DNA of 64,000 nucleotides from Polynucleobacter sp. AP-Jannik-300A-C4 (lineage in GTDB: Bacteria; Pseudomonadota; Gammaproteobacteria; Burkholderiales; Burkholderiaceae). The stretch is taken from contig NZ_CP061316.1 of NCBI RefSeq assembly GCF_018688335.1, positions 682,001 to 746,000 on the forward strand, read 5' to 3'. The translations under genes were made by a program, and so were the position numbers. Of the stretch, positions 1 to 64,000 are shown in pieces (position 1 is the stretch's first letter; every line of letters begins with the position of its first letter). Below the pieces are notes generated by a model. That model saw nothing but the letters and a program-made list of their open reading frames with translations, did no database searches and was not told where the DNA came from.

Positions 1-104
1 ATAATGGAAATCCCGATTATTGAAAGAAAGACAGTTTTCTGTGCAGCAATTAACCTTCCTAATGCAAGTCCAACAAGGGAGAAGAATATGAAGTATCCAA
101 GCAT
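1..104 (-). CDS. Partial hydrophobic protein, N-terminus only
   Basis: The minus strand reads open from an ATG at 104-102 to the window edge, giving 34 residues that begin MLGYFIFFSLVGLALGRLI. This is a strongly hydrophobic stretch like a first membrane segment. An AGAGG lies about eight bases upstream of the ATG on that strand, a reasonable ribosome binding site. If real, the gene is transcribed divergently from the chaperone-like cassette. The plus strand of the same DNA is also open (4-123, 39 codons), but that product has no recognisable character. Function cannot be assigned from this fragment. Confidence 0.4.
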   Translation of the reverse strand, partial: MLGYFIFFSLVGLALGRLIAAQKTVFLSIIGISI

Positions 105-331
105 TTATGAAGCCTCTTTTTAAGCTGGGTTGAAAAGTGATTTTTCTTAATAATTAATGCATTTTTTTATTGTGCAGTCATACATCATAAAGTGCCAAGC
201 TATTTTTTTTGGTTTTATGCGAGGTTGAAATCTATAAGAGTTAGAATGAATTTCTTAATAATAATTAAATGTAATATGCACAAAAAATAGGCATATTTTT
301 TTCACTTAAGTTACATTTTTGGTAAAAACAC
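105..331. other. AT-rich intergenic region upstream of the cassette
   Basis: This stretch of about 230 bases is very AT-rich, with long T and A runs, and contains no convincing gene. It probably carries the promoter of the plus-strand cassette that starts at 332 and, if the gene at 1-104 is real, a divergent promoter. I could not pick a convincing -35/-10 pair or operator. Confidence 0.5.
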
Positions 332-691
332 ATGACAGATGATGAAGTCAATAAGTTGGAAAGTTTAGTCATAGATATGGCCATTGAGAGCTGGCGCTTT
401 TCAAGACTTTTTGTCAGGGTTGCTGGAAAGTTGGATGCTGGTGAAACTGCAAAATACGTAAATCAACTTCGGTATTTTCAAAAGAAAGTCGAGGATGGGC
501 TCAATCAGATTGGTTTAAAAGTTGTAAATCTAGAAGGTCAATCATTTGATGCTGGTATGGCGGTATCTGCAATCAATATTGAAGACTTTGAAGCTAGTGA
601 TATTTTGATCGTTGAACAAATGATAGAGCCGGTCATTATGGGTGCTGATGGTTTAAGGCGGTCCGGTGCTGTGATGTTAAGGAAAGTTTGA
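332..691 (+). CDS. GrpE-like mini-protein (putative Hsp70 nucleotide exchange factor)
   Basis: The product has 119 residues. Its C-terminal half follows the layout of the GrpE head domain: a helix ending GLNQIGLKVV, then GQSFDAG near residue 69 where GrpE proteins have a GxxFDPxxHxA motif, and a final LRRSGAVML where GrpE has the gDRVLRPAxV strand. The first 60 residues are helical but much shorter than the long coiled coil of cellular GrpE (about 200 residues in total). The hsp70 gene starts one base after its stop codon, which supports a partner role. In GrpE-type proteins this domain opens the Hsp70 nucleotide cleft; that role here is inference. The His of the GrpE motif is absent, so the assignment is a remote-homology call. 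Confidence 0.55.
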   Translation: MTDDEVNKLESLVIDMAIESWRFSRLFVRVAGKLDAGETAKYVNQLRYFQKKVEDGLNQIGLKVVNLEGQSFDAGMAVSAINIEDFEASDILIVEQMIEPVIMGADGLRRSGAVMLRKV

Positions 692-692
692 A

Positions 693-3185
693 ATGAAATA
701 TGTCGGCATAGACTTAGGTACAACTAATAGCGCAATTTGCACTTATGACGGAGAGTCAGTCCGCCTCTATAAAAGTCCTGAGCAGCATGATGTCACGCCA
801 TCTGCGATATTCATTGATAAGCGTGGAAATAGGTATGTAGGTGCCAGGGCCTATGATAGCTCTGCGAAAAATCCAGATAATTCAGCAACTTTATTTAAGA
901 GATTGATTGGTACAAATACACCAATTACCTTGAAGGCTGTAGATAAGGTTATGACACCAGAGGAGTGCTCGGCTGAAATCCTTAGAGTACTTTTTTCTTA
1001 TCTACCAGAGGAAATTAGAAATGATGACTCTACAGGCACTGTAATCACAGTACCTGCAGCATTTAATCAAATGCAAAAAGATGCAACAATGGCAGCTGCC
1101 GAACTTGCTGGAATCGGTAAGGTTGCCCTAATGCAAGAGCCTGTTGCGGCAGTAATGTCTGTAATGAAGAGTAGAAAAATTGATGGCACATTCCTAGTCT
1201 ATGATCTTGGCGGCGGGACGCTTGACATTGCAATTGCGGAGAGCACCTCAGGTCGGGTTAGTCTTCTAGCTCATGGCGGAATTGCAATGTGTGGTGGGCG
1301 AGATTTTGATCGGATTCTTTTTGATAATGTTGTCAAACCATGGCTTGTCAGCAACTTCGACTTAGGTGAAGCTTTTGCCACCGAGCCTAAATTTAAAAAA
1401 TTACGCAATATTGCTCTTTGGGCTGCTGAAAAAGCAAAAATTGAGCTTTCTCAGAAAGAAGATGCAATTATTAGCATGCCTGAAACTGATATTGGAATTC
1501 AGGACGAGTCAGGTGCAGATATTTATCTGGATATCTCGCTTAGTCGTAACCAGTTAAACGATCTCATATCGCCCAAAATAGAAGAATCAATTGGTGCGAC
1601 AAGGGATGCTCTGGAAAAAGCAGGGCTAACACCCCATGATATTGAGAGGGTTGTATTTGTAGGGGGGCCAACAAACTATAAGCCCCTAAGAGATAAAGTT
1701 GCCTTTGAATTGGGAATTGCCCCTTCAACCGATGTCAACCCGATGACTGCTGTTGCAGAAGGTGCCGCAATTTTTGCAGAATCAATTGACTGGTCTACGC
1801 AGAATAGGTCAAGAAAAAATAGTCGAGGTGCTCTTAGTACTGGCGGAACTTTGAATCTTGGTTTTAACTACATAGCCAGAACGCCAGATCAAAAATCCAA
1901 AATTATTGCCATGGTTTCAGGAAGTGTTGCGCCTGGTACAGAGTTTCAAATTGATAATTTAGACACTGGATGGTCTTCTGGTCGGATTACTTTGGTTGAT
2001 AAAGCAGCCCTTGAGGTCTCGCTATCTAAACCAGGTGAGAATGTATTCAAAGTGTTTATTTTTGATGCAAATGGCGGGCCGATACGTATTGAAAATACAA
2101 GACTAGTAATTACTAGAACTGCAGCAAGCATTGATGCCATTCCTGCATCTCACTCGATTGGTCTTGAGGTCAAAGAAAAACTTGCCGGAAAAACTACGCT
2201 TGATTATTTAATTAAGGATGGAGACCAGCTTCCAAAAAAAGGAAAAAAAGTATACAAGGCAGCAGAGTCTTTAAAAGCAGGAAGTTTGAATTCTCTTAAA
2301 TTTAAATTATGGGAAGGCGATATATCAGAGTCAATTTCTGATAATCGGTTTATTGGTATGTTTGAAATCAAAGGGTCAGATATTGAAGAGGGGGTAATCG
2401 CAGCAGGATCAGAGCTTGTATGCGACTTTGAGATACTTGATTCTGGAAATATTATTTTAGAAGTATCTGTGCCCTCAATAGGGGGATCCTTTCATAGCGG
2501 TAGAAATTTTTACTCGCGTCAAGAAGGCCAAATTGATTACAGTCAGGCCGCAAAAGTTGTCAGTGAACAAGCATCCAGCGCGCTTGATAAATTGGATTTA
2601 ATGAGCGGAAAAATAGATGATCCTCGCCTTGATGAGGCTAAGAAGAAGCTTCAGGAATCTTCAGCAATTCGTCCAGATGAGTCGGACCCGGAGACAACTA
2701 AAAATGCTATGGATCAAATCCAAGATGCAAAAAGACTGATGTCTCTTGCTCGCAAAGAGCACCTACAGCAAATTCGTCAAATTGAACTTGATACTGTCAC
2801 TAATGTATTTAATGAAGTCATTCGCCAGTATGCTAGACCAACAGAAGAGTCGGCTTGTGACAATTTGATAAGAACCGCACAGAGAGCAATAGACAATAAG
2901 AGCCCTGAGTTTGAGGCGCTTATTGACGAGCTCAGAAATAAAAATTTCCAAATACTATGGCGACAAGATTGGTTTATTGCAGATAGATTCAAAATGTACT
3001 CGGATGAGCCACATAAGTTCCCTGATATTCCTGAGTATCATGCATTAATTGCCGAGGGAAACAAGTCAATTTCCGCTGGAGATGTAGATAAGTTGAGGCA
3101 AGTTGTTGCTCAGCTTGGATCCATGAAGATCTATTCTGGTGATGAGGATGACATGATTGCAGCAACTAACATTATTTCCGGATGA
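693..3185 (+). CDS. Hsp70 (DnaK-like) chaperone with an extra domain
   Basis: The 830-residue product has a complete Hsp70 nucleotide-binding domain: GIDLGTTNS at residues 5-13, the phosphate-2 motif VYDLGGGTLDIAI near 169-181 and the adenosine motif VVFVGGPTNY near 320. Housekeeping DnaK is about 640 residues. Here a region of roughly 90 residues (about 385-475), apparently beta-rich, separates the ATPase domain from a recognisable substrate-binding beta domain (about 480-610, with LWEGDI and the following DNRFIGMFEI). A long helical C-terminus (620-830) follows and lacks the EEVD-like tail. The gene is preceded by the GrpE-like gene and overlaps the AAA+ gene by four bases (ATGA). It uses AGA and ATA codons freely, unlike the core genes further right, which suggests acquisition. 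It is not the housekeeping dnaK, since no normal dnaJ or grpE accompanies it. Substrate unknown. Confidence 0.9.
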   Translation: MKYVGIDLGTTNSAICTYDGESVRLYKSPEQHDVTPSAIFIDKRGNRYVGARAYDSSAKNPDNSATLFKRLIGTNTPITLKAVDKVMTPEECSAEILRVLFSYLPEEIRNDDSTGTVITVPAAFNQMQKDATMAAAELAGIGKVALMQEPVAAVMSVMKSRKIDGTFLVYDLGGGTLDIAIAESTSGRVSLLAHGGIAMCGGRDFDRILFDNVVKPWLVSNFDLGEAFATEPKFKKLRNIALWAAEKAKIELSQKEDAIISMPETDIGIQDESGADIYLDISLSRNQLNDLISPKIEESIGATRDALEKAGLTPHDIERVVFVGGPTNYKPLRDKVAFELGIAPSTDVNPMTAVAEGAAIFAESIDWSTQNRSRKNSRGALSTGGTLNLGFNYIARTPDQKSKIIAMVSGSVAPGTEFQIDNLDTGWSSGRITLVDKAALEVSLSKPGENVFKVFIFDANGGPIRIENTRLVITRTAASIDAIPASHSIGLEVKEKLAGKTTLDYLIKDGDQLPKKGKKVYKAAESLKAGSLNSLKFKLWEGDISESISDNRFIGMFEIKGSDIEEGVIAAGSELVCDFEILDSGNIILEVSVPSIGGSFHSGRNFYSRQEGQIDYSQAAKVVSEQASSALDKLDLMSGKIDDPRLDEAKKKLQESSAIRPDESDPETTKNAMDQIQDAKRLMSLARKEHLQQIRQIELDTVTNVFNEVIRQYARPTEESACDNLIRTAQRAIDNKSPEFEALIDELRNKNFQILWRQDWFIADRFKMYSDEPHKFPDIPEYHALIAEGNKSISAGDVDKLRQVVAQLGSMKIYSGDEDDMIAATNIISG

Positions 3186-4618
3186 ATATGGAGCAATGGC
3201 TTCCAATCGGATTAGATCTACCTCTTGGGTATAAAGCTAAGAAGGTGCTTCAATCAGGAAATTCATGGCAAATTATACAAGCTTCTGAGGCTGGTAAAGC
3301 GCTCATCGCAAAGGAATCATTATTTGATAAGTGGATTAATGATGGACTTATTGATGAAACTATATTCTCAAAATTTATTTATGGAGAAGAAGTTTTCTAC
3401 TCCCTTTATGTCCCTAACAAATACCAATTAACTACCCTTGATAAAGCTAAATCACCAAATTCAAAAAATGATGCAATTTCATTTGCCCAGTGTCTAAAAA
3501 AGACTAGGGATAGAAATATAGATATCGCACTACACGATGCGATTTTTATAGAGTCCATAACAAGACTGCTTCCTACCTATTCAATATCAACGCCGGTTGG
3601 TGATGATGTGCTCTTAGGATACTGGTTGACAGGTGGGATACCGATTTCTGTTCATTCTTCTAGGCGACTAAAGCAAATTGTTAGTTGGTTGGATCCAAAA
3701 TATCTTGATGAAATAATTAATGTTTCAGGTATTGATGCTTCAAACAATTCTATTTTGGAGGCAGGGCTACTAAAAGATTCAGAGAGCCCAGTCGATCCAA
3801 TCGGGAGGTCTAATCAGCTTGATGGCAAGGAAATTACTCAAAAATCTTCTCATTTTGAGTTGCCTGGCCGAATTGAGTTGACTCATTTTTTCAATGAGCA
3901 TGTTGTAGATATTATTAATAATGAAGAGCGTTATAAATTGCTTGGAATTAATTTTCCCTCCGCCATAATTCTTTATGGCCCACCAGGTAGCGGCAAGACT
4001 TATGCGGTGGAGAAGTTAACTGATTACTTGGAATGGCCAATGTTTGAAGTTGATGCCAGCAGCATCGGAAGCCCATATATTCATGAAACTAGTAAAAAAA
4101 TTGCCGATATCTTTAAGAGGGCGATTGAGAGCTCCCCTTCAATATTGGTTATTGACGAAATGGATGCTTTTTTATCTGACAGGGAAGCTGGGGCTGGCCA
4201 GCACAGGGTGGAGGAAATTGCTGAATTCCTAAGGCAAATCCCAGAGGCCACAAAAAATAAGGTTTTAATTGTCGGCATGACAAATAGGATTGATACCATT
4301 GACTCTGCCATTCTTAGGAGGGGTAGATTTGATCATGTAATTATGGTTGACTATGCCAATGAGGAAGAAATTTTAGGAATGCTTAAAAATTCTTTATCTA
4401 AGATCCCAAAAGCAGATGATCTTAAATTAATTGATGCCTCAAAAAGGCTTGCTGGTAGACCTCTTTCTGATGCGGCTTACGTAATTAGGGAGGCTGCGAG
4501 ACTGGCAGCTAGAAGTGGTAAGACTCTCATAGATCAAGAAAGTTTGAATATCGCTCTGGATGAAACCCCTGTTAGGGATAAAAAATCAGAGCAACATCGT
4601 CCAATAGGATTTCTTTAG
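3182..4618 (+). CDS. AAA+ ATPase with a unique N-terminal region
   Basis: The 478-residue protein has one AAA+ module in its second half: Walker A GPPGSGKT near residue 266, Walker B ILVIDEMDAF near 322, a sensor-1 stretch VGMTNR, and the arginine-finger segment RRGRFD near 378. This is the classic layout of the FtsH/Cdc48/proteasomal-ATPase clade. The C-terminal helical lid ends near residue 460. No protease, zinc site or membrane segment is present, so it is not FtsH. The first 230 residues are not recognised; they start with a glycine-containing hairpin followed by an AKE that loosely recalls a kinase N-lobe, which I do not rely on. The ATG overlaps the hsp70 stop, implying translational coupling. 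Likely an unfolding or remodelling motor acting with the Hsp70 (inference). Confidence 0.85.
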   Translation: MNMEQWLPIGLDLPLGYKAKKVLQSGNSWQIIQASEAGKALIAKESLFDKWINDGLIDETIFSKFIYGEEVFYSLYVPNKYQLTTLDKAKSPNSKNDAISFAQCLKKTRDRNIDIALHDAIFIESITRLLPTYSISTPVGDDVLLGYWLTGGIPISVHSSRRLKQIVSWLDPKYLDEIINVSGIDASNNSILEAGLLKDSESPVDPIGRSNQLDGKEITQKSSHFELPGRIELTHFFNEHVVDIINNEERYKLLGINFPSAIILYGPPGSGKTYAVEKLTDYLEWPMFEVDASSIGSPYIHETSKKIADIFKRAIESSPSILVIDEMDAFLSDREAGAGQHRVEEIAEFLRQIPEATKNKVLIVGMTNRIDTIDSAILRRGRFDHVIMVDYANEEEILGMLKNSLSKIPKADDLKLIDASKRLAGRPLSDAAYVIREAARLAARSGKTLIDQESLNIALDETPVRDKKSEQHRPIGFL

Positions 4619-4629
4619 AGGGATGAGAA

Positions 4630-5256
4630 ATGTCGGAGAATGACAATAAAAAAGGATTTGCTGGCCTATCTTCACTTGAGTCAAAAGTGGAGCCTGTTCA
4701 CAGTAAAGAAGTCCCGGATCAAGAAAAAAATGAAACAAATTTAGAGGAGCCCCATTCGCAGGCAGTTAGAACAGAGCCTCCCCCCATATCAACTGTTGTG
4801 CCTAAATATACCTATTCTCCAGAAATGGAATTTGTTAAAAAGTATTGGATATGGCTATTGTTGGGAATTTTTCTTATTTATATTTTCGCATCTCAGGATA
4901 GTAAAAAAACCACATCTACTAGTTACTCATCTGGCTCCTATACTCCGGCACCGGCCTATACGGCGCCAAGCTTTAGTTCGGAGCTTGTTGAATCAAAACC
5001 CCTGTACGGCGCAAATAATGTACTTACTGCCTCTGAAATTTATTATTGCAAGGCTGAGGAGTTGAGAATTGAGTCTAACAAGACAACTGTTGATCGTTAT
5101 GATGATTTTTCTTTGACAAGGTTTAATCAAACAGTCCAAGACTACAACAGTAGATGTGCCCAGTATAGATACAAAGATGCCGCCATGAATTCAGCAAACA
5201 ATGCGCTTGAATCAAATAGGTATTCAATAGAGGCCCAAGGTAGGGCCAGGATGTGA
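4630..5256 (+). CDS. Single-span membrane protein of the Hsp70 cassette
   Basis: No family is recognised for this 208-residue protein. It has an acidic, proline-containing N-terminal tail of about 70 residues, one strong membrane segment at about residues 72-89 (YWIWLLLGIFLIYIFA), a Ser/Thr/Tyr/Pro-rich linker, and a C-terminal domain of about 90 residues with two cysteines (in YYCKAEEL and NSRCAQY) that could form a disulfide outside the cytoplasm. The absence of a cleavable signal and the long polar N-tail suggest an N-in orientation. It lies 11 bases after the AAA+ gene and 15 bases before the J-like gene, so it is co-transcribed. Its presence suggests that the chaperone module acts at the inner membrane. 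Function unknown. Confidence 0.75.
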   Translation: MSENDNKKGFAGLSSLESKVEPVHSKEVPDQEKNETNLEEPHSQAVRTEPPPISTVVPKYTYSPEMEFVKKYWIWLLLGIFLIYIFASQDSKKTTSTSYSSGSYTPAPAYTAPSFSSELVESKPLYGANNVLTASEIYYCKAEELRIESNKTTVDRYDDFSLTRFNQTVQDYNSRCAQYRYKDAAMNSANNALESNRYSIEAQGRARM

Positions 5257-5271
5257 TGTTGAGGATTTAAT

Positions 5272-6918
5272 ATGCGCCAATTAACAAAGAATAATTTAAA
5301 TGAAAATCCTTTTTATATTCTGAAGGCAAGCCCCAGGGATACTAAGGCAAAAATTATTGAGTTCGCCGATGAGGTGGGACTCAGCTTAGACTCTGAGATT
5401 TGTAATAAGGCTCGCTCAGACTTAACAAATCCTCGCAATAGAATCGCGCATGAAATATCTTGGTTTCCAGGTGTTTCCCCAAAAAAATGCCAAGAGCTAG
5501 CCCTTTTATCCCTTAGTAACCCAAAGTTTGTTCTTGATGAATCATCCTTGCCGCCTCTGGTTTTGGCAAATTTATGGACAGCATTCTTTGAAGCTCTTGA
5601 TGATGGAGAGAGCGGGGTGGAAATATCAGATTCAATTGTTAAATTTGCACATCTTTTGGAAGGCCTGTCTGCTTCAGACATTATGCGAGATCTTAATGAA
5701 GATCGCCTTGTTTCTGGATTTGCAGAGATTACATCATTAGATTTAGTGGAAGAGGCTTTAACCGAAAGAAAAAAAGTCTTCAAGCTGATAGTAAGAGATT
5801 CCCTTAACAGACTTTCTACGGATCAGTTAATTTCAGTTATGACCGATGTATGCACTGAGGGTACATTAAGTGGTGAGATAAATGCGCCTGAATTTATCTA
5901 CTCAATAATTGATTCTTATGAAATTGAAACCCAAGTATTTTTAAGTAATGAATATGAAACAGCAAAGAAGCTATGCACTGCTATCTTAACTAATGCAGCT
6001 GCCAATTCTTCATTGGAGCCAAATTTATCAAATCTTAATGATGTTTCTAGAAACTTCTCAAGAGTGGCTAAGCCAATACAGCTTGCATATAAGTCTAGAG
6101 GCATGGAGCATGAATTAAGTAAAACATATGCATATGAAGTAAGGTCTTTGGCTATCGATCTTCATAATAAGCATAACCAACTCGATACATCCTTAAGTCT
6201 TACAAAAGTTAATAGGGAAATTTTTGCAGATATCCCTGAATTTGTTGACCGAGCCGATGAGGATCGGGAGACTTTAATTCAATTCCAGGCTGATAAAGAA
6301 AAAAGTAAGGAAGATCAAGAGGAGTGGGCTCAAGAAATTACTTATAGCGCTGAAATTGGTTTGGTCTTTAAGGAAACTTTGTCCCTGTCTCCAAGTGGTG
6401 CATCATATGGTGCGAAAAAATACCCCCTTGATAGCATTACGAGAATTGGGTGGGGTGCGGTACGAAATTCTGTCAATGGGATACCAACTGGTACGGACCA
6501 CACTATTTTCTTTGGTGATTCTAATTCACAGGCAACTGTCACAACAAGAAAAGAAAAGGTTTACCAGGACTTTACTGATAAGTTATGGCGAGCTGTTGGA
6601 ATTAGAATTATTACTCAGATGATCTCTCTCCTAAGGGCCGGAAACTCTATGAATTTTAGGGAGATGACTGTATGGGATGATCGTGTAACCCTTAAAAAGC
6701 ATAAACTTTTCGGGTCTGAAGATGTTACGTGTCCCTGGTCTGATGTGCAGATTTGGTCTGCTGATGGCTCCATGTACATTGGACACACTAAGGACAATAA
6801 AATATATAGTGCCCTTCCTTATCTCAGCACTGCTAATGCGCATGTATTGGAAATGTTAATTAGAGCTGCATTTAAGAAGCCTGGGCTTATTAAGCTAAGC
6901 CAAACCTTTGAAAACTAG
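5272..6918 (+). CDS. J-domain-like protein with C-terminal PH-like repeats
   Basis: The N-terminus of this 548-residue product (about residues 9-68: NPFYILKASPRDTKAKI, then LTNPRNRIAHEISWFPG) follows the helix pattern of degenerate J-domain proteins. The HPD tripeptide needed to stimulate ordinary DnaK is absent. The middle (70-340) is helical and unrecognised. The C-terminal 200 residues contain two similar beta-rich segments, about 350-450 and 460-545, each with a strand-turn pattern ending in a helix (VYQDFTDKLW and ANAHVLEMLI), compatible with bacterial PH-like domains. As last gene of the cassette it completes a GrpE/Hsp70/J-like set with the AAA+ and membrane proteins. The J-like and PH-like assignments are pattern-based and would need profile or structure comparison. 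Confidence 0.6.
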   Translation: MRQLTKNNLNENPFYILKASPRDTKAKIIEFADEVGLSLDSEICNKARSDLTNPRNRIAHEISWFPGVSPKKCQELALLSLSNPKFVLDESSLPPLVLANLWTAFFEALDDGESGVEISDSIVKFAHLLEGLSASDIMRDLNEDRLVSGFAEITSLDLVEEALTERKKVFKLIVRDSLNRLSTDQLISVMTDVCTEGTLSGEINAPEFIYSIIDSYEIETQVFLSNEYETAKKLCTAILTNAAANSSLEPNLSNLNDVSRNFSRVAKPIQLAYKSRGMEHELSKTYAYEVRSLAIDLHNKHNQLDTSLSLTKVNREIFADIPEFVDRADEDRETLIQFQADKEKSKEDQEEWAQEITYSAEIGLVFKETLSLSPSGASYGAKKYPLDSITRIGWGAVRNSVNGIPTGTDHTIFFGDSNSQATVTTRKEKVYQDFTDKLWRAVGIRIITQMISLLRAGNSMNFREMTVWDDRVTLKKHKLFGSEDVTCPWSDVQIWSADGSMYIGHTKDNKIYSALPYLSTANAHVLEMLIRAAFKKPGLIKLSQTFEN

Positions 6919-7018
6919 ACCTTAAGCACTTTTCTATTAATCTAATTGCATTTAATTTGGGTTATTGACTTTTCTATTTGAAATTTGCTATAGGTATCTC
7001 TCGCATGGAAAGGCAATA

Positions 7019-7357
7019 ATGAAAACATTTATGCAACAGATTGAAGACTCCGAGGAGCTCACTGCAGTCCATGACACCGAAGTTACAAAGCCTCAAAATC
7101 CCAACCCAGATAAACAAATAACCAGTAAAACCTCACATTTTGTGCCCGATATTCCTGCATTTACAACTCTGAAGTTCGAGAAGGGGGTCAATAACAGTTA
7201 TTGGGTTCATCTAATTGCTCAGTGTGGTGTTAAGCAGGGTTTAGAGATTTATTTCAGTAGTGACTTTATGGCTCCTGAATATATAGAGTTCATTAGGAAG
7301 TTAAATATCTGCACTAATCAAATCTTAGATTTTGTTGATTCAATCTCAAATAGTTAA
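7019..7357 (+). CDS. Small unknown protein upstream of the HNH nuclease
   Basis: I place the start at the ATG at 7019, which is preceded by a GGAAAGG, giving 112 residues; an upstream alternative start at 6965 lacks such a site. The first 45 residues are polar and probably disordered. The remainder (from VPDIPAFTTLKFEKG) looks like a small alpha/beta domain ending in helices, with one Cys in the core. No family is recognised. It lies about 100 bases after the J-like gene and almost touches the nuclease gene, so it may be a partner or accessory of the nuclease, or the last member of the chaperone cassette. Nothing in the sequence decides between these. Confidence 0.6.
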   Translation: MKTFMQQIEDSEELTAVHDTEVTKPQNPNPDKQITSKTSHFVPDIPAFTTLKFEKGVNNSYWVHLIAQCGVKQGLEIYFSSDFMAPEYIEFIRKLNICTNQILDFVDSISNS

Positions 7358-7364
7358 AAATTTC

Positions 7365-8192
7365 ATGCCATTTAATCCAAATCTTCACCAGGGTGCAGAG
7401 CTTAATAATGAGGAGCTATGTAATTTGTTCGGCTGTAGTCCTCAAGGTGGAATGCGAAGATCGCTTAAGAATGGGGCTCTGGTATTAATTTCCAATCGGG
7501 TAGAGTCTCTCTACCAGGATAGATTTGTTGACGATGTTATTCATTACACCGGAATGGGGCAGGTTGGCGATCAAGATATTAATAGTGCCCAGAACAAAAC
7601 ACTCAATGAATCCAAAATCAATGGAGTAAGTGTTTATCTATTTGAAGTTTTAGAGCCTAGAAAATATACCTTTACCGGTCAAGTTGAGTTAGCAGGCGAG
7701 CCATACCAGGAGGTGCAGGAGGATGTAGAGGGTAATGATCGGAAAGTTTGGATGTTTCCTCTTGGCTTCATTGGTGGGCAGCATTTGAAGCCTTTACCTG
7801 CCGAGAAAGTTAAAAGCCTAGAGATTGCTCGGGAGCGACAAATTACCAGGCTCGATAGAGAAGAGTTGCTTCATAGAGCTAAGCAAGCTGCCAAATTACC
7901 TGGCTCTAGGGCTGTCGTGTCGAAGCAATATCAAAGAAATGAGTATGTAGCCGAAGAGGCTAGAAGAAGGGCTCAAGGCATTTGTCAGCTATGTAGTGAG
8001 GCTGCTCCTTTTGCCAACAAAACTGGGCAGCCATATCTTGAAGTGCATCATGTGCAATGGCTTGCAAAGGGGGGTGAAGATAGCTTACAGAATACTGTGG
8101 CACTTTGTCCTAATTGCCATCGCAAGATGCACATCCTTGATGCGGCTGAAGATAAGCAATTCTTGCTATCTAATTTAATGCTAAAAGTCTAA
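7365..8192 (+). CDS. SRA-like/HNH modification-dependent restriction endonuclease (McrA type)
   Basis: The protein is 275 residues from the ATG at 7365; a TTG at 7332 would add 11 residues but overlaps the previous gene. The N-terminal 150 residues match the SRA/YDG-like domain found in ScoMcrA-type enzymes: a GAELNNEEL start, GGMRRS, then YQDRFVDDVIHYTGMGQVGDQ. The C-terminal 70 residues are a full HNH nuclease: CxxC at about residue 207 (CQLC), EVHHVQWLAKGG, then NTVALCPNCHRKMH. SRA-type domains read modified cytosine and some related enzymes read phosphorothioate DNA, so this is probably a type IV restriction enzyme cutting modified foreign DNA. It sits at the right end of the cargo block, convergent with the replication module. 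The specific modification recognised cannot be read from sequence. Confidence 0.85.
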   Translation: MPFNPNLHQGAELNNEELCNLFGCSPQGGMRRSLKNGALVLISNRVESLYQDRFVDDVIHYTGMGQVGDQDINSAQNKTLNESKINGVSVYLFEVLEPRKYTFTGQVELAGEPYQEVQEDVEGNDRKVWMFPLGFIGGQHLKPLPAEKVKSLEIARERQITRLDREELLHRAKQAAKLPGSRAVVSKQYQRNEYVAEEARRRAQGICQLCSEAAPFANKTGQPYLEVHHVQWLAKGGEDSLQNTVALCPNCHRKMHILDAAEDKQFLLSNLMLKV

Positions 8193-8208
8193 AATCACGC
8201 GCGCGCGA

Positions 8209-8224
8209 GGGGTAAAAATACCCC
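8209..8224. repeat. Short perfect inverted repeat
   Basis: GGGGTA (8209-8214) and TACCCC (8219-8224) are separated by AAAA. It lies just after the nuclease stop codon, next to an alternating CG run at 8198-8207. No T-tract follows, so it is a weak terminator candidate at best. Confidence 0.5.
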
Positions 8225-8233
8225 CTAAAAATC

Positions 8234-8258
8234 GGGCATCCGATATAAAAGAATGCCC
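8234..8258. repeat. Inverted repeat GGGCAT/ATGCCC
   Basis: GGGCAT (8234-8239) and ATGCCC (8253-8258) flank a 13-base AT-rich loop. It is the second of a series of hairpins in the convergent gap between the nuclease gene and the helicase gene. Confidence 0.45.
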
Positions 8259-8290
8259 ACCCGGTATGAGATCGCTTTTGTATTGCTTTA

Positions 8291-8314
8291 AAACATCCCC
8301 CCCAGGGGGTGTTT
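8291..8314. repeat. GC-rich hairpin, possible bidirectional terminator
   Basis: AAACA-T-CCCCC pairs with GGGGG-TGTTT across a CCA loop, with a single bulged T. The stem is ten pairs, the stable part five G-C pairs. Its position between convergent genes would suit a terminator for either direction, although neither flank has a long T-run. Confidence 0.45.
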
Positions 8315-8353
8315 AATCTCAGTTCAACCTAATTCATTTTTCTCCTTTTCCTC

Positions 8354-8443
8354 TGGTGTAGGGTAGTGCACCCTTTTCCATTAACTCTCTATATTTAGGG
8401 TGCATAGAGTGAATAAAGGAAAGGCATACACTGGCCTACACCA
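8354..8443. repeat. Nested inverted repeats next to the helicase gene
   Basis: A nine-base perfect inverted repeat, TGGTGTAGG (8354-8362) and CCTACACCA (8435-8443), encloses a second one, TGCACCC (8367-8373) and GGGTGCA (8398-8404). The structure ends six bases before the stop codon of the SF3 helicase gene. Such an arrangement could be a cruciform-forming site, a replication origin or cis-acting region for the primase-helicase, or a processing site. It could also be only an RNA structure at the end of the transcript. Confidence 0.5.
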
Positions 8444-8448
8444 ATTAG

Positions 8449-9795
8449 TTAAAACACTGAATTTGCAATCTTTATGACTCCATATAAATTGCCATTTTTT
8501 GACCTCTTTTTAGTGAATCTTTTGGACATTTCTTCACCCCATTGAGTTGCACCTTGTGGCTGCTCACCTCGATTTAGCTTCCAATCTTTATATGTTTGAT
8601 AAAGAGGATCTGATCGCTCAAAGTTCACATCGGATGGCTCCAGGGCTTCATCCATCCAATTGAATGGAGTTGATTGACTGCTCATGTAGTCTTGGATCTC
8701 AGCCTCAACCACATCACATCTGGGCAGTCTTTTGCCTAGAGTCATCCACTTGATATGCCCATCAATTAGCCAGCGCATGATGTTTTCATCCTCTTTAGCT
8801 AATTTCTCAGGCAGATCTGGATCACCCCTCCCTGTGAAGTTGGCACCAAACCTGACCATCTTGATGCGACTATTCATTGCCTCTGTGACTGATGAGAGTC
8901 TTGGTCTGTGATTGCCATAGATCAGCAGCTTAAATGTGCGATCAAACTCAAAGAGATCTCCTCGCATGAATCTGGCTGAGAGCTTTGCATCACCAGTGAG
9001 CTCATTGATTCTGTTTTCACTCCAGAATGATGATGAGTCCACCTCTGATGCGACAGCAAGTCTGCATCCAAGCAGATTCGCAATCTCAGTAGGATGACCA
9101 TCATGCTTTGACTTGAGTAATGTGGAGGAGGGGATCTTCCTGGCATAAGTCCCCATGACTCGCATCACTGCATCGCCTAGAGTATTTTTACCATTGCGAC
9201 CATTGCCAATCCAAAACATCAGCCAATGGTTTTCGACTGCTCCTGATAGGCATGCCCCCAGTGCAATTTGTAAAAACTCCATCAGCTCATCATCGTTGAG
9301 TGTGATCTCCTGCAAAAACTGTGGGAATCTGAACCCATAGCCATCGCCAGGAGCCACATTGGTGATGTTTGTAATTAGATCCTTTGGGTCATGCTCTTTG
9401 ATCCCACCAGTTCTCAGGTCATAGGTGCCATCTGGACAGTTCAATAGATATCGGTCAGAGTCAAACATATTGGATGACCTTGCAAATGTTGGATCGTTTT
9501 TGCAGAACCATTCCACACCACTGGCGAATGACCTTTTCTCTGCTTGCTTGCCACCCACCAAAGTGGATGCAACATTTCGGCAGTAATGAGAGACCAGTCC
9601 CATTTTCTGAGCAGCCCAATATTGACCAGTCCACTCAAACCAATTATTTGAATGGTGATCAAAGATCAATCTGTCTGTGTATCTCTGGGCGAATGCCAGG
9701 GCCACAGTGTGCTCTGATCCACCTTTGAGAAGTGCATTCTCGATTGGCTCAATCTCTGTGGATGGATCAAATACCTCGATTTGATTCATGCTCAT
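8449..9795 (-). CDS. D5-type SF3 helicase (phage/plasmid primase C-terminal family)
   Basis: The 448-residue protein matches the D5_N plus SF3 helicase architecture of phage and satellite primase-helicases. The N-terminal part has FDHHSNNWFEWTGQYW and FLLNCPDGTYD-like segments (here YLLNCPDGTYD). The Walker A motif is GNGRNGKNTL, with the Asn typical of this family, followed by VASEVD (Walker B region) and LLIYGNHRP (sensor). It unwinds DNA during element replication. The ATG at 9795-9793 overlaps the stop of the upstream TOPRIM gene. In satellites such as P4, primase and helicase are one polypeptide; here they are two coupled genes. It is the last gene of the minus-strand module. Confidence 0.9.
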   Translation of the reverse strand: MSMNQIEVFDPSTEIEPIENALLKGGSEHTVALAFAQRYTDRLIFDHHSNNWFEWTGQYWAAQKMGLVSHYCRNVASTLVGGKQAEKRSFASGVEWFCKNDPTFARSSNMFDSDRYLLNCPDGTYDLRTGGIKEHDPKDLITNITNVAPGDGYGFRFPQFLQEITLNDDELMEFLQIALGACLSGAVENHWLMFWIGNGRNGKNTLGDAVMRVMGTYARKIPSSTLLKSKHDGHPTEIANLLGCRLAVASEVDSSSFWSENRINELTGDAKLSARFMRGDLFEFDRTFKLLIYGNHRPRLSSVTEAMNSRIKMVRFGANFTGRGDPDLPEKLAKEDENIMRWLIDGHIKWMTLGKRLPRCDVVEAEIQDYMSSQSTPFNWMDEALEPSDVNFERSDPLYQTYKDWKLNRGEQPQGATQWGEEMSKRFTKKRSKNGNLYGVIKIANSVF

Positions 9796-10625
9796 TGCTC
9801 ACCTCGATTCAGTAAGTCATTGAAGTCAGTCCAGGATGGGTCGCAGTCAGGGCCAAACTTGGGGAATATGGCCTTGCCACTCACAGCTCTGGCAGCCTCC
9901 ATCGCAGCTTTCCTGCCAGTCTCATCAGTGTCACCAGCGATGATGATGTCCATCTTTGGCAATTCCAATTTGAGGCTGAGTGCGACCTTGATCAGATTGC
10001 TTGCGCTAAATGCCACCACCACAAAATGCTTTCCACTCTCATGCAGGGATGCAGCTGTGGCATATCCCTCGCAGATGATGATTGGCTTGCCCTTTGTGAT
10101 CATGCCAATGAAGTGACAGCCTCCAGCAGCTTTGCCACCAGGGAAAAACCTCTTGCCTCCAGCAGTATTGATAAATTGAATCGATTGCATATCGCCAGCC
10201 ACTGAGTAGATCGGCACCATCAATGTTCCCTCTTTAGAGATCTTGAGGCCATGACTTTTGACTTTCTTTTTCACCAAATATGGATGGTCATCTGGGGCAT
10301 CAGGAGCAGCATCAAAGATGTCCTCACACTTTTTGGCATTGGTCATATAGGTGAGCTCTCTTTTTGCATCCTCGATTGCTCTTGCCTTGGTGATCTGCAT
10401 TGCAAATTGCTCTCGCTCATAGGGAGTCTTTTTGGACTGAGCTGATTGCCAAATAAATCTGTCACCATTGCGCCAGTCACCGACTACACCACCAGAGCAG
10501 TCCTCAAAGAGCAGACCCCATCCTGAGTAGTTTTTGCCAAACCTAAAGAATGTGCCTGGCTTGATGACATCTGGCAGCCTATATTCTGGAAAGTGATCCC
10601 GAATAAAATCTTTAAATTCGTTCAT
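9792..10625 (-). CDS. TOPRIM-domain primase
   Basis: The 277-residue product carries a TOPRIM fold in its second half: the acidic strand IIICEGYATAAS and the DxD-like IIAGDTDETGRKA motif. Both are needed for metal-dependent primer synthesis in DnaG-type and satellite primases. The N-terminal part (FFRFGKNYSGWGLLFEDCSGG and GDWRNG) resembles the degenerate zinc-ribbon or substrate-recognition region of plasmid and phage primases, but without a clear cysteine set. Its start ATG overlaps the stop of the preceding gene, and its stop overlaps the start of the helicase gene. The two together probably form the element's primase-helicase. Confidence 0.85.
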   Translation of the reverse strand: MNEFKDFIRDHFPEYRLPDVIKPGTFFRFGKNYSGWGLLFEDCSGGVVGDWRNGDRFIWQSAQSKKTPYEREQFAMQITKARAIEDAKRELTYMTNAKKCEDIFDAAPDAPDDHPYLVKKKVKSHGLKISKEGTLMVPIYSVAGDMQSIQFINTAGGKRFFPGGKAAGGCHFIGMITKGKPIIICEGYATAASLHESGKHFVVVAFSASNLIKVALSLKLELPKMDIIIAGDTDETGRKAAMEAARAVSGKAIFPKFGPDCDPSWTDFNDLLNRGEQ

Positions 10626-11206
10626 TGAATTATCCCCTCTGGCTTATCAAAGTGCCCCAGGGTCTCTCGATAGAGATTGAGTAATACCAATGCATGTGAC
10701 ACAGCAAGAAATATCTCAGTAGTCTCAACTGTGGGGAATAAGGCCTGCATCTTTTCCTCAACCAGGAATAAGAGTGCCACCTCGGACTTAGCTGATCCTG
10801 ATGCAAATACAGCACCAGCAATCGTGCTGGCCAGCATCGCCATGCCAGTTCTAGTCTGTTCATTTGCCTCCATGCTTTGGCCCTTGGTGATGATGAATTG
10901 AGCATCGGCATTGCTAAGCAGAGAGAAGATATAAGTCAGAGCTGATTCACTGACTTGCTCATCCCACACTCGGTTGTGGACTACCGCTTTGACTGGCCTA
11001 GATGAGACAGCAGCATCAATCAAATCAATGAAGATGGCCTCGCCAGAGTTGATTAAGAAATATCTCGATTGCCAGCAAGGTCTCTCTGCTCTGTCATTCC
11101 ATAGCTCCACCACTTGGTGAATCTGACTCTCTAGGAATCTGTTGATATGGGCATAGTTCGCAGTAGGGTGCGCAGACTTCCCCTCTCTAAGGTATTTAGG
11201 TAACAT
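10622..11206 (-). CDS. Unknown protein of the integrative element
   Basis: No known family is recognised in this 194-residue protein. It is mainly helical, with a moderately hydrophobic Ala/Ser-rich stretch near the middle (AMLASTIAGAVFASGSA) that looks more like a buried helix than a membrane span. It starts with an ATG preceded by AAGG and is translationally coupled to the primase gene by an ATGA overlap. That position suggests a role in replication or its control, for example a primase accessory protein. Confidence 0.7.
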   Translation of the reverse strand: MLPKYLREGKSAHPTANYAHINRFLESQIHQVVELWNDRAERPCWQSRYFLINSGEAIFIDLIDAAVSSRPVKAVVHNRVWDEQVSESALTYIFSLLSNADAQFIITKGQSMEANEQTRTGMAMLASTIAGAVFASGSAKSEVALLFLVEEKMQALFPTVETTEIFLAVSHALVLLNLYRETLGHFDKPEGIIQ

Positions 11207-11296
11207 TGGAGAAGCCTTTTTTCTTAATGAGAGTTTTGGAGAGGGTTAGAGCTGATTTGGGGTGCAACCCTTGTCGGCTCGTTTTGTTTGTGGGGT

Positions 11297-11509
11297 TCAT
11301 AAAATCCCCTTGAGATGGCTGTGATTCTTTGTGCGCTCCCGAATAAATGCCTCAACATCTGCGATGGCATAGAAAATGGTATTGCCGACTTTTGAGAATG
11401 CAGGACTCTGGCCTCTATATCTCCAGGCAGCTGCTGTCTTAGGTGTGATGTGCAGCAGAGAGCAGAAATCTGCTTCTGTGATCATCTTCATCTGAGCTAA
11501 TGCTTCCAT
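11297..11509 (-). CDS. AlpA/MerR-like helix-turn-helix protein (probable excisionase or regulator)
   Basis: The 70-residue protein has the winged-helix pattern of AlpA and Xis-type DNA binders: FCSLLHITPKTAAAWRYRG as the helix-turn-helix, then the strand pair FSKVGNTIFYAIADVEAFI. Such proteins direct excision or activate integrase and replication genes in satellites and genomic islands. A strong AAGGAG lies seven bases before the ATG. It is located between the integrase and the primase genes and is likely the switch protein of the module. Confidence 0.8.
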   Translation of the reverse strand: MEALAQMKMITEADFCSLLHITPKTAAAWRYRGQSPAFSKVGNTIFYAIADVEAFIRERTKNHSHLKGIL

Positions 11510-11591
11510 ATTTAAATCTCCTTTTCACTTGGAGACTCAAAGATAAAAGCAGGAAATTGGATTCAAACTTTGAATCCAGCTTATTTTTTAA

Positions 11592-11963
11592 TTAGCTGAT
11601 CTTTTTATGAATGGTGTTGTATCTCACACCATATTTTCTGGCGAGTTTATGCTTTGCCTTGATGATTAAATCTCTATCCTGAGTATCACCAGTGATGGAT
11701 GCGATCTCTGCAAGGAGCTCCTCTTTGCTAGGGGTGCCAGCGCCAATCTTTGCGGCAGCTTTATTGCCTGATTCCATGATTCGGCTACCCTTACTTGCTG
11801 CCAAATCTTCTAGGAGTTTTTGCATCATCGATGGATCGCCTCGATCCCTTAGGATTTGGGCCTCTCTAAATAAGGACTCGAGCACCTTAGTGTATGGCAC
11901 TGACTCCATAGTGCCATCTGGGAATGTATATTCCACATTAAATTTCTTCTTATCCTGAGTCAT
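11592..11963 (-). CDS. Small unknown protein coupled to the integrase gene
   Basis: The product has 123 residues and starts with an ATG that overlaps the integrase stop codon (ATGA). The last 35 residues (from DLIIKAKHKLARKYGVRYNT) look like a helix-turn-helix resembling homeodomain-like or Rep-type DNA-binding tails. The rest is polar and helical. No family is recognised. It may help the integrase or regulate it. Confidence 0.65.
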   Translation of the reverse strand: MTQDKKKFNVEYTFPDGTMESVPYTKVLESLFREAQILRDRGDPSMMQKLLEDLAASKGSRIMESGNKAAAKIGAGTPSKEELLAEIASITGDTQDRDLIIKAKHKLARKYGVRYNTIHKKIS

Positions 11964-12994
11964 ATCTTTTTTGCCAGATCAGATGCTTTGAGATTCATAT
12001 ATCGCTTGAGCATGTCAAATGATTTGTGTCCAGAGATAAGTCTTAACTCAGGCATTGTGAGCTCTTTGTTGGCAAAGTTTGTAATTGCATGGTGCCTAAG
12101 ATCATGAAAATGTAAATCAATGATCGGTGGATCAATTTGTTGGCAGCTGCGAGTGAATCTTGCACTCACAGAGCGATGATTAACTGATAGGAATATTCGG
12201 CCCTCAGTGCGCTTGCCAGCATGCCTCTTGAGCACATCTATGGCTGTTTTAGTCAGTGGAATAGTTTGATCATTGTTATGTTTATCAGTAGGTGACTTGC
12301 GCTCTCTGATCAGTACTGTGCGATCTTTCCAATTGCAATCCTCAATCAAGAGACCACAGATCTCGGCCAGACGCATCGCACTTTCAATTGCAATAGTGGT
12401 GATATCTGCCATTGGTATTTTGATGAGATCGCCTTTGCCTTTCCAATGTTTGAATAAGGCACTGAGCTCAGCCTTTGTTGGTGTTCTTGATCTTTCCTTG
12501 CCTCTAGTTTTTAAGCCGGAGTGGGTGAGGGCGGCTCTAGCATTCTTTGCCATATCTGGATCAATGTTGATCCTCCTGGAATGATGTGCCCATTTGAGGA
12601 CAGATCCAAGTGTTGAGAGGTAGCCAGCGACAGTGACACCGGTTGCTCCAGACTTGATGAGCTTATCTGTGAACTCTCTGATGTGCACTTGGTTGAATGA
12701 TTGCACTGGCGCGGCTGCAAATTCTGTGGATAGTCTTTTGAGATTGGCAGTCTTTGTGCGGCCCCATTTGATTTTGGGCTCAAGCTCTGCATAAGCATCT
12801 ATTAACTCTGAGAGATAGGTGCCTCTTGGCACAGTAATCAATCCTGCGTTGCCGGAGCTCTCGATGGCTGCCTCAATATTGGCAGCCCACCTTGCAGCCT
12901 CTGTTTTGCTTGTAAAGGTATTGGATCTATTGACCCCCTTTTTGCGAATCTGGACTCGATAGTGGCCGGAGGGTAGCTTAACAATGGTGCTCAT
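11960..12994 (-). CDS. Tyrosine recombinase (dusA-type integrase)
   Basis: The 344-residue integrase starts at the ATG at 12994; the preceding TTG would add one residue, and an AAAGG sits upstream. It has an N-terminal arm-binding region (YRVQIRKKGVNRSNTFTSK), a SAM-like core-binding domain near residues 60-150, and a catalytic domain. The catalytic residues are visible: the Arg in ESAMRLAEICGLL, HDLRHHAITNF (HxxR), the His in LISGHKSFD, and the nucleophile Tyr in LKRYMN. It faces away from dusA, whose start codon is 115 bases from its own. That is the arrangement expected for islands inserted in the 5' end of dusA. Confidence 0.93.
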   Translation of the reverse strand: MSTIVKLPSGHYRVQIRKKGVNRSNTFTSKTEAARWAANIEAAIESSGNAGLITVPRGTYLSELIDAYAELEPKIKWGRTKTANLKRLSTEFAAAPVQSFNQVHIREFTDKLIKSGATGVTVAGYLSTLGSVLKWAHHSRRINIDPDMAKNARAALTHSGLKTRGKERSRTPTKAELSALFKHWKGKGDLIKIPMADITTIAIESAMRLAEICGLLIEDCNWKDRTVLIRERKSPTDKHNNDQTIPLTKTAIDVLKRHAGKRTEGRIFLSVNHRSVSARFTRSCQQIDPPIIDLHFHDLRHHAITNFANKELTMPELRLISGHKSFDMLKRYMNLKASDLAKKI

Positions 12995-13015
12995 CAATAA
13001 CCTTTAAAATGGCTC

Positions 13016-13092
13016 GTGTGCAAATTACTACTCAATTGGATGCCTAAATGATACAGAATTCAGTCAGATTGTGTGCAATTTGTGTGCAAATA
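13016..13092. repeat. Three direct repeats GTGTGCAAWT between integrase and dusA
   Basis: GTGTGCAAAT occurs at 13016-13025, GTGTGCAATT at 13071-13080 and GTGTGCAAAT at 13082-13091. All are in the same orientation, two nearly contiguous and one 55 bases away, at the end of the element next to dusA. Such short repeats are typical of arm-type integrase sites or excisionase sites in an attachment region. Confidence 0.55.
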
Positions 13093-13109
13093 TTATTCAA
13101 AGTAGCTAA

Positions 13110-14204
13110 ATGACAGACAGCAAAACCAAGCCCAGTATGAAGAGATTAGCTGTTGCCCCGATGATGGAATGGACAGATCGTCACTGTCGTTCTTTTCATC
13201 GCTCTCTGACTAAAGAAGCAATTCTCTATACCGAGATGGTTACCACCGGCGCACTCATTCATGGAGATGTGCCGCGTCATTTAGATTATTCGCAAGAGCA
13301 GCATCCTGTTGTTCTTCAATTGGGTGGCTCCGAACCTTCTGATTTAGCTAAAGCTGCGGAGTTAGCGCAGCAGTGGGGCTACGATGAGATTGATCTTAAT
13401 TGTGGTTGTCCATCAGAGCGCGTACAACGTGGCGCCTTTGGCGCCTGCTTGATGGCTGAGCCACAACTCGTTGCTGATTGCGTTAAAGCAATGAAGGCAG
13501 CTGTGGATACTCCGATTACCGTAAAGCATCGACTTGGTTTGGATTCGATGGATGCTGCTAACTCTAAGGCAGACTATCAATTTGCATTGAACTTTATTCT
13601 TGCTGTGGCTGATGCGGGCGCTAGTCAGGTAACCATTCATGCACGCAATGCAGTGCTGAAGGGTTTATCTCCTAAAGAGAACCGCAGCAAACCACCGTTA
13701 CGTTATGAAGTGGCTGCCAAGCTTCGCTTAGATGCGCAAAAGCAATTTCCTAATCTCAAGGTGTTACTCAATGGTGGTCTGGAAACTAATGATCAGATTG
13801 CTGGTCACTGGGATGATTTTGATGGCTTCATGGTTGGAAGGGCAGCGTATCATTTCCCGGCATTGCTTTTGGGCTGGGATGACATGATTTATACCGATGG
13901 CGATGCAGCTGGATACCTCTTTAGTGAAACTGAGTGGCATCGTATTCAGGTTGCGCTGGTGAAGCAAGTTCAAGCTTGGTTTGATGAGTGCCAAGCCAAA
14001 GGAAAGCCTTTTTATATTGGTGCATTCACCCGCCACATTCTGGGCCTGGCACATGGCAGGGCAGGTTCCCGCTACTGGCGTCAGCGCCTTTCTGATCACC
14101 ATGCCCTAGCTAAAGTACAAAGCAAGGCTGCCATTTTGGACTTCTTTATTGATGCTAGCCTGACCCTGGGCGATTGGGCAGCATTTGAGTTTGAAAGCGC
14201 CTAA
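13110..14204 (+). CDS. dusA: tRNA-dihydrouridine(20/20a) synthase DusA
   Basis: The 364-residue flavoenzyme reduces uridine 20/20a in the D-loop of tRNAs. Family marks are clear: VAPMMEWTDRHCR at residues 15-27, LGGSEPSDLAKAA, DEIDLNCGCPSERVQRG with the catalytic Cys in the following GACLM, TVKHRLGLD, and the DusA-specific KGLSPKENR. The ATG at 13110 has no clear Shine-Dalgarno site and the internal ATG at 13137 is an alternative. Because the integrative element abuts the 5' end, the first residues and the promoter may have been supplied by the element. Core sequence starting near APMMEWTD is the expected attachment site. tRNA-His follows after about 60 bases. Confidence 0.93.
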   Translation: MTDSKTKPSMKRLAVAPMMEWTDRHCRSFHRSLTKEAILYTEMVTTGALIHGDVPRHLDYSQEQHPVVLQLGGSEPSDLAKAAELAQQWGYDEIDLNCGCPSERVQRGAFGACLMAEPQLVADCVKAMKAAVDTPITVKHRLGLDSMDAANSKADYQFALNFILAVADAGASQVTIHARNAVLKGLSPKENRSKPPLRYEVAAKLRLDAQKQFPNLKVLLNGGLETNDQIAGHWDDFDGFMVGRAAYHFPALLLGWDDMIYTDGDAAGYLFSETEWHRIQVALVKQVQAWFDECQAKGKPFYIGAFTRHILGLAHGRAGSRYWRQRLSDHHALAKVQSKAAILDFFIDASLTLGDWAAFEFESA

Positions 14205-14267
14205 ACCCTGCATCTAAGCCATTTTTGACAGGGTTTTGCCTCAAAAGCTATAATCTAAGTCTTCAGT

Positions 14268-14344
14268 GGCGGACGTAGCTCAGTTGGTAGAGTCCCAGAT
14301 TGTGATTCTGGTTGTCGCGGGTTCGAGCCCCGTCGTTCGCCCCA
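14268..14344 (+). tRNA. tRNA-His (GTG)
   Basis: A cloverleaf is readable. The acceptor stem GCGGACG (14269-14275) pairs with CGTTCGC (14334-14340), preceded by the histidine-specific extra G(-1) opposite C73, and the CCA is encoded. The anticodon loop contains GTG within CCAGATTGTGATTCTGG. The T-arm has GGGTTCGAGCCC. The gene lies between dusA and a strong terminator. Confidence 0.97.
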
Positions 14345-14363
14345 CCGAATATTGCATTATCCT

Positions 14364-14385
14364 AAGGCTCCCTTCGTGGAGCCTT
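14364..14385 (+). terminator. Rho-independent terminator after tRNA-His
   Basis: The stem AAGGCTCC/GGAGCCTT encloses CTTCGT and is followed by TTATTTTT. Confidence 0.85.
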
Positions 14386-14405
14386 TTATTTTTGAGATCA
14401 TTCTG

Positions 14406-15176
14406 ATGAAAAAATTCGATATTCTCCCAATTCTGTTTGGCTTAGTCCTGTCCGCTATCGCGATCTATTTCATGTTGCGATCTGCGCCCGCAAATAGCGC
14501 GACTGCATCAACTATTCCTGTAGTTAAAGTCGGATCTGTATCTTGGGATCAAACCGAGATGACCATTGCTGATGTCAAGACTTTTGCTGATGCCACTGGT
14601 TTTGTGAGTCAGGCGGAGAAAAATGGTGGCGGACTTTCTTACGAATCTGGCTTTGTTACAAAACCTGGCTGGACTTGGAAGACTCCTTATGGTGTTAAAC
14701 CAAAAGCCACTGAGCCGGCAGTGCATCTCAATCAATCCGAAGCTGCTTCTGTTTGTCGCTTCTATGGCAAACGTTTACCGACTGATGCTGAATGGATCTC
14801 TGCGGCGTTTGTGGAACAAAGAGAGACTCCTTCTGCTGGCTATACCAAAGGTCAACGTTATCCCTTTCCAGGTGGATCCACCCCGGCTGTCTCCCATTGC
14901 TTGAATGGTTGTGGCGATTACAAGGGTGTAGCACCAGCAGGTGCGTTAAATCGCGGTACTGGTCATGTACCTACTGGCACCACAAAACCTGGAGTGAATG
15001 GCTTATTAGATATGGGCGGTAATGTTTGGGAGTGGACAGCAACTGAGCGTCATGGCGGTTTCATTACCCGAGGCGCTTCCTGGTGGTATGGACCAGACAG
15101 ACAAAAAGAGTCTGATGTGGAGTCCAAGTCGGCAGATATTGGTGTGGTGTATATCGGCTTTCGCTGCGTTAGTTGA
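14406..15176 (+). CDS. Formylglycine-generating-enzyme-family (SUMF1/FGE) protein, membrane anchored
   Basis: I use the ATG at 14406 (256 residues), because an earlier in-frame start at 14352 would overlap the tRNA terminator. Residues 5-25 form a hydrophobic signal or anchor (ILPILFGLVLSAIAIYFML). The rest is an FGE-sulfatase domain: AEKNGGG, a SYESGF-WTWKTPYG stretch, VHLNQSEAASVCRFYGKRLPTDAEW, NGLLDMGGNVWEWT and TRGASWW. True FGE oxidises a sulfatase cysteine, but most bacterial relatives of this size serve other or unknown roles (for example copper-binding or nitrous oxide/cytochrome-linked accessory proteins). The domain call is firm and the function is open. The adjacent helicase gene starts 19 bases after its stop. 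Confidence 0.8.
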   Translation: MKKFDILPILFGLVLSAIAIYFMLRSAPANSATASTIPVVKVGSVSWDQTEMTIADVKTFADATGFVSQAEKNGGGLSYESGFVTKPGWTWKTPYGVKPKATEPAVHLNQSEAASVCRFYGKRLPTDAEWISAAFVEQRETPSAGYTKGQRYPFPGGSTPAVSHCLNGCGDYKGVAPAGALNRGTGHVPTGTTKPGVNGLLDMGGNVWEWTATERHGGFITRGASWWYGPDRQKESDVESKSADIGVVYIGFRCVS

Positions 15177-15195
15177 TCCCATGAAACAATAAGGG

Positions 15196-16521
15196 ATGAC
15201 CAATTCCATAGTAGACCCATCCGCTATTGAAATTACCCCTGAATATCAGGACGTAATCGACGCCATCGAACGTCATGACCCTTATATTTTTGTTAGTGGT
15301 AAGGCGGGTACCGGTAAGACTACCTTAATTGGCTATCTGCGTGAGAACATTCCAGGTAACGTCGTGGTGGTGGCGCCAACTGGCGTAGCTGCATTGCAAG
15401 TCAAGGGTGTCACGATTCATTCATTCTTTCGTTTACCACCACGCTTAATCTTTCCAGAAGAAGACATCAAGCCTTTAAAAGATAAGCGTCTCTATAAAGA
15501 TATCCGACTGCTTATCATTGATGAGATCTCCATGGTGAGGGCAGACGTGATTGATGCAATGGATTTGTTTCTGCGCGCTAATGGTCCACATAAGAGCCAG
15601 CCCTTTGGCGGCATTCAGGTGATGTTTGTGGGGGACTTATTTCAATTGCCACCAGTTGTATCCCAGGCAGATATGCAGGTGTTATCTGAGCGAGGCTATG
15701 AGGGCCCTTATTTCTTCTGTGCGATGGCCTTGCATCGTAAAGACGTGACTATGGTGGAGTTGTCTAAGATCTTCCGTCAGAAGGATGCACACTTTGCAGG
15801 ACTTCTCAATCAGATCCGTATTAATCAAGATATTGGTGAGGCGCTCAATATTTTGAATGAGCAGTGCTTTGAAAATGCACCAGAAGTGGATGATCAAACA
15901 ATTACGCTGACTACAACCAATGCCCGTGCCGATCAAATTAATAATGCAGGCCTGCGTGCATTAACTACAGACGCCAAAGTCTACACCGGTAATAGTACCG
16001 GCAAGTTTAATGTTGACGATCGTAATTTGCCTTCACCCAATCATCTGACTTTGAAGGTGGGTGCCAAGGTCATGTTTACCGCGACTGATAGCAACTTTCC
16101 TAAGCGTTGGGTTAACGGTACTATTGGCGTGGTCCGCGAATTGTTGCCCAATAGTGTGAAAGTGATGGTGCAAAACGGCCCTTACTCCAATACGGTTGAA
16201 GTAAAAGGCCATCAGTGGGAATCTTATCGCTATGACCATGACATGATGTCTGGAAAGATTTCACCTAACATCATTGGCACCTTTGTGCAGATTCCATTAA
16301 TGCTAGCCTGGGCTGTCACTATCCATAAGAGCCAGGGCAAGACGCTCGATAAGATCAAAGTAGATCTCTCATCGGGAGCATTTGCATCAGGGCAAGTCTA
16401 TGTAGCCCTGAGTCGCTGCACCTCAATTGAAGGGATCACCCTAGAGCGACCAATACAGCCCAAAGACGTGAGCTGTGACCAAGAGGTGAAGCGTTTCTAC
16501 CTCAACTGTTTGCCTGGTTAA
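15196..16521 (+). CDS. PIF1-like SF1 DNA helicase
   Basis: The 441-residue protein is an ATP-dependent 5'-3' helicase of the PIF1/RecD2-like superfamily 1B. Walker A (GKAGTGKTTL) is at residues 35-44, followed by VVAPTGVAALQVKGVTIHSFF (motif Ia), LLIIDEISMVRAD (Walker B) near residue 105, GDLFQLPPV (motif III), and the C-terminal AVTIHKSQGKTLDKI and YVALSRC motifs. It lacks the N-terminal and C-terminal extensions of eukaryotic PIF1. Likely role: unwinding DNA or DNA-RNA hybrids during repair and replication (family knowledge). Confidence 0.9.
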   Translation: MTNSIVDPSAIEITPEYQDVIDAIERHDPYIFVSGKAGTGKTTLIGYLRENIPGNVVVVAPTGVAALQVKGVTIHSFFRLPPRLIFPEEDIKPLKDKRLYKDIRLLIIDEISMVRADVIDAMDLFLRANGPHKSQPFGGIQVMFVGDLFQLPPVVSQADMQVLSERGYEGPYFFCAMALHRKDVTMVELSKIFRQKDAHFAGLLNQIRINQDIGEALNILNEQCFENAPEVDDQTITLTTTNARADQINNAGLRALTTDAKVYTGNSTGKFNVDDRNLPSPNHLTLKVGAKVMFTATDSNFPKRWVNGTIGVVRELLPNSVKVMVQNGPYSNTVEVKGHQWESYRYDHDMMSGKISPNIIGTFVQIPLMLAWAVTIHKSQGKTLDKIKVDLSSGAFASGQVYVALSRCTSIEGITLERPIQPKDVSCDQEVKRFYLNCLPG

Positions 16522-16573
16522 TCTTTATCAAGCCTTGACTTTGCAATAAAATAGTTATAACATTGTTATTACT

Positions 16574-16834
16574 ATGAAAAAACAGTTGCATCTTCAAATC
16601 CGTCAAATAGGTAACTCTCGTGGAGTGGTTATTCCTAAGGCTATCCTTGAGCAGATAGGATTTGATGATCAGGCTGACTTGGTGATTGAGGGTGACAGGC
16701 TCGTATTGAGTAAACCCAAAAAAAATCCCCGTGAAGGTTGGGCTGAGGATTCAAGAGCAATTGCCGAGGCTGGTGAGGACGAATTAGTGTTGGGCGACTT
16801 TATGAATGAAGCTGATGAGGATTGGGTTTGGTAA
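16574..16834 (+). CDS. MazE/AbrB-type antitoxin
   Basis: The 86-residue protein has an N-terminal SpoVT/AbrB swapped-hairpin DNA-binding domain: LQIRQIGNSRGVVIPKAIL, followed by LVIEGDRLVLSKP. The acidic C-terminus (EDELVLGDFMNEADEDWVW) is the usual toxin-neutralising tail. It overlaps the downstream toxin gene. Pairs of this kind autoregulate through the antitoxin binding its own promoter. Confidence 0.88.
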   Translation: MKKQLHLQIRQIGNSRGVVIPKAILEQIGFDDQADLVIEGDRLVLSKPKKNPREGWAEDSRAIAEAGEDELVLGDFMNEADEDWVW

Positions 16835-17160
16835 AAAGTATCGTTTCACGCGGAGATATTTGGTTAATTAATCTAGATCCAACTATGGGAAGTGAGATTA
16901 AAAAGACTCGACCATGCGTTGTTGTATCTCCGCAAGAGATGCATGACTTTTTGCGAACCGTGATTATTGCGCCAATGACCACAAAAGGAAGATTAGCATC
17001 CTATCGCGTGCCGATTACACACGATGGTAAAAAAGGTTTAGTCCTCTTGGATCAGATTCGCACAATAGATAAGGCCCGCCTAGTCAAAAGATTAGGCGCA
17101 GTCAGCAATAAAACATTGGGAGCTAGTCTCGATATATTGCAGGCAACTTTTACGCCGTAG
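16828..17160 (+). CDS. MazF/PemK-family endoribonuclease toxin
   Basis: No ATG is available. A TTG at 16828, inside the end of the antitoxin gene and about ten bases after a GAGG, gives a 110-residue protein starting MVKSIVSRGDIWLINLDPT. The fold marks of MazF are present: GDIWLINLDPTMGSEIKKTRPCVVVSP, then VIIAPMTTKG and LDQIRTIDKARLVKRLG. MazF toxins cut mRNA at short motifs; the specificity is unknown. An alternative TTG at 16822 adds two residues. Confidence 0.88.
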   Translation: MVKSIVSRGDIWLINLDPTMGSEIKKTRPCVVVSPQEMHDFLRTVIIAPMTTKGRLASYRVPITHDGKKGLVLLDQIRTIDKARLVKRLGAVSNKTLGASLDILQATFTP

Positions 17161-17168
17161 TTGGAAAT

Positions 17169-18758
17169 CTAGAATCCCGCTGCCAATCCATCTCGGCGAT
17201 GATCGCTACCAGCAATATAGGCATCCTTAGTTTCTTCACCGAGCAGTGCAATTGCTTGGGCGCTACCAAAATCTAAGCTATTTGCCGGCATCACGGTCAC
17301 TTCATGCCCCAGCGCTTTCAAGCCTTCAACTACAGCCGTGGGCATAGAAGCTTCTACCGTCAGTTTGCCAAGATCATCAATTCTCCAGCGGGGCGCATCA
17401 GAGCAAGCTTGGGGATTGAGATACTCATCAACAAATCGCATGACAAACTGAATATGTCCTTGTGGCTGCATATTGCCACCCATCACACCAAACGCCATAG
17501 TAGGTTGATTACCCTTTGTTAAGAATGCAGGAATGATGGAGTGAAAAGGGCGCTTACCTGGCGCTACTTGATTGGGGTGACCATCAGTCAGGCTAAAGCT
17601 CATGCCGCGGTTATGGAATGCAATACCGCCGGGAGCAACCACTCCAGAACCGAAGCCCTTAAAGTTCGACTGAATATAAGAAATCATCATGCCAGATTCA
17701 TCTGCAGCACAGAGGTAAACAGTCCCGCCAGCATGAGGATCCCCTGCACCATAACTGCCTGCTTGATTGTGATTAATGAGTGCAGCACGGCTAGCCAAAT
17801 AATGCCTATCTAATAGGGCGCTAGCTGGCACCTTCATCGAGCTGGCATCGGATACGTGGGCATAGGCATCGGCAAAAGCAATGCGCATTGCTTCTACTTG
17901 AAGATGAATGCGTTGCGCAGAATTGGCAGGATATTGTTTGACATTAGCAGCCTGCAAAATACCCAGCGCCATTTGTGCAGCGATGCCCGAGCCATTGGGT
18001 GGAATTTCATGGAGGGTGTATTCACCATAATCAAAGGCTAAAGGTTCTACCCATTCAGTTTGATTATTTGCAAAGTCGGTCATAGTGAAGCAACCGCCAG
18101 TACTTTGTGCGAAGTCAACCATGCTTTGCGCTAACTTGCCGGTATAAAAAGATTCACCTTCTGTCTCGGCGATCTCACGAAGTGTTTTTGCTTGAGCCGG
18201 GTAGCGCCATATTTGGCCAGCAACCGGGGCTTTGCCATCGATCAAAAAAGATTCACTAAAGCCTGGTTGATTCTTTAGGATCGGAACTGCTTCGCGCCAT
18301 TGCCGAGCAATTACCGGTGAAACTGGAAAACCGTTCTCTGCATAATCAATTGCGCGCTTAAAGAGTTGCGCAAAAGGCAGCTTGCCAAATTTACGAGATA
18401 ACTCAATCCATCCTGAAACCATACCTGGTACGGTTACGGTATTCCAGCCAATCAAATCCATGGCAGATTTGCCTGAAAAATAGTCTGGCGTCCATGCTCC
18501 GGGTGCGCGACCAGAGGCATTCATGCCATGGAGTTTTTTGCCATCCCAAATTAAGGCGAAGCCATCTCCACCGAGACCATTCATGGTGGGCTCAACTACG
18601 GTGAGTGTGATTGCAGTTGCTAAAGCCGCATCAACTGCATTGCCACCATGCTGCAGAGCTTCAATACCAGCTTGGGTTGCTAAAGGCTGTGAGCTAGCCA
18701 CAGCATTCTTAGCTAGCACTGGGGCGCGTGCCCCACTATAAGGAGGAGAAATCAACAT
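17169..18758 (-). CDS. ggt: Gamma-glutamyltransferase family protein
   Basis: The 529-residue protein matches gamma-glutamyltranspeptidase, an Ntn-hydrolase that self-cleaves into two subunits and transfers or hydrolyses gamma-glutamyl groups. Visible marks: HGGNAVDAALATAITLTVVEP and GLGGDGFALIWDG in the large subunit, the catalytic Thr in HAGGTVYL (about residue 346), and GGNMQPQGHIQFVMRFVD near the C-terminus. No obvious signal peptide is present, so it may be cytoplasmic; periplasmic GGTs of this family normally have one. It is convergent with the MazF gene and 14 bases downstream of lrgB. Confidence 0.88.
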   Translation of the reverse strand: MLISPPYSGARAPVLAKNAVASSQPLATQAGIEALQHGGNAVDAALATAITLTVVEPTMNGLGGDGFALIWDGKKLHGMNASGRAPGAWTPDYFSGKSAMDLIGWNTVTVPGMVSGWIELSRKFGKLPFAQLFKRAIDYAENGFPVSPVIARQWREAVPILKNQPGFSESFLIDGKAPVAGQIWRYPAQAKTLREIAETEGESFYTGKLAQSMVDFAQSTGGCFTMTDFANNQTEWVEPLAFDYGEYTLHEIPPNGSGIAAQMALGILQAANVKQYPANSAQRIHLQVEAMRIAFADAYAHVSDASSMKVPASALLDRHYLASRAALINHNQAGSYGAGDPHAGGTVYLCAADESGMMISYIQSNFKGFGSGVVAPGGIAFHNRGMSFSLTDGHPNQVAPGKRPFHSIIPAFLTKGNQPTMAFGVMGGNMQPQGHIQFVMRFVDEYLNPQACSDAPRWRIDDLGKLTVEASMPTAVVEGLKALGHEVTVMPANSLDFGSAQAIALLGEETKDAYIAGSDHRRDGLAAGF

Positions 18759-18772
18759 AATTTGAAATTTTC

Positions 18773-19498
18773 TTAATTAAAGATGTGATACAAAATCGGA
18801 ATAGCAACCGCACTAATTACGCCGTTCATGCCCATGGCGAGGCTGGCATAAGTGCCTGCCTCAGGATGAATACTAAATGCTCTCGAGGTACCAATGCCGT
18901 GAGCGCCAATACCAATCGCAAAGCCACGCTGCCACCATGCTTTCATCCCCAATGCATTCAGAATAAAGGGCGCCAAAATAGCCCCCAGAATTCCGGTGGT
19001 GACGGCAAAGATAGCAGTCAAAGTTGGGGATACGCTAATACGTTCAGCGATGCCCATGGCAATTGGCGCGGTTACCGACTTGGGGTACATAGCACCAGTG
19101 ATGCTGGAGTCTGCTCCAAATAGTTTGGCGATATTGACGGCGCTAATGATGGATACCAGGCCACCTACAACTAGAGATGCCAGCAAGGGAAATGATCTAC
19201 CTTTAAGACTACTAAGTCCTCTATATATTGGTATTGCCAGTGACACCGTGGCTGAGCCCAATAAGAAGTGAATAAATTGCGCACCTTCAAAGTAGGTTGC
19301 ATAGGGCATCTCAATCAATTGAATCATGCTAGCCACCAAGATGATGGCAATAGCTACTGGGTTTGCCAGAGGATTCTGTTTAGTCGTTTTATAGATTAAG
19401 AGACCAATTTGATAGGCTGCTAGGGTAATAAAGAGGGCAAATAAAGGGCTAGCGGAGAGGTAAACCCAAATCTCTACGATGGAGTGCTTTTCACTCAT
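18773..19498 (-). CDS. lrgB: LrgB/CidB-family membrane protein
   Basis: The 241-residue integral membrane protein has about seven hydrophobic segments and the LrgB signature PKSVTAPIAMGIAERI and FAIGIGAHGIGTSRAF. Its ATG overlaps the stop codon of lrgA, indicating translational coupling. LrgAB/CidAB pairs are linked to murein hydrolase control and, in several bacteria, to uptake of small metabolites such as pyruvate or export of glycolate. Which applies here cannot be told. Confidence 0.9.
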   Translation of the reverse strand: MSEKHSIVEIWVYLSASPLFALFITLAAYQIGLLIYKTTKQNPLANPVAIAIILVASMIQLIEMPYATYFEGAQFIHFLLGSATVSLAIPIYRGLSSLKGRSFPLLASLVVGGLVSIISAVNIAKLFGADSSITGAMYPKSVTAPIAMGIAERISVSPTLTAIFAVTTGILGAILAPFILNALGMKAWWQRGFAIGIGAHGIGTSRAFSIHPEAGTYASLAMGMNGVISAVAIPILYHIFN

Positions 19499-19848
19499 GA
19501 TTCAGTGCTTTGGTGTTTTGCACTTAAAAAGCGGACAACGATTGCCGTTGTGGCGATTGTCAAGATAACGCTACCCACTAACGCACTCACGATGGCCAGT
19601 GCATTGGCTTTAAGTTGGGGTAAAAATAGCACCACCCCTACTGCTGCCGGCACGAATAAGAGGCCAAGGTATTGGCTAAAGCCATCTGCCACCATGGCTA
19701 AATCTTGATTTATGCCTTTGCGAAGTACCAGCCAAATAATCAGAAGGACTAGGCCAATCACGGGGCCTGGAAGAGTGGGGAGGGCAAATTTGGAAACCAG
19801 CTCACCCAGGCTTTGAAATAGAAGAATTTGAACGAGGCCGGAGATCAT
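19495..19848 (-). CDS. lrgA: LrgA/CidA-family holin-like membrane protein
   Basis: The 117-residue protein has four hydrophobic segments and the CidA/LrgA motif LPGPVIGLVLLIIWL. It forms the first gene of a coupled lrgA-lrgB pair and is divergent from the iorA gene across about 130 bases. Confidence 0.88.
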   Translation of the reverse strand: MISGLVQILLFQSLGELVSKFALPTLPGPVIGLVLLIIWLVLRKGINQDLAMVADGFSQYLGLLFVPAAVGVVLFLPQLKANALAIVSALVGSVILTIATTAIVVRFLSAKHQSTES

Positions 19849-19982
19849 ATGTCGATCTTACTGCCCAGCAATATATGTTGCAAAGCAATAAGTTATTTCT
19901 TCGTTAAGATAATCACAACAAAAAAGCAGGGTCTTTATCTGTTGGTGAAGGCTTGAATATAAAAACACTGAGGAGAACGCAC

Positions 19983-20432
19983 ATGGCTGACTTAAACGTC
20001 AACGGTAAAAAGTACAAGGTAGCTGTTGATCCTGATACCCCTTTGTTATGGGCGATCCGAGATCATGTTGGCTTAACTGGTACCAAATATGGTTGCGGTG
20101 TAGGTCAGTGCGGGGCTTGCACTGTGTTGTTTGATGGCCAAGCAATTCGTAGTTGCATGGTTCCAGTTAGTGCGGCTGAGGGTAAAAAAATCGAAACTAT
20201 CGAAAGCCTGGAAAAAAATGGCCAGCTCTCAAAAGTACAAAAAGCTTGGGTCGACAATCAAGTGCCTCAATGTGGTTACTGTCAGTCTGGCATGGTGATG
20301 GCAACTACTGCTTTGTTACGGAAGACCCCGAAGCCGACTGATGCGCAGATAGATGCTGCAGTCACCAATATCTGCCGTTGCGGAACCTTTCAACAAGTGC
20401 GTGATGCTATTCATGCTGTGAGCAAGGCATAA
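19983..20432 (+). CDS. iorA: [2Fe-2S] subunit of an IorAB-type molybdenum hydroxylase
   Basis: The ATG at 19983 follows GAGGAG at a good distance and gives 149 residues. The N-terminal plant-type ferredoxin cluster (YGCGVGQCGACTVL) and the C-terminal helical [2Fe-2S] cluster (CGYCQSGMVM and ITNICRCGT-like VTNICRCGT) are both complete. Such subunits pass electrons from a molybdopterin subunit; isoquinoline 1-oxidoreductase is the namesake. The next gene, nine bases on, encodes the molybdopterin subunit. The true substrate may be an aldehyde or N-heterocycle. Confidence 0.92.
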   Translation: MADLNVNGKKYKVAVDPDTPLLWAIRDHVGLTGTKYGCGVGQCGACTVLFDGQAIRSCMVPVSAAEGKKIETIESLEKNGQLSKVQKAWVDNQVPQCGYCQSGMVMATTALLRKTPKPTDAQIDAAVTNICRCGTFQQVRDAIHAVSKA

Positions 20433-20441
20433 GGAACGATC

Positions 20442-22673
20442 ATGAGCAAAATTATTAACACAGCAATTACAAATACTTCACGCCGTCACTTTATTGTTGG
20501 CTCAAGCGCTATTGCAACTGGCCTGGCCATTGGCTTTGACTTCTCCTTCATCTCCAGTGCTAACGCTGCCATGGGAACGGGAACAACTTCTATGACCCCG
20601 CTTGCAACACCAGAGATTGGTGTTTGGGTGGTAATTAAGCCAAATGATGACATTGTTGTTCGTATCGTGCGCTCTGAGATGGGGCAAGGCACTATTACTG
20701 GTTTAGCACAGATGGTTGCAGAAGAATTGCAATGTGACTGGAAAAAAGTTTCTTATGAATACCCATCACCTAGCGAAAACCTCAAGCGTAATAAAGTATG
20801 GGGCAGCTACTCTACTGGTGGTAGTCGCGGTATTCGTACTTCTGAGCAGTATGTTCGTAAGGGTGGTGCAGCTGCTCGCATCATGCTCGTTCAAGCCGCG
20901 GCAAACCAATGGAATGTTCCCGCATCTGAGTGCGTTGCGAAAGACAGCGTGATTACACACACTCCATCTGGTCGCAAAACTACCTTTGGAAAAGTATCTA
21001 TTGCTGCATCCCAATTAGACGTGCCAAAAGAGATCGCGCTTAAAGATCCAAAAGATTGGACTGTGATTGGTAAGTCAGTCAACCGAATTGATGGAACGGC
21101 TGATAAGGTCACTGGTAAGCAGGTCTATGCTATTGACCTGAAGTTGCCTGGGATGTTGGTTGCTACTATCAAAGAGTCTCCTGTATTTGGCGGCAAGGTT
21201 AAAAGCTACGATGCCACTAAAGCCTCCAGCATGAAGGGGGTAAAGAAAGTGGTTCAAATAGGCGACACCGCTATTGCAGTGATTGCAGAAACTTTTTGGC
21301 AGGCTAAAACTGGTTTGGATGCTGTCAACATCACTTGGGACAACGGCGCTAATGGCGATGTTTCTAGTGCTTCCATTAAGAAGATGCTGGAAGAGGGTCT
21401 GACTGCGAACGACACCTTCATTGGTAACTCTAATGGTGATGCTAAAGAAGCAATTAGTAATGCTGCCAAAACAATTGAGGCAACTTACTTTTATCCATTC
21501 TTAAACCATGCCACCCTAGAGCCGCAAACGGCCACTGCCAAGTGGACACCAGATTCTTGCGAAGCCTGGGTTCCTACTCAGGATGGTGAAGCTACTCTTG
21601 CAGCTGTGATTGCGGCATCTGGCTTGCCGGCAGAAAAATGTAATGCTTATAAGGTAAATCTGGGCGGTGGATTTGGTCGCCGTGGAGCCTTTCAGGACTA
21701 CACAACCCAAGCCGTCAATATTGCTAAGCAAATGCCAGGTACACCAATCAAGTTGATTTGGACTCGTGAGGAAGATATGACGCAGGGCCGTTATCACCCA
21801 GTCATGATGTGCAAAATGACTGCTGGACTAGATGACAAGAAAAATATCACTGGCCTTAATATCCGATTATCTGGCCAATCTATTTTGGCAGCCGTACGTC
21901 CTGCAGTGGTTGCTGCCAATAAAGGCAAAGATCCTGTTGTCTTTCAAGGCTTAGATGCTGCAGGTGAACATGGCATTACGTATAGCTTCCAAAATTTAAT
22001 GGTTGATCATGCAATGCGCAACAACCATGTGCCACCAGGTTTCTGGCGCGGGGTGAACGTCAATCAAAATGCCATATTCCTCGAAACCTTTATGGATGAG
22101 ATGGCTGAAGCAGCAGGTATGGATGCAGTGGAGTTCCGTCGTAAGCATATGGAAAAATATCCGCGTGCTGTAGCCGTTCTCAATGCAGTTGCTGATGGTA
22201 TTGGCTGGACTAAGCCTGCAAAACCAGGTGTTTTCCGTGGTCTCGCACAGATGCGTTCATTCGGTAGTTATGTTGCTGCTGCTTGCGAGCTTTCCGTGAC
22301 CAATGGCAATGAGGTAAAAATTCATCGCATTGTGGCTGCAACGGATCCGGGTTATGTGGTTAATCCTGCGCAAGTTGAGCGTCAAGTCTCTGGTTCTTTT
22401 GTTTACGGCTTATCTGCTCTATTCGAGGAAGAAATTACGATTGAGAAGGGCGCGGTTGTACAGAAAAACTTTGATACCTTCAACTCCATTCGTCTTTCAC
22501 AGATGCCCAAGGTTGAAACCATCATTATTCAAGGTGGTGGCAAAGACTGGGGCGGTGTTGGTGAACCGACGATTGCTGTTGCAGCACCAGCAGTACTCAA
22601 CGCGATCTACCGTGCGACAGGTAAGCGCCTACGCACTGTTCCATTGAAAAATAGCGGTATCAAGTTGGTTTAA
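20442..22673 (+). CDS. iorB: Molybdopterin-binding subunit of an IorAB-type molybdenum hydroxylase
   Basis: The 743-residue protein begins with a Tat-type signal (SRRHFIVGSSAIATGLAIGF), as expected for periplasmic members. The xanthine-dehydrogenase-family fold is evident from ESPVFGGKV, YFYPFLNHATLEPQTATA, NLGGGFGRRGAF, PGFWRGVNVNQNA and GGKDWGGVGEP (with the conserved catalytic Glu near GEP). Isoquinoline 1-oxidoreductase and the aldehyde dehydrogenase Ald are close homologues. No FAD subunit is adjacent. The downstream soxX gene starts 46 bases later, so a cytochrome c could serve as electron acceptor (inference). Confidence 0.9.
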   Translation: MSKIINTAITNTSRRHFIVGSSAIATGLAIGFDFSFISSANAAMGTGTTSMTPLATPEIGVWVVIKPNDDIVVRIVRSEMGQGTITGLAQMVAEELQCDWKKVSYEYPSPSENLKRNKVWGSYSTGGSRGIRTSEQYVRKGGAAARIMLVQAAANQWNVPASECVAKDSVITHTPSGRKTTFGKVSIAASQLDVPKEIALKDPKDWTVIGKSVNRIDGTADKVTGKQVYAIDLKLPGMLVATIKESPVFGGKVKSYDATKASSMKGVKKVVQIGDTAIAVIAETFWQAKTGLDAVNITWDNGANGDVSSASIKKMLEEGLTANDTFIGNSNGDAKEAISNAAKTIEATYFYPFLNHATLEPQTATAKWTPDSCEAWVPTQDGEATLAAVIAASGLPAEKCNAYKVNLGGGFGRRGAFQDYTTQAVNIAKQMPGTPIKLIWTREEDMTQGRYHPVMMCKMTAGLDDKKNITGLNIRLSGQSILAAVRPAVVAANKGKDPVVFQGLDAAGEHGITYSFQNLMVDHAMRNNHVPPGFWRGVNVNQNAIFLETFMDEMAEAAGMDAVEFRRKHMEKYPRAVAVLNAVADGIGWTKPAKPGVFRGLAQMRSFGSYVAAACELSVTNGNEVKIHRIVAATDPGYVVNPAQVERQVSGSFVYGLSALFEEEITIEKGAVVQKNFDTFNSIRLSQMPKVETIIIQGGGKDWGGVGEPTIAVAAPAVLNAIYRATGKRLRTVPLKNSGIKLV

Positions 22674-22719
22674 TCACATTAGCAATTAGGATGGGGTAAT
22701 TAGCTATGAGCGAGCAGGA

Positions 22720-23169
22720 ATGAGGCGTACGCTAGCAGCATTCTCGCTAGGGATATCAACTCTTTTCTTGCCTTGCTCAGCGCTCTCCCAAACGTGGGTG
22801 GGGGATTCGATTATGAATCCCCTTACATCTTCTCCAGGTGATGTTTCTAGGGGGCGCGCCATTGTGGCTAGCCGTCAAGTTGGCCTATGTTTGTTATGCC
22901 ATAGCGGGCCCTTTCCCGAAGAGAGATTTCAGGGCAATCTTGCACCCAACTTAAGTGATAGTGTGGGGCAATTTACCCCAGCTCAATTGCGAGCTCGCTT
23001 GGTCGACCCAAGCCGTTTAAATCCAGAAAGCATCATGCCTGCGTATTACCGAACCACTGGATTGAATCGAGTGGCTCCAAAGTTTGTCGATGAAACTATT
23101 TTTACTAGTCAGCAGATAGAAGATGTTGTTGCATTCTTAATCAGCATTCAAGATCATGCTACTAGGTAA
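22720..23169 (+). CDS. soxX: Sulfur-oxidation cytochrome c SoxX
   Basis: The 149-residue secreted protein has an N-terminal signal (LAAFSLGISTLFLPCSALS) and a single haem motif CLLCH. The flanking pattern is that of SoxX: GRAIVASRQVGLC, LAPNLSDSVGQFTPAQLRARLVDPSR, and the Met ligand in IMPAYY. With SoxA it forms SoxXA, which attaches thiosulfate to the SoxY carrier in the periplasm. Confidence 0.92.
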   Translation: MRRTLAAFSLGISTLFLPCSALSQTWVGDSIMNPLTSSPGDVSRGRAIVASRQVGLCLLCHSGPFPEERFQGNLAPNLSDSVGQFTPAQLRARLVDPSRLNPESIMPAYYRTTGLNRVAPKFVDETIFTSQQIEDVVAFLISIQDHATR

Positions 23170-23193
23170 TTAACTCATGAATATCAAATTAAT

Positions 23194-23679
23194 ATGATGG
23201 ATCTAAAACTAAGTACAAATACTATTAAGCTGAGTCGGCGCATGTATCTATCTGCGCTTGGTCTTTTGGGTTTATCAACTTGGATAGCACCAGGCTTGAC
23301 TGTCGCCAAAAAGCCAGAGGCGATGGAAGCTATTGAAAAAATTATCGGCGCAAATTCTGTACGCGATGGTCGGGTCAATCTCGTGATTCCGCCTTTAGTT
23401 GAGAGCGGCAATTTGGTGGTTATCAAGCTATCCATAGAGAGTCCTATGACAGCAAATAATTACGTGAAGGCAGTTCATGTAATCTCAGAGGCAAATCCAT
23501 TCCCGAATATATTTACTGCCTATTTCACGCCTCGCTCTGGCCGCGCCGAGTTAACTACTCGAGTAAGGTTGGCTGATTCGCAAAGGGTATGGGCTATCGC
23601 GCAAATGAGTGATGGCAGTTTTTGGCGAGGATATGCTGATACCTTGGTGACACTTTCTGCTTGTACGGAGATGATATGA
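23194..23679 (+). CDS. soxY: Sulfur carrier SoxY, atypical C-terminus
   Basis: The 161-residue protein has a Tat-like leader (SRRMYLSALGLLGLSTW) and an immunoglobulin-like SoxY domain (VNLVIPPLVESGNLVVIKL, then VIPLSIES-like segments, and the ending TLVTLSACTEMI). Classic SoxY proteins end GGCGG; here the only C-terminal Cys (157) sits in SACTEMI with four residues after it, so the swinging arm is altered. The stop overlaps the start of soxZ. Two ATG codons are adjacent at 23194 and 23197. Confidence 0.85.
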   Translation: MMDLKLSTNTIKLSRRMYLSALGLLGLSTWIAPGLTVAKKPEAMEAIEKIIGANSVRDGRVNLVIPPLVESGNLVVIKLSIESPMTANNYVKAVHVISEANPFPNIFTAYFTPRSGRAELTTRVRLADSQRVWAIAQMSDGSFWRGYADTLVTLSACTEMI

Positions 23680-24005
23680 GCAAGGCCTCTCGTACAGGCA
23701 TTACGATGCCAGCTCAGGCAAAAAAAGGCTCTATTATCGAAATTCGAGCAATCGCCCAGCATGATATGGAGACAGGCTACCGGTACTCTGAAGATGGTAA
23801 GCGAATTCCCCGCGATATCATTCGCCTCTTTACCTGCAAGTACAACGGCGAGGAAGTATTTAGAGCGGATTTTTACCCAGGCATTGGCGCAAACCCGCTC
23901 ATTATTTTTACCACTATTGCAGTAGCGTCTGGAACCCTCGAGTTCAAATGGGTGGGAGATGATGGTTATGAGGCAGTCAACCAAGCACAAATTACTGTCT
24001 CGTGA
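23676..24005 (+). CDS. soxZ: Sulfur carrier partner SoxZ
   Basis: The ATG at 23676 overlaps the soxY stop codon (ATGA) and gives 109 residues. The SoxZ pattern is complete: GSIIEIRAIAQHDMETGYR, IPRDIIRLFTCKYNGEEVF, ADFYPGIGANPLIIFTTIA and LEFKWVGDDG. SoxYZ form the periplasmic carrier that holds sulfur intermediates. Confidence 0.93.
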   Translation: MSKASRTGITMPAQAKKGSIIEIRAIAQHDMETGYRYSEDGKRIPRDIIRLFTCKYNGEEVFRADFYPGIGANPLIIFTTIAVASGTLEFKWVGDDGYEAVNQAQITVS

Positions 24006-24784
24006 ATCTTTTCATTTTTTGTTGCCGAGTATTGCCAATCTTGGCCATCCTACTTGGGGTTGATTCCAGTATTGCTGAGCCTGCGAAGGATGTTCGGCAG
24101 TCAAGCTATCAGCTGATGACTCCAGAGAACAAGGCAATGCAAGATGACCCAAATCTCAACCCTGCCTTATTTTGGGTAATGGATGGCAATAGTCTTTGGA
24201 AAGAAAATACCGGTAAAAAGAATGTATCTTGTGCATCTTGTCACGGCGATAGTGGTCGTAAGATGGTTGGTGTGGCAACACAGTTTCCTAAGGTACAAAA
24301 AGGAAAATTGCAGACTTTAGAAGGGCAAATCAATCAATGTCGTACATCACGGCAGGAGGCTCCAACATTTGCTTATGAAAGCAAAGAATTGTTAGCCTTA
24401 ACGACATTTGTGGCGACCCAATCCAAGGGCTTACCTATTGCCATTCAAGAAACACCACAGAATAAAAAAGATCTTCAAGAAGGTCGCCAAATCTTTAATG
24501 AAAGAATGGGTCAGCTCAATTTATCTTGTGCGCAATGCCATCAAGATCGGGCTGGATTGAAGTTGGGAGGAAGTCTCATTCCTCAGGGGCATCCAACTGC
24601 CTACCCAATTTACCGAATCGAATGGCAGACTATGGGTTCGTTGCAAAGACGTCTGCGTAATTGTATGAGCGGAGTGCGCGCTAAGCAGTTTGAGTATGGC
24701 TCGAAGGAGATGGCTCAGTTAGAACTGTTTCTGATGTGGAGAGCAAGAGGGATGCCCCTGGAAACTCCAGGGGTACGCCCATAA
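24002..24784 (+). CDS. soxA: Dihaem cytochrome c SoxA
   Basis: The 260-residue secreted protein starts with GTG overlapping the soxZ stop. It contains two CxxCH haem sites, CASCH and CAQCH, and the active-site cysteine segment RLRNCMSGVRAKQ that carries the persulfide-type Cys in SoxA. It completes SoxXA. The gene ends eight bases from convergent purU, so no soxB or soxCD follows. Confidence 0.92.
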   Translation: MNLFIFCCRVLPILAILLGVDSSIAEPAKDVRQSSYQLMTPENKAMQDDPNLNPALFWVMDGNSLWKENTGKKNVSCASCHGDSGRKMVGVATQFPKVQKGKLQTLEGQINQCRTSRQEAPTFAYESKELLALTTFVATQSKGLPIAIQETPQNKKDLQEGRQIFNERMGQLNLSCAQCHQDRAGLKLGGSLIPQGHPTAYPIYRIEWQTMGSLQRRLRNCMSGVRAKQFEYGSKEMAQLELFLMWRARGMPLETPGVRP

Positions 24785-24792
24785 AGTGTTGC

Positions 24793-25647
24793 CTAGTCTG
24801 AGAAGACCACAGAAGTTGCGCCGTTAATCAAAACGCGATCATGCAAGTAGTAGCGTAGGGCGCGTGACAGAACGGTACGCTCTAAATCACGACCTTTACG
24901 AACTAAGTCTTCAGGCGTATCACCATGAGTAACGCGAGTGACGTCTTGCTCAATAATCGGACCCTCATCCAAATCACTGGTAACAAAGTGCGCTGTAGCG
25001 CCAATCAACTTAATGCCTCGGGCATGAGCTTGATGGTAAGGCTTAGCACCCTTAAAGCTAGGTAAGAATGAGTGGTGAACGTTAATACAGCGGCCAGATA
25101 ATTTAGTGGACAAGTCATCTGACAGAATTTGCATATAACGCGCCAAAATCACCATATCTACTTTTGAATCGGCAACGATCTCTAAAAGTTTAGCTTCTTG
25201 TGCCGGCTTAGTCTCCGGTGTTACTGGGAGGTGGTAAAAAGGAATGTCGGCAAAATCAATGCTGGAGTAGACCTCACGCGGATGGTTAGAAACAATTCCG
25301 CAAATAATCATTGGTAATTCGCCGATACGCCAGCGATAGAGCAGATCCACTAAGCAATGATCTAGCTTAGATGCCATGATCAATACGCGCTTTAAATCTT
25401 TAACGGCACGCAAGTCCCAAGTAAGATCAAAACGTTTAGCGATCTCGACAAAGCCAGTTCTCAAAGTTTTGCTATCAGCGCTACAGCTAAAGCTCACACG
25501 CATAAAGAAGCGTTTAGATGCTTTGTCATCAAATTGCTGAGCCTCTTCAATGTCACCACCCAATTCAAAGATGTAGGTTGAAACTGCGGCAACAATGCCA
25601 GGTCGATTCGGGCAGGTAAGTGTGAGGTAGTAATTTTCTGTGGTCAT
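24793..25647 (-). CDS. purU: Formyltetrahydrofolate deformylase
   Basis: The 284-residue enzyme has an N-terminal ACT domain ([24 protein letters not shown]) and a C-terminal formyltransferase-like hydrolase domain ([39 protein letters not shown]). It releases formate from 10-formyl-tetrahydrofolate, balancing the one-carbon pool, and is usually allosterically controlled by Met and Gly through the ACT domain. Formate produced could feed the Fds formate dehydrogenase encoded in the same window (inference). Confidence 0.94.
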
Positions 25648-25692
25648 GGCTTTAGTAGATTGGATTGCTTGTAAGGACTAATTTTAGACTGC

Positions 25693-26124
25693 TTATTTAG
25701 AAGTGGTCAGGCTATCTGCGGGGCCCGGGTATGGCTCGCTCATATCTTTGATGGTGGGAATGGGAATATCGCTGCAAATGGGTTTAGGTCCCAATGCATT
25801 GAGGAAATTGCAATCTTGTTTGGTGGCCGCGGAGGCAGCATGCTCCAAGGGAGATTTTCCGGTGGTTACAGTGGAGACAGCGCTGACAGCAGTTGACGGG
25901 TTAGCTGCTGCTACGGAGACAGCAGCAGTCCCAGCAGAGCTGGCTACGCTGGTTGCTGAACTGCCAAGGGCTAAAAGAGGGGCTGCACAGCCCATCATGC
26001 TGAGGCAAAGAATTGTGCCCCCAAGAGTGATGCTGAGATAAAAGCAAAAAGCAGACCAGCCCGATGGGTTTGGCCTGCTTAGGTTGCCATTCAATGGGAT
26101 GTCATTATTTACGTTGGCAGACAA
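25693..26124 (-). CDS. Putative small lipoprotein or secreted protein
   Basis: The 143-residue reading has a hydrophobic stretch ending in a lipobox-like MMGC (residues 43-46), then an Ala/Ser/Val/Thr-rich region and a C-terminal segment with two cysteines (DCNFLNALGPKPICSDI). The available starts are unclear: only TTG codons at 26124 or 26094, or an ATG at 25998 that removes the leader. A rho-independent-type hairpin for the upstream gene falls inside the would-be leader. No family is recognised. The start is the weak point of this call. Confidence 0.5.
   Translation of the reverse strand: MSANVNNDIPLNGNLSRPNPSGWSAFCFYLSITLGGTILCLSMMGCAAPLLALGSSATSVASSAGTAAVSVAAANPSTAVSAVSTVTTGKSPLEHAASAATKQDCNFLNALGPKPICSDIPIPTIKDMSEPYPGPADSLTTSK
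26051..26078 (-). terminator. Rho-independent terminator of the surface-adhesin-E-like gene
   Basis: On the minus strand GCAGGCCA pairs with TGGTCTGC (one G-T pair), with an inner CCC/GGG pair, followed by TTTTTGCTTTT (plus-strand 26040-26050). It lies 27 bases beyond the stop codon at 26105. It overlaps the annotated leader of the next gene, so that gene may start further downstream or be read through. Confidence 0.7.
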
Positions 26125-26512
26125 CGTTAAATACTCCTGCCGCCCATGACTCGCTTACTACGGGTTCAAATTCACTATCTGGAGTCTTGTTATCTGAAAC
26201 TACTTTGCCGCTACCTTTATTGCCAGCGAACTCTTTGTATTCGATTGGGCGATAACTAATGGCGGGACAGTTATATTCGTTGATGCCAATGATTGAGCTA
26301 ACGGGCTGCTTTGTTTTTGGATTAACCCCAGGCTTTTTAAAATCCAGCATTGACATGATTTGTGCTTTTTCACCAGAAGCGCTAACGGTATCTAGGTCTA
26401 CATAAACTACCATGACCTCATTCGATCCCAATTCTTTCCACTCGGCGAAGCTGCTAGAGAATGGCAGCAAGGAGAGGAAAGTAAAAATAGTGAGTGCGTG
26501 TAATTTTTTCAT
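26105..26512 (-). CDS. Surface-adhesin-protein-E-like small secreted protein
   Basis: I use the ATG at 26512 (135 residues, starting MKKLHALTIFTFLSLLPFSSS), a clear signal peptide; a TTG four codons upstream is an alternative. The mature part (VMVVYVDLDTVSASGEKAQIMSML, then a KAQ-, NEYNCP- and FNVVC-containing fold) resembles the surface-adhesin E family of Betaproteobacteria, whose function is largely unknown. A terminator follows at 26051-26078. Confidence 0.65.
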   Translation of the reverse strand: MKKLHALTIFTFLSLLPFSSSFAEWKELGSNEVMVVYVDLDTVSASGEKAQIMSMLDFKKPGVNPKTKQPVSSIIGINEYNCPAISYRPIEYKEFAGNKGSGKVVSDNKTPDSEFEPVVSESWAAGVFNVVCQRK

Positions 26513-26583
26513 GTTCAGTAGCAATATCGATTAATCGGTTAAACCCGAACTGGGTCTGAAGACTTTATTCTAAACTCCCCAGC

Positions 26584-29049
26584 TTATTTTTCCTTAATAT
26601 TCAGATCCAGTTGCCGGCGAATTATTTTGGGCTTCATTTGCAGTGGGAGATATTCATTTTGAGCCCAAAGTCCACTCATATTCCGATAGAGCTTGCTTTG
26701 CACCCAGCCAGATTGTCCAGTTTGATAGATAAAGAGAGATTGCTCTAAATCGGATAAATCAAAGAGCGTCCTAAGACTGGGGGCCTGCTTGGTTTCAAAA
26801 GGGTTGTCAGCCCTCAGAAGCTCGAGGCGCCCCACATTGATGCTAAAGCTATCCCCAGGAAATGCTTGAGTCAAATTAAACATGCTTCCTAGGAAGGGGA
26901 CTTTGCTGAAGGGGCGGTGCTCTGAGACCGCTATGTGCGCATTTCCCCAGACCCAATTTTTAGGGTTATCGCCAAATTGGGCGCTGAGTTGCTCGAGTGC
27001 ATTATCAAATGCTGCATTAGAAGCCTCTGCACAAGTTTCAATTTTTTCAGTTTGGGGGTCGTTGCACCAAGGGCTATCAGGATTTTGTAATTGCAAAATC
27101 AAGGGTTGCCTAAAGTTACGCGCCCCATAATTTTCAGTAAACAAATAAGCCAAACGTGAAAAGAGTTTTCTTGATAACTGATCAGCCCAGGCGTTAAAGA
27201 TGAGTGCACCAGCACTATCAATTTTCATATCGCCATCAAAGTTTCTACTAAGTTCAATAGCTTGTTGCGCGAGAGGATGTTTTGATTGGGCAGACTTAAA
27301 TAATTCCAATAATGGTGTGGCACCCAAAGAGTGGGTATCTGCTTGCATTGACTTCATGGATGGGAGGTCATGCATTGACTTACCTTTAATGAGCTCCACA
27401 ATTCTGTCGTAGCGGGTTGGCAAATCCCAGTCTCCAGTCAGTGGGTTCGGATCATTGCTAGACAATATTTTTTGGTTAGCAGTGGCTATCCAGTTTGTAT
27501 CTGGGTTGTTGCTACTTGGCAGTTGATCAAAAGGGACGTACCCGGTCCAGTCATATTGTTTTTCCCAGCTCAGTGCTGGTGCTACTCCATATAGTCCCTG
27601 GTGTAATGTTCGCTTAGGAGCAACACCAGCTGTCTGAAGTGAAATATTTCCATCTATATCTGCCATTACAACGTTTTGCATGGGGGCATAGTTTTTGCGG
27701 AGGGCTTGCTTGAATGTATCCAAGTCTTTGGCGTGATTCATATCAATCAAACCATCAACAGATTGATTCTCGATGTCCAGAGCAGTCCATCGCAAGCTCA
27801 GGGCAAAACGATCAGTATCAATAGCACGTTTGGCTCGAGCATAAGATTCTGAAATCACTGGGCCATGTCGAGTCTCTTTGACCAAAAAGCGAAGAGGGAG
27901 CTGGCCTTTGATGTCAATGATTTCTTGGCGGACCTTAAAAGGAAGTGGTCCCTCGGGCCCACGATAGACACCAGGATTTTTTGGGTCTAATTGCTCAATA
28001 TATAAATCCTGAACATCTGGACCTGTATTAGTAAAGCTCCAAGCAAACTTATCAGTTCTACCTAGTACCACTGCGGGAATACCGGGTAGGGTGGCGCCAA
28101 TCACATTGAGACCTGGAGCCTCCATGTGAGCCATATACCAAATCGCCGGGGCTGATAAGCCTAGATGTGGATCATTCGCAAGCAAAGGCTTGCCAGAAGC
28201 CGTGAGCTTCCCACTGAGTGCCCAGTTATTAGAGCCAACGCCATCCTTGCCACCTGGCACTTCAGTGATGGCTAACTCTGTTGCAGGCAGCTTCTTCGAC
28301 TTTTGATCGCGCGCGTGTGGATTCGGATTAAAAACATTAATATCCCGATACATTTTGGCGAAGTCAACGTTGCTCACGGGATCACCTGGTGTGTATGCTG
28401 GCATTACTTCCCACACTTGTTGGGTTGTTAAGAATTGCGAAAGTTCAAGGCGTTGCAATTCTTTATGCCAATTACCACCGAGATCAAGTGCCATCATCAA
28501 CATCCATGCCACGCTATCCGTGGGGGACCAGTGACCTGGTTTGGATCCAGTTAAATAGTATTCAACCGGTAGAGCCCAACCCAAGTGGGTATTGCCAGCG
28601 TTGACCCCATCCGCATAGGATTGCAGTAATCGCTTAGTGGCAATCGGGTAGCGATCAAATTGCTTTTCGGCTGCATGCTTGATTCCTAGGGTTCGAATAA
28701 AGCGATCAATTGCTACAGTTTCATTGCCAAGAATTTCAGAAAGCCGACCGCTGGATAGTCGGCGGTTAATTTCCATTTGCCAAGAACGTTCGCTAGCATG
28801 TAAATAGCCCAAAGCAAAGAGTGCATCACTCGAGCTCTTTGCCTGGATATGTGGAATATCACTCTCATCAAAGCTAATCGCAACGGAATTTCCAAGGGTT
28901 TTTATGATCCGCTTGCCAGAGGGGTTGGTTTGAGCGGAAACGAGGTAGATTATTCCAGCTGCGATGATCAATACTAGGGCTAAAGAACCCATCCAAAAGG
29001 TGGCTTTAAATAGAGCTTTAAGACCTGGGTTTGGGGTGGAGATTTTCAT
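26584..29049 (-). CDS. Penicillin-acylase-family Ntn hydrolase, membrane anchored
   Basis: The 821-residue protein has one N-terminal membrane segment (about residues 19-38) followed by a penicillin amidase fold. It contains HIQAKSSSDALFALGYLHASER, then GVGSNNWAL with the catalytic Ser (about residue 273), which becomes the N-terminus of the beta chain after self-cleavage, and ANDPHLGLSAPAIWYMA. Such enzymes hydrolyse amides including beta-lactams, acyl-homoserine lactones or acyl-amino acids; the substrate here is not decided by sequence. Length matches the family (750-850). Monocistronic by position. Confidence 0.9.
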   Translation of the reverse strand: MKISTPNPGLKALFKATFWMGSLALVLIIAAGIIYLVSAQTNPSGKRIIKTLGNSVAISFDESDIPHIQAKSSSDALFALGYLHASERSWQMEINRRLSSGRLSEILGNETVAIDRFIRTLGIKHAAEKQFDRYPIATKRLLQSYADGVNAGNTHLGWALPVEYYLTGSKPGHWSPTDSVAWMLMMALDLGGNWHKELQRLELSQFLTTQQVWEVMPAYTPGDPVSNVDFAKMYRDINVFNPNPHARDQKSKKLPATELAITEVPGGKDGVGSNNWALSGKLTASGKPLLANDPHLGLSAPAIWYMAHMEAPGLNVIGATLPGIPAVVLGRTDKFAWSFTNTGPDVQDLYIEQLDPKNPGVYRGPEGPLPFKVRQEIIDIKGQLPLRFLVKETRHGPVISESYARAKRAIDTDRFALSLRWTALDIENQSVDGLIDMNHAKDLDTFKQALRKNYAPMQNVVMADIDGNISLQTAGVAPKRTLHQGLYGVAPALSWEKQYDWTGYVPFDQLPSSNNPDTNWIATANQKILSSNDPNPLTGDWDLPTRYDRIVELIKGKSMHDLPSMKSMQADTHSLGATPLLELFKSAQSKHPLAQQAIELSRNFDGDMKIDSAGALIFNAWADQLSRKLFSRLAYLFTENYGARNFRQPLILQLQNPDSPWCNDPQTEKIETCAEASNAAFDNALEQLSAQFGDNPKNWVWGNAHIAVSEHRPFSKVPFLGSMFNLTQAFPGDSFSINVGRLELLRADNPFETKQAPSLRTLFDLSDLEQSLFIYQTGQSGWVQSKLYRNMSGLWAQNEYLPLQMKPKIIRRQLDLNIKEK

Positions 29050-29183
29050 GGGAATAGTTTAGTGGGTTTGCCGTAGCTCTCAGCCTAAGGGAGATGAATA
29101 GAGGCTTCCAGCCCTCAATGAGCCCCGCATGCTAAAATTTTGATTGTCTTGATTTATTTAGTACGGCTTTATTGCTCGTGCGA

Positions 29184-29272
29184 GCCCGAGTGGTGAAATC
29201 GGTAGACACAGCAGATTTAAAATCTGCCGACTCAAAAAAGTCGTGCCGGTTCGATTCCGGCCTCGGGCACCA
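29184..29272 (+). tRNA. tRNA-Leu (TAA)
   Basis: The acceptor stem GCCCGAG (29184-29190) pairs with CTCGGGC (29262-29268). The anticodon stem GCAGA/TCTGC encloses TTTAAAA, so the anticodon is TAA. A long variable arm (GCCGACTCAAAAAAGTCGT) is typical of class II tRNA-Leu, and the CCA is encoded. Confidence 0.97.
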
Positions 29273-29293
29273 ATCGATTGATTTCAGGCATCC

Positions 29294-29740
29294 TTGAAAT
29301 ACCTCCACATTCTTTTCCTGCTTCTCTATGCCGCCCCCAGTTTGGCTGCTGACTCACTATTTTTTACTTGTGAGCGTTCAGAAAAGAATTACACCGAAAC
29401 CTACGAGTTAAAAGTTACTCCAGCCTCAAAAAAAGAGAAAGCAAAAGTATTTGTTGATGATCGAGATCTCGATCAATCGGATGAGTTTGGCAGGCAAACG
29501 ATTAAGAATGTCCTAGTCACCGAATCCACGGTGCTCGTTTCAATGGAGGCGCACTTTCCACCAGAAAGCTTTGACGGTGTTCAGTATGGGGCTGGCTCAG
29601 TCATTACAGCGATCGCTATTAATCGCGCCACTGGTCAGTTGAGAAAAGCGGAGACCATAAAAGGTGGAATTCTCTCGGCAACCCTCGGGGAGGGTACTAG
29701 GACTTATCAAGAGCAGTGCACAGCAGCTAAAAAACCTTAG
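29294..29740 (+). CDS. Small secreted protein of unknown function
   Basis: The 148-residue protein starts with TTG preceded by AGG at a plausible distance. It has a classical signal peptide (KYLHILFLLLYAAPSLAAD). The mature domain has two cysteines (FFTCERSE and YQEQCTAAK), suggesting one disulfide, and beta-rich spacing. No family is recognised. The 3' end overlaps convergent exbD by four bases. Confidence 0.7.
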   Translation: MKYLHILFLLLYAAPSLAADSLFFTCERSEKNYTETYELKVTPASKKEKAKVFVDDRDLDQSDEFGRQTIKNVLVTESTVLVSMEAHFPPESFDGVQYGAGSVITAIAINRATGQLRKAETIKGGILSATLGEGTRTYQEQCTAAKKP

Positions 29741-30150
29741 TTCGGTTCAGTTACAAATCCAAGCTTAGTTAAACCAGCTCTGCGCGATGCTGCTAAAACT
29801 TGTGCAACATACTCATACTTCACGGACTTATCTGCGCGCAAATTGATTTCTGGTTGCGGTTCTTTCTGGGCAGCCTTCTCTGCATAGCCATCAAATGTTT
29901 TTAAATTAATAGGTGTGCTATTCCAGAATATTTGACCTTGAGCATCAATTGAGAGTTGAACTGATTCTGGCTTTACTTTATTGCGTACGCTATTAGCCTT
30001 TGGCAGTTCTACTTTGACAGCTTGCTGAATGACTGGCAAGGTGATGATGAAGATAATTAAAAGCACTAACATGACGTCCACCATCGGCGTCATATTAATT
30101 TCGGCCATGATGCCGCTTTCTTCGGAATCGTTCTGAAGATTAAAGGACAT
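29737..30150 (-). CDS. exbD: ExbD/TolR-family energy-transducing protein
   Basis: The 137-residue protein has the ExbD plan: short cytoplasmic N-tail with MAEINMTPMVDVMLVLLIIFI, one membrane segment bearing the conserved Asp, and a periplasmic domain (INLRADKSVKYEYVAQVLAASRRAGLTKLGFVTEP). It is last in the coupled murI-tonB-exbB-exbD cluster, two bases after exbB. Confidence 0.93.
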   Translation of the reverse strand: MSFNLQNDSEESGIMAEINMTPMVDVMLVLLIIFIITLPVIQQAVKVELPKANSVRNKVKPESVQLSIDAQGQIFWNSTPINLKTFDGYAEKAAQKEPQPEINLRADKSVKYEYVAQVLAASRRAGLTKLGFVTEPN

Positions 30151-30152
30151 AT

Positions 30153-30845
30153 TTATTCTCCGGACTTCACGCGGGCGCCAGTTACAAAGTAAGCGAGCAG
30201 ATCATTTCCAAAACGATTGAGATCGGCGACCAATAATTTATTGGCACGATTGATGGCATTGAATCCCAGCACCGCTGGAATCGCTACTGCTAGGCCTAGA
30301 GCGGTCATGATGAGCGCCTCACCAATAGGACCAGCAACTTGATCAATTTGTGCGCTGCCTGAGCTGCTGATCGCGATTAAGGCGTGATAGATACCCCATA
30401 CAGTTCCGAATAAACCAATAAATGGTGAAGTTGCTCCTGTTGACCCAAGGAAGGTGAGACCTTTTTGAAGGTTGGCTGAAATTCCATCGATACTGTTCTT
30501 CAGGCTTCTGGCCATCCACTCAGAATAGTTTAGTGTTTGCAAAAGCTCACGATGATTTGTGGATTGACTTTGGTGATGGGAAGAGGCAAGACTGGCAGCT
30601 TTAGCAATCTGATAATAAGGGTTGCTCACATGAGCAGTGAAAGCATTTAAACCCTGGTCATATGAAGTAGCGCGCCAAAATTGATCAAGCTCAGGCTTCA
30701 GTTTGCGCAGGTTACGCAAATCCCAATAGCGAGATAGCAAAATTACCCAGGTTACGATTGAGCAGACTAATAAAGCAATTGCCACAAAGCGGGTAATGGC
30801 ATCGCCCTCGAGCCAGAGATTTGCTAAGCCGAATGGTGTATTCAT
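30153..30845 (-). CDS. exbB: ExbB/TolQ-family proton channel protein
   Basis: The 230-residue protein has three membrane segments: one near residues 15-38 and two C-terminal ones around GLFGTVWGIYHALIAI and GEALIMTALGLAVAIPAVLGFNAI, the ExbB signatures. ExbB-ExbD use the proton gradient to energise TonB. It starts four bases after tonB. Confidence 0.93.
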   Translation of the reverse strand: MNTPFGLANLWLEGDAITRFVAIALLVCSIVTWVILLSRYWDLRNLRKLKPELDQFWRATSYDQGLNAFTAHVSNPYYQIAKAASLASSHHQSQSTNHRELLQTLNYSEWMARSLKNSIDGISANLQKGLTFLGSTGATSPFIGLFGTVWGIYHALIAISSSGSAQIDQVAGPIGEALIMTALGLAVAIPAVLGFNAINRANKLLVADLNRFGNDLLAYFVTGARVKSGE

Positions 30846-30849
30846 AATA

Positions 30850-31545
30850 TTAATTCTTTAAATTAAATTTAATTAAAAGGTTGGTAGAGATTCTTTGCGG
30901 CGAGCCGTTGACTAAAAATGGTTTAAAGCGATAACGTCGACCAATTTCTGTTGCTGCTCGATCTAATCGAGGAAATGAGCTCGAACGTAATAAGGCAACA
31001 TCCTCAACACTGCCAGATTCATCAATGATCAATCGAACTACTACTTCACCTTGCTCGCCAGATCTTTTGGAGAAGGAGGGGTAGTACGCATCTGCATCAG
31101 GCTGGTAGACGACAACTAGTTTACCAATGTCAGTCTGAATCGGTGTGCCGCTAGAACCAGAGGTGGTGGCAGGGGCAACCGTAGCATTCGGGGTCTGTGA
31201 TTCACTCTTGGTTTGGGGTGGTGTTGGTGGGGTTGCCATCTGTTGTTGAGTTTGTGGCGGCGTTGGTGCCTGTGTGGATTTCTCATCCACAGTTTTCTTC
31301 TTCTGCTCCTGCTTTGGTTTTGGGGGTGGAGCTGCTGGGGTGGCCTGAGGCTGTTTGGCGGCCTCGGGGCTCACTAGGTTTGCCATCACTCGCGCATCAT
31401 CTAAGTTATTTTCATGATCGGGTTTCATTCCGCTCTGAAAGCCAATTAAAAATAGTAGATGTAATGCAACTACGATACCGATAATGATGCGCTCGGTTTT
31501 GTCAAAAGGCAGGCGGCTGTTGAGTTTGTCTAAAAATGCACTCAT
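30850..31545 (-). CDS. tonB: TonB energy transducer
   Basis: The 231-residue protein has an N-terminal membrane anchor (IIIGIVVALHLLFLIGFQ), a long Pro/Gln/Lys/Thr-rich spacer (about residues 70-145) able to cross the periplasm, and a C-terminal TonB domain (GEVVVRLIIDESGSVEDVALLRSSS then RRYRFKPF). It drives TonB-dependent receptors with ExbBD. The ATG overlaps the murI stop. Confidence 0.9.
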   Translation of the reverse strand: MSAFLDKLNSRLPFDKTERIIIGIVVALHLLFLIGFQSGMKPDHENNLDDARVMANLVSPEAAKQPQATPAAPPPKPKQEQKKKTVDEKSTQAPTPPQTQQQMATPPTPPQTKSESQTPNATVAPATTSGSSGTPIQTDIGKLVVVYQPDADAYYPSFSKRSGEQGEVVVRLIIDESGSVEDVALLRSSSFPRLDRAATEIGRRYRFKPFLVNGSPQRISTNLLIKFNLKN

Positions 31546-32348
31546 TTAAAAGTGCCCACCAGTTGAGATTCAATACGATGTTGATCTAGGTCGGTTTGCA
31601 TCAGCTCTTGAGCCATCTGATGTAAAAGCTCTGCATCCTTGCTACTGATAAATTTAATGGAGCCATTTTCATCATGATTCAAATGCTTGCCTTGTGCTTC
31701 TAATTTTCTTTTAAGTTGACGCACTACCGCATCACTGGTATCAATTAGGTTAATTGAGTCGCCCAACAACTTGCGTATAGCTTTGCGCAAAAAGGGGTAG
31801 TGAGTACATCCCAGCACAAGCGTATCAGCTCCCGCATCCTGAATGGGCTCTAGATGCTCTGCGAGTAACTCCAAAGTTTCTTCACCATTGGCTTGGCCCG
31901 CCTCTATCAGAGGAACTAAACCAGCGCCAGCTTGTTTTACAAATTGGCAGTTTGGAAGAGTTGCCAGTAAAGCGCTAAATTTGTCACTCTTGAGCGTAGC
32001 CTCGGTTGCGAGTACACCAACGATACCGTTAGCCGACTGCATTGCTGCAGGCTTGATGCCAGGCTCAACTCCGATGATCGGAATATTGCTAAGCTCATTA
32101 CGAATACGTGCAATAGCTTCAGCAGTAGCAGTGTTGCACGCAACCATAATCGCATCGCATCCCTGTGCTGCCAAGTATTGACATAGCTCCATACTGCGAG
32201 CAGCGATCCACTCGCTGGACTTTTCTCCATAGGGTGCGTTGATCGAGTCTGCTAAATAAATATAGTCGTGCTCGGGAAGTTGGCGCAGAGCCTCATCCAA
32301 GATGGATAGGCCTCCAACGCCAGAATCAAATACCCCGATGAGTGCCAA
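31542..32348 (-). CDS. murI: Glutamate racemase
   Basis: The 268-residue enzyme makes D-glutamate for peptidoglycan. It has the MurI marks VFDSGVGGLSIL, YLADSINAPYG, the first catalytic Cys in MVACNTATAEA and the second in VLGCTHYPF. The start codon is TTG at 32348-32346, giving MALIGVFDSG; no ATG is nearby. The stop codon overlaps tonB, so it heads the tonB-exbB-exbD group. Confidence 0.92.
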   Translation of the reverse strand: MALIGVFDSGVGGLSILDEALRQLPEHDYIYLADSINAPYGEKSSEWIAARSMELCQYLAAQGCDAIMVACNTATAEAIARIRNELSNIPIIGVEPGIKPAAMQSANGIVGVLATEATLKSDKFSALLATLPNCQFVKQAGAGLVPLIEAGQANGEETLELLAEHLEPIQDAGADTLVLGCTHYPFLRKAIRKLLGDSINLIDTSDAVVRQLKRKLEAQGKHLNHDENGSIKFISSKDAELLHQMAQELMQTDLDQHRIESQLVGTFK

Positions 32349-32381
32349 GTAAAGGTCGCTTAACTAACGGTAATGAATTGC

Positions 32382-33905
32382 TTAAGCGATTGTGACTGGA
32401 ATATTGCCAATCTTTGCTTGCCACTCTTTTGGACCAGTCTCATGCATAGAAATGCCTGCAGAGCTCACAGCTACTGTTACTGGCATATCTTTGACATCAA
32501 ACTCATAAATCGCTTCCATACCGAGGTCAGCAAAGCCAACTACCTTTGCAGTTTGAATTGCTTTGGAGACTAAGTAAGCAGCACCGCCAACAGCCATGAG
32601 GTAAGCAGACTTATGTTTCTTGATTGCCTCAATTGCAGTAGGGCCACGTTCTGCTTTCCCGATCATGGAGATTAAGCCAGTCTTAGCCAACATCATCTCA
32701 GTGAACTTATCCATGCGTGTCGATGTAGTTGGGCCTGCTGGACCAACTGCTTCATCACCAACTGGATCAACTGGTCCTACGTAATAAATCACGCGATTCT
32801 TAAAGCTCACTGGCAATTCTTCACCCTTGGCAAGCATGTCCTGAATGCGCTTATGTGCAGCATCACGACCAGTCAAAATTTTTCCGTTGAGAAGCAGTGT
32901 TTCACCTTCTTTCCAGCCGGCTACTTCTTCGGCGGTTAAGGTATCCAAGTTCACACGCTTGGATTTTTTGGTGTCTGGAGTCCAAGTCACATCTGGCCAA
33001 TCAGATAAGGAAGGCTTTTCTAGTATCGCTGGGCCATCGCCATGCAAGTGGAAATGCACGTGACGGGTCGCAGCACAGTTCGGAATCATTGCGACTGGCA
33101 ATGAGGCAGCATGTGTTGGGTATTCCATGATCTTGATATCGAGAACTGTAGCTAAACCACCGAGGCCTTGAGCGCCAATGCCGAGCTTATTGACCTTCTC
33201 GTAAAGCTCTAAGCGCAACTCTTCAGCGCGAGTTTTCGCACCACGCGCGATCAGTTCTTGAATATCCACCGGACCCATCAATGATTCTTTGGCCATCAAC
33301 ATCGCTTTTTCAGGTGTGCCGCCGATACCAATACCTAAGATACCGGGAGGGCACCAGCCAGCACCCAGGGTCGGAACTGTCTTGAGTACCCAGTCCACTA
33401 TCGAATCAGAAGGGTTGAGCATGACCATCTTGGCCTTGTTCTCAGAGCCACCGCCTTTGGCAGCGCAGATAACCTCAACATCGTCACCCGGAACGATCTC
33501 GTAATGGACAACAGCAGGGGTGTTATCACCCGTATTTTTACGTTTACCAGCTGGATCTGTCAGAACTGAGGCACGCAGAGGGTTATCTGGGTTCATATAA
33601 GCACGACGAACACCCTCATTGACCATCTCGGTCACACTCATGGTGGCATCGCCCCATTGAACGTTCATGCCAATTTTGAGGAAAACGACAGCAATGCCGG
33701 TGTCCTGGCACATGGGCCGATGGCCTTCGGCACACATACGGCTGTTGGTCAAAATCTGAGCAATCGCATCTTTAGCTGCCGCGCCTTGTTCAAGCTCATA
33801 AGCCTTACCCATAGCGGAGATGAAGTCTTTTGGGTGGTAGTAAGAAATGAACTGAAATGCGTCTGCAACGCTTTGAATAAGGTCGTTTTGTTTGATATTT
33901 GTCAT
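32382..33905 (-). CDS. fumA: Class I (iron-sulfur) fumarate hydratase
   Basis: The 507-residue protein combines the N-terminal fumerase domain (CAEGHRPMCQDTGIAVVFLK, PNCAATRHVHFHLHG) and the C-terminal one (GKILTGRDAAHKRIQDML, YYVGPVDPVGDEAVGPAGPTTSTRMD). The cysteines bind a [4Fe-4S] cluster. It interconverts fumarate and malate in the TCA cycle. It is transcribed toward murI, 33 bases away, and divergent from acs. Confidence 0.95.
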   Translation of the reverse strand: MTNIKQNDLIQSVADAFQFISYYHPKDFISAMGKAYELEQGAAAKDAIAQILTNSRMCAEGHRPMCQDTGIAVVFLKIGMNVQWGDATMSVTEMVNEGVRRAYMNPDNPLRASVLTDPAGKRKNTGDNTPAVVHYEIVPGDDVEVICAAKGGGSENKAKMVMLNPSDSIVDWVLKTVPTLGAGWCPPGILGIGIGGTPEKAMLMAKESLMGPVDIQELIARGAKTRAEELRLELYEKVNKLGIGAQGLGGLATVLDIKIMEYPTHAASLPVAMIPNCAATRHVHFHLHGDGPAILEKPSLSDWPDVTWTPDTKKSKRVNLDTLTAEEVAGWKEGETLLLNGKILTGRDAAHKRIQDMLAKGEELPVSFKNRVIYYVGPVDPVGDEAVGPAGPTTSTRMDKFTEMMLAKTGLISMIGKAERGPTAIEAIKKHKSAYLMAVGGAAYLVSKAIQTAKVVGFADLGMEAIYEFDVKDMPVTVAVSSAGISMHETGPKEWQAKIGNIPVTIA

Positions 33906-34072
33906 GATTTTGGGCTTAATTTTGTAAGGTTTCTTCTATTTTAAGGGTTTGCCATAGAGCAAATCTAGCGTGTTTTCACTTATCTTATTAGCTCTTGGGG
34001 GTGTATTGCCCTGACTCTGCGCTATTTTTGCGGAAAAAGACGACTGATTATTAAATAGAAGGGCTGTGAAGC
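33906..34072. other. Divergent gap between fumarase and acs
   Basis: This 167-base gap must hold the promoters of both divergent genes. I see no riboswitch or convincing operator. Confidence 0.4.
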
Positions 34073-36046
34073 ATGGAACCATTGATGCAAGAAAACCGCG
34101 TATTTAACCCACCTGCAGACTTTGTTAAAGCTGCGGCCATTCCTGGAATGGAAGCTTACAACAAGCTTTGCGCTGAAGCTGAAAAGGATTATGACGGTTT
34201 TTGGGGTCGTCTTGCTAAAGAAAATATTTACTGGAAAAAGCCTTTCACCAAAGTTTTGGACGAATCTAAGGCGCCTTTCTATAAGTGGTTTGAAGATGGC
34301 ACAACAAATGCTTCATACAATTGCTTAGATCGACAAGTTGAAAATGGTCTCGGCAATAAGACTGCACTGATTTTTGAAGCTGATGATGGTTCCGTTACAA
34401 ACGTAACTTACCAAGATTTGCTCGAGCGCGTTTGCAAAATGGCAAATGCACTTCGCAAGATGGGTATCAAGTCTGGTGACAGCGTCATTATTTATATGGC
34501 GATGACTATTGAAGGCATCGTTGCCATGCAAGCCTGCGCCCGTATTGGCGCAATTCACTCTGTAGTGTTTGGAGGCTTCTCTGCACAAGCTTTACGTGAT
34601 CGCATTATTGACGTCGGTGCGGTTGCAGTGATTACTGCTGACGGTCAATTCCGTGGTGGTAAATCGTTGCCATTGAAGGCGATTTGTGATGAAGCCCTTT
34701 CTACTGGTGAGTGCGGCAAGGTTAAGCATGTCATCGTAAACAAGCGTACAGGCTCTGAAGTCACGATGACTGCAGGTCGTGATGTATGGATGCAAGAAAT
34801 TGTTGCTAACGAATCTGCTACATGCGAGCCAGAGTGGGTTAGTGCTGAGCACCCACTATTTATTTTGTACACATCTGGATCAACAGGTAAGCCAAAAGGC
34901 GTACAACATTCAACCGGTGGTTACCTCTTGTGGGCAATCCTCACAATGAAGTGGACATTTGACATTAAGTCGAATGATGTGTTCTGGTGTACCGCGGATA
35001 TTGGTTGGGTAACAGGCCACTCCTATATTACTTACGGCCCTTTAGCTGTAGGCGCTACTGAGATCGTATTTGAAGGTGTTCCAACCTATCCAAATGCTGG
35101 CCGTTTCTGGGACATGATCCAAAAACACAAAGCGACTATTTTCTACACTGCACCAACAGCAATTCGTTCCCTGATCAAAGCATCTAGCAATGATTCAACA
35201 GTGCATCCAAAGAGTTATGACCTATCTTCATTACGTCTCTTGGGTTCAGTCGGCGAGCCGATTAATCCAGAAGCTTGGATGTGGTACTACGAGAATGTGG
35301 GTGGTTCACGTTGCCCAATCGCGGATACCTTCTGGCAAACTGAAACTGGTGGACATATGATTTCACCATTGCCAGGTGCAACACCAATGGTTCCAGGCTC
35401 ATGCACATTGCCATTGCCAGGCATTCAGGCAGCAATTGTGGACGAGGCTGGCGTTGATGTTCCAAACGGTCAAGGCGGTATTTTGGTTGTCAAGCGCCCA
35501 TGGCCTTCCATGATTCGCACGATTTGGGGTGATCCTGATCGTTTTGTGAAGTCTTATTTCCCAGAAGAGTTGGGCGGCACTTTGTATCTAGCAGGTGACG
35601 GCGCAATTCGTAATAAAGAGACTGGCTACTTCACCATTACTGGTCGTATTGATGACGTGCTAAACGTTTCTGGTCACCGTATGGGTACGATGGAAATTGA
35701 GTCTTGCTTAGTTGCCAATCCATTAGTTGCTGAAGCAGCGGTAGTGGGTCGTCCAGATGAAATGACTGGTGAAGCCATCTGCGTATTCGTGGTGCTTAAA
35801 GGCGGTCGCCCAACCGGTGAAGAGGCCAAGAAAGTTGCCACTGAGTTGCGTAATTGGGTTGGTAAAGAGATTGGTCCAATTGCTAAACCTAAGGACGTTC
35901 GTTTTGGTGATAACTTGCCTAAGACCCGTTCTGGCAAGATCATGCGTCGCTTGTTGCGTGTGATTGCTAAAGGTGAAGAAGTGACTCAAGATACTTCAAC
36001 CCTTGAAAATCCGGCAATCTTAGATCAGCTTAAAGAGTCTGTTTAA
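34073..36046 (+). CDS. acs: Acetyl-CoA synthetase
   Basis: The 657-residue AMP-forming enzyme has motif [20 protein letters not shown] (about residues 265-283), the [12 protein letters not shown] motif, [22 protein letters not shown] and the C-terminal catalytic and acetylatable Lys in [11 protein letters not shown] near 622. It makes acetyl-CoA from acetate. Its length equals that of the Salmonella-type enzyme (652). The second Met at 34085 is an alternative start. Confidence 0.97.
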
Positions 36047-36106
36047 GTAGTCACATCGGTTTTTAGAGGTAGACCCTTCCGGCAAACGTATAATCAAATG
36101 CTGTAC

Positions 36107-36197
36107 GGAAGGGTGGATGAGCGGTTTAAGTCACACGCCTGGAAAGCGTGCGTAGGTTAATAGCCTACCGCGGGTTCGAATCCCGCCTCTTCCGCCA
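36107..36197 (+). tRNA. tRNA-Ser (GGA)
   Basis: The acceptor GGAAGGG (36107-36113) pairs with CTCTTCC (36187-36193). The anticodon stem CACGC/GCGTG encloses CTGGAAA, so the anticodon is GGA. The long variable arm (TAGGTTAATAGCCTA) is typical of tRNA-Ser, and the discriminator G and CCA are present. Confidence 0.97.
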
Positions 36198-36205
36198 GTA
36201 GTTTG

Positions 36206-36225
36206 AAACCACCTTCGGGTGGTTT
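36206..36225 (+). terminator. Rho-independent terminator after tRNA-Ser
   Basis: The stem AAACCACC/GGTGGTTT with a TTCG loop is followed by TTTC. Confidence 0.85.
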
Positions 36226-36338
36226 TTTCATTGTTTTTAGCCTAATTTTTCACAAAAACGGCCCCGGCATAAAATTTCTTTAGCCCCTCAACCCTTTGTT
36301 TTTAATCAAAAAATGGGGTTTTTGGTGTTTTTGTTGCG

Positions 36339-36394
36339 TTGCCGCAAATAATTCTTGCAGTGCAATAAAAAACTTTTTACAATGGTGCATCGCA
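36339..36394 (+). promoter_or_regulatory. Candidate PhaR-type operators upstream of the phasin gene
   Basis: TGC-AGT-GCA (36356-36364) and TGC-ATC-GCA (36386-36394) are 30 bases apart, three helical turns, and a TTGCCGCAA palindrome (36339-36347) lies just upstream. The TGC-N3-GCA form resembles sites bound by PhaR-type regulators of polyhydroxyalkanoate genes in other proteobacteria. The phasin start codon is at 36430. Confidence 0.4.
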
Positions 36395-36429
36395 ATAAAT
36401 TTATCAATTTTAAAAATTAGGAAAAAATC

Positions 36430-37002
36430 ATGTTCCAGAATCAATTAAACGACCAACTCTCACAAGCTCAAGCTAAAGCTGTTGAAAACGCAAAATACTT
36501 GGCACAAGTAGCTGTTGAAAGTGCAAAAGAATTAGCTGAAATCAACCAAGCTGCTGCTAAAGATGCTTTAGTTGTTGCTCAAGATGCAAGCGCACAATTG
36601 TTGGCAATTAAAGATGCTCAACAGTTGGCAAAATTGGCTCAGCCAGAAACTGCTCAAGAAGCTGCTAAGTACGCTGCTGCTTACCAAGCTAAGGTAAACA
36701 AAGTTGTACGTAACGGCAACAAAGAAGTTGCTCAAGTTGTTGAGGCTTCTATTGATGACGCACGTGCTGATATGGTTAAGTTTGTTAAAGAAGCTACTAA
36801 GACAGCTCCTGCTGGTACTGAGGCATTTGTTTCTGCATTCAAAACTGCATTCGAAACTTCACTCCAACAGTTTGACCAAGTTCGCGCTTCAGCAACTGAT
36901 GCTTTCGCAAACTTTGAGAAAAGTGTTGATACTGCAATGGCTAACTTTCAAGGCCAATACGCAGTAGCTAAGCCAGCTGCAAAAAGCCGTAAAGCTGCTT
37001 AA
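36430..37002 (+). CDS. phaP: Phasin family protein
   Basis: The 190-residue, almost fully helical protein is rich in Ala, Lys and Gln and begins MFQNQLNDQLSQAQAK. The repeated AKxxAExAKEL-type helices and the C-terminal AKPAAKSRKAA tail match the phasin family. Such proteins coat polyhydroxyalkanoate granules. No phaC/phaA/phaB is nearby in the window. A terminator follows directly at 37027. Confidence 0.88.
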   Translation: MFQNQLNDQLSQAQAKAVENAKYLAQVAVESAKELAEINQAAAKDALVVAQDASAQLLAIKDAQQLAKLAQPETAQEAAKYAAAYQAKVNKVVRNGNKEVAQVVEASIDDARADMVKFVKEATKTAPAGTEAFVSAFKTAFETSLQQFDQVRASATDAFANFEKSVDTAMANFQGQYAVAKPAAKSRKAA

Positions 37003-37026
37003 TTCGTTTTAACTGCTTCAAGTGAG

Positions 37027-37046
37027 AAACCGCCTTCGGGCGGTTT
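37027..37046 (+). terminator. Rho-independent terminator after the phasin gene
   Basis: The stem AAACCGCC/GGCGGTTT with a TTCG loop is followed by TTCTTTTTC. Confidence 0.88.
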
Positions 37047-37099
37047 TTCTTTTTCCGCTTACCGTAAGATCTAGGTATTGGAGTTCAATAGGAGAAAAC

Positions 37100-37405
37100 A
37101 TGATCTTTGCAATACTTTTAATGGATCGTCCCGGCACTGCAGAGTTACGTATTCAAGTGCGTCCAGAGCATCGCGCATATTTAGGTAGGTTCGCTGACAA
37201 GATGGCTTTTGCTGGCCCATTAACATCGGAGGATGGCAGGACCACAGTGGGTAGCCTACTGGTAATGGATTTCCCAAGCAAGGCAGATGTTGAGGTGTGG
37301 TTAGCAGATGAGCCTTTCACAAAGGCAGGCGTCTATGAAAAGCCCATCATTCATGTGTTTAATAACAGTTGGCAGCAAAAAGTAGGATTTCCTCCAGCAG
37401 TCTAG
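37100..37405 (+). CDS. YciI-family protein
   Basis: The ATG at 37100 follows AGGAG at an ideal distance and gives 101 residues starting MIFAILLMDRPGTAELR. The YCII fold pattern is present: RPEHRAYLGRFADKMAFAGPL with the conserved His, and a SLLVMDFPSKADVEVWLADEPFTKAGVY stretch. The family is a ferredoxin-like dimer; some members are hydrolases or dehalogenases, but the general function is unknown. Confidence 0.85.
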   Translation: MIFAILLMDRPGTAELRIQVRPEHRAYLGRFADKMAFAGPLTSEDGRTTVGSLLVMDFPSKADVEVWLADEPFTKAGVYEKPIIHVFNNSWQQKVGFPPAV

Positions 37406-37448
37406 ATAGACTCTGATACTTTCATTCAAGATTCAAATTACTGTAACG

Positions 37449-39851
37449 ATGATTTCTTTCAATCTTTCAATTATGCGAACCTGGTTACTACGAATTACCG
37501 GGAGCTTACTTGGACTCACTTTTTTGTTCTGGTGTGCAGCACATCTTTGGCTTCCCGGTGCCATCAAGAGTGCAGTAGAGACTTATGGCAATAAGATTGG
37601 CTATCAAATCACCTATAAAGATCTCAGCATCTCTCCCTTGCGATTGCGTATCGAAATTGATGGCTTGCGATTGGTGAATAAGTATCAAGGGCAATTGCTT
37701 GACTTAAAGAAATCGGTAGTGGTGCTGAAGTGGTCTCGCCTCATTATTGGGGAATTGGGATTCGACGAGATTCTGTTGGATGGGCCTAGCATTAAGCTCG
37801 AAAAGACAGCCTCTAAAGGTGCGACAGGGCAATGGAATTGGCAGGAGTTGATATCCGCGATTACGCGTAATTTACCTCCAGTGGATTCAGCTGCGCCTAA
37901 GAAAAATATCAAAATATCAGTTGATCAATTTCAGCTCGTCAATGGCTCATTTGAGGTGTTGGACCAAAATAAAAATTTGCATGAGCAATTTAAGTCGCTT
38001 TCAATTGAGCTATTGGATATAGCAAACTACGATAAGCAAGGTGTTGTGAGTGGCGTTCGCGGCCAGTACGGGTTCAATTTAGGAGCACTTAACTTTACTT
38101 TACCTGGCTTGAATAAAAAGATTGCATTCAAGCATCTTGCTATTAAGGGCTCATTAGATAATCCGGCGCTAGATACGCTGGGCGCTCAAATTGATTTTGA
38201 GGTTGATGAGGGACGCATCAGCTCCCATTGGGATTTCAAAGCCGATAAATCAATCGCAGCTAAAGTGCAGATAGACAATATTTCAATTACCCCTTTTGTT
38301 ACATTGCTTCCAGCTAATAAAGAAATTTTGACCCAGGGTGGAGTCATTCAGTCTGTTATAGATGTCAGCCTAAAGGATGATGCACTTTCTATTTCGGGAG
38401 ATTTGCATTTACTAGGTTTGGATTTACTTGAGCAGGGGCAAAAGCAATCAGTCGTGAAATGGAATTCTGGTGATGTGAGTCGATTTGTTTATCAGAGTTC
38501 AAAAAACTCTGGCGCAAGTCTGTCTATTGATGAATTATCGGTTTCTCAACCAGCTCTCCAGTTTGAGATTGATGAAAAAGGCTTCTCTAATTTCAGGCGT
38601 TTATTTTCTAAATCGGATAGTGATCTGAAGATTGACCCATCTGTAGTGGAGTCAAAAGAAAAACAGTCATTTACCTTGGATATCAAAGCATTGCGCTTGC
38701 GAGATGGCGAAGTGCAATTTTCTGACTTGGCGATGAAGCCTAACTTCAAAGTCAATCTCAGAAAATTTAATGCAAGATTTACAAATGTCAATAATCTTCC
38801 GGGCCATTCATCATCCATGGTCTTGGATGGCATGTTGGCAGAATCAGGCTCCCTTCGGGGTAAGGGTCAAATGGCGTTTGATGATCCGCGTCGTAATAAC
38901 GATGTGACGCTGAACTTCAAAAATGTTCCACTCAATGCTTTTAATCCAGCAGTCATGACCTTTGCCGGATACCAAATCGCAAGCGGTCGGATTAATTTGA
39001 ATTTGCATTACAGCGCCAAAGATGGTGATCTGAAGGGAAGCAATCAAATCATTATTAAGAAGATTGAGCTTGGCGAAGAAGTGGCCGATTTTCAGGGGAA
39101 AAAATTGCCACTGGGTTTAGCAATCGCTCTGCTTGAGGATTCTGACGATACGATTGATGTCATGATCAATATTGCTGGTAATGTGGATTCACCTGAGTTC
39201 AGTGCGAGCGGTCTGGTGTGGCAGGCAATTAGCAATGTCTTAACTAATGTCGCCACTGCACCATTTAGAGCCTTAGGTGCGCTCTTAGGAATGGGGGCTA
39301 ATGAAGGTGTGAATGCGATTTTGGGCGAGGCTGTGTACTTGCCGCCAGATCAAGATCGTTTAGAAAAATTTGGCGATTTTTTAGTGAAGAAGCCCCATGC
39401 CACATTGGAGCTCGTAGGCACTTATGATCCTACTGAAGATAAGCCTGCTTTAGCGAGGGCCATCGCAGATTTAGCCATTCTCAAGTTGGCTGGAATAAAT
39501 ATCTCACCGAATGATCCTATTCCTACACCTGATTTTTCTGATCCCAAGGTGCAATCTGGCTTGAAGTCGGCCTATGCCCAGTACGTTGGCAGAATTAAAT
39601 TAGGTCAACGTTTAATTACTCTCCCAGATGGGGCGGGGCGCAATGATCAATTGCATGCGGAGCTGATTACCAGCATTCCCGTGACAGAGGAAGATATGAA
39701 GGTCCTGGCTAAAAACCGAGCAAAGCAGGCGCAAAGCTTAATGGTGAAAAGTAACCCAGAACTAAATGATCGAATTAGCCTTGGTGAGGTCAAAACTGTA
39801 AGCGCAGGGAGGGAGGGCGTTCCCCTCGAAGTTGAAGTCAGAATCAAGTAG
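37449..39851 (+). CDS. DUF748 (AsmA-like) envelope protein
   Basis: The 800-residue protein has one N-terminal membrane segment (about residues 11-30) and then a long, beta-rich periplasmic region typical of DUF748/AsmA-like proteins: SISPLRLRIEIDGLRL, FDEILLDGPSIKLEK, a QFSDLAMKPNFKVNLR middle, and a C-terminal segment GTYDPTEDKPALARAIADL. AsmA-like bridge proteins are linked to lipid transport between membranes; that role here is inference. The ATG at 37473 (MRTWLLRITG) is an equally good start. The small lipoprotein gene follows by ten bases. Confidence 0.85.
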   Translation: MISFNLSIMRTWLLRITGSLLGLTFLFWCAAHLWLPGAIKSAVETYGNKIGYQITYKDLSISPLRLRIEIDGLRLVNKYQGQLLDLKKSVVVLKWSRLIIGELGFDEILLDGPSIKLEKTASKGATGQWNWQELISAITRNLPPVDSAAPKKNIKISVDQFQLVNGSFEVLDQNKNLHEQFKSLSIELLDIANYDKQGVVSGVRGQYGFNLGALNFTLPGLNKKIAFKHLAIKGSLDNPALDTLGAQIDFEVDEGRISSHWDFKADKSIAAKVQIDNISITPFVTLLPANKEILTQGGVIQSVIDVSLKDDALSISGDLHLLGLDLLEQGQKQSVVKWNSGDVSRFVYQSSKNSGASLSIDELSVSQPALQFEIDEKGFSNFRRLFSKSDSDLKIDPSVVESKEKQSFTLDIKALRLRDGEVQFSDLAMKPNFKVNLRKFNARFTNVNNLPGHSSSMVLDGMLAESGSLRGKGQMAFDDPRRNNDVTLNFKNVPLNAFNPAVMTFAGYQIASGRINLNLHYSAKDGDLKGSNQIIIKKIELGEEVADFQGKKLPLGLAIALLEDSDDTIDVMINIAGNVDSPEFSASGLVWQAISNVLTNVATAPFRALGALLGMGANEGVNAILGEAVYLPPDQDRLEKFGDFLVKKPHATLELVGTYDPTEDKPALARAIADLAILKLAGINISPNDPIPTPDFSDPKVQSGLKSAYAQYVGRIKLGQRLITLPDGAGRNDQLHAELITSIPVTEEDMKVLAKNRAKQAQSLMVKSNPELNDRISLGEVKTVSAGREGVPLEVEVRIK

Positions 39852-39860
39852 ACTTGAGGT

Positions 39861-40085
39861 ATGAATTTACCTACATTCCGCCCCCTAGCCCTTCTTGCCT
39901 CTATCGCTGCCATTTCTTTGGCTGGATGCGGTTCCATTGAGTCGGCTGCCCAAGATGACTGCACCTCAATTGGCTGGCAAATCGGCAGTAAAGGTTACAA
40001 CGACTGCTTCAAGGCGCGTGTTTATGAGCGTAAGCTGGACTACTCTCTCCCGCCTGGCGATCAGCCATCCCCATCAGTAATTTAA
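39861..40085 (+). CDS. Small lipoprotein
   Basis: The 74-residue protein has a lipoprotein signal with lipobox SLAGC (Cys 23), and two further cysteines (DDCTSIGW and YNDCFKA). The family is not recognised. It is co-directional with the DUF748 gene and precedes a hairpin at 40147. Confidence 0.7.
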   Translation: MNLPTFRPLALLASIAAISLAGCGSIESAAQDDCTSIGWQIGSKGYNDCFKARVYERKLDYSLPPGDQPSPSVI

Positions 40086-40146
40086 CCTAGGGTTTACCCT
40101 GAATAAATTCACTTGAGCGCCGTCAAGGACTTGAGTCTTGAAATAA

Positions 40147-40170
40147 CCCAAAATCATTTGTGATTTTGGG
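40147..40170. repeat. Perfect 10-bp hairpin
   Basis: CCCAAAATCA (40147-40156) and TGATTTTGGG (40161-40170) flank a TTTG loop. Only a weak AATTT follows, so it may be a poor terminator of the lipoprotein transcript or an operator near the formate dehydrogenase promoter. Confidence 0.5.
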
Positions 40171-40286
40171 AATTTCCTATATGTAGCGGGGCAATTCATT
40201 CCTCGTTAAATCAGGCATTCTCAAGCAAGGCTTCATGCACATAAAAACAGCATCATTATTGCGACAAGAAATTAGAGACTAAAACT

Positions 40287-42089
40287 ATGAATCACCCAAA
40301 ACCCTCTGGAGAGATCCAGGCTGTTGCGATAGCAACTGCAGATGACTTAAGGGAAACCATTCGTCGCAAAAGCAAGCTAAAGGGGCGTCAAGCAGGTGAT
40401 GCCTCCTTGGCGGAAGTTCGCCAGTTAATTGGTGATGCACCTCATCGCCGTGATTTACTGATTGAGAATTTACATAAGCTCAATGATGAATATCGTGCTT
40501 TGCATGATCGTCATTTAGTTGCCCTCGCAAAAGAAATGAATTTGCCGATGGCTGAAGTCTACGAAGTTGCTACTTTCTATCATCACTTCGAAGTGGTGCG
40601 CGGCAATGATCCGGTTGCTGATATCACTGTGCGCGTATGTGATGGCATCGCTTGCGAATTAGCTGGCGCACAAAACCTATTGGCAAAGTTGCCATCCATC
40701 TTAGGTAATCCCAAAGTTAAAGTAGTTGCCGCACCATGTGTAGGTCGTTGTGAGCAAGCGCCTGTAGCGGTAGTGCACCAGTACCCAGTATTGTTTGCGA
40801 CCACCGACAAAGTTAGTGCTGCCGTCAAAAATAATCTGACCACCCAACCAATGGCTAAGGACAGCGCTAATTTTGATCCAGCAGCCTTAGCTGAAAAAGG
40901 TATATCTCCTCAAGGTGAAAATCAAGCAGTCTCTCCTGACTATGTTGGCTATGAGTCTTATTGCGCGCAAGGTGGATATGCTTTAGCCAAAGAAATTATT
41001 GACGGTAAAAAAGATGCTGAGAGCATCATCAAAGCCATGGAAAACTCTGGCCTTCGTGGTCTCGGTGGCGCAGGTTTCCCTGCGGGGCGTAAGTGGCGTA
41101 TTGTGAAGGATCAAGCTGCACCGAAGTTGATGGCAGTAAACATTGACGAAGGTGAGCCAGGCACATTTAAAGACCGTACTTACTTAGAGCGTGATCCCCA
41201 TCGTTTCTTAGAAGGTTTGCTGATTGCAGCTAATGTAGTGGGTATTGATGCTTGTTATATTTATTTGCGTGATGAGTATCACGGTTGCCGAGAATTGCTT
41301 GAAGCAGAGTTAGCTAAGTTAAAGGCTAGCCCCCCATTTAAGTTGCCATTGATTGAGTTGCGTCGCGGTGCTGGTGCTTACATTTGCGGTGAAGAATCCG
41401 CCATGATTGAAAGTATCGAAGGTAAGCGCGGCGAACCTCGCATGCGTCCTCCCTATATTGCGCAAGTTGGATTGTTTGGTCGTCCAACATTAGAGCATAA
41501 CTTTGAAACTCTCTATTGGGTGCGTGACATTGTTCAGCGTGGCCCTGAGTGGTTTAGCTCTTTTGGCCGCCATGATCGTAAAGGTTTGCGTAGCTATAGC
41601 GTCAGCGGCCGAGTGAAGAACCCTGGCGTGAAGCTAGCGCCTGCTGGCATCACTATTCAGGAATTGATTGATGAGTACTGTGGTGGCATGCAGGATGGCC
41701 ATACCTTCTATGGCTATCTACCAGGTGGCGCTTCTGGCGGCATCTTGCCAGCAACCATGAATGACATCCCGCTTGACTTTGATACCTTGCAGCCCTATGG
41801 ATGCTTTATTGGTTCGGCTGCGGTAATGGTCTTTGGAGATAAGGACAAAGCACGAGATATGGCGCTTAACGTCATGCACTTTTTCGAGCATGAGAGTTGC
41901 GGTCAGTGCACGCCTTGTCGTGTTGGTACAAGTAAGGCCGCCAAGCTGATGCAGTCTAAGTCTTGGGATAAAGAAACCTTAGAGGACTTAGCTACTGTAA
42001 TGGTTGATGCCTCCATCTGTGGTCTAGGTCAAGCTGCGCCTAATCCAATTCGCTGTATTGCTAAATATTTCCCACAAGAAGTTGCTTAA
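40287..42089 (+). CDS. fdsB: Fused FdsG-FdsB, NAD-linked formate dehydrogenase diaphorase subunit
   Basis: The 600-residue protein joins two proteins that are separate in most fds operons. Residues about 25-175 are a NuoE-like thioredoxin-fold [2Fe-2S] domain with VCDGIACELAG and APCVGRCEQAP. Residues about 210-600 are NuoF-like: GLRGLGGAGFPAGRKW (FMN/NADH), NIDEGEPGTFKDR, GAGAYICGEESAMIESIEG, and the [4Fe-4S] cysteines in ESCGQCTPCRVG with the last in SICGLG. It accepts electrons from FdsA and reduces NAD. No frameshift is needed; the reading frame is continuous. Confidence 0.93.
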   Translation: MNHPKPSGEIQAVAIATADDLRETIRRKSKLKGRQAGDASLAEVRQLIGDAPHRRDLLIENLHKLNDEYRALHDRHLVALAKEMNLPMAEVYEVATFYHHFEVVRGNDPVADITVRVCDGIACELAGAQNLLAKLPSILGNPKVKVVAAPCVGRCEQAPVAVVHQYPVLFATTDKVSAAVKNNLTTQPMAKDSANFDPAALAEKGISPQGENQAVSPDYVGYESYCAQGGYALAKEIIDGKKDAESIIKAMENSGLRGLGGAGFPAGRKWRIVKDQAAPKLMAVNIDEGEPGTFKDRTYLERDPHRFLEGLLIAANVVGIDACYIYLRDEYHGCRELLEAELAKLKASPPFKLPLIELRRGAGAYICGEESAMIESIEGKRGEPRMRPPYIAQVGLFGRPTLEHNFETLYWVRDIVQRGPEWFSSFGRHDRKGLRSYSVSGRVKNPGVKLAPAGITIQELIDEYCGGMQDGHTFYGYLPGGASGGILPATMNDIPLDFDTLQPYGCFIGSAAVMVFGDKDKARDMALNVMHFFEHESCGQCTPCRVGTSKAAKLMQSKSWDKETLEDLATVMVDASICGLGQAAPNPIRCIAKYFPQEVA

Positions 42090-42125
42090 TCAGCGACAAA
42101 TTACTAAGGGAAAAACGAGACAAAT

Positions 42126-45020
42126 ATGAACGCACCAGTAAATCCTAAAGAACTTGAGTTACAAACCGTAGAGTTCAAGCTAGATGGTCAAACCATCGTT
42201 TCTTACGAAGGTGAGACCATTCTCAAGGCGGCTAAACGCCATGGTATTGATATTCCACATCTGTGCTTTAAAGACGGTTACCGTCCTGACGGTAACTGCC
42301 GCGCTTGCGTTGTGGAGATTAATGGCGAGCGCACCTTAGCACCAAGTTGCTGTCGGAGCGCAACTCCTGGCATGGAAGTCAAAGCCAATAGCGAGCGTGC
42401 ATTGAAGAGTCAAAAGCTCGTGTTGGAGATGCTCTTATCTGATATGCCCGATGAAGGATTTAAGTGGGTTGGCGATAGCAAGGAAGAAGAGCAAAAAAAT
42501 CAACACGGTGAGCTCAGCACTTGGGCTGCCCGTATGGATGTTACCGTCCGTCCTGAGCTCAAGGCATTGCGCCGTGAAAAAGTGAGCAATGACGTTTCTC
42601 ATCCAGCGATGGCTGTGAACCTAGATGCTTGTATTCAATGTAATCGTTGCGTGCGTGCTTGCCGTGAAGAGCAGGTGAATGATGTGATTGGCTATGCAAT
42701 GCGTGGCGCGCATAGTGAGATCGTATTTGATCTGAATGACCCAATGGGCGACAGTACTTGTGTTGCTTGTGGAGAGTGTGTGCAGGCTTGCCCAACAGGC
42801 GCATTAATGCCTAAGGGTTTGATCGGCTCACAAACCGTGGATCGCAAAGTAGATTCAGTATGTCCTTTCTGTGGCGTCGGTTGTCAAATTACTTATAACG
42901 TTAAAGATGAAAAGATTGTTAGCGTTGAGGGTCGTGACGGCCCAGCAAATCACAATCGTCTTTGTGTTAAAGGTCGTTTTGGTATGGACTATATCCATAA
43001 TCCACAGCGCTTAACTAAGCCGCTAATTCGTAAGGCTGGCGTTGCTAAAGATGAAGCCTTGCTTGAAGGCAATCAAGATTGGTCAAACATCTTCCGTGAA
43101 GCAACATGGGAAGAGGCGCTGGAAGTTGCTGGCGGTGGTCTTAAGAAGCTCAAAGATCAATATGGCAATAAGGTCTTAGCTGGCTTTGGCTCTGCTAAAG
43201 GTAGCAATGAAGAAGCATATTTATTCCAGAAGCTGGTGCGCACTGGCTTTGGTAGCAATAACGTGGACCACTGTACCCGTCTATGCCACGCATCATCTGT
43301 TGCTGCGCTATTAGAAGGTGTTGGTTCTGGTGCAGTCAGTAATCAAGTAAACGATGTTGAGCACTCTAGCTTGATCTTGTTGATTGGATCGAATCCAACG
43401 GCGAATCATCCAGTAGCAGCTACTTGGTTCAAGAACGCCGCTAAGCGCGGTGCAAAGATTGTGTTGTGTGATCCACGCAAGACAGATATTGCTAAGCATG
43501 CCTGGCGTACGATGCAGTTCAAGCCGGATAGTGACGTTGCCATGCTTAATGCCATGATTTATACAGTTATTGAAGAAGGTCTGGCTGATAAAGAATTTAT
43601 TGTTAATCGCTCGAATAATTTTGAAGCTCTCAAAGAAAATATCAAGGGTTATAGCCCAGAAGCAATGGCGCCAATCTGCGGTATTCCGGCGGAGACTTTG
43701 CGTGAAGTAGCGCGTGAGTTTGCCACTACGAAGTCCGCAATGATTTTGTGGGGTATGGGTGTAAGCCAACACGTTCATGGAACTGACAATGCCCGTTGCT
43801 TAATTGCATTAGTTAGCATCACTGGACAAATTGGTAAGCCAGGCTCTGGTTTGCATCCATTGCGTGGACAAAATAACGTGCAGGGTGCTAGTGATGCTGG
43901 CTTGATTCCGATGATGTTCCCGAACTATCAACGCGTTGATAATCCAGAAGCGCATGCTTGGTTCGAGAAGTTCTGGGATACCCCATTAGATAAGAAGCCA
44001 GGTTATACCGTTGTAGAAATCATGCATAAGATTACTGCACCTGACAGTGATCCCGATAAGATTCGCGGCATGTATGTTGAGGGTGAAAACCCGGCGATGA
44101 GTGATCCTGATTTGAATCATGCCCGCCATGCTTTAGCTTCATTGGATCTCTTGGTGGTGCAGGACATCTTTATGACTGAGACAGCATTGCTGGCGGACGT
44201 TGTATTGCCTGCAAGCGCATGGCCAGAGAAGGTTGGTACTGCAAGCAATACTGACCGTATGGTGCAAATGGGTAAGAAGGCTATTAATCCACCGGGTGAT
44301 GCGAAGCCTGATTTATGGATCATCCAAGAGATCGCCAAACGCATGGGTCTCAATTGGAATTACCAAGGTCCAGATGATGGTGTTGCAGCAGTTTATGACG
44401 AGATGCGTCAAGCCATGCATGCAGCCATTAACGGCATTACTTGGGAGCGCCTTGAAAAAGAATCCAGCGTCACTTACCCATGCCTATCTGCTGAAGATCC
44501 AGGTCGTCCGATTGTGTTTAACGACAAGTTTGATACCAAAGATGGCAGGGTGAAGTTAGTGCCAGCCGATATCATTCCGGCGAATGAGCGCCCAGATTCG
44601 GAGTACCCATTTGTATTGATTACTGGTCGTCAGTTAGAGCATTGGCATACTGGCAGTATGACGCGCCGCGCTACTGTATTAGATGCGATTGAGCCTATGG
44701 CTACCGTTTCTATGCATGGCGAGGATATGACTCAGCTGGGGGTTATTGCTGGCGATGTCATTACAGTTCAGTCGCGTCGTGGTGAAGTGGCAATTCATGT
44801 GCGTAGAGATGATGGCACGCCTCGTGGCGTCATCTTTATCCCATTTGCTTACTTTGAGGCGGCAGCCAACCTCATCACCAATCCGGCCTTAGATCCATTT
44901 GGCAAGATCCCAGAATTTAAATACTGTGCTGTCAAGCTAGTTAAAGGCGGTCAAGCTTCAGTGTTTATGGGATACGGTACTAATGATTCCTCAAGGCAAT
45001 TGGGGAGTGCTATCTCTTAA
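42126..45020 (+). CDS. fdsA: Formate dehydrogenase catalytic subunit FdsA
   Basis: The 964-residue protein has an N-terminal [2Fe-2S] domain (KDGYRPDGNCRACVVEINGE), a His-Cys-type segment, two [4Fe-4S] ferredoxin clusters (CIQCNRCVRAC and CVACGECVQACPTG), the [4Fe-4S] of the molybdopterin domain (CPFCGVGC) and a Mo-bisPGD body. The molybdenum ligand is Cys 383 in DHCTRLCH, not selenocysteine. It oxidises formate to CO2 and passes electrons to the FdsGB fusion 36 bases upstream. The fdsC and fdsD genes that complete typical operons are not adjacent. Confidence 0.95.
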   Translation: MNAPVNPKELELQTVEFKLDGQTIVSYEGETILKAAKRHGIDIPHLCFKDGYRPDGNCRACVVEINGERTLAPSCCRSATPGMEVKANSERALKSQKLVLEMLLSDMPDEGFKWVGDSKEEEQKNQHGELSTWAARMDVTVRPELKALRREKVSNDVSHPAMAVNLDACIQCNRCVRACREEQVNDVIGYAMRGAHSEIVFDLNDPMGDSTCVACGECVQACPTGALMPKGLIGSQTVDRKVDSVCPFCGVGCQITYNVKDEKIVSVEGRDGPANHNRLCVKGRFGMDYIHNPQRLTKPLIRKAGVAKDEALLEGNQDWSNIFREATWEEALEVAGGGLKKLKDQYGNKVLAGFGSAKGSNEEAYLFQKLVRTGFGSNNVDHCTRLCHASSVAALLEGVGSGAVSNQVNDVEHSSLILLIGSNPTANHPVAATWFKNAAKRGAKIVLCDPRKTDIAKHAWRTMQFKPDSDVAMLNAMIYTVIEEGLADKEFIVNRSNNFEALKENIKGYSPEAMAPICGIPAETLREVAREFATTKSAMILWGMGVSQHVHGTDNARCLIALVSITGQIGKPGSGLHPLRGQNNVQGASDAGLIPMMFPNYQRVDNPEAHAWFEKFWDTPLDKKPGYTVVEIMHKITAPDSDPDKIRGMYVEGENPAMSDPDLNHARHALASLDLLVVQDIFMTETALLADVVLPASAWPEKVGTASNTDRMVQMGKKAINPPGDAKPDLWIIQEIAKRMGLNWNYQGPDDGVAAVYDEMRQAMHAAINGITWERLEKESSVTYPCLSAEDPGRPIVFNDKFDTKDGRVKLVPADIIPANERPDSEYPFVLITGRQLEHWHTGSMTRRATVLDAIEPMATVSMHGEDMTQLGVIAGDVITVQSRRGEVAIHVRRDDGTPRGVIFIPFAYFEAAANLITNPALDPFGKIPEFKYCAVKLVKGGQASVFMGYGTNDSSRQLGSAIS

Positions 45021-45039
45021 TAACTTCTTGCCTATTTAA

Positions 45040-45065
45040 AAAAGGTTCCTATTACGGAGCCTTTT
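45040..45065 (+). terminator. Rho-independent terminator after fdsA
   Basis: The stem AAAAGGTTCC/GGAGCCTTTT (one G-T pair) with loop TATTAC is followed by TT and AT-rich sequence, 20 bases after the fdsA stop. Confidence 0.85.
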
Positions 45066-45233
45066 TTATTTTGTATTAGCAAATCTATCGTGCGCATCAA
45101 CGGGGATGCTGCAGTGCATGATGAATTGATTCAATATTAGAGGAGCAGAGTCATATAAGGGATAGTAGCTATTGCAAGCTCAGACTAGATGACTAATATA
45201 TATATAAATTATTATTAGAAAGTAAGGAGATAG

Positions 45234-46217
<984 letters not shown>

Positions 46218-46270
46218 GTAGCTCTCTAACCTGAAGAAATATGGAGGGGCATTGAGTTGCCCCTTTTTCT

Positions 46271-46810
46271 ATGAAAAATTTATTCAATAACTTTGAGGCT
46301 TATCTCATCTCGCTTCTGTTAGCGCTGATGACGACCTTAACTTGTGTCAATGTATTTTTTCGTTATGTCCTCACTCAAAGTATCGACTGGATCTTTGAGC
46401 TCAATACATTTTTGTTCGCTTGGGTGATTTTCCTGGGAGCTGCTTGGGGAATTCGTATGGGCTCGCATATTGGTGTCGACATTCTCGTGAAGAACTTGCC
46501 TAAAGAAAAAAAGCGGATTGTCGCGATCATCGCTACCTTGGCTTGTATTTTGTATTCCGGCATTGTTCTCTATGGCGCAACCATCTATGTGCATAAGATG
46601 TTCGATATCGGCATTGTTTGCCAAGATATTGAATGGCTGCCGCAATGGGTTCCCCGGATGGCGCTTCCCATAGGATATGTATTAGTTTTGATTCGCTTTG
46701 TCGAGATTTTGGTCAAGCTCATTAAGCGCGAACAATATAACTTTGGACTCGCAGATGAGGCTGCTGATGCCTTGAAAAATTTCAAAGCTGATGGGGAGTC
46801 TGCATCATGA
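46271..46810 (+). CDS. dctQ: TRAP transporter small membrane subunit (DctQ)
   Basis: The 179-residue protein has four membrane segments and the DctQ marks (FRYVLTQSIDWIFELNTFLFAWVIFLGAAWGIR and GSHIGVD). Its stop overlaps the dctM start codon. Confidence 0.92.
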   Translation: MKNLFNNFEAYLISLLLALMTTLTCVNVFFRYVLTQSIDWIFELNTFLFAWVIFLGAAWGIRMGSHIGVDILVKNLPKEKKRIVAIIATLACILYSGIVLYGATIYVHKMFDIGIVCQDIEWLPQWVPRMALPIGYVLVLIRFVEILVKLIKREQYNFGLADEAADALKNFKADGESAS

Positions 46811-48099
46811 GCGCGACTATATTATTTATCTTGCTATTTGCCTTAATGTTCTTGGGGGTGCCCATCGCGATTGCATTGGGTCTATCGAGCTTGTTAACCA
46901 TCATTATGTTCGGACAAGACTCTCTAGCCTCATTGGCGCTGAAGTTGTTTGAAACCTCTGAGCATTACACCCTGATGGCAATTCCTTACTTTATTTTAGG
47001 TGGTGCCTTAATGTCGACGGGTGGGGTTGCAAAGCGTTTAATTCGTTTTGCAATTGCTTGCGTTGGTCATATTCGTGGTGGCCTGGCAATTGCTGCAGTT
47101 TTGGCATGTACATTCTTCGCAGCTGTTTCAGGATCCTCGCCGGCTACTGTAGTGGCGATTGGATCCATCATGATTGCTGGTATGGTGAAAGCAGGTTACG
47201 GCAAAGATTATGCTGCGGGCATTTTATGTAATGCTGGAACGCTTGGCATTTTGATGCCGCCTTCGATTGTGATGGTCGTATATTGTTCCGTGACTGAGCT
47301 ATCGGTAGGGCGTATCTTTATTGCTGGCGTTATCCCAGCGATTCTTTTGGCAATTGCGTTAATGGTGGCTATATACATTAGCGCTCGAGTCATGAAGATT
47401 CCTGCTGCACAAAAGGCATCTGCGAAGGAGTTTTTTGAGTCTGGTAAAGATGCTATTTGGGGCTTCTTATTGCTAGTCATCATCATGGGCGGCATTTATG
47501 GCGGTGTCTTTACGCCAACAGAAGCCGCAGCAGTGGCGGCTTTGTATGCTTTGCTGGTATCAGTATTTATTTACCGAGATATCAAGTGGAGGAATATTCC
47601 AGAGGTATTTAAAGATGCCTCAAAAACGACGGTAATGTTGATGTTCATCATCGCAAATGCCATGCTGTTTGCCCATGTATTAACTACTGAGCGTATTCCG
47701 CAAATCATGGCTGAGCAGATTTTGGCTTATGGGATGCCGCCATGGGCTTTCTTGATCGTGATGAATATCATTCTCTTGATTGCGGGTAACTTTATGGAGC
47801 CAACGGCCATCATTCTGATTTTAGGTCCTCTGTTCTTTCATATAGCTACTCAGCTTGGCATTGATCCAATTCACCTGGGCATCATCATGGTGGTCAATAT
47901 GGAGATTGGAATGATCACGCCACCAGTCGGACTGAACTTGTTCGTAACCTCGGGAATTACGGGTATGCCTCTAACGAAGGTGGTGCGCGCTGCGATGCCT
48001 TGGTTAGGTGTGTTGTTCTTATTCTTGATTGTGATTACTTATGTTCCGTCAATCTCCACCTATCTACCGAATCTAATTATGGGTAAGGAGCTGTCTTAG
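46807..48099 (+). CDS. dctM: TRAP transporter large membrane subunit (DctM)
   Basis: The 430-residue, roughly 11-segment protein shows the DctM landmarks MFLGVPIAIALGLSSLLTI, AAVSGSSPATVVAIGSIMI, GTLGILMPPSIVMVVYCSV, GVFTPTEAAAVAALYAL and NMEIGMITPPVGLNLFV. With DctQ it imports the DctP ligand using a sodium or proton gradient. Confidence 0.95.
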   Translation: MSATILFILLFALMFLGVPIAIALGLSSLLTIIMFGQDSLASLALKLFETSEHYTLMAIPYFILGGALMSTGGVAKRLIRFAIACVGHIRGGLAIAAVLACTFFAAVSGSSPATVVAIGSIMIAGMVKAGYGKDYAAGILCNAGTLGILMPPSIVMVVYCSVTELSVGRIFIAGVIPAILLAIALMVAIYISARVMKIPAAQKASAKEFFESGKDAIWGFLLLVIIMGGIYGGVFTPTEAAAVAALYALLVSVFIYRDIKWRNIPEVFKDASKTTVMLMFIIANAMLFAHVLTTERIPQIMAEQILAYGMPPWAFLIVMNIILLIAGNFMEPTAIILILGPLFFHIATQLGIDPIHLGIIMVVNMEIGMITPPVGLNLFVTSGITGMPLTKVVRAAMPWLGVLFLFLIVITYVPSISTYLPNLIMGKELS

Positions 48100-48115
48100 C
48101 TACCTAGCTCAGACT

Positions 48116-48145
48116 AAAAAAAGTCCCGCAATGCGGGACTTTTTA
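48116..48145. terminator. Bidirectional terminator between dctM and the rhodanese gene
   Basis: GTCCCGC/GCGGGAC with an AAT loop is flanked on the left by a run of seven A and on the right by TTTTT, so it can serve both dctM and the convergent rhodanese gene. Confidence 0.88.
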
Positions 48146-48160
48146 CTTTATTAATGATGA

Positions 48161-49714
48161 TTAAGCAATCGAAAACATATTTTTTTCTTGTTCATCTAGT
48201 TGCGCTACCAAGCCAGTTTCCCATTCTAGGTATCGCCTTGCTGCCTCCTTGTTGCCATCATGGCGGTCGTGTACAAAGAATAGGTAATCAATGCACTCAG
48301 AATCTGGAGGGACCATCGGGGTAGCGATGATATCCAAAGGCTCGGGGAATAGATTGTTTTTGCATAAGTAGATTTGAGGATTTTGTCCGTTAGTAGCTAG
48401 TTGAGCATAAGCACCTTGCGCAACGATGTGATCTTCAGCAATACATACAATAGGGCCTTTATGACCCTGGATTGCTTTTAGGAGGTGCGGGCGAATTGTC
48501 CAAACTGCCCCTGGAATATGTCCTTTACGATATTGCATGCTTGATCGCAGATCTAGAAAAAGGGTGTTTCCGTCTGCATGTGCGCTGACTAATTCGGAGT
48601 CGGTCAATATGTGAGCACCCGTGAGGTTGGCGCCAACAATTTGCGGTAGGGACACCTTGCTTTCTATCCCGTCCTTTAAAACGGCTACATCATGCCCCAT
48701 TTGTTTAAGCCAGCTACCTACAGTAATTGCTCGTGCCCCATCGGAGTCATAAAGAACTATTCTGGCATTACGCACCCCGATAAACTGATCAGTTGCTTGA
48801 ATCAATTGGCCGCCTGGTGTGTGCTGCGCTCCTGGCAGCGCCTTTTGTTTAAATTCTTCCGCAGTACGCACATCACATAGATAGAGCGACCGATCCATTT
48901 CTCTTGCCCATTCATTAAATTGAGCATCGCTAATGATGGGAACTTGGAAGCGGTTTGCCAATGCGGCGATATTAGCTAGCCACTGATCATCAACCTTTGC
49001 TTGTGGGTAAGGGTGGGATTTGCCATGCTCAAGCGGAAAGTCTTCTAGATACCAGCCTTGGGTGCCATTTTCCAGGGCGAATACAGGATTGCGAATGCCA
49101 AGGTTAATTAAGGTTTGCGCGCCAATGATGCTTCGTGTTCGGCCTGCGCAATTGATCACAATAGGTGTGTTTGAATTTCTAACTATGCTTTGAATGCGAT
49201 AGCTTAGCTCACCATTAGGACAGCATGTTGCCCCTGGAATACTCATCTTCTTAAACTCATTTTGAGGTCTGCCATCTAAGATAATGACATCCTCAGAAGA
49301 TTGAATTTTTTCCATTAATGCTGTGGCTGTAATACGCGGCGTCTGAAAATGATGTTCAATTAATTCACCAAAGGTTTTTGATGGTAGGTTTACACCAGCA
49401 AATAAGGTAAAGCCGGCATCAGACCATCCTTTTGTGCCGCCATCTAATATAAAGAGATTGCTGTAACCTATCGCATCTAGAGCTTTGGCAGCCTGTAGGC
49501 AAATATCCTGTCCATCATCATCGTATAAAACAATCTTGACATCTTTGCGGGGAACTAAGCGAGTGATTTCACCCTCGAGGCGACTAAAGGGTGAGGATGT
49601 AGCCAGAAATAGATGGGACTCGCCATATTGACCATGCTCACGAACATCGAGCACTGCCAGCTCTTGAGTGCTATGCAGCCATTGTTTTAAGGTTTTGGCG
49701 TCGATATATTGCAT
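48161..49714 (-). CDS. Four-domain tandem rhodanese protein
   Basis: The 517-residue protein has four rhodanese domains in a row (about 1-110, 125-235, 260-355 and 365-470). Domain 2 has the canonical active loop with Cys 189 in NCAGRTRS. Domains 1 and 3 have Asp in the place of the Cys (YDDDGQ at 64-69, YDSDGAR at 322-328), so they are inactive as thiosulfate sulfurtransferases. Domain 4 has a Cys at 424 in VCIAED, with an unusual loop. The C-terminal 60 residues are a unique tail. The ATG is 9 bases after the cupin gene stop, so the two are co-expressed. It may move sulfane sulfur between proteins. Confidence 0.85.
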   Translation of the reverse strand: MQYIDAKTLKQWLHSTQELAVLDVREHGQYGESHLFLATSSPFSRLEGEITRLVPRKDVKIVLYDDDGQDICLQAAKALDAIGYSNLFILDGGTKGWSDAGFTLFAGVNLPSKTFGELIEHHFQTPRITATALMEKIQSSEDVIILDGRPQNEFKKMSIPGATCCPNGELSYRIQSIVRNSNTPIVINCAGRTRSIIGAQTLINLGIRNPVFALENGTQGWYLEDFPLEHGKSHPYPQAKVDDQWLANIAALANRFQVPIISDAQFNEWAREMDRSLYLCDVRTAEEFKQKALPGAQHTPGGQLIQATDQFIGVRNARIVLYDSDGARAITVGSWLKQMGHDVAVLKDGIESKVSLPQIVGANLTGAHILTDSELVSAHADGNTLFLDLRSSMQYRKGHIPGAVWTIRPHLLKAIQGHKGPIVCIAEDHIVAQGAYAQLATNGQNPQIYLCKNNLFPEPLDIIATPMVPPDSECIDYLFFVHDRHDGNKEAARRYLEWETGLVAQLDEQEKNMFSIA

Positions 49715-49723
49715 CGCAATGCA

Positions 49724-50227
49724 TTACTCAATTAAAGTAAATCGGTCTCGGGTCACATGGGCCATATTCGTGCCCTCAATGCGAATGAGGCTGGTTGGCT
49801 CTACTCGTGTTGGGGAATGGATGTCACCCTCGTTATAAACATGGGCAACTCCTGGTGTTAGGCGATAGGTGTCCGTCATGCGTACTATTCCGAGCTTTTC
49901 ACCATGCGCTTTTTCTACTAAGACGTAATCATGCATTTGTGTCTCACCGCTAGCTTGACCATAGATTGCCCAAGAATGGGCATGGTCATGTGGTTCGGAT
50001 GTTTTGGGGCCGGTATAGCGATGTGCGACGATACAAAAGCCCAACTCAGGATCTTCATAGAGTACTGAGCGTTCAGGGGTGTCTGGGTCAAGATAGCTTT
50101 TGACGGCCTCGGCATCTTGGAGCACTTGACGTAAGAGATTAGCCACTTCAATTCGACCCTTAGGCCCACCATCTTTTTTGAGAATAGCATGGCATTGTGC
50201 GGCAAAGCTGTTCAGGCTTAAATCCAT
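49724..50227 (-). CDS. Cupin-fold metal-dependent enzyme
   Basis: The 167-residue protein resembles the double-stranded beta-helix enzymes related to cysteine dioxygenase. Candidate metal ligands are His 80, 82 and 84 in EPHDHAHSW and His 129 in TPGVAHV. GGAGA lies ten bases before the ATG. It is coupled to the four-rhodanese gene, so a thiol, persulfide or thiosulfate-like substrate is plausible (inference). No catalytic activity is established. Confidence 0.7.
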   Translation of the reverse strand: MDLSLNSFAAQCHAILKKDGGPKGRIEVANLLRQVLQDAEAVKSYLDPDTPERSVLYEDPELGFCIVAHRYTGPKTSEPHDHAHSWAIYGQASGETQMHDYVLVEKAHGEKLGIVRMTDTYRLTPGVAHVYNEGDIHSPTRVEPTSLIRIEGTNMAHVTRDRFTLIE

Positions 50228-50314
50228 TGAATTGTCTCCATTATTTGGTTTGTATTTATGAGTACTATTCTACAAGGGCACTACGTTTCATTGCCAAGGA
50301 ATCCTGTTGGATAG

Positions 50315-50332
50315 GGCTGGAAAAATCCAGCC
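50315..50332. repeat. Hairpin GGCTGG/CCAGCC upstream of nadB
   Basis: GGCTGG and CCAGCC flank AAAAAT. It lies 31 bases before the nadB start and could be part of its leader; no T-run follows, so it is not a typical terminator. Confidence 0.35.
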
Positions 50333-50363
50333 ATAACTCATTTGCCCTTAGAATGAGCTCTCC

Positions 50364-52025
50364 ATGGCTAGTTCAAAACCTTCAACACCCCAAGCTGATA
50401 CCAAAGCAGACCTGCCTGTTCTCATTATTGGCGCAGGTTTGGCCGGTCTAACCGTAGCCCTGCACATGGCCGATTCCCAGCCGGTGATTCTGATGGCTAA
50501 ACGCGGACTTGGCGAAGCTGCTACCGCGTGGGCCCAAGGCGGTATTGTGGGTGTAGTAGATCAAGAGCACGATAGTATTGATTCTCATGTTGCAGACACC
50601 CTAGATGCAGGCGCAGGTCTCGTAGTGGAGTCAACCGCACGTTACATTGCCGAAGAAAGCGCTGAAGCTATTCGTTGGTTAGTTGAGCAGGGTGTGCCCT
50701 TTACTACTGATGAGTCAGGGCCAATGGGTTTGCATTTAACTCGTGAGGGTGGTCACAGCCACCGTCGCATTGCGCATGCTGCAGATGCCACTGGTAAGGC
50801 TATCCATGAAGTTCTTCTCGATAAAGCAAGGGCGCATAAAAATATCCAGATCTTGGAGCATTGGATTGCTCTAGACCTCATTACGAATCGTCATCTAGAC
50901 GCGAAGATACAGCGCGCTAAACCGAATCGTTGTTATGGGGTCTATGCGCTCGATATTAAAAATAATCGTGTGGAAACAATTGAAGCGAAGTCAGTAGTCT
51001 TGGCTACTGGTGGTGTTGGTAAGGTCTATCGTTACACTAGCAACCCTGATACTGCCACTGGCGATGGTATTGCTATGGCATGGCGAGCAGGTTGCCGTGT
51101 TGGCAATATGGAATTTATTCAGTTTCATCCAACATGCTTGTATCACCCGAGTGATCGCACCTTTCTCATTACCGAGGCGATGCGGGGTGAGGGTGGCTTG
51201 CTAAAACTACCAAACGGCACACGCTTTATGCCAGAGCATGATGAGCGCAATGAGTTGGCTCCCCGTGACATTGTTGCTCGAGCAATCGACTTTGAGATGA
51301 AGAAGCACGGCTTAGATTATGTACATTTGGATGCTACTCATCTGGGTGAAGTATTTATTAAAGAACATTTCCCGATGATCTATGCGCGTTGCATGACTCT
51401 AGGTTTGGATATTTCAAAAGAACCAATACCAGTCGTGCCCGCAGCGCATTACACCTGTGGTGGTGTAGTTACAGACCTCAAAGGAAGGACCGACTTACCG
51501 GGTCTGTATGCAGTGGGTGAGGCAACTTACACCGGCTTGCATGGAGCCAATCGCTTGGCTAGCAACTCATTGCTGGAATGTGTGGTGATTGGTAAGGCTG
51601 CTGCAGAGGATATTTCTCAACTCAAAACGCCTCTAATGCCAAAGCTACCCCTCTGGGATGAGAGTCAAGTAGAAGATGCTGATGAGCAAGTTGTTATTGC
51701 CCATAACTGGGATGAGTTGCGTTCATTGATGTGGAACTACGTTGGTATCGTGAGAACCAATCGAAGGCTGGAGCGTGCATTACACCGTATCAAACTCCTC
51801 AGATACGAAGTACAAGAGTATTACGCCAACTTTAAAGTCACGCGCGACTTGATCGAGTTACGCAACCTACTGGAATGTGCAGAGCTGATTGTGAGATCAG
51901 CGCTCATGCGTAGAGAGAGCAGGGGATTGCATTACAGTCGTGATTACCCAGGCACCTGGGCCGTTTCTTATCCAACCATCCTGACGCCTCAAGCCGAGGG
52001 AAACTCCGAAAGTTCTGAAACCTAA
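50364..52025 (+). CDS. nadB: L-aspartate oxidase
   Basis: The 553-residue flavoprotein catalyses the first step of NAD synthesis, oxidising aspartate to iminoaspartate. It has the FAD Rossmann motif [72 protein letters not shown], and the Lsd/FRD-like [20 protein letters not shown] region. It is convergent with nadC. Confidence 0.95.
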
Positions 52026-52035
52026 ACATTAGTTG

Positions 52036-52893
52036 TTATGGGGATATTCTCAACGAGAAATCCACTGCCTGAATATCCTTCGTCAGCTTTCCTAAGGAGA
52101 TGCGATCAACTCCGGTAGCAGCGATCACACACATCTGATCTAGGTTAATACCACCAGATGCCTCAAGTAGAGCGCGACCCTTAGTAATGGCAACTGCCTC
52201 TTTCATCTGTTCGGTAGTGAAGTTATCAATCAAGATACTTTTTGCGCCAGCATTTAAGGCTTCTTCAAGCTCGGCAAAATTCTCGACCTCAATCTGAATA
52301 TCTACTCCCGAATTAAGGGATTGAGCAGCTTTAATGGCAGCAGCAACACCGCCTGCTGCGGCAATGTGATTTTCTTTTATAAGGATGCCATGCCACAAAG
52401 CAAGGCGTTGATTTTGACCGCCACCCACTGATACTGCGTACTTTTGTGCGCGACGTAAACCTGGAATAGTCTTACGTGTATCCAGCACCGTACAACCATT
52501 AGGGTTAGGACTCACACCCTTAATCGCATCCACATGCTGACGCGCAATACTTGCAGTCCAAGAGAGGGTTTGTAGAAAATTAATACAGGGACGCTCTGCA
52601 GAAAGCAGGGCACGCGAGTCAGCCTCGATATCGCAGACTTTAGTATCGGCCTTCATGAGATCGCCCTCCAAATAATGCCAAGTGGCTTTTGCATTGGGAT
52701 CTAGTTTCTTGAGTGTGCCCTCGAACCAATCTACCCCACACAGCACGGCCTCTTGGCGAACAATGAGCTGAGCATGAACAGGCTTACTAGGAACCAACAT
52801 TGCAGTCCAGTCACCCGTGCCAATATCTTCCATCAAAGCATCATGAATATTACGTTGACGGGCTTGCTCTAAAGTCTCGTTGTACTCAAACAT
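52036..52893 (-). CDS. nadC: Nicotinate-nucleotide pyrophosphorylase (carboxylating)
   Basis: The 285-residue quinolinate phosphoribosyltransferase has the family landmarks EDIGTGDWTAMLVP, ERPCINFLQTLSWTASIARQ, TRKTIPGLRRAQKYAVSVGGGQNQRLALWHGILIKENH and LEASGGINLDQM. It makes nicotinate mononucleotide from the product of NadB and NadA. It lies 48 bases after nadA in the same transcript. Confidence 0.96.
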   Translation of the reverse strand: MFEYNETLEQARQRNIHDALMEDIGTGDWTAMLVPSKPVHAQLIVRQEAVLCGVDWFEGTLKKLDPNAKATWHYLEGDLMKADTKVCDIEADSRALLSAERPCINFLQTLSWTASIARQHVDAIKGVSPNPNGCTVLDTRKTIPGLRRAQKYAVSVGGGQNQRLALWHGILIKENHIAAAGGVAAAIKAAQSLNSGVDIQIEVENFAELEEALNAGAKSILIDNFTTEQMKEAVAITKGRALLEASGGINLDQMCVIAATGVDRISLGKLTKDIQAVDFSLRISP

Positions 52894-52941
52894 GAATAAA
52901 TCGATCTACATTAAGAAAAAATCAAAAGATAACAACTAGGA

Positions 52942-54060
52942 CTAAGCTACGCCGATATTCTTGACAAAGCCATGCTGTGCTTTAGCCAAGAGATCGGGGT
53001 GATTTGTAGTGAAGTCGAGCATACGTTCAATACATCCTAACGCCTCAACACGAATAGGCTCATCAATCAAGATTTCACCAGAGGCATTTTCTAGGCAATC
53101 CAAAATTCCTTGCAAACCATTCATGGCCATCCAAGGACAGTGGGCGCAACTCTTACAGGTGGCGCTATTACCAGCAGTAGGGGCTTCAATCAATACTTTA
53201 TTAGGTGCTAGCTGGCGTATACGATGCAAAATACCATTGTCCGTGGCCACAATATATTCGGTGGCAGAACCTTCTACTACAGCCTTAATCATGGCGGTTG
53301 TAGAGCCGACAACGTCCGCAAGGTCGACCACTGTTTTGGGGGATTCTGGGTGAACCAGAACCATGGCATTGGGATGGGCAGCCATCAACATTTCTAATTC
53401 AACCGCTTTAAATTCATCATGAACAATGCATGCGCCATTCCAGAGCAACATATCGGCGCCAGTTTGCTCCTGAATATAGCGACCTAAATGACGATCAGGT
53501 GCCCAAAGAATTTTCTTGCCCTCAACTTTGAGTTGATGCACGATTGCTAAGGCGCAAGAGCTTGTTACCATCCAATCGGCCTGTGCTTTAACAGCAGCAC
53601 TGGTGTTTGCATAGACAACGACGGTACGATCTGGATGTAATGCCCTAAAAGCAGCAAAGTCAGAAGCATTGCAACCCAAATCGAGAGAGCAGGTTGCCTC
53701 TAGATCCGGCATAAAAACGCGCTTCTCAGGGCTGAGGATTTTGGCCGACTCGCCCATGAAGCGAACGCCTGCAACAATGAGATTCTTGGCTGAATGATTC
53801 TTACCAAAGCGTGCCATCTCTAAAGAGTCAGAAACAAAACCACCAGTTGATAAAGCCAAATCTTGAATATCACCATCGACATAGTAGTGAGCCACCAATG
53901 CGGCATCTTTCTCAACCAGCAATTGCTTAATACGAGCAATCACTGCAGATTTATGTTCTCCATGCAATGGGGGAGGGGTTTTAGCCCAAGCTTGTGCAGT
54001 ACAGGTTTCACCAGCAGCATTTTGCTGGGGGTAATCAAAGGAAATGGAGCTTGAGATCAT
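52942..54060 (-). CDS. nadA: Quinolinate synthase A
   Basis: I place the start at the ATG at 54060 (372 residues, [12 protein letters not shown]...), since the longer reading runs into the upstream phosphomutase gene. The [4Fe-4S] enzyme condenses iminoaspartate with dihydroxyacetone phosphate. Visible marks are [72 protein letters not shown] and [15 protein letters not shown] with the cluster cysteines. Followed by nadC. Confidence 0.93.
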
Positions 54061-54109
54061 GGGTAATTTTATCTCTATTGCGCTACTCACCACCATGCAT
54101 CCTTCAATC

Positions 54110-55495
54110 TTAAAAAGGTAGCTTCGCTTCTGGCTTGGCACCCAACACTGCCACCTTAAACTCCGCCTGAATTCGCTTAATCGCCTCTTCAGTATCAGCC
54201 TCAAAGCGCATGACTACGACTGGTGTTGTATTTGAAGGCCTGGCCAAGCCAAAGCCATCGGCATACTCTACCCGCACCCCATCAATGGTGTTGATGGATT
54301 CAGAGGTAGGGAACTTGGCATTGGCTTTAATCGTTTCTAGCAAAGCAAATGGCTCACCTTCAGCACAAGCCAGCTGCAACTCTGGAGTGCAGATAGCGTT
54401 TGGCAGATTATTTAATGTGTCGCTTGGGTTTTTCTCTTTACTGAGAATCTCTAGTAAGCGGGCGCCTGTATACAGACCATCATCAAAACCAAACCAACGA
54501 TCTTTAAAGAAGATATGACCACTCATCTCACCAGCAAGTGGGGCGCCGGTTTCTTTTAGCTTGGCTTTGACTAGGGAATGGCCTGTTTTCCACATGATGG
54601 GTTCGCCACCAAGTTCTTTGATATAGGTTGCTAAATTACGAGTGCATTTCACATCATAAATAATTTGGCCTCCTGGATTGCGGGCGAGAACGTCTTTAGC
54701 AAAGAGCATCATCTGGCGATCTGGAAAAATCACTTGCCCATCTTTGGTCACTACGCCCAAACGATCTGCATCGCCATCAAAGGCAAGGCCTAATTCATTA
54801 TCGGTAGTCTGAAGATTCTTGATGAGATCTTGTAAATTTTCGATATGTGCTGGATCAGGGTGGTGATTGGGAAAATGCCCATCCACTTCGCAGAATAGCT
54901 CTTCAACCTCACAGCCTAAAGCTCTAAACAACTTCCCAGCAAATGCACCACCAACACCATTACCGCAATCTACGGCAATCTTCATGGGACGAGCAAGCTT
55001 GATGTCTCCCACGATGTAATTGAGATACATGGGGAAAATATCAAAAGTACTTCTAGTGCCTTGGCCTACGGCAAACTTCTTCGCTTCAATGCGCTTACGT
55101 AAATCCTGAATTTTTTCCCCGTAAATCGCCGCTGTTCCCAAAACCATTTTGAAGCCGTTGTAATTAGGTGGGTTGTGGCTGCCGGTAATCATGACCCCGG
55201 ACCTTGGTGTCTTGCCATTAATCGTATGGTTAGCAGCAAAGTACACCATCGGTGTTGCAACCATCCCTAGATCAATTACATTAATACCGGTGGAAAGCAG
55301 GCCTTCAGTAAGAGCCTCAATCAAGCTAGGGCCAGATAAGCGACCATCACGACCGATAACGATATCGGTTTCACCAAGCTCATGCATCTCAGTGCCAAAG
55401 GCCTGCCCAATCAACTTAGCAATCGATGGATCTAAGGTCTCATCAATGATGCCGCGGATGTCATACGCTTTAAAAATAGATGGAGACAATTGCAT
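54110..55495 (-). CDS. Phosphomannomutase/phosphoglucomutase
   Basis: The ATG at 55495 gives 461 residues starting [18 protein letters not shown]. The alpha-D-phosphohexomutase marks are complete: AYDIRGI, the catalytic phospho-Ser in [14 protein letters not shown], the metal site [14 protein letters not shown] and the phosphate-binding [16 protein letters not shown]. The enzyme interconverts mannose or glucose 6- and 1-phosphates for envelope polysaccharides. It lies between pgi and nadA. Confidence 0.94.
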
Positions 55496-55539
55496 TACAG
55501 ATCCTTTGGTAAATACACCCAAACAATGCTGGGCGAAAA

Positions 55540-57036
55540 CTAGTCATTTGAATTTAATAAATTAATGCGAGCGGCAGTCACCGCATCAATATCTGTACTA
55601 GCCTGAATATCAGGCTGATGACTTGCGAGGGCCTTCTCAATTGGCTTAGCTAGTACTTTTCCATATTCCACGCCAGGTTGATCAAAGCTATTGATATTCC
55701 AGAGTGCGCCTAATGTTGCTGTACGGTTCTCGTATAAAGCAAGTAGGGCACCAAGATAAAAAGCGTTGAGCTTGGGCAGTAGTAAGAGATTGCTCGGACG
55801 TTTACCGGGGTAAATATCATTTGGATTGCTGGCAGTTTTACCATTCGCTAATGCCTGAGCTTGTGCCAAACAGTTGGAAAGCAGAATGCGATGATGTGCT
55901 ACTGCCTCTGGTCTATCACTCATCGGCTCACGCACGGCAATGAAATCTATTGGAATGATTTCTGTACCTTGATGAAAGAGTTGGAAGTAAGAGTGTTGCG
56001 CATTGCTACCTGCGCTGCCAAATACCACCGGCGAGGAATGCTTAACAGGCTTGCCATTGCGATCAACACTCTTGCCATTACTTTCCATATCCAGCTGTTG
56101 CAACCACTTTGGAAACCAATCCAGGGCATCGGCATACGGAATGGCAGCATAAGCTTTGATATTGTGTTTCTCTTGCTGGTATAGCAAGGTGAGCGCCATG
56201 ATGACAGGTAGATTTTCTTCGAGAGGTGCATTCTTAAAATGCAAATCCATGGCCTCAGCACCAGCCAAAAATTGTTTGAAAGTCTCAAAGCCATATTGCA
56301 AGGCAATAGGTAGGCCGACTGCTGACCATACGGAGTAGCGACCACCAACCCAATCCCAGAAAGGAAAAATATTTTCTTCTTCAACCCCAAAGTCTTTGGC
56401 GGCAGGAATATTGGCAGTGACCGCATACAAAGCATGTGCAATTTGACTTGACGTGCGTCCACTCTCTTTAAGCCAAGCTACAACGGCTTTGGCATTCATG
56501 GAAGTTTCGAGAGTCGTAAATGATTTTGAGACCACAATCACGCGGGTGCTGTGAGGCTGAGCGCGCGCCAAAATGCGTGCTAATTCAGCGGTATCAATGT
56601 TCGCTAAAAAATGCATGCGCATTCCGCGACTTTCAATACCAGGTACATGTGCTAAGGCTTCAATTGCTAAGCGGGGGCCAAAGTCAGACCCACCAATGCC
56701 AATGTGAATCACATCTGTGACGCCAACCCATTTATTGCAAAGTGCTTCAATGCGACGCCAAACCTCAGATACTGCTGGCATGACGTCTGAACCACCAATC
56801 AGTACTGGCGTTTTGCTCAGATTGCGCAGCGCCGAATGCAGGGCAGGGCGATCTTCGCTATTGTTGATGTGCTTACCAGCAAACAGGTCTGCAATGAACT
56901 GCTCTAACTGAGATTTGCGAGCATTCGCAAATAACTTTGCCCAGTCGCTGGCGTCAATTCCTTGATAGGCGGTATCGAGCACCATATCAAGGGCAGAGTG
57001 AACACTGTTACTGGCGAATTGGGCTTGCAAGGACAT
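55540..57036 (-). CDS. pgi: Glucose-6-phosphate isomerase
   Basis: The 498-residue enzyme shows the PGI family landmarks VIHIGIGGSDFGPRLA, VIVVSKSFTTLETSMNAK, FPFWDWVGGRYSVWSAVGLPIAL, VVFGSAGSNAQHSYFQLFHQG and the C-terminal SFDQPGVEYGK. It interconverts glucose 6-phosphate and fructose 6-phosphate. First gene of the pgi-phosphomutase-nadA-nadC order. Confidence 0.96.
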   Translation of the reverse strand: MSLQAQFASNSVHSALDMVLDTAYQGIDASDWAKLFANARKSQLEQFIADLFAGKHINNSEDRPALHSALRNLSKTPVLIGGSDVMPAVSEVWRRIEALCNKWVGVTDVIHIGIGGSDFGPRLAIEALAHVPGIESRGMRMHFLANIDTAELARILARAQPHSTRVIVVSKSFTTLETSMNAKAVVAWLKESGRTSSQIAHALYAVTANIPAAKDFGVEEENIFPFWDWVGGRYSVWSAVGLPIALQYGFETFKQFLAGAEAMDLHFKNAPLEENLPVIMALTLLYQQEKHNIKAYAAIPYADALDWFPKWLQQLDMESNGKSVDRNGKPVKHSSPVVFGSAGSNAQHSYFQLFHQGTEIIPIDFIAVREPMSDRPEAVAHHRILLSNCLAQAQALANGKTASNPNDIYPGKRPSNLLLLPKLNAFYLGALLALYENRTATLGALWNINSFDQPGVEYGKVLAKPIEKALASHQPDIQASTDIDAVTAARINLLNSND

Positions 57037-57176
57037 TCCTAGATTTTATCAATAAGGACATCAAAACCCCCTTAAAACGCTGAAAATGTTACGATTTCAT
57101 CAATAACAAGGCTTTAGCTTGGGCAAAAGTCATCACAAGATTGAGACATATCTGAAATCAGGTCAGGAATAGCGGA

Positions 57177-58313
57177 ATGGAGCAGGTTGATTGCGTCGTA
57201 GTAGGCGCTGGAGTGGTTGGATTGGCAGTTGCTCGCGAGATGGCATTGCAGGGTCGAGAAACTATCTTGCTCGAGCGCGAAGATTCATTCGGAACTATTA
57301 GCAGTGCACGTAATAGCGAAGTCATTCATGCGGGGATTTATTACCCAAAAGATTCTCTCAAGGCCAAACTCTGCGTGGAAGGCAATCGGCTCTTATATGA
57401 ATACTGCCGCAGTCATCAGGTGAGTACACAAGCTTATGGAAAGCTGATTGTTGCTGCTGATACTAGTCAGCTAGATGATCTCCAGGCTATTTTGTATAAA
57501 GCGCAAAACAATCAAGTACCCGATATCAAAATGATCTCAGGATCTCAAGCCAAAGCGCTTGAGCCGCAGTTACAGTGTGAAGCAGCAGTGCTCTCAGCAT
57601 CAACGGGTGTAGTCGATAGTCATGGATTAATGTTGTCATTGCTAGGTGGGTTTGAAGATGCAGGCGGCATGGTTGCTTACCAATCTCCATTACTTAGCGC
57701 TAAGCCAATTGGCAATGCTGCCGAAGGCGGCTTCGAGCTCACGATTGGCGGTTCCGATGGCATGACTATTCAGACCAAGTTACTGATTAATTGCGCGGGA
57801 CTCAGCGCTCCAGCATTAGCTCAAAAAATCGAAGGCCTCTCGAAAGATCTGATACCTAAAGCTTACTTCGCCAAAGGCAACTACTTCTCTTTATCCGGAA
57901 AGTCTCCGTTCAGCCATTTGATTTACCCCATTCCTGAACCTGGCGGATTGGGTGTTCATCTGACACTCGATATGGGTGGACAGGCGAAGTTTGGCCCTGA
58001 TGTGGAATGGCTCGATATTGATGATGAAAGTCAAATTAACTATACGGTTGATCCCAAGCGAGGAGAGGGCTTTTACGCCGCAGTAAGGCAATACTGGCCC
58101 GGTCTAAAAGATGGTGCTTTGCAGGCGGATTACTCTGGTGTCAGGGCCAAAATCGTCCCGCCAAATGCCCCAGCAGGAGATTTTTACTTCGAAGGGCCTG
58201 AGCAGCATCAGCTTCAAGGCTTATTTAACCTCTATGGATTTGAGTCCCCAGGTCTCACCTCTTGTTTGGCAATTGCCCAGCATTTGGAGGCGCAGATCAA
58301 AAGTTCTTTATAA
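57177..58313 (+). CDS. FAD-dependent oxidoreductase, LhgO-like
   Basis: The 378-residue protein has an FAD Rossmann fold (VVVGAGVVGLAVAREMALQG at the N-terminus) and the DAO-family patterns NSEVIHAGIYYPKDSLKAKLC, ASTGVVDSHGLMLSLLG, LINCAGLSAPALA and GLGVHLTLDMGGQAKFGPDVEW. These are the hallmarks of L-2-hydroxyglutarate oxidase-type enzymes. A substrate cannot be fixed by sequence alone. Divergent from pgi. Confidence 0.87.
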   Translation: MEQVDCVVVGAGVVGLAVAREMALQGRETILLEREDSFGTISSARNSEVIHAGIYYPKDSLKAKLCVEGNRLLYEYCRSHQVSTQAYGKLIVAADTSQLDDLQAILYKAQNNQVPDIKMISGSQAKALEPQLQCEAAVLSASTGVVDSHGLMLSLLGGFEDAGGMVAYQSPLLSAKPIGNAAEGGFELTIGGSDGMTIQTKLLINCAGLSAPALAQKIEGLSKDLIPKAYFAKGNYFSLSGKSPFSHLIYPIPEPGGLGVHLTLDMGGQAKFGPDVEWLDIDDESQINYTVDPKRGEGFYAAVRQYWPGLKDGALQADYSGVRAKIVPPNAPAGDFYFEGPEQHQLQGLFNLYGFESPGLTSCLAIAQHLEAQIKSSL

Positions 58314-58333
58314 TCTAGGACTCAAATCGCAAA

Positions 58334-58423
58334 GGAAGAGTGGCAGAGCGGTTGAATGCACCAGTCTTGAAAACTGGCGAGGATGAAAGTCCTCCGTGAG
58401 TTCGAATCTCACCTCTTCCGCCA
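58334..58423 (+). tRNA. tRNA-Ser (TGA)
   Basis: The acceptor GGAAGAG (58334-58340) pairs with CTCTTCC (58413-58419). The anticodon stem CCAGT/ACTGG encloses CTTGAAA, so the anticodon is TGA. A long variable arm (GAGGATGAAAGTCCTC) is present and CCA is encoded. Confidence 0.97.
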
Positions 58424-58484
58424 AGTTAATCGGTTTTACAAGGGTTTGTAGCAATTCAAAATCCTCGTTACCAAAAGCATGACC

Positions 58485-58508
58485 AAAGCCATCCTTCGGG
58501 GTGGCTTT
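58485..58508 (+). terminator. Rho-independent terminator downstream of tRNA-Ser(TGA)
   Basis: The ten-pair stem AAAGCCATCC/GGGTGGCTTT (one T-G pair) with a TTCG loop is followed by TTTC. The space from 58509 to 58670 holds no gene that I can support. Confidence 0.85.
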
Positions 58509-58670
58509 TTTCTTGGTCGCTACTGGCTCGCCATCAGTCAAAAAATCTGCTTTGTGATGTCAGAAAGATCCTGCTCATAGGGGTATCCCTAAATAAAGAT
58601 AATATCTTTATAGTGGGTCAATAATTTCTAACAATAAGAATCTCAGGGTTCTATAGGGACTAAGACAAAT

Positions 58671-59354
58671 ATGTATGACGATCAATCACGCCTTGATTTG
58701 GGGCAACTAAATATCGAGCGCGGAAGTTATTCCGCTGCATTTGATATCTTTTATGGCCTCGCTAAAGATCGAGCTAGTGAAGATGCACTTTATGCATTAA
58801 CCAAAATGTGTTTTGATGGCCGCCTAAACCCCGAGCAAATCAATACGCTATTTACATTACAGAACTCAAATAGTAGTTTGGGTAATGGTTATGCACACTT
58901 TAATGTGGGCTTAATGTTTGAGCGCGGCATGGGTGATGTTAAGCAAGATTACAAAACTGCCGTCGAGTACTATGAAAAAGCAATCAAAGAAGAGGTGCTA
59001 GATGCCTACTGTAATTTAGGCAATATTTATATCCTGGGTACAGGTGTAGCGCACGGTGTAGTCCCAAATCGCGAAAAAGGTATTGCCTTGTTAAAAAAAG
59101 GTGCGGAGGAGGGTAGTAGGCAGGCTGCATTTACCTTAGGTTCTTTATATGCAACTGGCGACATTATTGAGCAAGACCTCAAGCAGGGATATCTCTATTT
59201 AACCTTGGCTGCATTTGCTAAGCATGATCAGGCAAAGCGGGTTCTTTTGATATTTGAACATGCTCACCCAGGCAACTACCGAGAGGAATTTGACACGGCT
59301 CAGCAACAATATTGGAAGATTGAAACTATGCGCAGGCTCTATAAGTGTGTTTAA
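58671..59354 (+). CDS. Sel1-repeat (tetratricopeptide-like) protein
   Basis: The 227-residue protein lacks a signal peptide and has Sel1-type repeats from residue 70: AHFNVGLMFERGMGDVKQDYKTAVEYYEKA, then DAYCNLGNIYILGTGV..., then AAFTLGSLYATGDIIEQDLKQGYLYLTLAA. Such proteins are scaffold or regulatory adaptors. A 13-pair terminator follows. No partner is evident from neighbours. Confidence 0.85.
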   Translation: MYDDQSRLDLGQLNIERGSYSAAFDIFYGLAKDRASEDALYALTKMCFDGRLNPEQINTLFTLQNSNSSLGNGYAHFNVGLMFERGMGDVKQDYKTAVEYYEKAIKEEVLDAYCNLGNIYILGTGVAHGVVPNREKGIALLKKGAEEGSRQAAFTLGSLYATGDIIEQDLKQGYLYLTLAAFAKHDQAKRVLLIFEHAHPGNYREEFDTAQQQYWKIETMRRLYKCV

Positions 59355-59377
59355 TGCTCTAAGATTTAAGTCAAATA

Positions 59378-59407
59378 AAAACCCCAGCAATCACTTGCTG
59401 GGGTTTT
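59378..59407 (+). terminator. Rho-independent terminator after the Sel1-repeat gene
   Basis: The perfect 13-pair stem AAAACCCCAGCAA/TTGCTGGGGTTTT encloses TCAC. Its A-rich left arm makes it suitable for the convergent gene as well. Confidence 0.92.
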
Positions 59408-59439
59408 CTCTTTCTAGTAGCTAGAAAAGCGTTATCGCA

Positions 59440-60021
59440 TTACTTCTTTGCAGCTGGCGCACTTACAACAGCAGCAATTGCTTCTGTATACACGACTCTA
59501 ACTTGGTCGTTTACAGCGATATCTTTCATCAAGTCAGGATTCTGAACTTTAACTTTAAAGATGTTTCCTTGAGGGCCTTTTAAAGATACGGTATTTTTAG
59601 CTGTATCAATCGCTTCAACATTCGCAGTTGCAGTTACGGTGTTGCTAGTGATCATGCCTGGCTTATCGCCTTGTGGGGCAGTAGTAGTGCTAGTAGTAAC
59701 TTGCTCACTAGTGGTGCCTGGGTTTTTTACCTTAACCAATTCAATCGCTACAGCGAGTTCATAAACAACGTCAAAACGATCACCCACTTTGATTTCAGCA
59801 AAGTTCTTTACTTCAGGACCAGCAACAATAGTCGATTCACCATCTTGATTTTTGAGGGTAACTGTTCGAGTTGCAGCATCAATCTTGATTACTTCACCGT
59901 CATAAATGAGAGCAGTTTCTTGAGCGGCCACGGCAGCAACAGGAGGCTTTGGTTGATTGAGCATGAAGTAGGCGACTGCAGCAATAGCAGTAAGAATGAT
60001 CACAATGACTATTTTTTTCAT
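59440..60021 (-). CDS. Exported protein with two similar beta-rich domains
   Basis: The ATG at 60021 gives 193 residues starting MKKIVIVIILTAIAAVAYF, a signal anchor. Two similar segments follow: one (VIKIDAATRTVTLKNQDG, then a VGDRFDVVYELAVAIELV stretch) and the other (EAIDTAKNTVSLKGPQG, then VNDQVRVVYTEAIAAVV), separated by a Thr-rich linker. Internal duplication is evident. No named family is recognised; similar small domains occur in proteobacterial envelope proteins of unknown function. Confidence 0.75.
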   Translation of the reverse strand: MKKIVIVIILTAIAAVAYFMLNQPKPPVAAVAAQETALIYDGEVIKIDAATRTVTLKNQDGESTIVAGPEVKNFAEIKVGDRFDVVYELAVAIELVKVKNPGTTSEQVTTSTTTAPQGDKPGMITSNTVTATANVEAIDTAKNTVSLKGPQGNIFKVKVQNPDLMKDIAVNDQVRVVYTEAIAAVVSAPAAKK

Positions 60022-60269
60022 AACGGTACTAATCCTTAATAAATTGGGGTGCATTAGCTTTGAGTAGTAATGCAGTAGTTGATAAATGCGCTTAATTTGG
60101 CATTTATATAGATTGTATTACTCATACCGGTCATCAGAATTATTTTTAGGAGATTTTTAGTGAATAACCCCTAAATACCTGACTATTTTACTTACTTATC
60201 AAAATGGGCTGTCATATCAATGGCGCATACTAAGTAAATAGTATGAGTAGTGTGAATAGAGAGGTATGT

Positions 60270-60653
60270 ATGTTTTGGAAGTTATTTTCGGGGCTAATTT
60301 TCATGGGTCTGCCCCTTATAGTTAGTGCGGCAACGCCTCTGGACTTACTGAAGTCCTATGAGGCTCAATCTGGAAAAGCATCGCCCGCCAGAGGGGAGCA
60401 GTTCTTCAATGCCAAGCACGGCAAGGAATGGAGTTGTGCATCGTGTCATGAAAATCCCCCAAATCACGACACTAAACACATTGTGACTGGGAAGGTGATC
60501 AAGCCATTGGCGCCTAGCGCCAACCCTTTACGATTTACTGATGAGGCCAAGGCTGAGAAATGGTTTAAGCGTAACTGCAATGATGTACTAGGCAGAGACT
60601 GTAGTGCACAAGAAAAAGCGGATGTCCTCGCTTGGTTAATGACCGTTAAATGA
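60270..60653 (+). CDS. Monohaem cytochrome c, SHP/DUF1924 type
   Basis: The ATG at 60270 follows GAGAGG and gives 127 residues starting MFWKLFSGLIFMGLPLIVSAA, a signal peptide. The haem site is CASCHENPP near residue 56. The ARGEQFFNAKHGKEWSCASCH pattern, the conserved Asn/Cys segment (KRNCNDVLGRDCSAQEKADVLAWLMTVK) and the neighbours fit the oxygen-binding SHP-like cytochromes (DUF1924). Electrons probably come from the dihaem cytochrome encoded next. Confidence 0.85.
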   Translation: MFWKLFSGLIFMGLPLIVSAATPLDLLKSYEAQSGKASPARGEQFFNAKHGKEWSCASCHENPPNHDTKHIVTGKVIKPLAPSANPLRFTDEAKAEKWFKRNCNDVLGRDCSAQEKADVLAWLMTVK

Positions 60654-61126
60654 ATCTCATCAATATGAAAAAAATTCTTCTAATTACTTTCTCTATGCTG
60701 ATGGCAGCATCACCTACATTCGCTGCAAAAATGACAATGCCTGCAGATGCACCGGCTTCATACGAGGCTGAGTGTGCAAGTTGCCATATGGCCTATCCAC
60801 CAGCATTATTAAGCGAACAAAGCTGGAAAAATGTCATGTCTGGCCTATCCAAGCACTTTGGTACCGATGCTAGTGTGGATGCAAAGACTCAAACTGAAAT
60901 TACAAGCTGGTTAATAAAGAATGCCGCCACTCGACAGAAGTACAGCGAGATCGCCCCTGAAAACCGCATTACCAAAACATCATGGTTTATTCGTGAGCAT
61001 GACGAGGTGAGGGCGGATGTTTGGAAGCGGGTAAGCATCAAGAGCCCTGCCAATTGTGGAGCTTGTCATATTGATGCTGCTAAAGGCATTTTTAGTGAGA
61101 ACAATATAAAGATTCCAGCGAAATGA
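60650..61126 (+). CDS. Dihaem cytochrome c (DHC)
   Basis: The 158-residue secreted protein starts with an ATG overlapping the upstream stop (ATGA); the ATG at 60665 (MKKILLITFSML) is an alternative. Two haem sites are CASCHMAYPP and CGACHIDAAKG, in the DHC spacing. These proteins commonly accompany SHP and cytochrome b561. It is coupled to the cytochrome b gene. Confidence 0.88.
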   Translation: MNLINMKKILLITFSMLMAASPTFAAKMTMPADAPASYEAECASCHMAYPPALLSEQSWKNVMSGLSKHFGTDASVDAKTQTEITSWLIKNAATRQKYSEIAPENRITKTSWFIREHDEVRADVWKRVSIKSPANCGACHIDAAKGIFSENNIKIPAK

Positions 61127-61809
61127 GCCATCAGATGAATGAGTCAATTCGCGATTCAGTTGGAGCCACCGGTAAGGTAAGGGAAGCCATTATGGTGTGG
61201 GACATGCCGGTGAGAGTATTTCATTGGCTGCTAGTGATTTGTTTTGCTGGTGCTTGGCTTAGCTCAGAGAGTGAGCGATGGGCCATGATTCACTATGCAT
61301 TTGGATATACCGCGTGCTTACTTGTCCTCATTCGCTTAGTGTGGGGTCTGATTGGCACTCGCTATGCCAGATTTAGTCAATTTCTGAAAAAACCAAAGGC
61401 AGTGCTTGAACATTTTATGGCTATGCTACGCGGCCATCCCCATCACGATGTTGGGCACAACCCAGCGGGCGGTCTGGTCATGTTTGCGCTGATGCTCCTC
61501 ATCTTGATTATTGGCTTGAGTGGTTATTTATCCGTTAAAGAGTTTTTAGGTAATTTTGTTTCAGAGATTCATGAGGCGGTTTCAAGTTTAGTTTTGGGCC
61601 TAGTCGTCGTTCATATTGTTGCCGCAGTTGGCATGAGCTTGATCGAAAGACAAAATCTCATCAGATCAATGGTGACGGGTAAGAAGCAGGGTATGCCAGA
61701 TCAAGGAATTCCTTATCCGCAATATCTAATCGGCGCGCTGATTTTTCTTGGCGCTCTCTACTTCTTCTATCTCACTTTAACTGGCAGATTGCCTGGCCTG
61801 ACTCAGTAA
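61123..61809 (+). CDS. Cytochrome b561 family protein
   Basis: The 228-residue protein has four membrane segments and the expected haem-ligand His residues (RVFHWLLVICFAG, HYAFGYTACLLV, and EIHEAVSSLVLGLVVVHIVAAVG). It probably passes quinol electrons to the DHC and SHP cytochromes. Its start overlaps the DHC stop. The hairpin TCCCCGAT/ATCGGGGA at 61815-61841 follows. Confidence 0.9.
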   Translation: MSHQMNESIRDSVGATGKVREAIMVWDMPVRVFHWLLVICFAGAWLSSESERWAMIHYAFGYTACLLVLIRLVWGLIGTRYARFSQFLKKPKAVLEHFMAMLRGHPHHDVGHNPAGGLVMFALMLLILIIGLSGYLSVKEFLGNFVSEIHEAVSSLVLGLVVVHIVAAVGMSLIERQNLIRSMVTGKKQGMPDQGIPYPQYLIGALIFLGALYFFYLTLTGRLPGLTQ

Positions 61810-61868
61810 AAGTCTCCCCGATAGAGGATTGAGATCGGGGATATTCGCCTCGTTGTACGATAGATGGC

Positions 61869-63311
61869 ATGAAGCTTCTGATAGCCCTGTATTTCTATAT
61901 TCTTGCCACCATTCAGTTGGGTTTGCTATTGGGTGTCTATCACTACTATCGCTCTCAAAGTGCTGTTAGGCCAAGCGCATATTGGATGGGATCTTTGGTG
62001 GTGAGTATTTCGGCCTTAGCCATCTTTGGTACTGGAGTTTTGACGATTGAGGATGTCTCAAAGCCAGAATTTAATTTCACCATAGCCAATACATTGTTCT
62101 ATGTGGCTGCTATTTTGCAACTGCTATTTTGTAGGTCGCTGAATCAGCCAATTAGTAAACGCATCGAATACGCCTTCATATTTTCCGTCTTCATTTTCAT
62201 TCCATTCTTTGAGTGGATGCGGATTCATGGCACATTCGAAATTCGAACCGCAGTCATTTGTGTCATTACTGGATCTTTCTTTATTTGGCAGATTGTTCAA
62301 TTGCGCGAAAAGAGAAAGTCGACTCCTTCGAAGCAATTAATGTATTTGCAATACGCCACTACTGCAGAATTATTTTTTGCTATTGGGCGACTCTCTGTTG
62401 TCGTTGCGTCTGGCCTCACTATTCGTCAAGTTGAGCAGATTCCCCAGTTTTTGATTCTTCTGACAATCATGCAAATCGTGATGAACACGCTGGCTTACAT
62501 TGCGATTGGTGGTTATTGGTCTGAGCGTATTGCGCTGGCAAGTGCTCAATCGCAAACTGAGAACAAAGAAATTAAAGCTTTATTAACTGAGCGCGAGAAT
62601 TTGATTTCTAGTTTACTTAAAGCCAATAAAACTGCAGCAACAGGGGCTTTGTCAGCCTCGATTGCCCATGAGCTTAATCAGCCCTTGGGGGCATCGCAAC
62701 TGAATATCCAGTTTCTACAGAAGAAGTTATCTGAGGGTCATTTGACTGCCGAGCAAAATCAAGAGATTCTGGCTGCCTTACTAGCTGATAACCAACGCGC
62801 TACCAACATCATTCAATCGCTGCGCTCTATATTTTCTGATGGAAAGATTGGCACCGAACAGATCGAGCTTGACGAATTAATCGAATCTATTCTCAAGATT
62901 ACTAAGCCTGAAATTCAGGCAAAGAATATTCAAGTGGTTCTAGATCTGAGCTCGAATTCGGTAATTAACGTTAATCGTGGCGAGATCCAGCAAGTGCTCC
63001 TGAATCTCATTAATAACGCAATCCAGGCCCTAAGTGAATCCCCTCGATCCTCTCGAATGCTCCAGATTGAGAGTCGAGATGTTTCTGGGGGTGTTCAATT
63101 GCTTATCTCTGACAATGGCGGTGGCGTGCCAAATGATGCCCAGATGCACTTATTTGAATTGCTCTCCAATAGCAATAAGCGTTCAGGTATGGGCTTAGGT
63201 TTATGGCTTTGCCAACATATTGTTTCTCGTCATGGTGGCAGCATTCGTTATGAGGATGCCGCTGGCGGTGGGGCTCAATTTACCGTCTTTTTGCCATCCA
63301 CCCAGGACTAG
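61869..63311 (+). CDS. Membrane-bound sensor histidine kinase
   Basis: The 480-residue protein has about seven membrane helices in its first 225 residues (a 7TM-like sensor, with no periplasmic PAS domain), a coiled linker, then the kinase core: H-box SIAHELNQPLGASQLN (His about 267), N-box NLINNAIQAL, G1 SDNGGGVP and G2 GMGLGLWLCQHIVSRHGG. No receiver domain or adjacent response regulator is in the window. The signal is unknown. Its position after the cytochrome module suggests redox or energy sensing. Confidence 0.88.
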   Translation: MKLLIALYFYILATIQLGLLLGVYHYYRSQSAVRPSAYWMGSLVVSISALAIFGTGVLTIEDVSKPEFNFTIANTLFYVAAILQLLFCRSLNQPISKRIEYAFIFSVFIFIPFFEWMRIHGTFEIRTAVICVITGSFFIWQIVQLREKRKSTPSKQLMYLQYATTAELFFAIGRLSVVVASGLTIRQVEQIPQFLILLTIMQIVMNTLAYIAIGGYWSERIALASAQSQTENKEIKALLTERENLISSLLKANKTAATGALSASIAHELNQPLGASQLNIQFLQKKLSEGHLTAEQNQEILAALLADNQRATNIIQSLRSIFSDGKIGTEQIELDELIESILKITKPEIQAKNIQVVLDLSSNSVINVNRGEIQQVLLNLINNAIQALSESPRSSRMLQIESRDVSGGVQLLISDNGGGVPNDAQMHLFELLSNSNKRSGMGLGLWLCQHIVSRHGGSIRYEDAAGGGAQFTVFLPSTQD

Positions 63312-63405
63312 CTTACTAGCTGTAGGGCTAATTGCCCAATGACAGCCCATTCTTTACATTCGATAAGTATCTTTTTACCAATATTCGCATTAGCTCAAGG
63401 CCCAC

Positions 63406-64000
63406 ATGAAAACCCAATTAACTCTGATTGCTGCATCTATCGCACTCATTTCTGGAAATGCCGTATTTGCAGCTGGTGGCGGTGGAGTCGTAGCTGATCC
63501 GGGCGCTATGCAGGGTAAGCACTTTGATGCCAAAGGCAAAGCCCCCTCGACCTTTACGGTGGAGCTGCAGAATGGCTTACGCAAAACCCTACCTTTTGAA
63601 GATAAGCGTGATTTTGAAGAATCCAAGAGAGGATTTATTGCTGCCCCTGCTTATAAAACCATCATGGCAGATGCAGGTAACGTAGCCTGGGATATGGGTA
63701 GCTATGAGTTCTTATTGCAGGGCAAGGATTTTGATAGCGTTCATCCATCTTTACAGCGCCAGGCCATTCTCAATATGGGCTATGGTCTCTATGAAGTCGT
63801 CCCAGGAAAGATTTATCAAGTACGCGGCTTTGACTTATCCAATATTAGTTTTGTTAAAACCAATACCGGTTGGATTGTCTTTGATCCACTGACCTCCAAA
63901 GAGACTGCAAGAGCAGCTTTGGAATTAGTTAACGAGAAGCTAGGTAAGCGTCCAGTTGTTGCGGTGGTGTATTCCCACTCCCATGCTGATCACTTTGGTG
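63406..64000 (+). CDS. Alkyl/aryl-sulfatase-like metallo-beta-lactamase, N-terminal part only
   Basis: The open frame from the ATG at 63406 runs off the window. The first 24 residues are a signal peptide (LIAASIALISGNAVFAA). The N-terminal region shows the SdsA1/Bds1-type pattern (QGKHFDAKGKAPSTFTVE, FEESKRGFIAAP, GKIYQVRGFDLSNISFVKTNTGWIVFDPL) and the zinc motif HSHADHFG begins at the window edge. Such enzymes release inorganic sulfate from alkyl sulfates such as SDS. Cut off at the edge, so the C-terminal domains are unseen. Confidence 0.88.
   Translation, partial: MKTQLTLIAASIALISGNAVFAAGGGGVVADPGAMQGKHFDAKGKAPSTFTVELQNGLRKTLPFEDKRDFEESKRGFIAAPAYKTIMADAGNVAWDMGSYEFLLQGKDFDSVHPSLQRQAILNMGYGLYEVVPGKIYQVRGFDLSNISFVKTNTGWIVFDPLTSKETARAALELVNEKLGKRPVVAVVYSHSHADHFG

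Follow-up and report, generated by a model that had tools for sequence, protein, structure and literature searches.

The window analysed here, a stretch of 64,000 nucleotides from the single-contig, 2.0 Mb genome of Polynucleobacter sp. AP-Jannik-300A-C4, carries five intact plus-strand open reading frames at positions 332-6918, followed by the genes of an integrative element that ends within dusA (Table 1). Successive reading frames are separated by 1, -4 (an ATGA overlap), 11 and 15 bases, and these coordinates confirm the compact organization described in the original prediction.

Table 1. Features of the cassette and of the adjoining element (positions within the window).
Feature	Position	Strand	Remarks
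GrpE-like protein, 119 aa	332..691	+	weak similarity around G..FD motif; short
Divergent Hsp70, 830 aa	693..3185	+	PF00012 2.1e-59; ATPase motifs; hhalign SBD
AAA+ ATPase, 478 aa	3182..4618	+	PF00004 1.1e-32; Walker A and B intact; IGF near C-terminus
Single-span membrane protein, 208 aa	4630..5256	+	N-terminal motif GFAGLSSLESKV; hydrophobic segment ~68-86; then YC..NSRC domain
J-like protein without HPD (candidate), 548 aa	5272..6918	+	helix succession and residue pattern
Small ORF, neighbour outside cassette	6965..7357	+	no family above cut-off
HNH nuclease, type IV-like, neighbour outside cassette	7332..8192	+	PADLOC mREase_IV 8.6e-20; PHROG 15103 4.6e-86
Element genes: primase/helicase pieces and integrase (11960-12997, adjoins dusA)	8449..12997	-
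Right copy of 14-bp repeat, inside 5' part of dusA	13146..13159	+	left copy G000:C1:679478

The membrane and J-like proteins of the window fall into no Pfam family above cut-off, and family-profile scans recognized no effector among the cassette proteins. Elsewhere in the same genome are two further full-length Hsp70s, which their position and size suggest to be of the DnaK and HscA types, together with one housekeeping GrpE and DnaJ-domain genes. The cassette is therefore not the housekeeping set, as had been predicted. The accompanying description of a complete chaperone set goes too far, the J-like protein being without HPD and the GrpE-like protein short and weakly similar. The proposed departure from the core genes right of dusA is also borne out by measurement: G+C content is 0.399 in the cassette against 0.459 right of dusA, and, relative to a core set of 18 long ORFs, AGA accounts for 36% against 5.5% of arginine codons and ATA for 21% against 6.1% of isoleucine codons.

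The five genes are inherited as a unit

Searches of plasmids, genome contigs and whole genomes provided 13 loci readable through the cassette, namely the window, L007, L008, L009, L010, L012, L022, L023, L045, L046, L048, L049 and L050. Excluded from this count were L047, whose contig starts 573 bases before the J gene, the degraded fragment G1371, L017 (an Hsp70 relative with a weak J-like match and no GrpE-like match) and the wider relatives L014 and L051. The order GrpE-like, Hsp70, AAA+, J-like is kept in all 13; as the loci were retrieved by J-like or Hsp70 queries, this kept order is conditional on those queries. At L008 the Hsp70 gene is split, and this locus was left out of the test for co-divergence. 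Across 12 loci the gap between the GrpE-like and Hsp70 genes ranges from -4 to 2 bases, and that between the Hsp70 and AAA+ genes from -4 to 3. The protein distances of 12 loci are closely correlated (GrpE-like with Hsp70, 0.91; GrpE-like with AAA+, 0.92; GrpE-like with J-like, 0.80; Hsp70 with AAA+, 0.96; Hsp70 with J-like, 0.83; AAA+ with J-like, 0.84), and none of 2000 permutations reached any of the six observed values.

Co-occurrence follows the same pattern. Among 398 genomes of the phylum, the J-like profile (E<=0.001) matched G000, G142 and G231 only, and so did the AAA+ profile at E<=1e-60, a cut-off made stringent because AAA+ proteins abound; the two samples of 398 are apparently identical, having the same totals and the same listed handles. 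With the genome of the window excluded, both profiles match the same 2 of 397 genomes, an agreement whose probability by chance is about 1e-5. Among 61 relatives the cassette was found once, in that genome itself. The frequency of the cassette is low and patchy (3/398 in the phylum, 5/399 in the order, and 2/11 and 3/293 in two other orders), these counts including the centre genomes and, as one of the 3/293, the fragment G1371. A search with the Hsp70 matched 12 of 369 genomes, four of which (G000, G142, G563 and G766) hold five-gene cassettes, the other eight scoring far lower, at 3e-29 to 3e-4, and being left out of the count of cassette loci. L052 to L054 carry an Hsp70 of another group, with no matches to the GrpE-like or J-like profiles, and the Shewanella cassette gave no megablast match in E. 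coli genomes. At the protein level, 1319 sequences were retrieved with the J-like query and 3496 with the C-terminal half of the Hsp70, both at E<=0.001, where the scored candidates were those sharing most words and the Hsp70 set may extend beyond the cassette.

Taken together, kept order, co-divergence and co-occurrence support the view that the five genes are one co-inherited unit. The prediction of a single unit thus stands, its four-gene order recurring in other genomes, and the independent occurrence of the genes in relatives, looked for as a counter-indication, was not seen in the five-gene branch.

A divergent Hsp70 and its predicted cytoplasmic partners

The window Hsp70 comprises an ATPase domain (residues ~1-365), an insert (~366-480), an SBD-beta (~480-588) and a helical C-terminus, the last of these taken from a low-confidence structure model. 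Four ATPase motif patterns were found in all 15 cassette-family Hsp70s examined, and the SBD-beta was placed by hhalign at a probability of 63% against seven DnaK/HscA SBD sequences. On this placement, some 115 residues lie between the ATPase domain and SBD-beta of the cassette Hsp70, a position at which a short linker is usual in other Hsp70s. The structure model (mean pLDDT 65) has DnaK-type Hsp70s as its nearest folds, and was used for overall DnaK likeness only.

The GrpE-like protein scores 12.3 bits against PF01025, below the cut-off of 25.8, and an hhalign comparison of 14 cassette GrpE-like with 11 housekeeping GrpE sequences gave a probability of 32%, in register at G..FDP; its family profile retrieved nothing meaningful from PDB sequences. 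The AAA+ proteins of all 13 loci carry the tripeptide IGF, with L, I or V after it, at the C-terminus or at most seven residues from it. This tripeptide is reminiscent of the ClpP-docking loop of ClpX. With PADLOC v2.0.0 the AAA+ protein alone of the window cassette gave IetA/TRIP13 matches, the Hsp70 reached 0.0015 at best over a short stretch and the GrpE-like protein 0.016 at best, and the membrane and J-like proteins gave no match.

The J-like protein of the window is predicted to consist of short helices at residues 8-62, a helical body to ~356, a PH-like domain at 357-442 and a beta/helix unit at 458-536. Its label is a candidate one, drawn from the predicted succession of helices and our own reading of the residue pattern and not from a profile match. 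HPD is missing in 17 of 17 J-like proteins of the loci and in 120 of 120 listed homologues, two sets that may overlap. Alignment of the J-like rows with 16 HPD-bearing J domains (hhalign, 0.5%) lent no support to a J fold, in a comparison made less sensitive by misplaced cuts in two of the 15 rows (L022 and L048). The family profile found nothing meaningful among PDB sequences, and Foldseek returned no match for the whole model at E<=0.001. VIA-align rows favour mainly the PH-like part, with several PH-fold families tied, and the single listed row that reaches the J-like helices has an rmsd of 16.9. No relatives of the J-like protein were found in viral contigs or phage records.

The J-like proteins at L048:8517-10487 and L049:6377-8125 end differently: in place of the PH-like part they have a C-terminus with many hydrophobic stretches, which fall under the threshold of 1.6 used for membrane segments.

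A conserved motif marks otherwise variable membrane proteins

A domain with the pattern YC..NSRC is common to the membrane protein of 12 of the 13 loci, its gene lying between those for the AAA+ and J-like proteins in nine and after the J-like gene in three. In Polaromonas a different membrane-type gene is found upstream, in the opposite direction. A hydrophobic segment of 19 residues scores above 1.6, the threshold used, in 11 of the 12 YC..NSRC proteins (1.42 at L012) and in the Polaromonas protein also. All 13 loci, Polaromonas included, have GFxGLSxLxSxV near the N-terminus of the membrane-type protein. Every cassette therefore has a membrane-type protein bearing a shared motif, which supports the proposed link to the membrane.

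GFxGLSxLxSxV is a new motif signature of the cassette. It occurs in 17 of 2152 ORFs of at least 60 aa from 25 cassette and variant loci, and all 17 are cassette membrane-type proteins or further genes adjoining a cassette. Since the pattern was written from the cassette proteins themselves, it is the control count and not the cassette count that serves as the test: none of 2442 ORFs from 16 control regions matched, control ORFs being taken from stop to stop and cassette ORFs from the start codon. When homologues of the Shewanella membrane protein were collected, 113 of the best 120 of 807 carried the motif; among the seven exceptions, five are without that N-terminal stretch and the other two deviate from the pattern at one or two positions. 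Many homologues possess the peptidoglycan-binding domain PF01471, which the window protein does not. A second motif protein is encoded at L007 (14839), L008 (14828) and L049 (8139), and a variant of the motif at L045 (8699). The motif has the look of a common tag, carried by membrane proteins whose outer parts differ.

The outer part of the membrane protein at L045:6845-8677 consists of several near-identical repeats of ~60 residues each. Past the J-like gene, L007:13679-17486 and L022:11965-15424 share extra genes, for a protein of ~214 aa, secreted-looking proteins and an RDD-type membrane protein.

Short forms and wider relatives

A single protein unites the J-like domain, a membrane segment and the YC..NSRC domain in L011 (Aminobacter) and in two Sinorhizobium loci, L016 and L018, and its gene is followed by the GrpE-like and then the Hsp70 gene; at L015 the same stretch is split into two adjacent genes. 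None of these four loci, at ~20 kb each, gave a match to the cassette AAA+ protein or to the motif. The Sinorhizobium loci being close kin, the short forms perhaps amount to two independent cases. The fusion is a lead, not proof, that the J-like and membrane proteins act together, and the joint absence of AAA+ protein and motif suggests that in the full cassette the motif may take the place of this covalent connection, with the J-like or AAA+ protein as its binding partner.

These loci bear on the idea that the Hsp70, GrpE-like and J-like proteins are a core trio, to which the AAA+ and membrane proteins are frequent but interchangeable neighbours and not parts of one machine. Four loci with the trio and without the cassette AAA+ protein favour it, as does the displaced membrane protein of another type in Polaromonas; set against these are the presence of the AAA+ gene in 13 of 13 five-gene loci and the closeness with which its product tracks the Hsp70 (r 0.96), and we regard the idea as improbable.

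On plasmid pHALHY02 of Haliscomenobacter hydrossis, L014:6345-13870 encodes a protein that looks J-like by eye, a coiled-coil membrane-type protein, an Hsp70, a kinase-AAA+ fusion ending in IGFKP, and TerB, and the cluster adjoins BREX genes; it may be a remote version of this theme. At L051:3013-7289 (G533) an Hsp70 gene in pieces precedes a protein of J-like appearance and a fragment of an AAA+ protein, and the locus may belong to a further branch.

The cassette travels on mobile DNA

The left copy of the 14-bp repeat lies 2.5 kb left of the window, and the gene to its left encodes a pseudouridine synthase, while the product of dusA at the right copy is Dus. In L057, from the same genus, the match to the synthase (84% identity) ends 16 bp before that to dusA (94%), as expected of an uninterrupted site. 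L061 and L066 also have the two genes as neighbours at lower identity and L065 shows a short match, and in the loci of 12 other relatives the adjacency was not seen within the stretch examined. A repeat search inside the dusA stretch alone found none. Repeats, integrase and the uninterrupted site in L057 support an element of ~15.7 kb at dusA with the cassette as its cargo, as the original prediction had proposed. At window positions 8449-11206, primase and helicase functions occupy separate adjacent reading frames, as in satellite-type elements.

Eight of the 12 other loci have a mobile context, being on a plasmid or having Tn7-like, conjugation or integrase genes nearby: L007 to L010 are on plasmids, two of the four beside Tn7-like genes, L012 has an integrase, L045 is surrounded by conjugation genes (TraC, 6.9e-92), L046 has TniQ and L048 TrbL (5.8e-36). 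L023, with a transposase-type protein upstream, was left out of this count. That the cassette is mobile cargo is thus well supported.

Such settings invite the thought that the cassette serves the element itself, through entry exclusion, the handling of the mating channel or stabilization of the mobile element. The placement of L045 and L048 among or beside conjugation genes would agree with this, and so would a weak match of the window membrane protein to a 'superinfection exclusion' PHROG (3.5e-4). The latter may, however, reflect the membrane segment and low-complexity sequence, and the cassette is also borne by elements of the Tn7-like and dusA types, where the part examined holds no conjugation gene; we consider a function of this kind unlikely.

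Neighbouring genes and a possible role in defence

A defensive role had originally been proposed from a restriction gene of SRA/HNH type that follows the cassette. The HNH domain was confirmed; for SRA, no Pfam model matched at E<=1. A tblastn search found no relative of this gene in 23 other cassette and variant loci (best E 0.67). The gene was accordingly rejected as part of the cassette and, lying outside it, is no evidence of a defence role.

At E<=1e-40, 27 PADLOC families had matches among 79 proteins that flank 11 five-gene loci and 38 among 28 proteins from five short-form or wider loci, against one among 80 control proteins drawn at random from 16 regions in six genomes. What is counted here is families, of which many may fall on one protein, and the numbers are not independent; the plasmid loci have no plasmid control. 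PADLOC was run on alignments, with matches assigned to proteins by record annotation. One flank set omits L008 and L049 and another L018, and where no annotated record was available the flank and control proteins are mechanical ORF calls, some of which are perhaps not genes. An excess of defence neighbours is present in number (27 families against 1) but drawn from a minority of loci: strong neighbours stem mainly from the Polaromonas plasmid and, by name, a Vibrio regulator. The Polaromonas cassette, surrounded by zorA, brxD and pglZ (record names) and an OLD/UvrD pair, is the sole five-gene locus amid named defence genes. Among the short forms, Sinorhizobium has a helicase/endonuclease pair and a methyltransferase nearby. 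Individual scans (E<=1e-8) of ten proteins that flank six other loci gave two matches only, to a WYL regulator and to a UvrD-like protein. That the cassette may defend the cell is plausible, and is our leading guess at its function.

A working model

Our best explanation, to which we assign a probability of about 0.5, is that the five proteins form one protein-remodelling machine tethered to the inner membrane and carried as cargo of mobile DNA. The N-terminal motif would act as a docking peptide, by which the J-like or AAA+ subunit grips the membrane or cell-wall protein. The HPD-less J-like protein may serve as a scaffold whose PH-like part binds the membrane or a partner, the Hsp70, served by the GrpE-like exchange factor of the cassette, would hold or load a polypeptide, and the AAA+ ring would pull it. 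A change in the envelope would switch the machine on. That its role is to defend the cell or the element against something crossing the envelope seems to us to have slightly less than an even chance.

It is tempting to go further and liken the machine, by analogy, to the mitochondrial import motor. A wall-anchored sensor might, through its motif tail, hand over to the J-like, Hsp70 and AAA+ proteins, and the complex on the inner face would seize and pull proteins entering with phage or plasmid DNA, so that a take-over is stopped. This guarding of entry is a doubtful extension and rather improbable in its particulars.

Alternatively, the cassette may be a stress-tolerance island that keeps envelope and membrane proteins folded, with no role against invaders. 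Mobile heat-resistance loci of the ClpG/ClpK type exist, the recognizable cytoplasmic parts of the cassette are chaperone or AAA+ types with no recognized effector, and several loci had no defence neighbour in what was scanned, all of which would suit such an island. Nevertheless, the missing HPD (17/17 and 120/120) and the insert in place of the short Hsp70 linker are unlike folding chaperones, and a conserved motif on the membrane protein is hardly something that a general folding system would require. We hold this explanation to be somewhat unlikely.

The gene set is widespread, no name for it was found, and it would tie a dedicated Hsp70 to an AAA+ motor and the cell wall. It would offer a natural test of how an Hsp70 acts beside a J-like protein without HPD, and the motif is short enough for its removal to be testable. 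If the cassette proves protective, it would constitute chaperone-motor immunity, a type with no model in PADLOC v2.0.0.

Comparison with known systems

The original prediction knew of no named system with this gene order, and our search of the full-text literature, preprints and most subscription papers excepted, likewise listed no paper whose title or opening of the abstract describes the gene set. Against the canonical DnaK-DnaJ-GrpE machine, the nucleotide motifs of the cassette Hsp70 are intact (15/15) and HPD is absent. Another comparison is with the mitochondrial presequence translocase-associated motor (PAM), in which an Hsp70 tethered to the membrane works with a GrpE-type exchanger, the HPD-less J-like Pam16 and the HPD-bearing Pam18, and no AAA+ protein. 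Common to both are the tethering of the Hsp70 to the membrane (proposed in the case of the cassette), an exchanger of GrpE type and an HPD-less J-like subunit; unlike the cassette, PAM has Pam18 and lacks an AAA+ protein, and homology was seen for the Hsp70 and, weakly, GrpE.

Zorya has an inner-membrane part anchored to the cell wall and cytoplasmic partners, an arrangement like that proposed for the cassette, and zorA adjoins the Polaromonas cassette; yet no MotA/B-like channel or nuclease is found among the five cassette proteins. The cassette AAA+ protein resembles IetA of the anti-phage system IetAS (PADLOC 5.2e-27; NCBIfam IteA 91 bits). Membership of IetAS was rejected, 91 bits standing against an NCBIfam cut-off of 510 and no protease family being present in the cassette.

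Similar neighbourhoods are those of the predicted, GTPase-centred GAP1-N2 HSP70 conflict systems (Kaur et al. 2020, PMC7159879), which combine HSP70, GrpE and a DnaJ-domain protein with a predicted conflict function near the membrane. They share with the cassette the grouping of HSP70, GrpE or GrpE-like and DnaJ or J-like proteins in one neighbourhood, but are described there with DO-GTPases, GAP1 and FNIII repeats and mainly from actinobacteria and firmicutes (PMC7159879), whereas the cassette has an AAA+ protein as second motor, a J-like protein without HPD and named hosts among Pseudomonadota. Pfam found no DO-GTPase, GAP1 or FNIII in the five window proteins and two neighbours, and membership was rejected on the absence of these parts. 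CoCoNuT type III, a predicted defence system, includes the Hsp70-like CnuD, whose motifs are described as partly degenerate (PMC11090510), while the ATPase motifs of the cassette Hsp70 are intact; it too was rejected, there being no McrB-like or McrC-like (CnuC) match above cut-off in the window cassette. Finally, phage sensing by bNACHT25 is reported to require DnaJ, so that chaperones can serve in sensing (PMC12169576).
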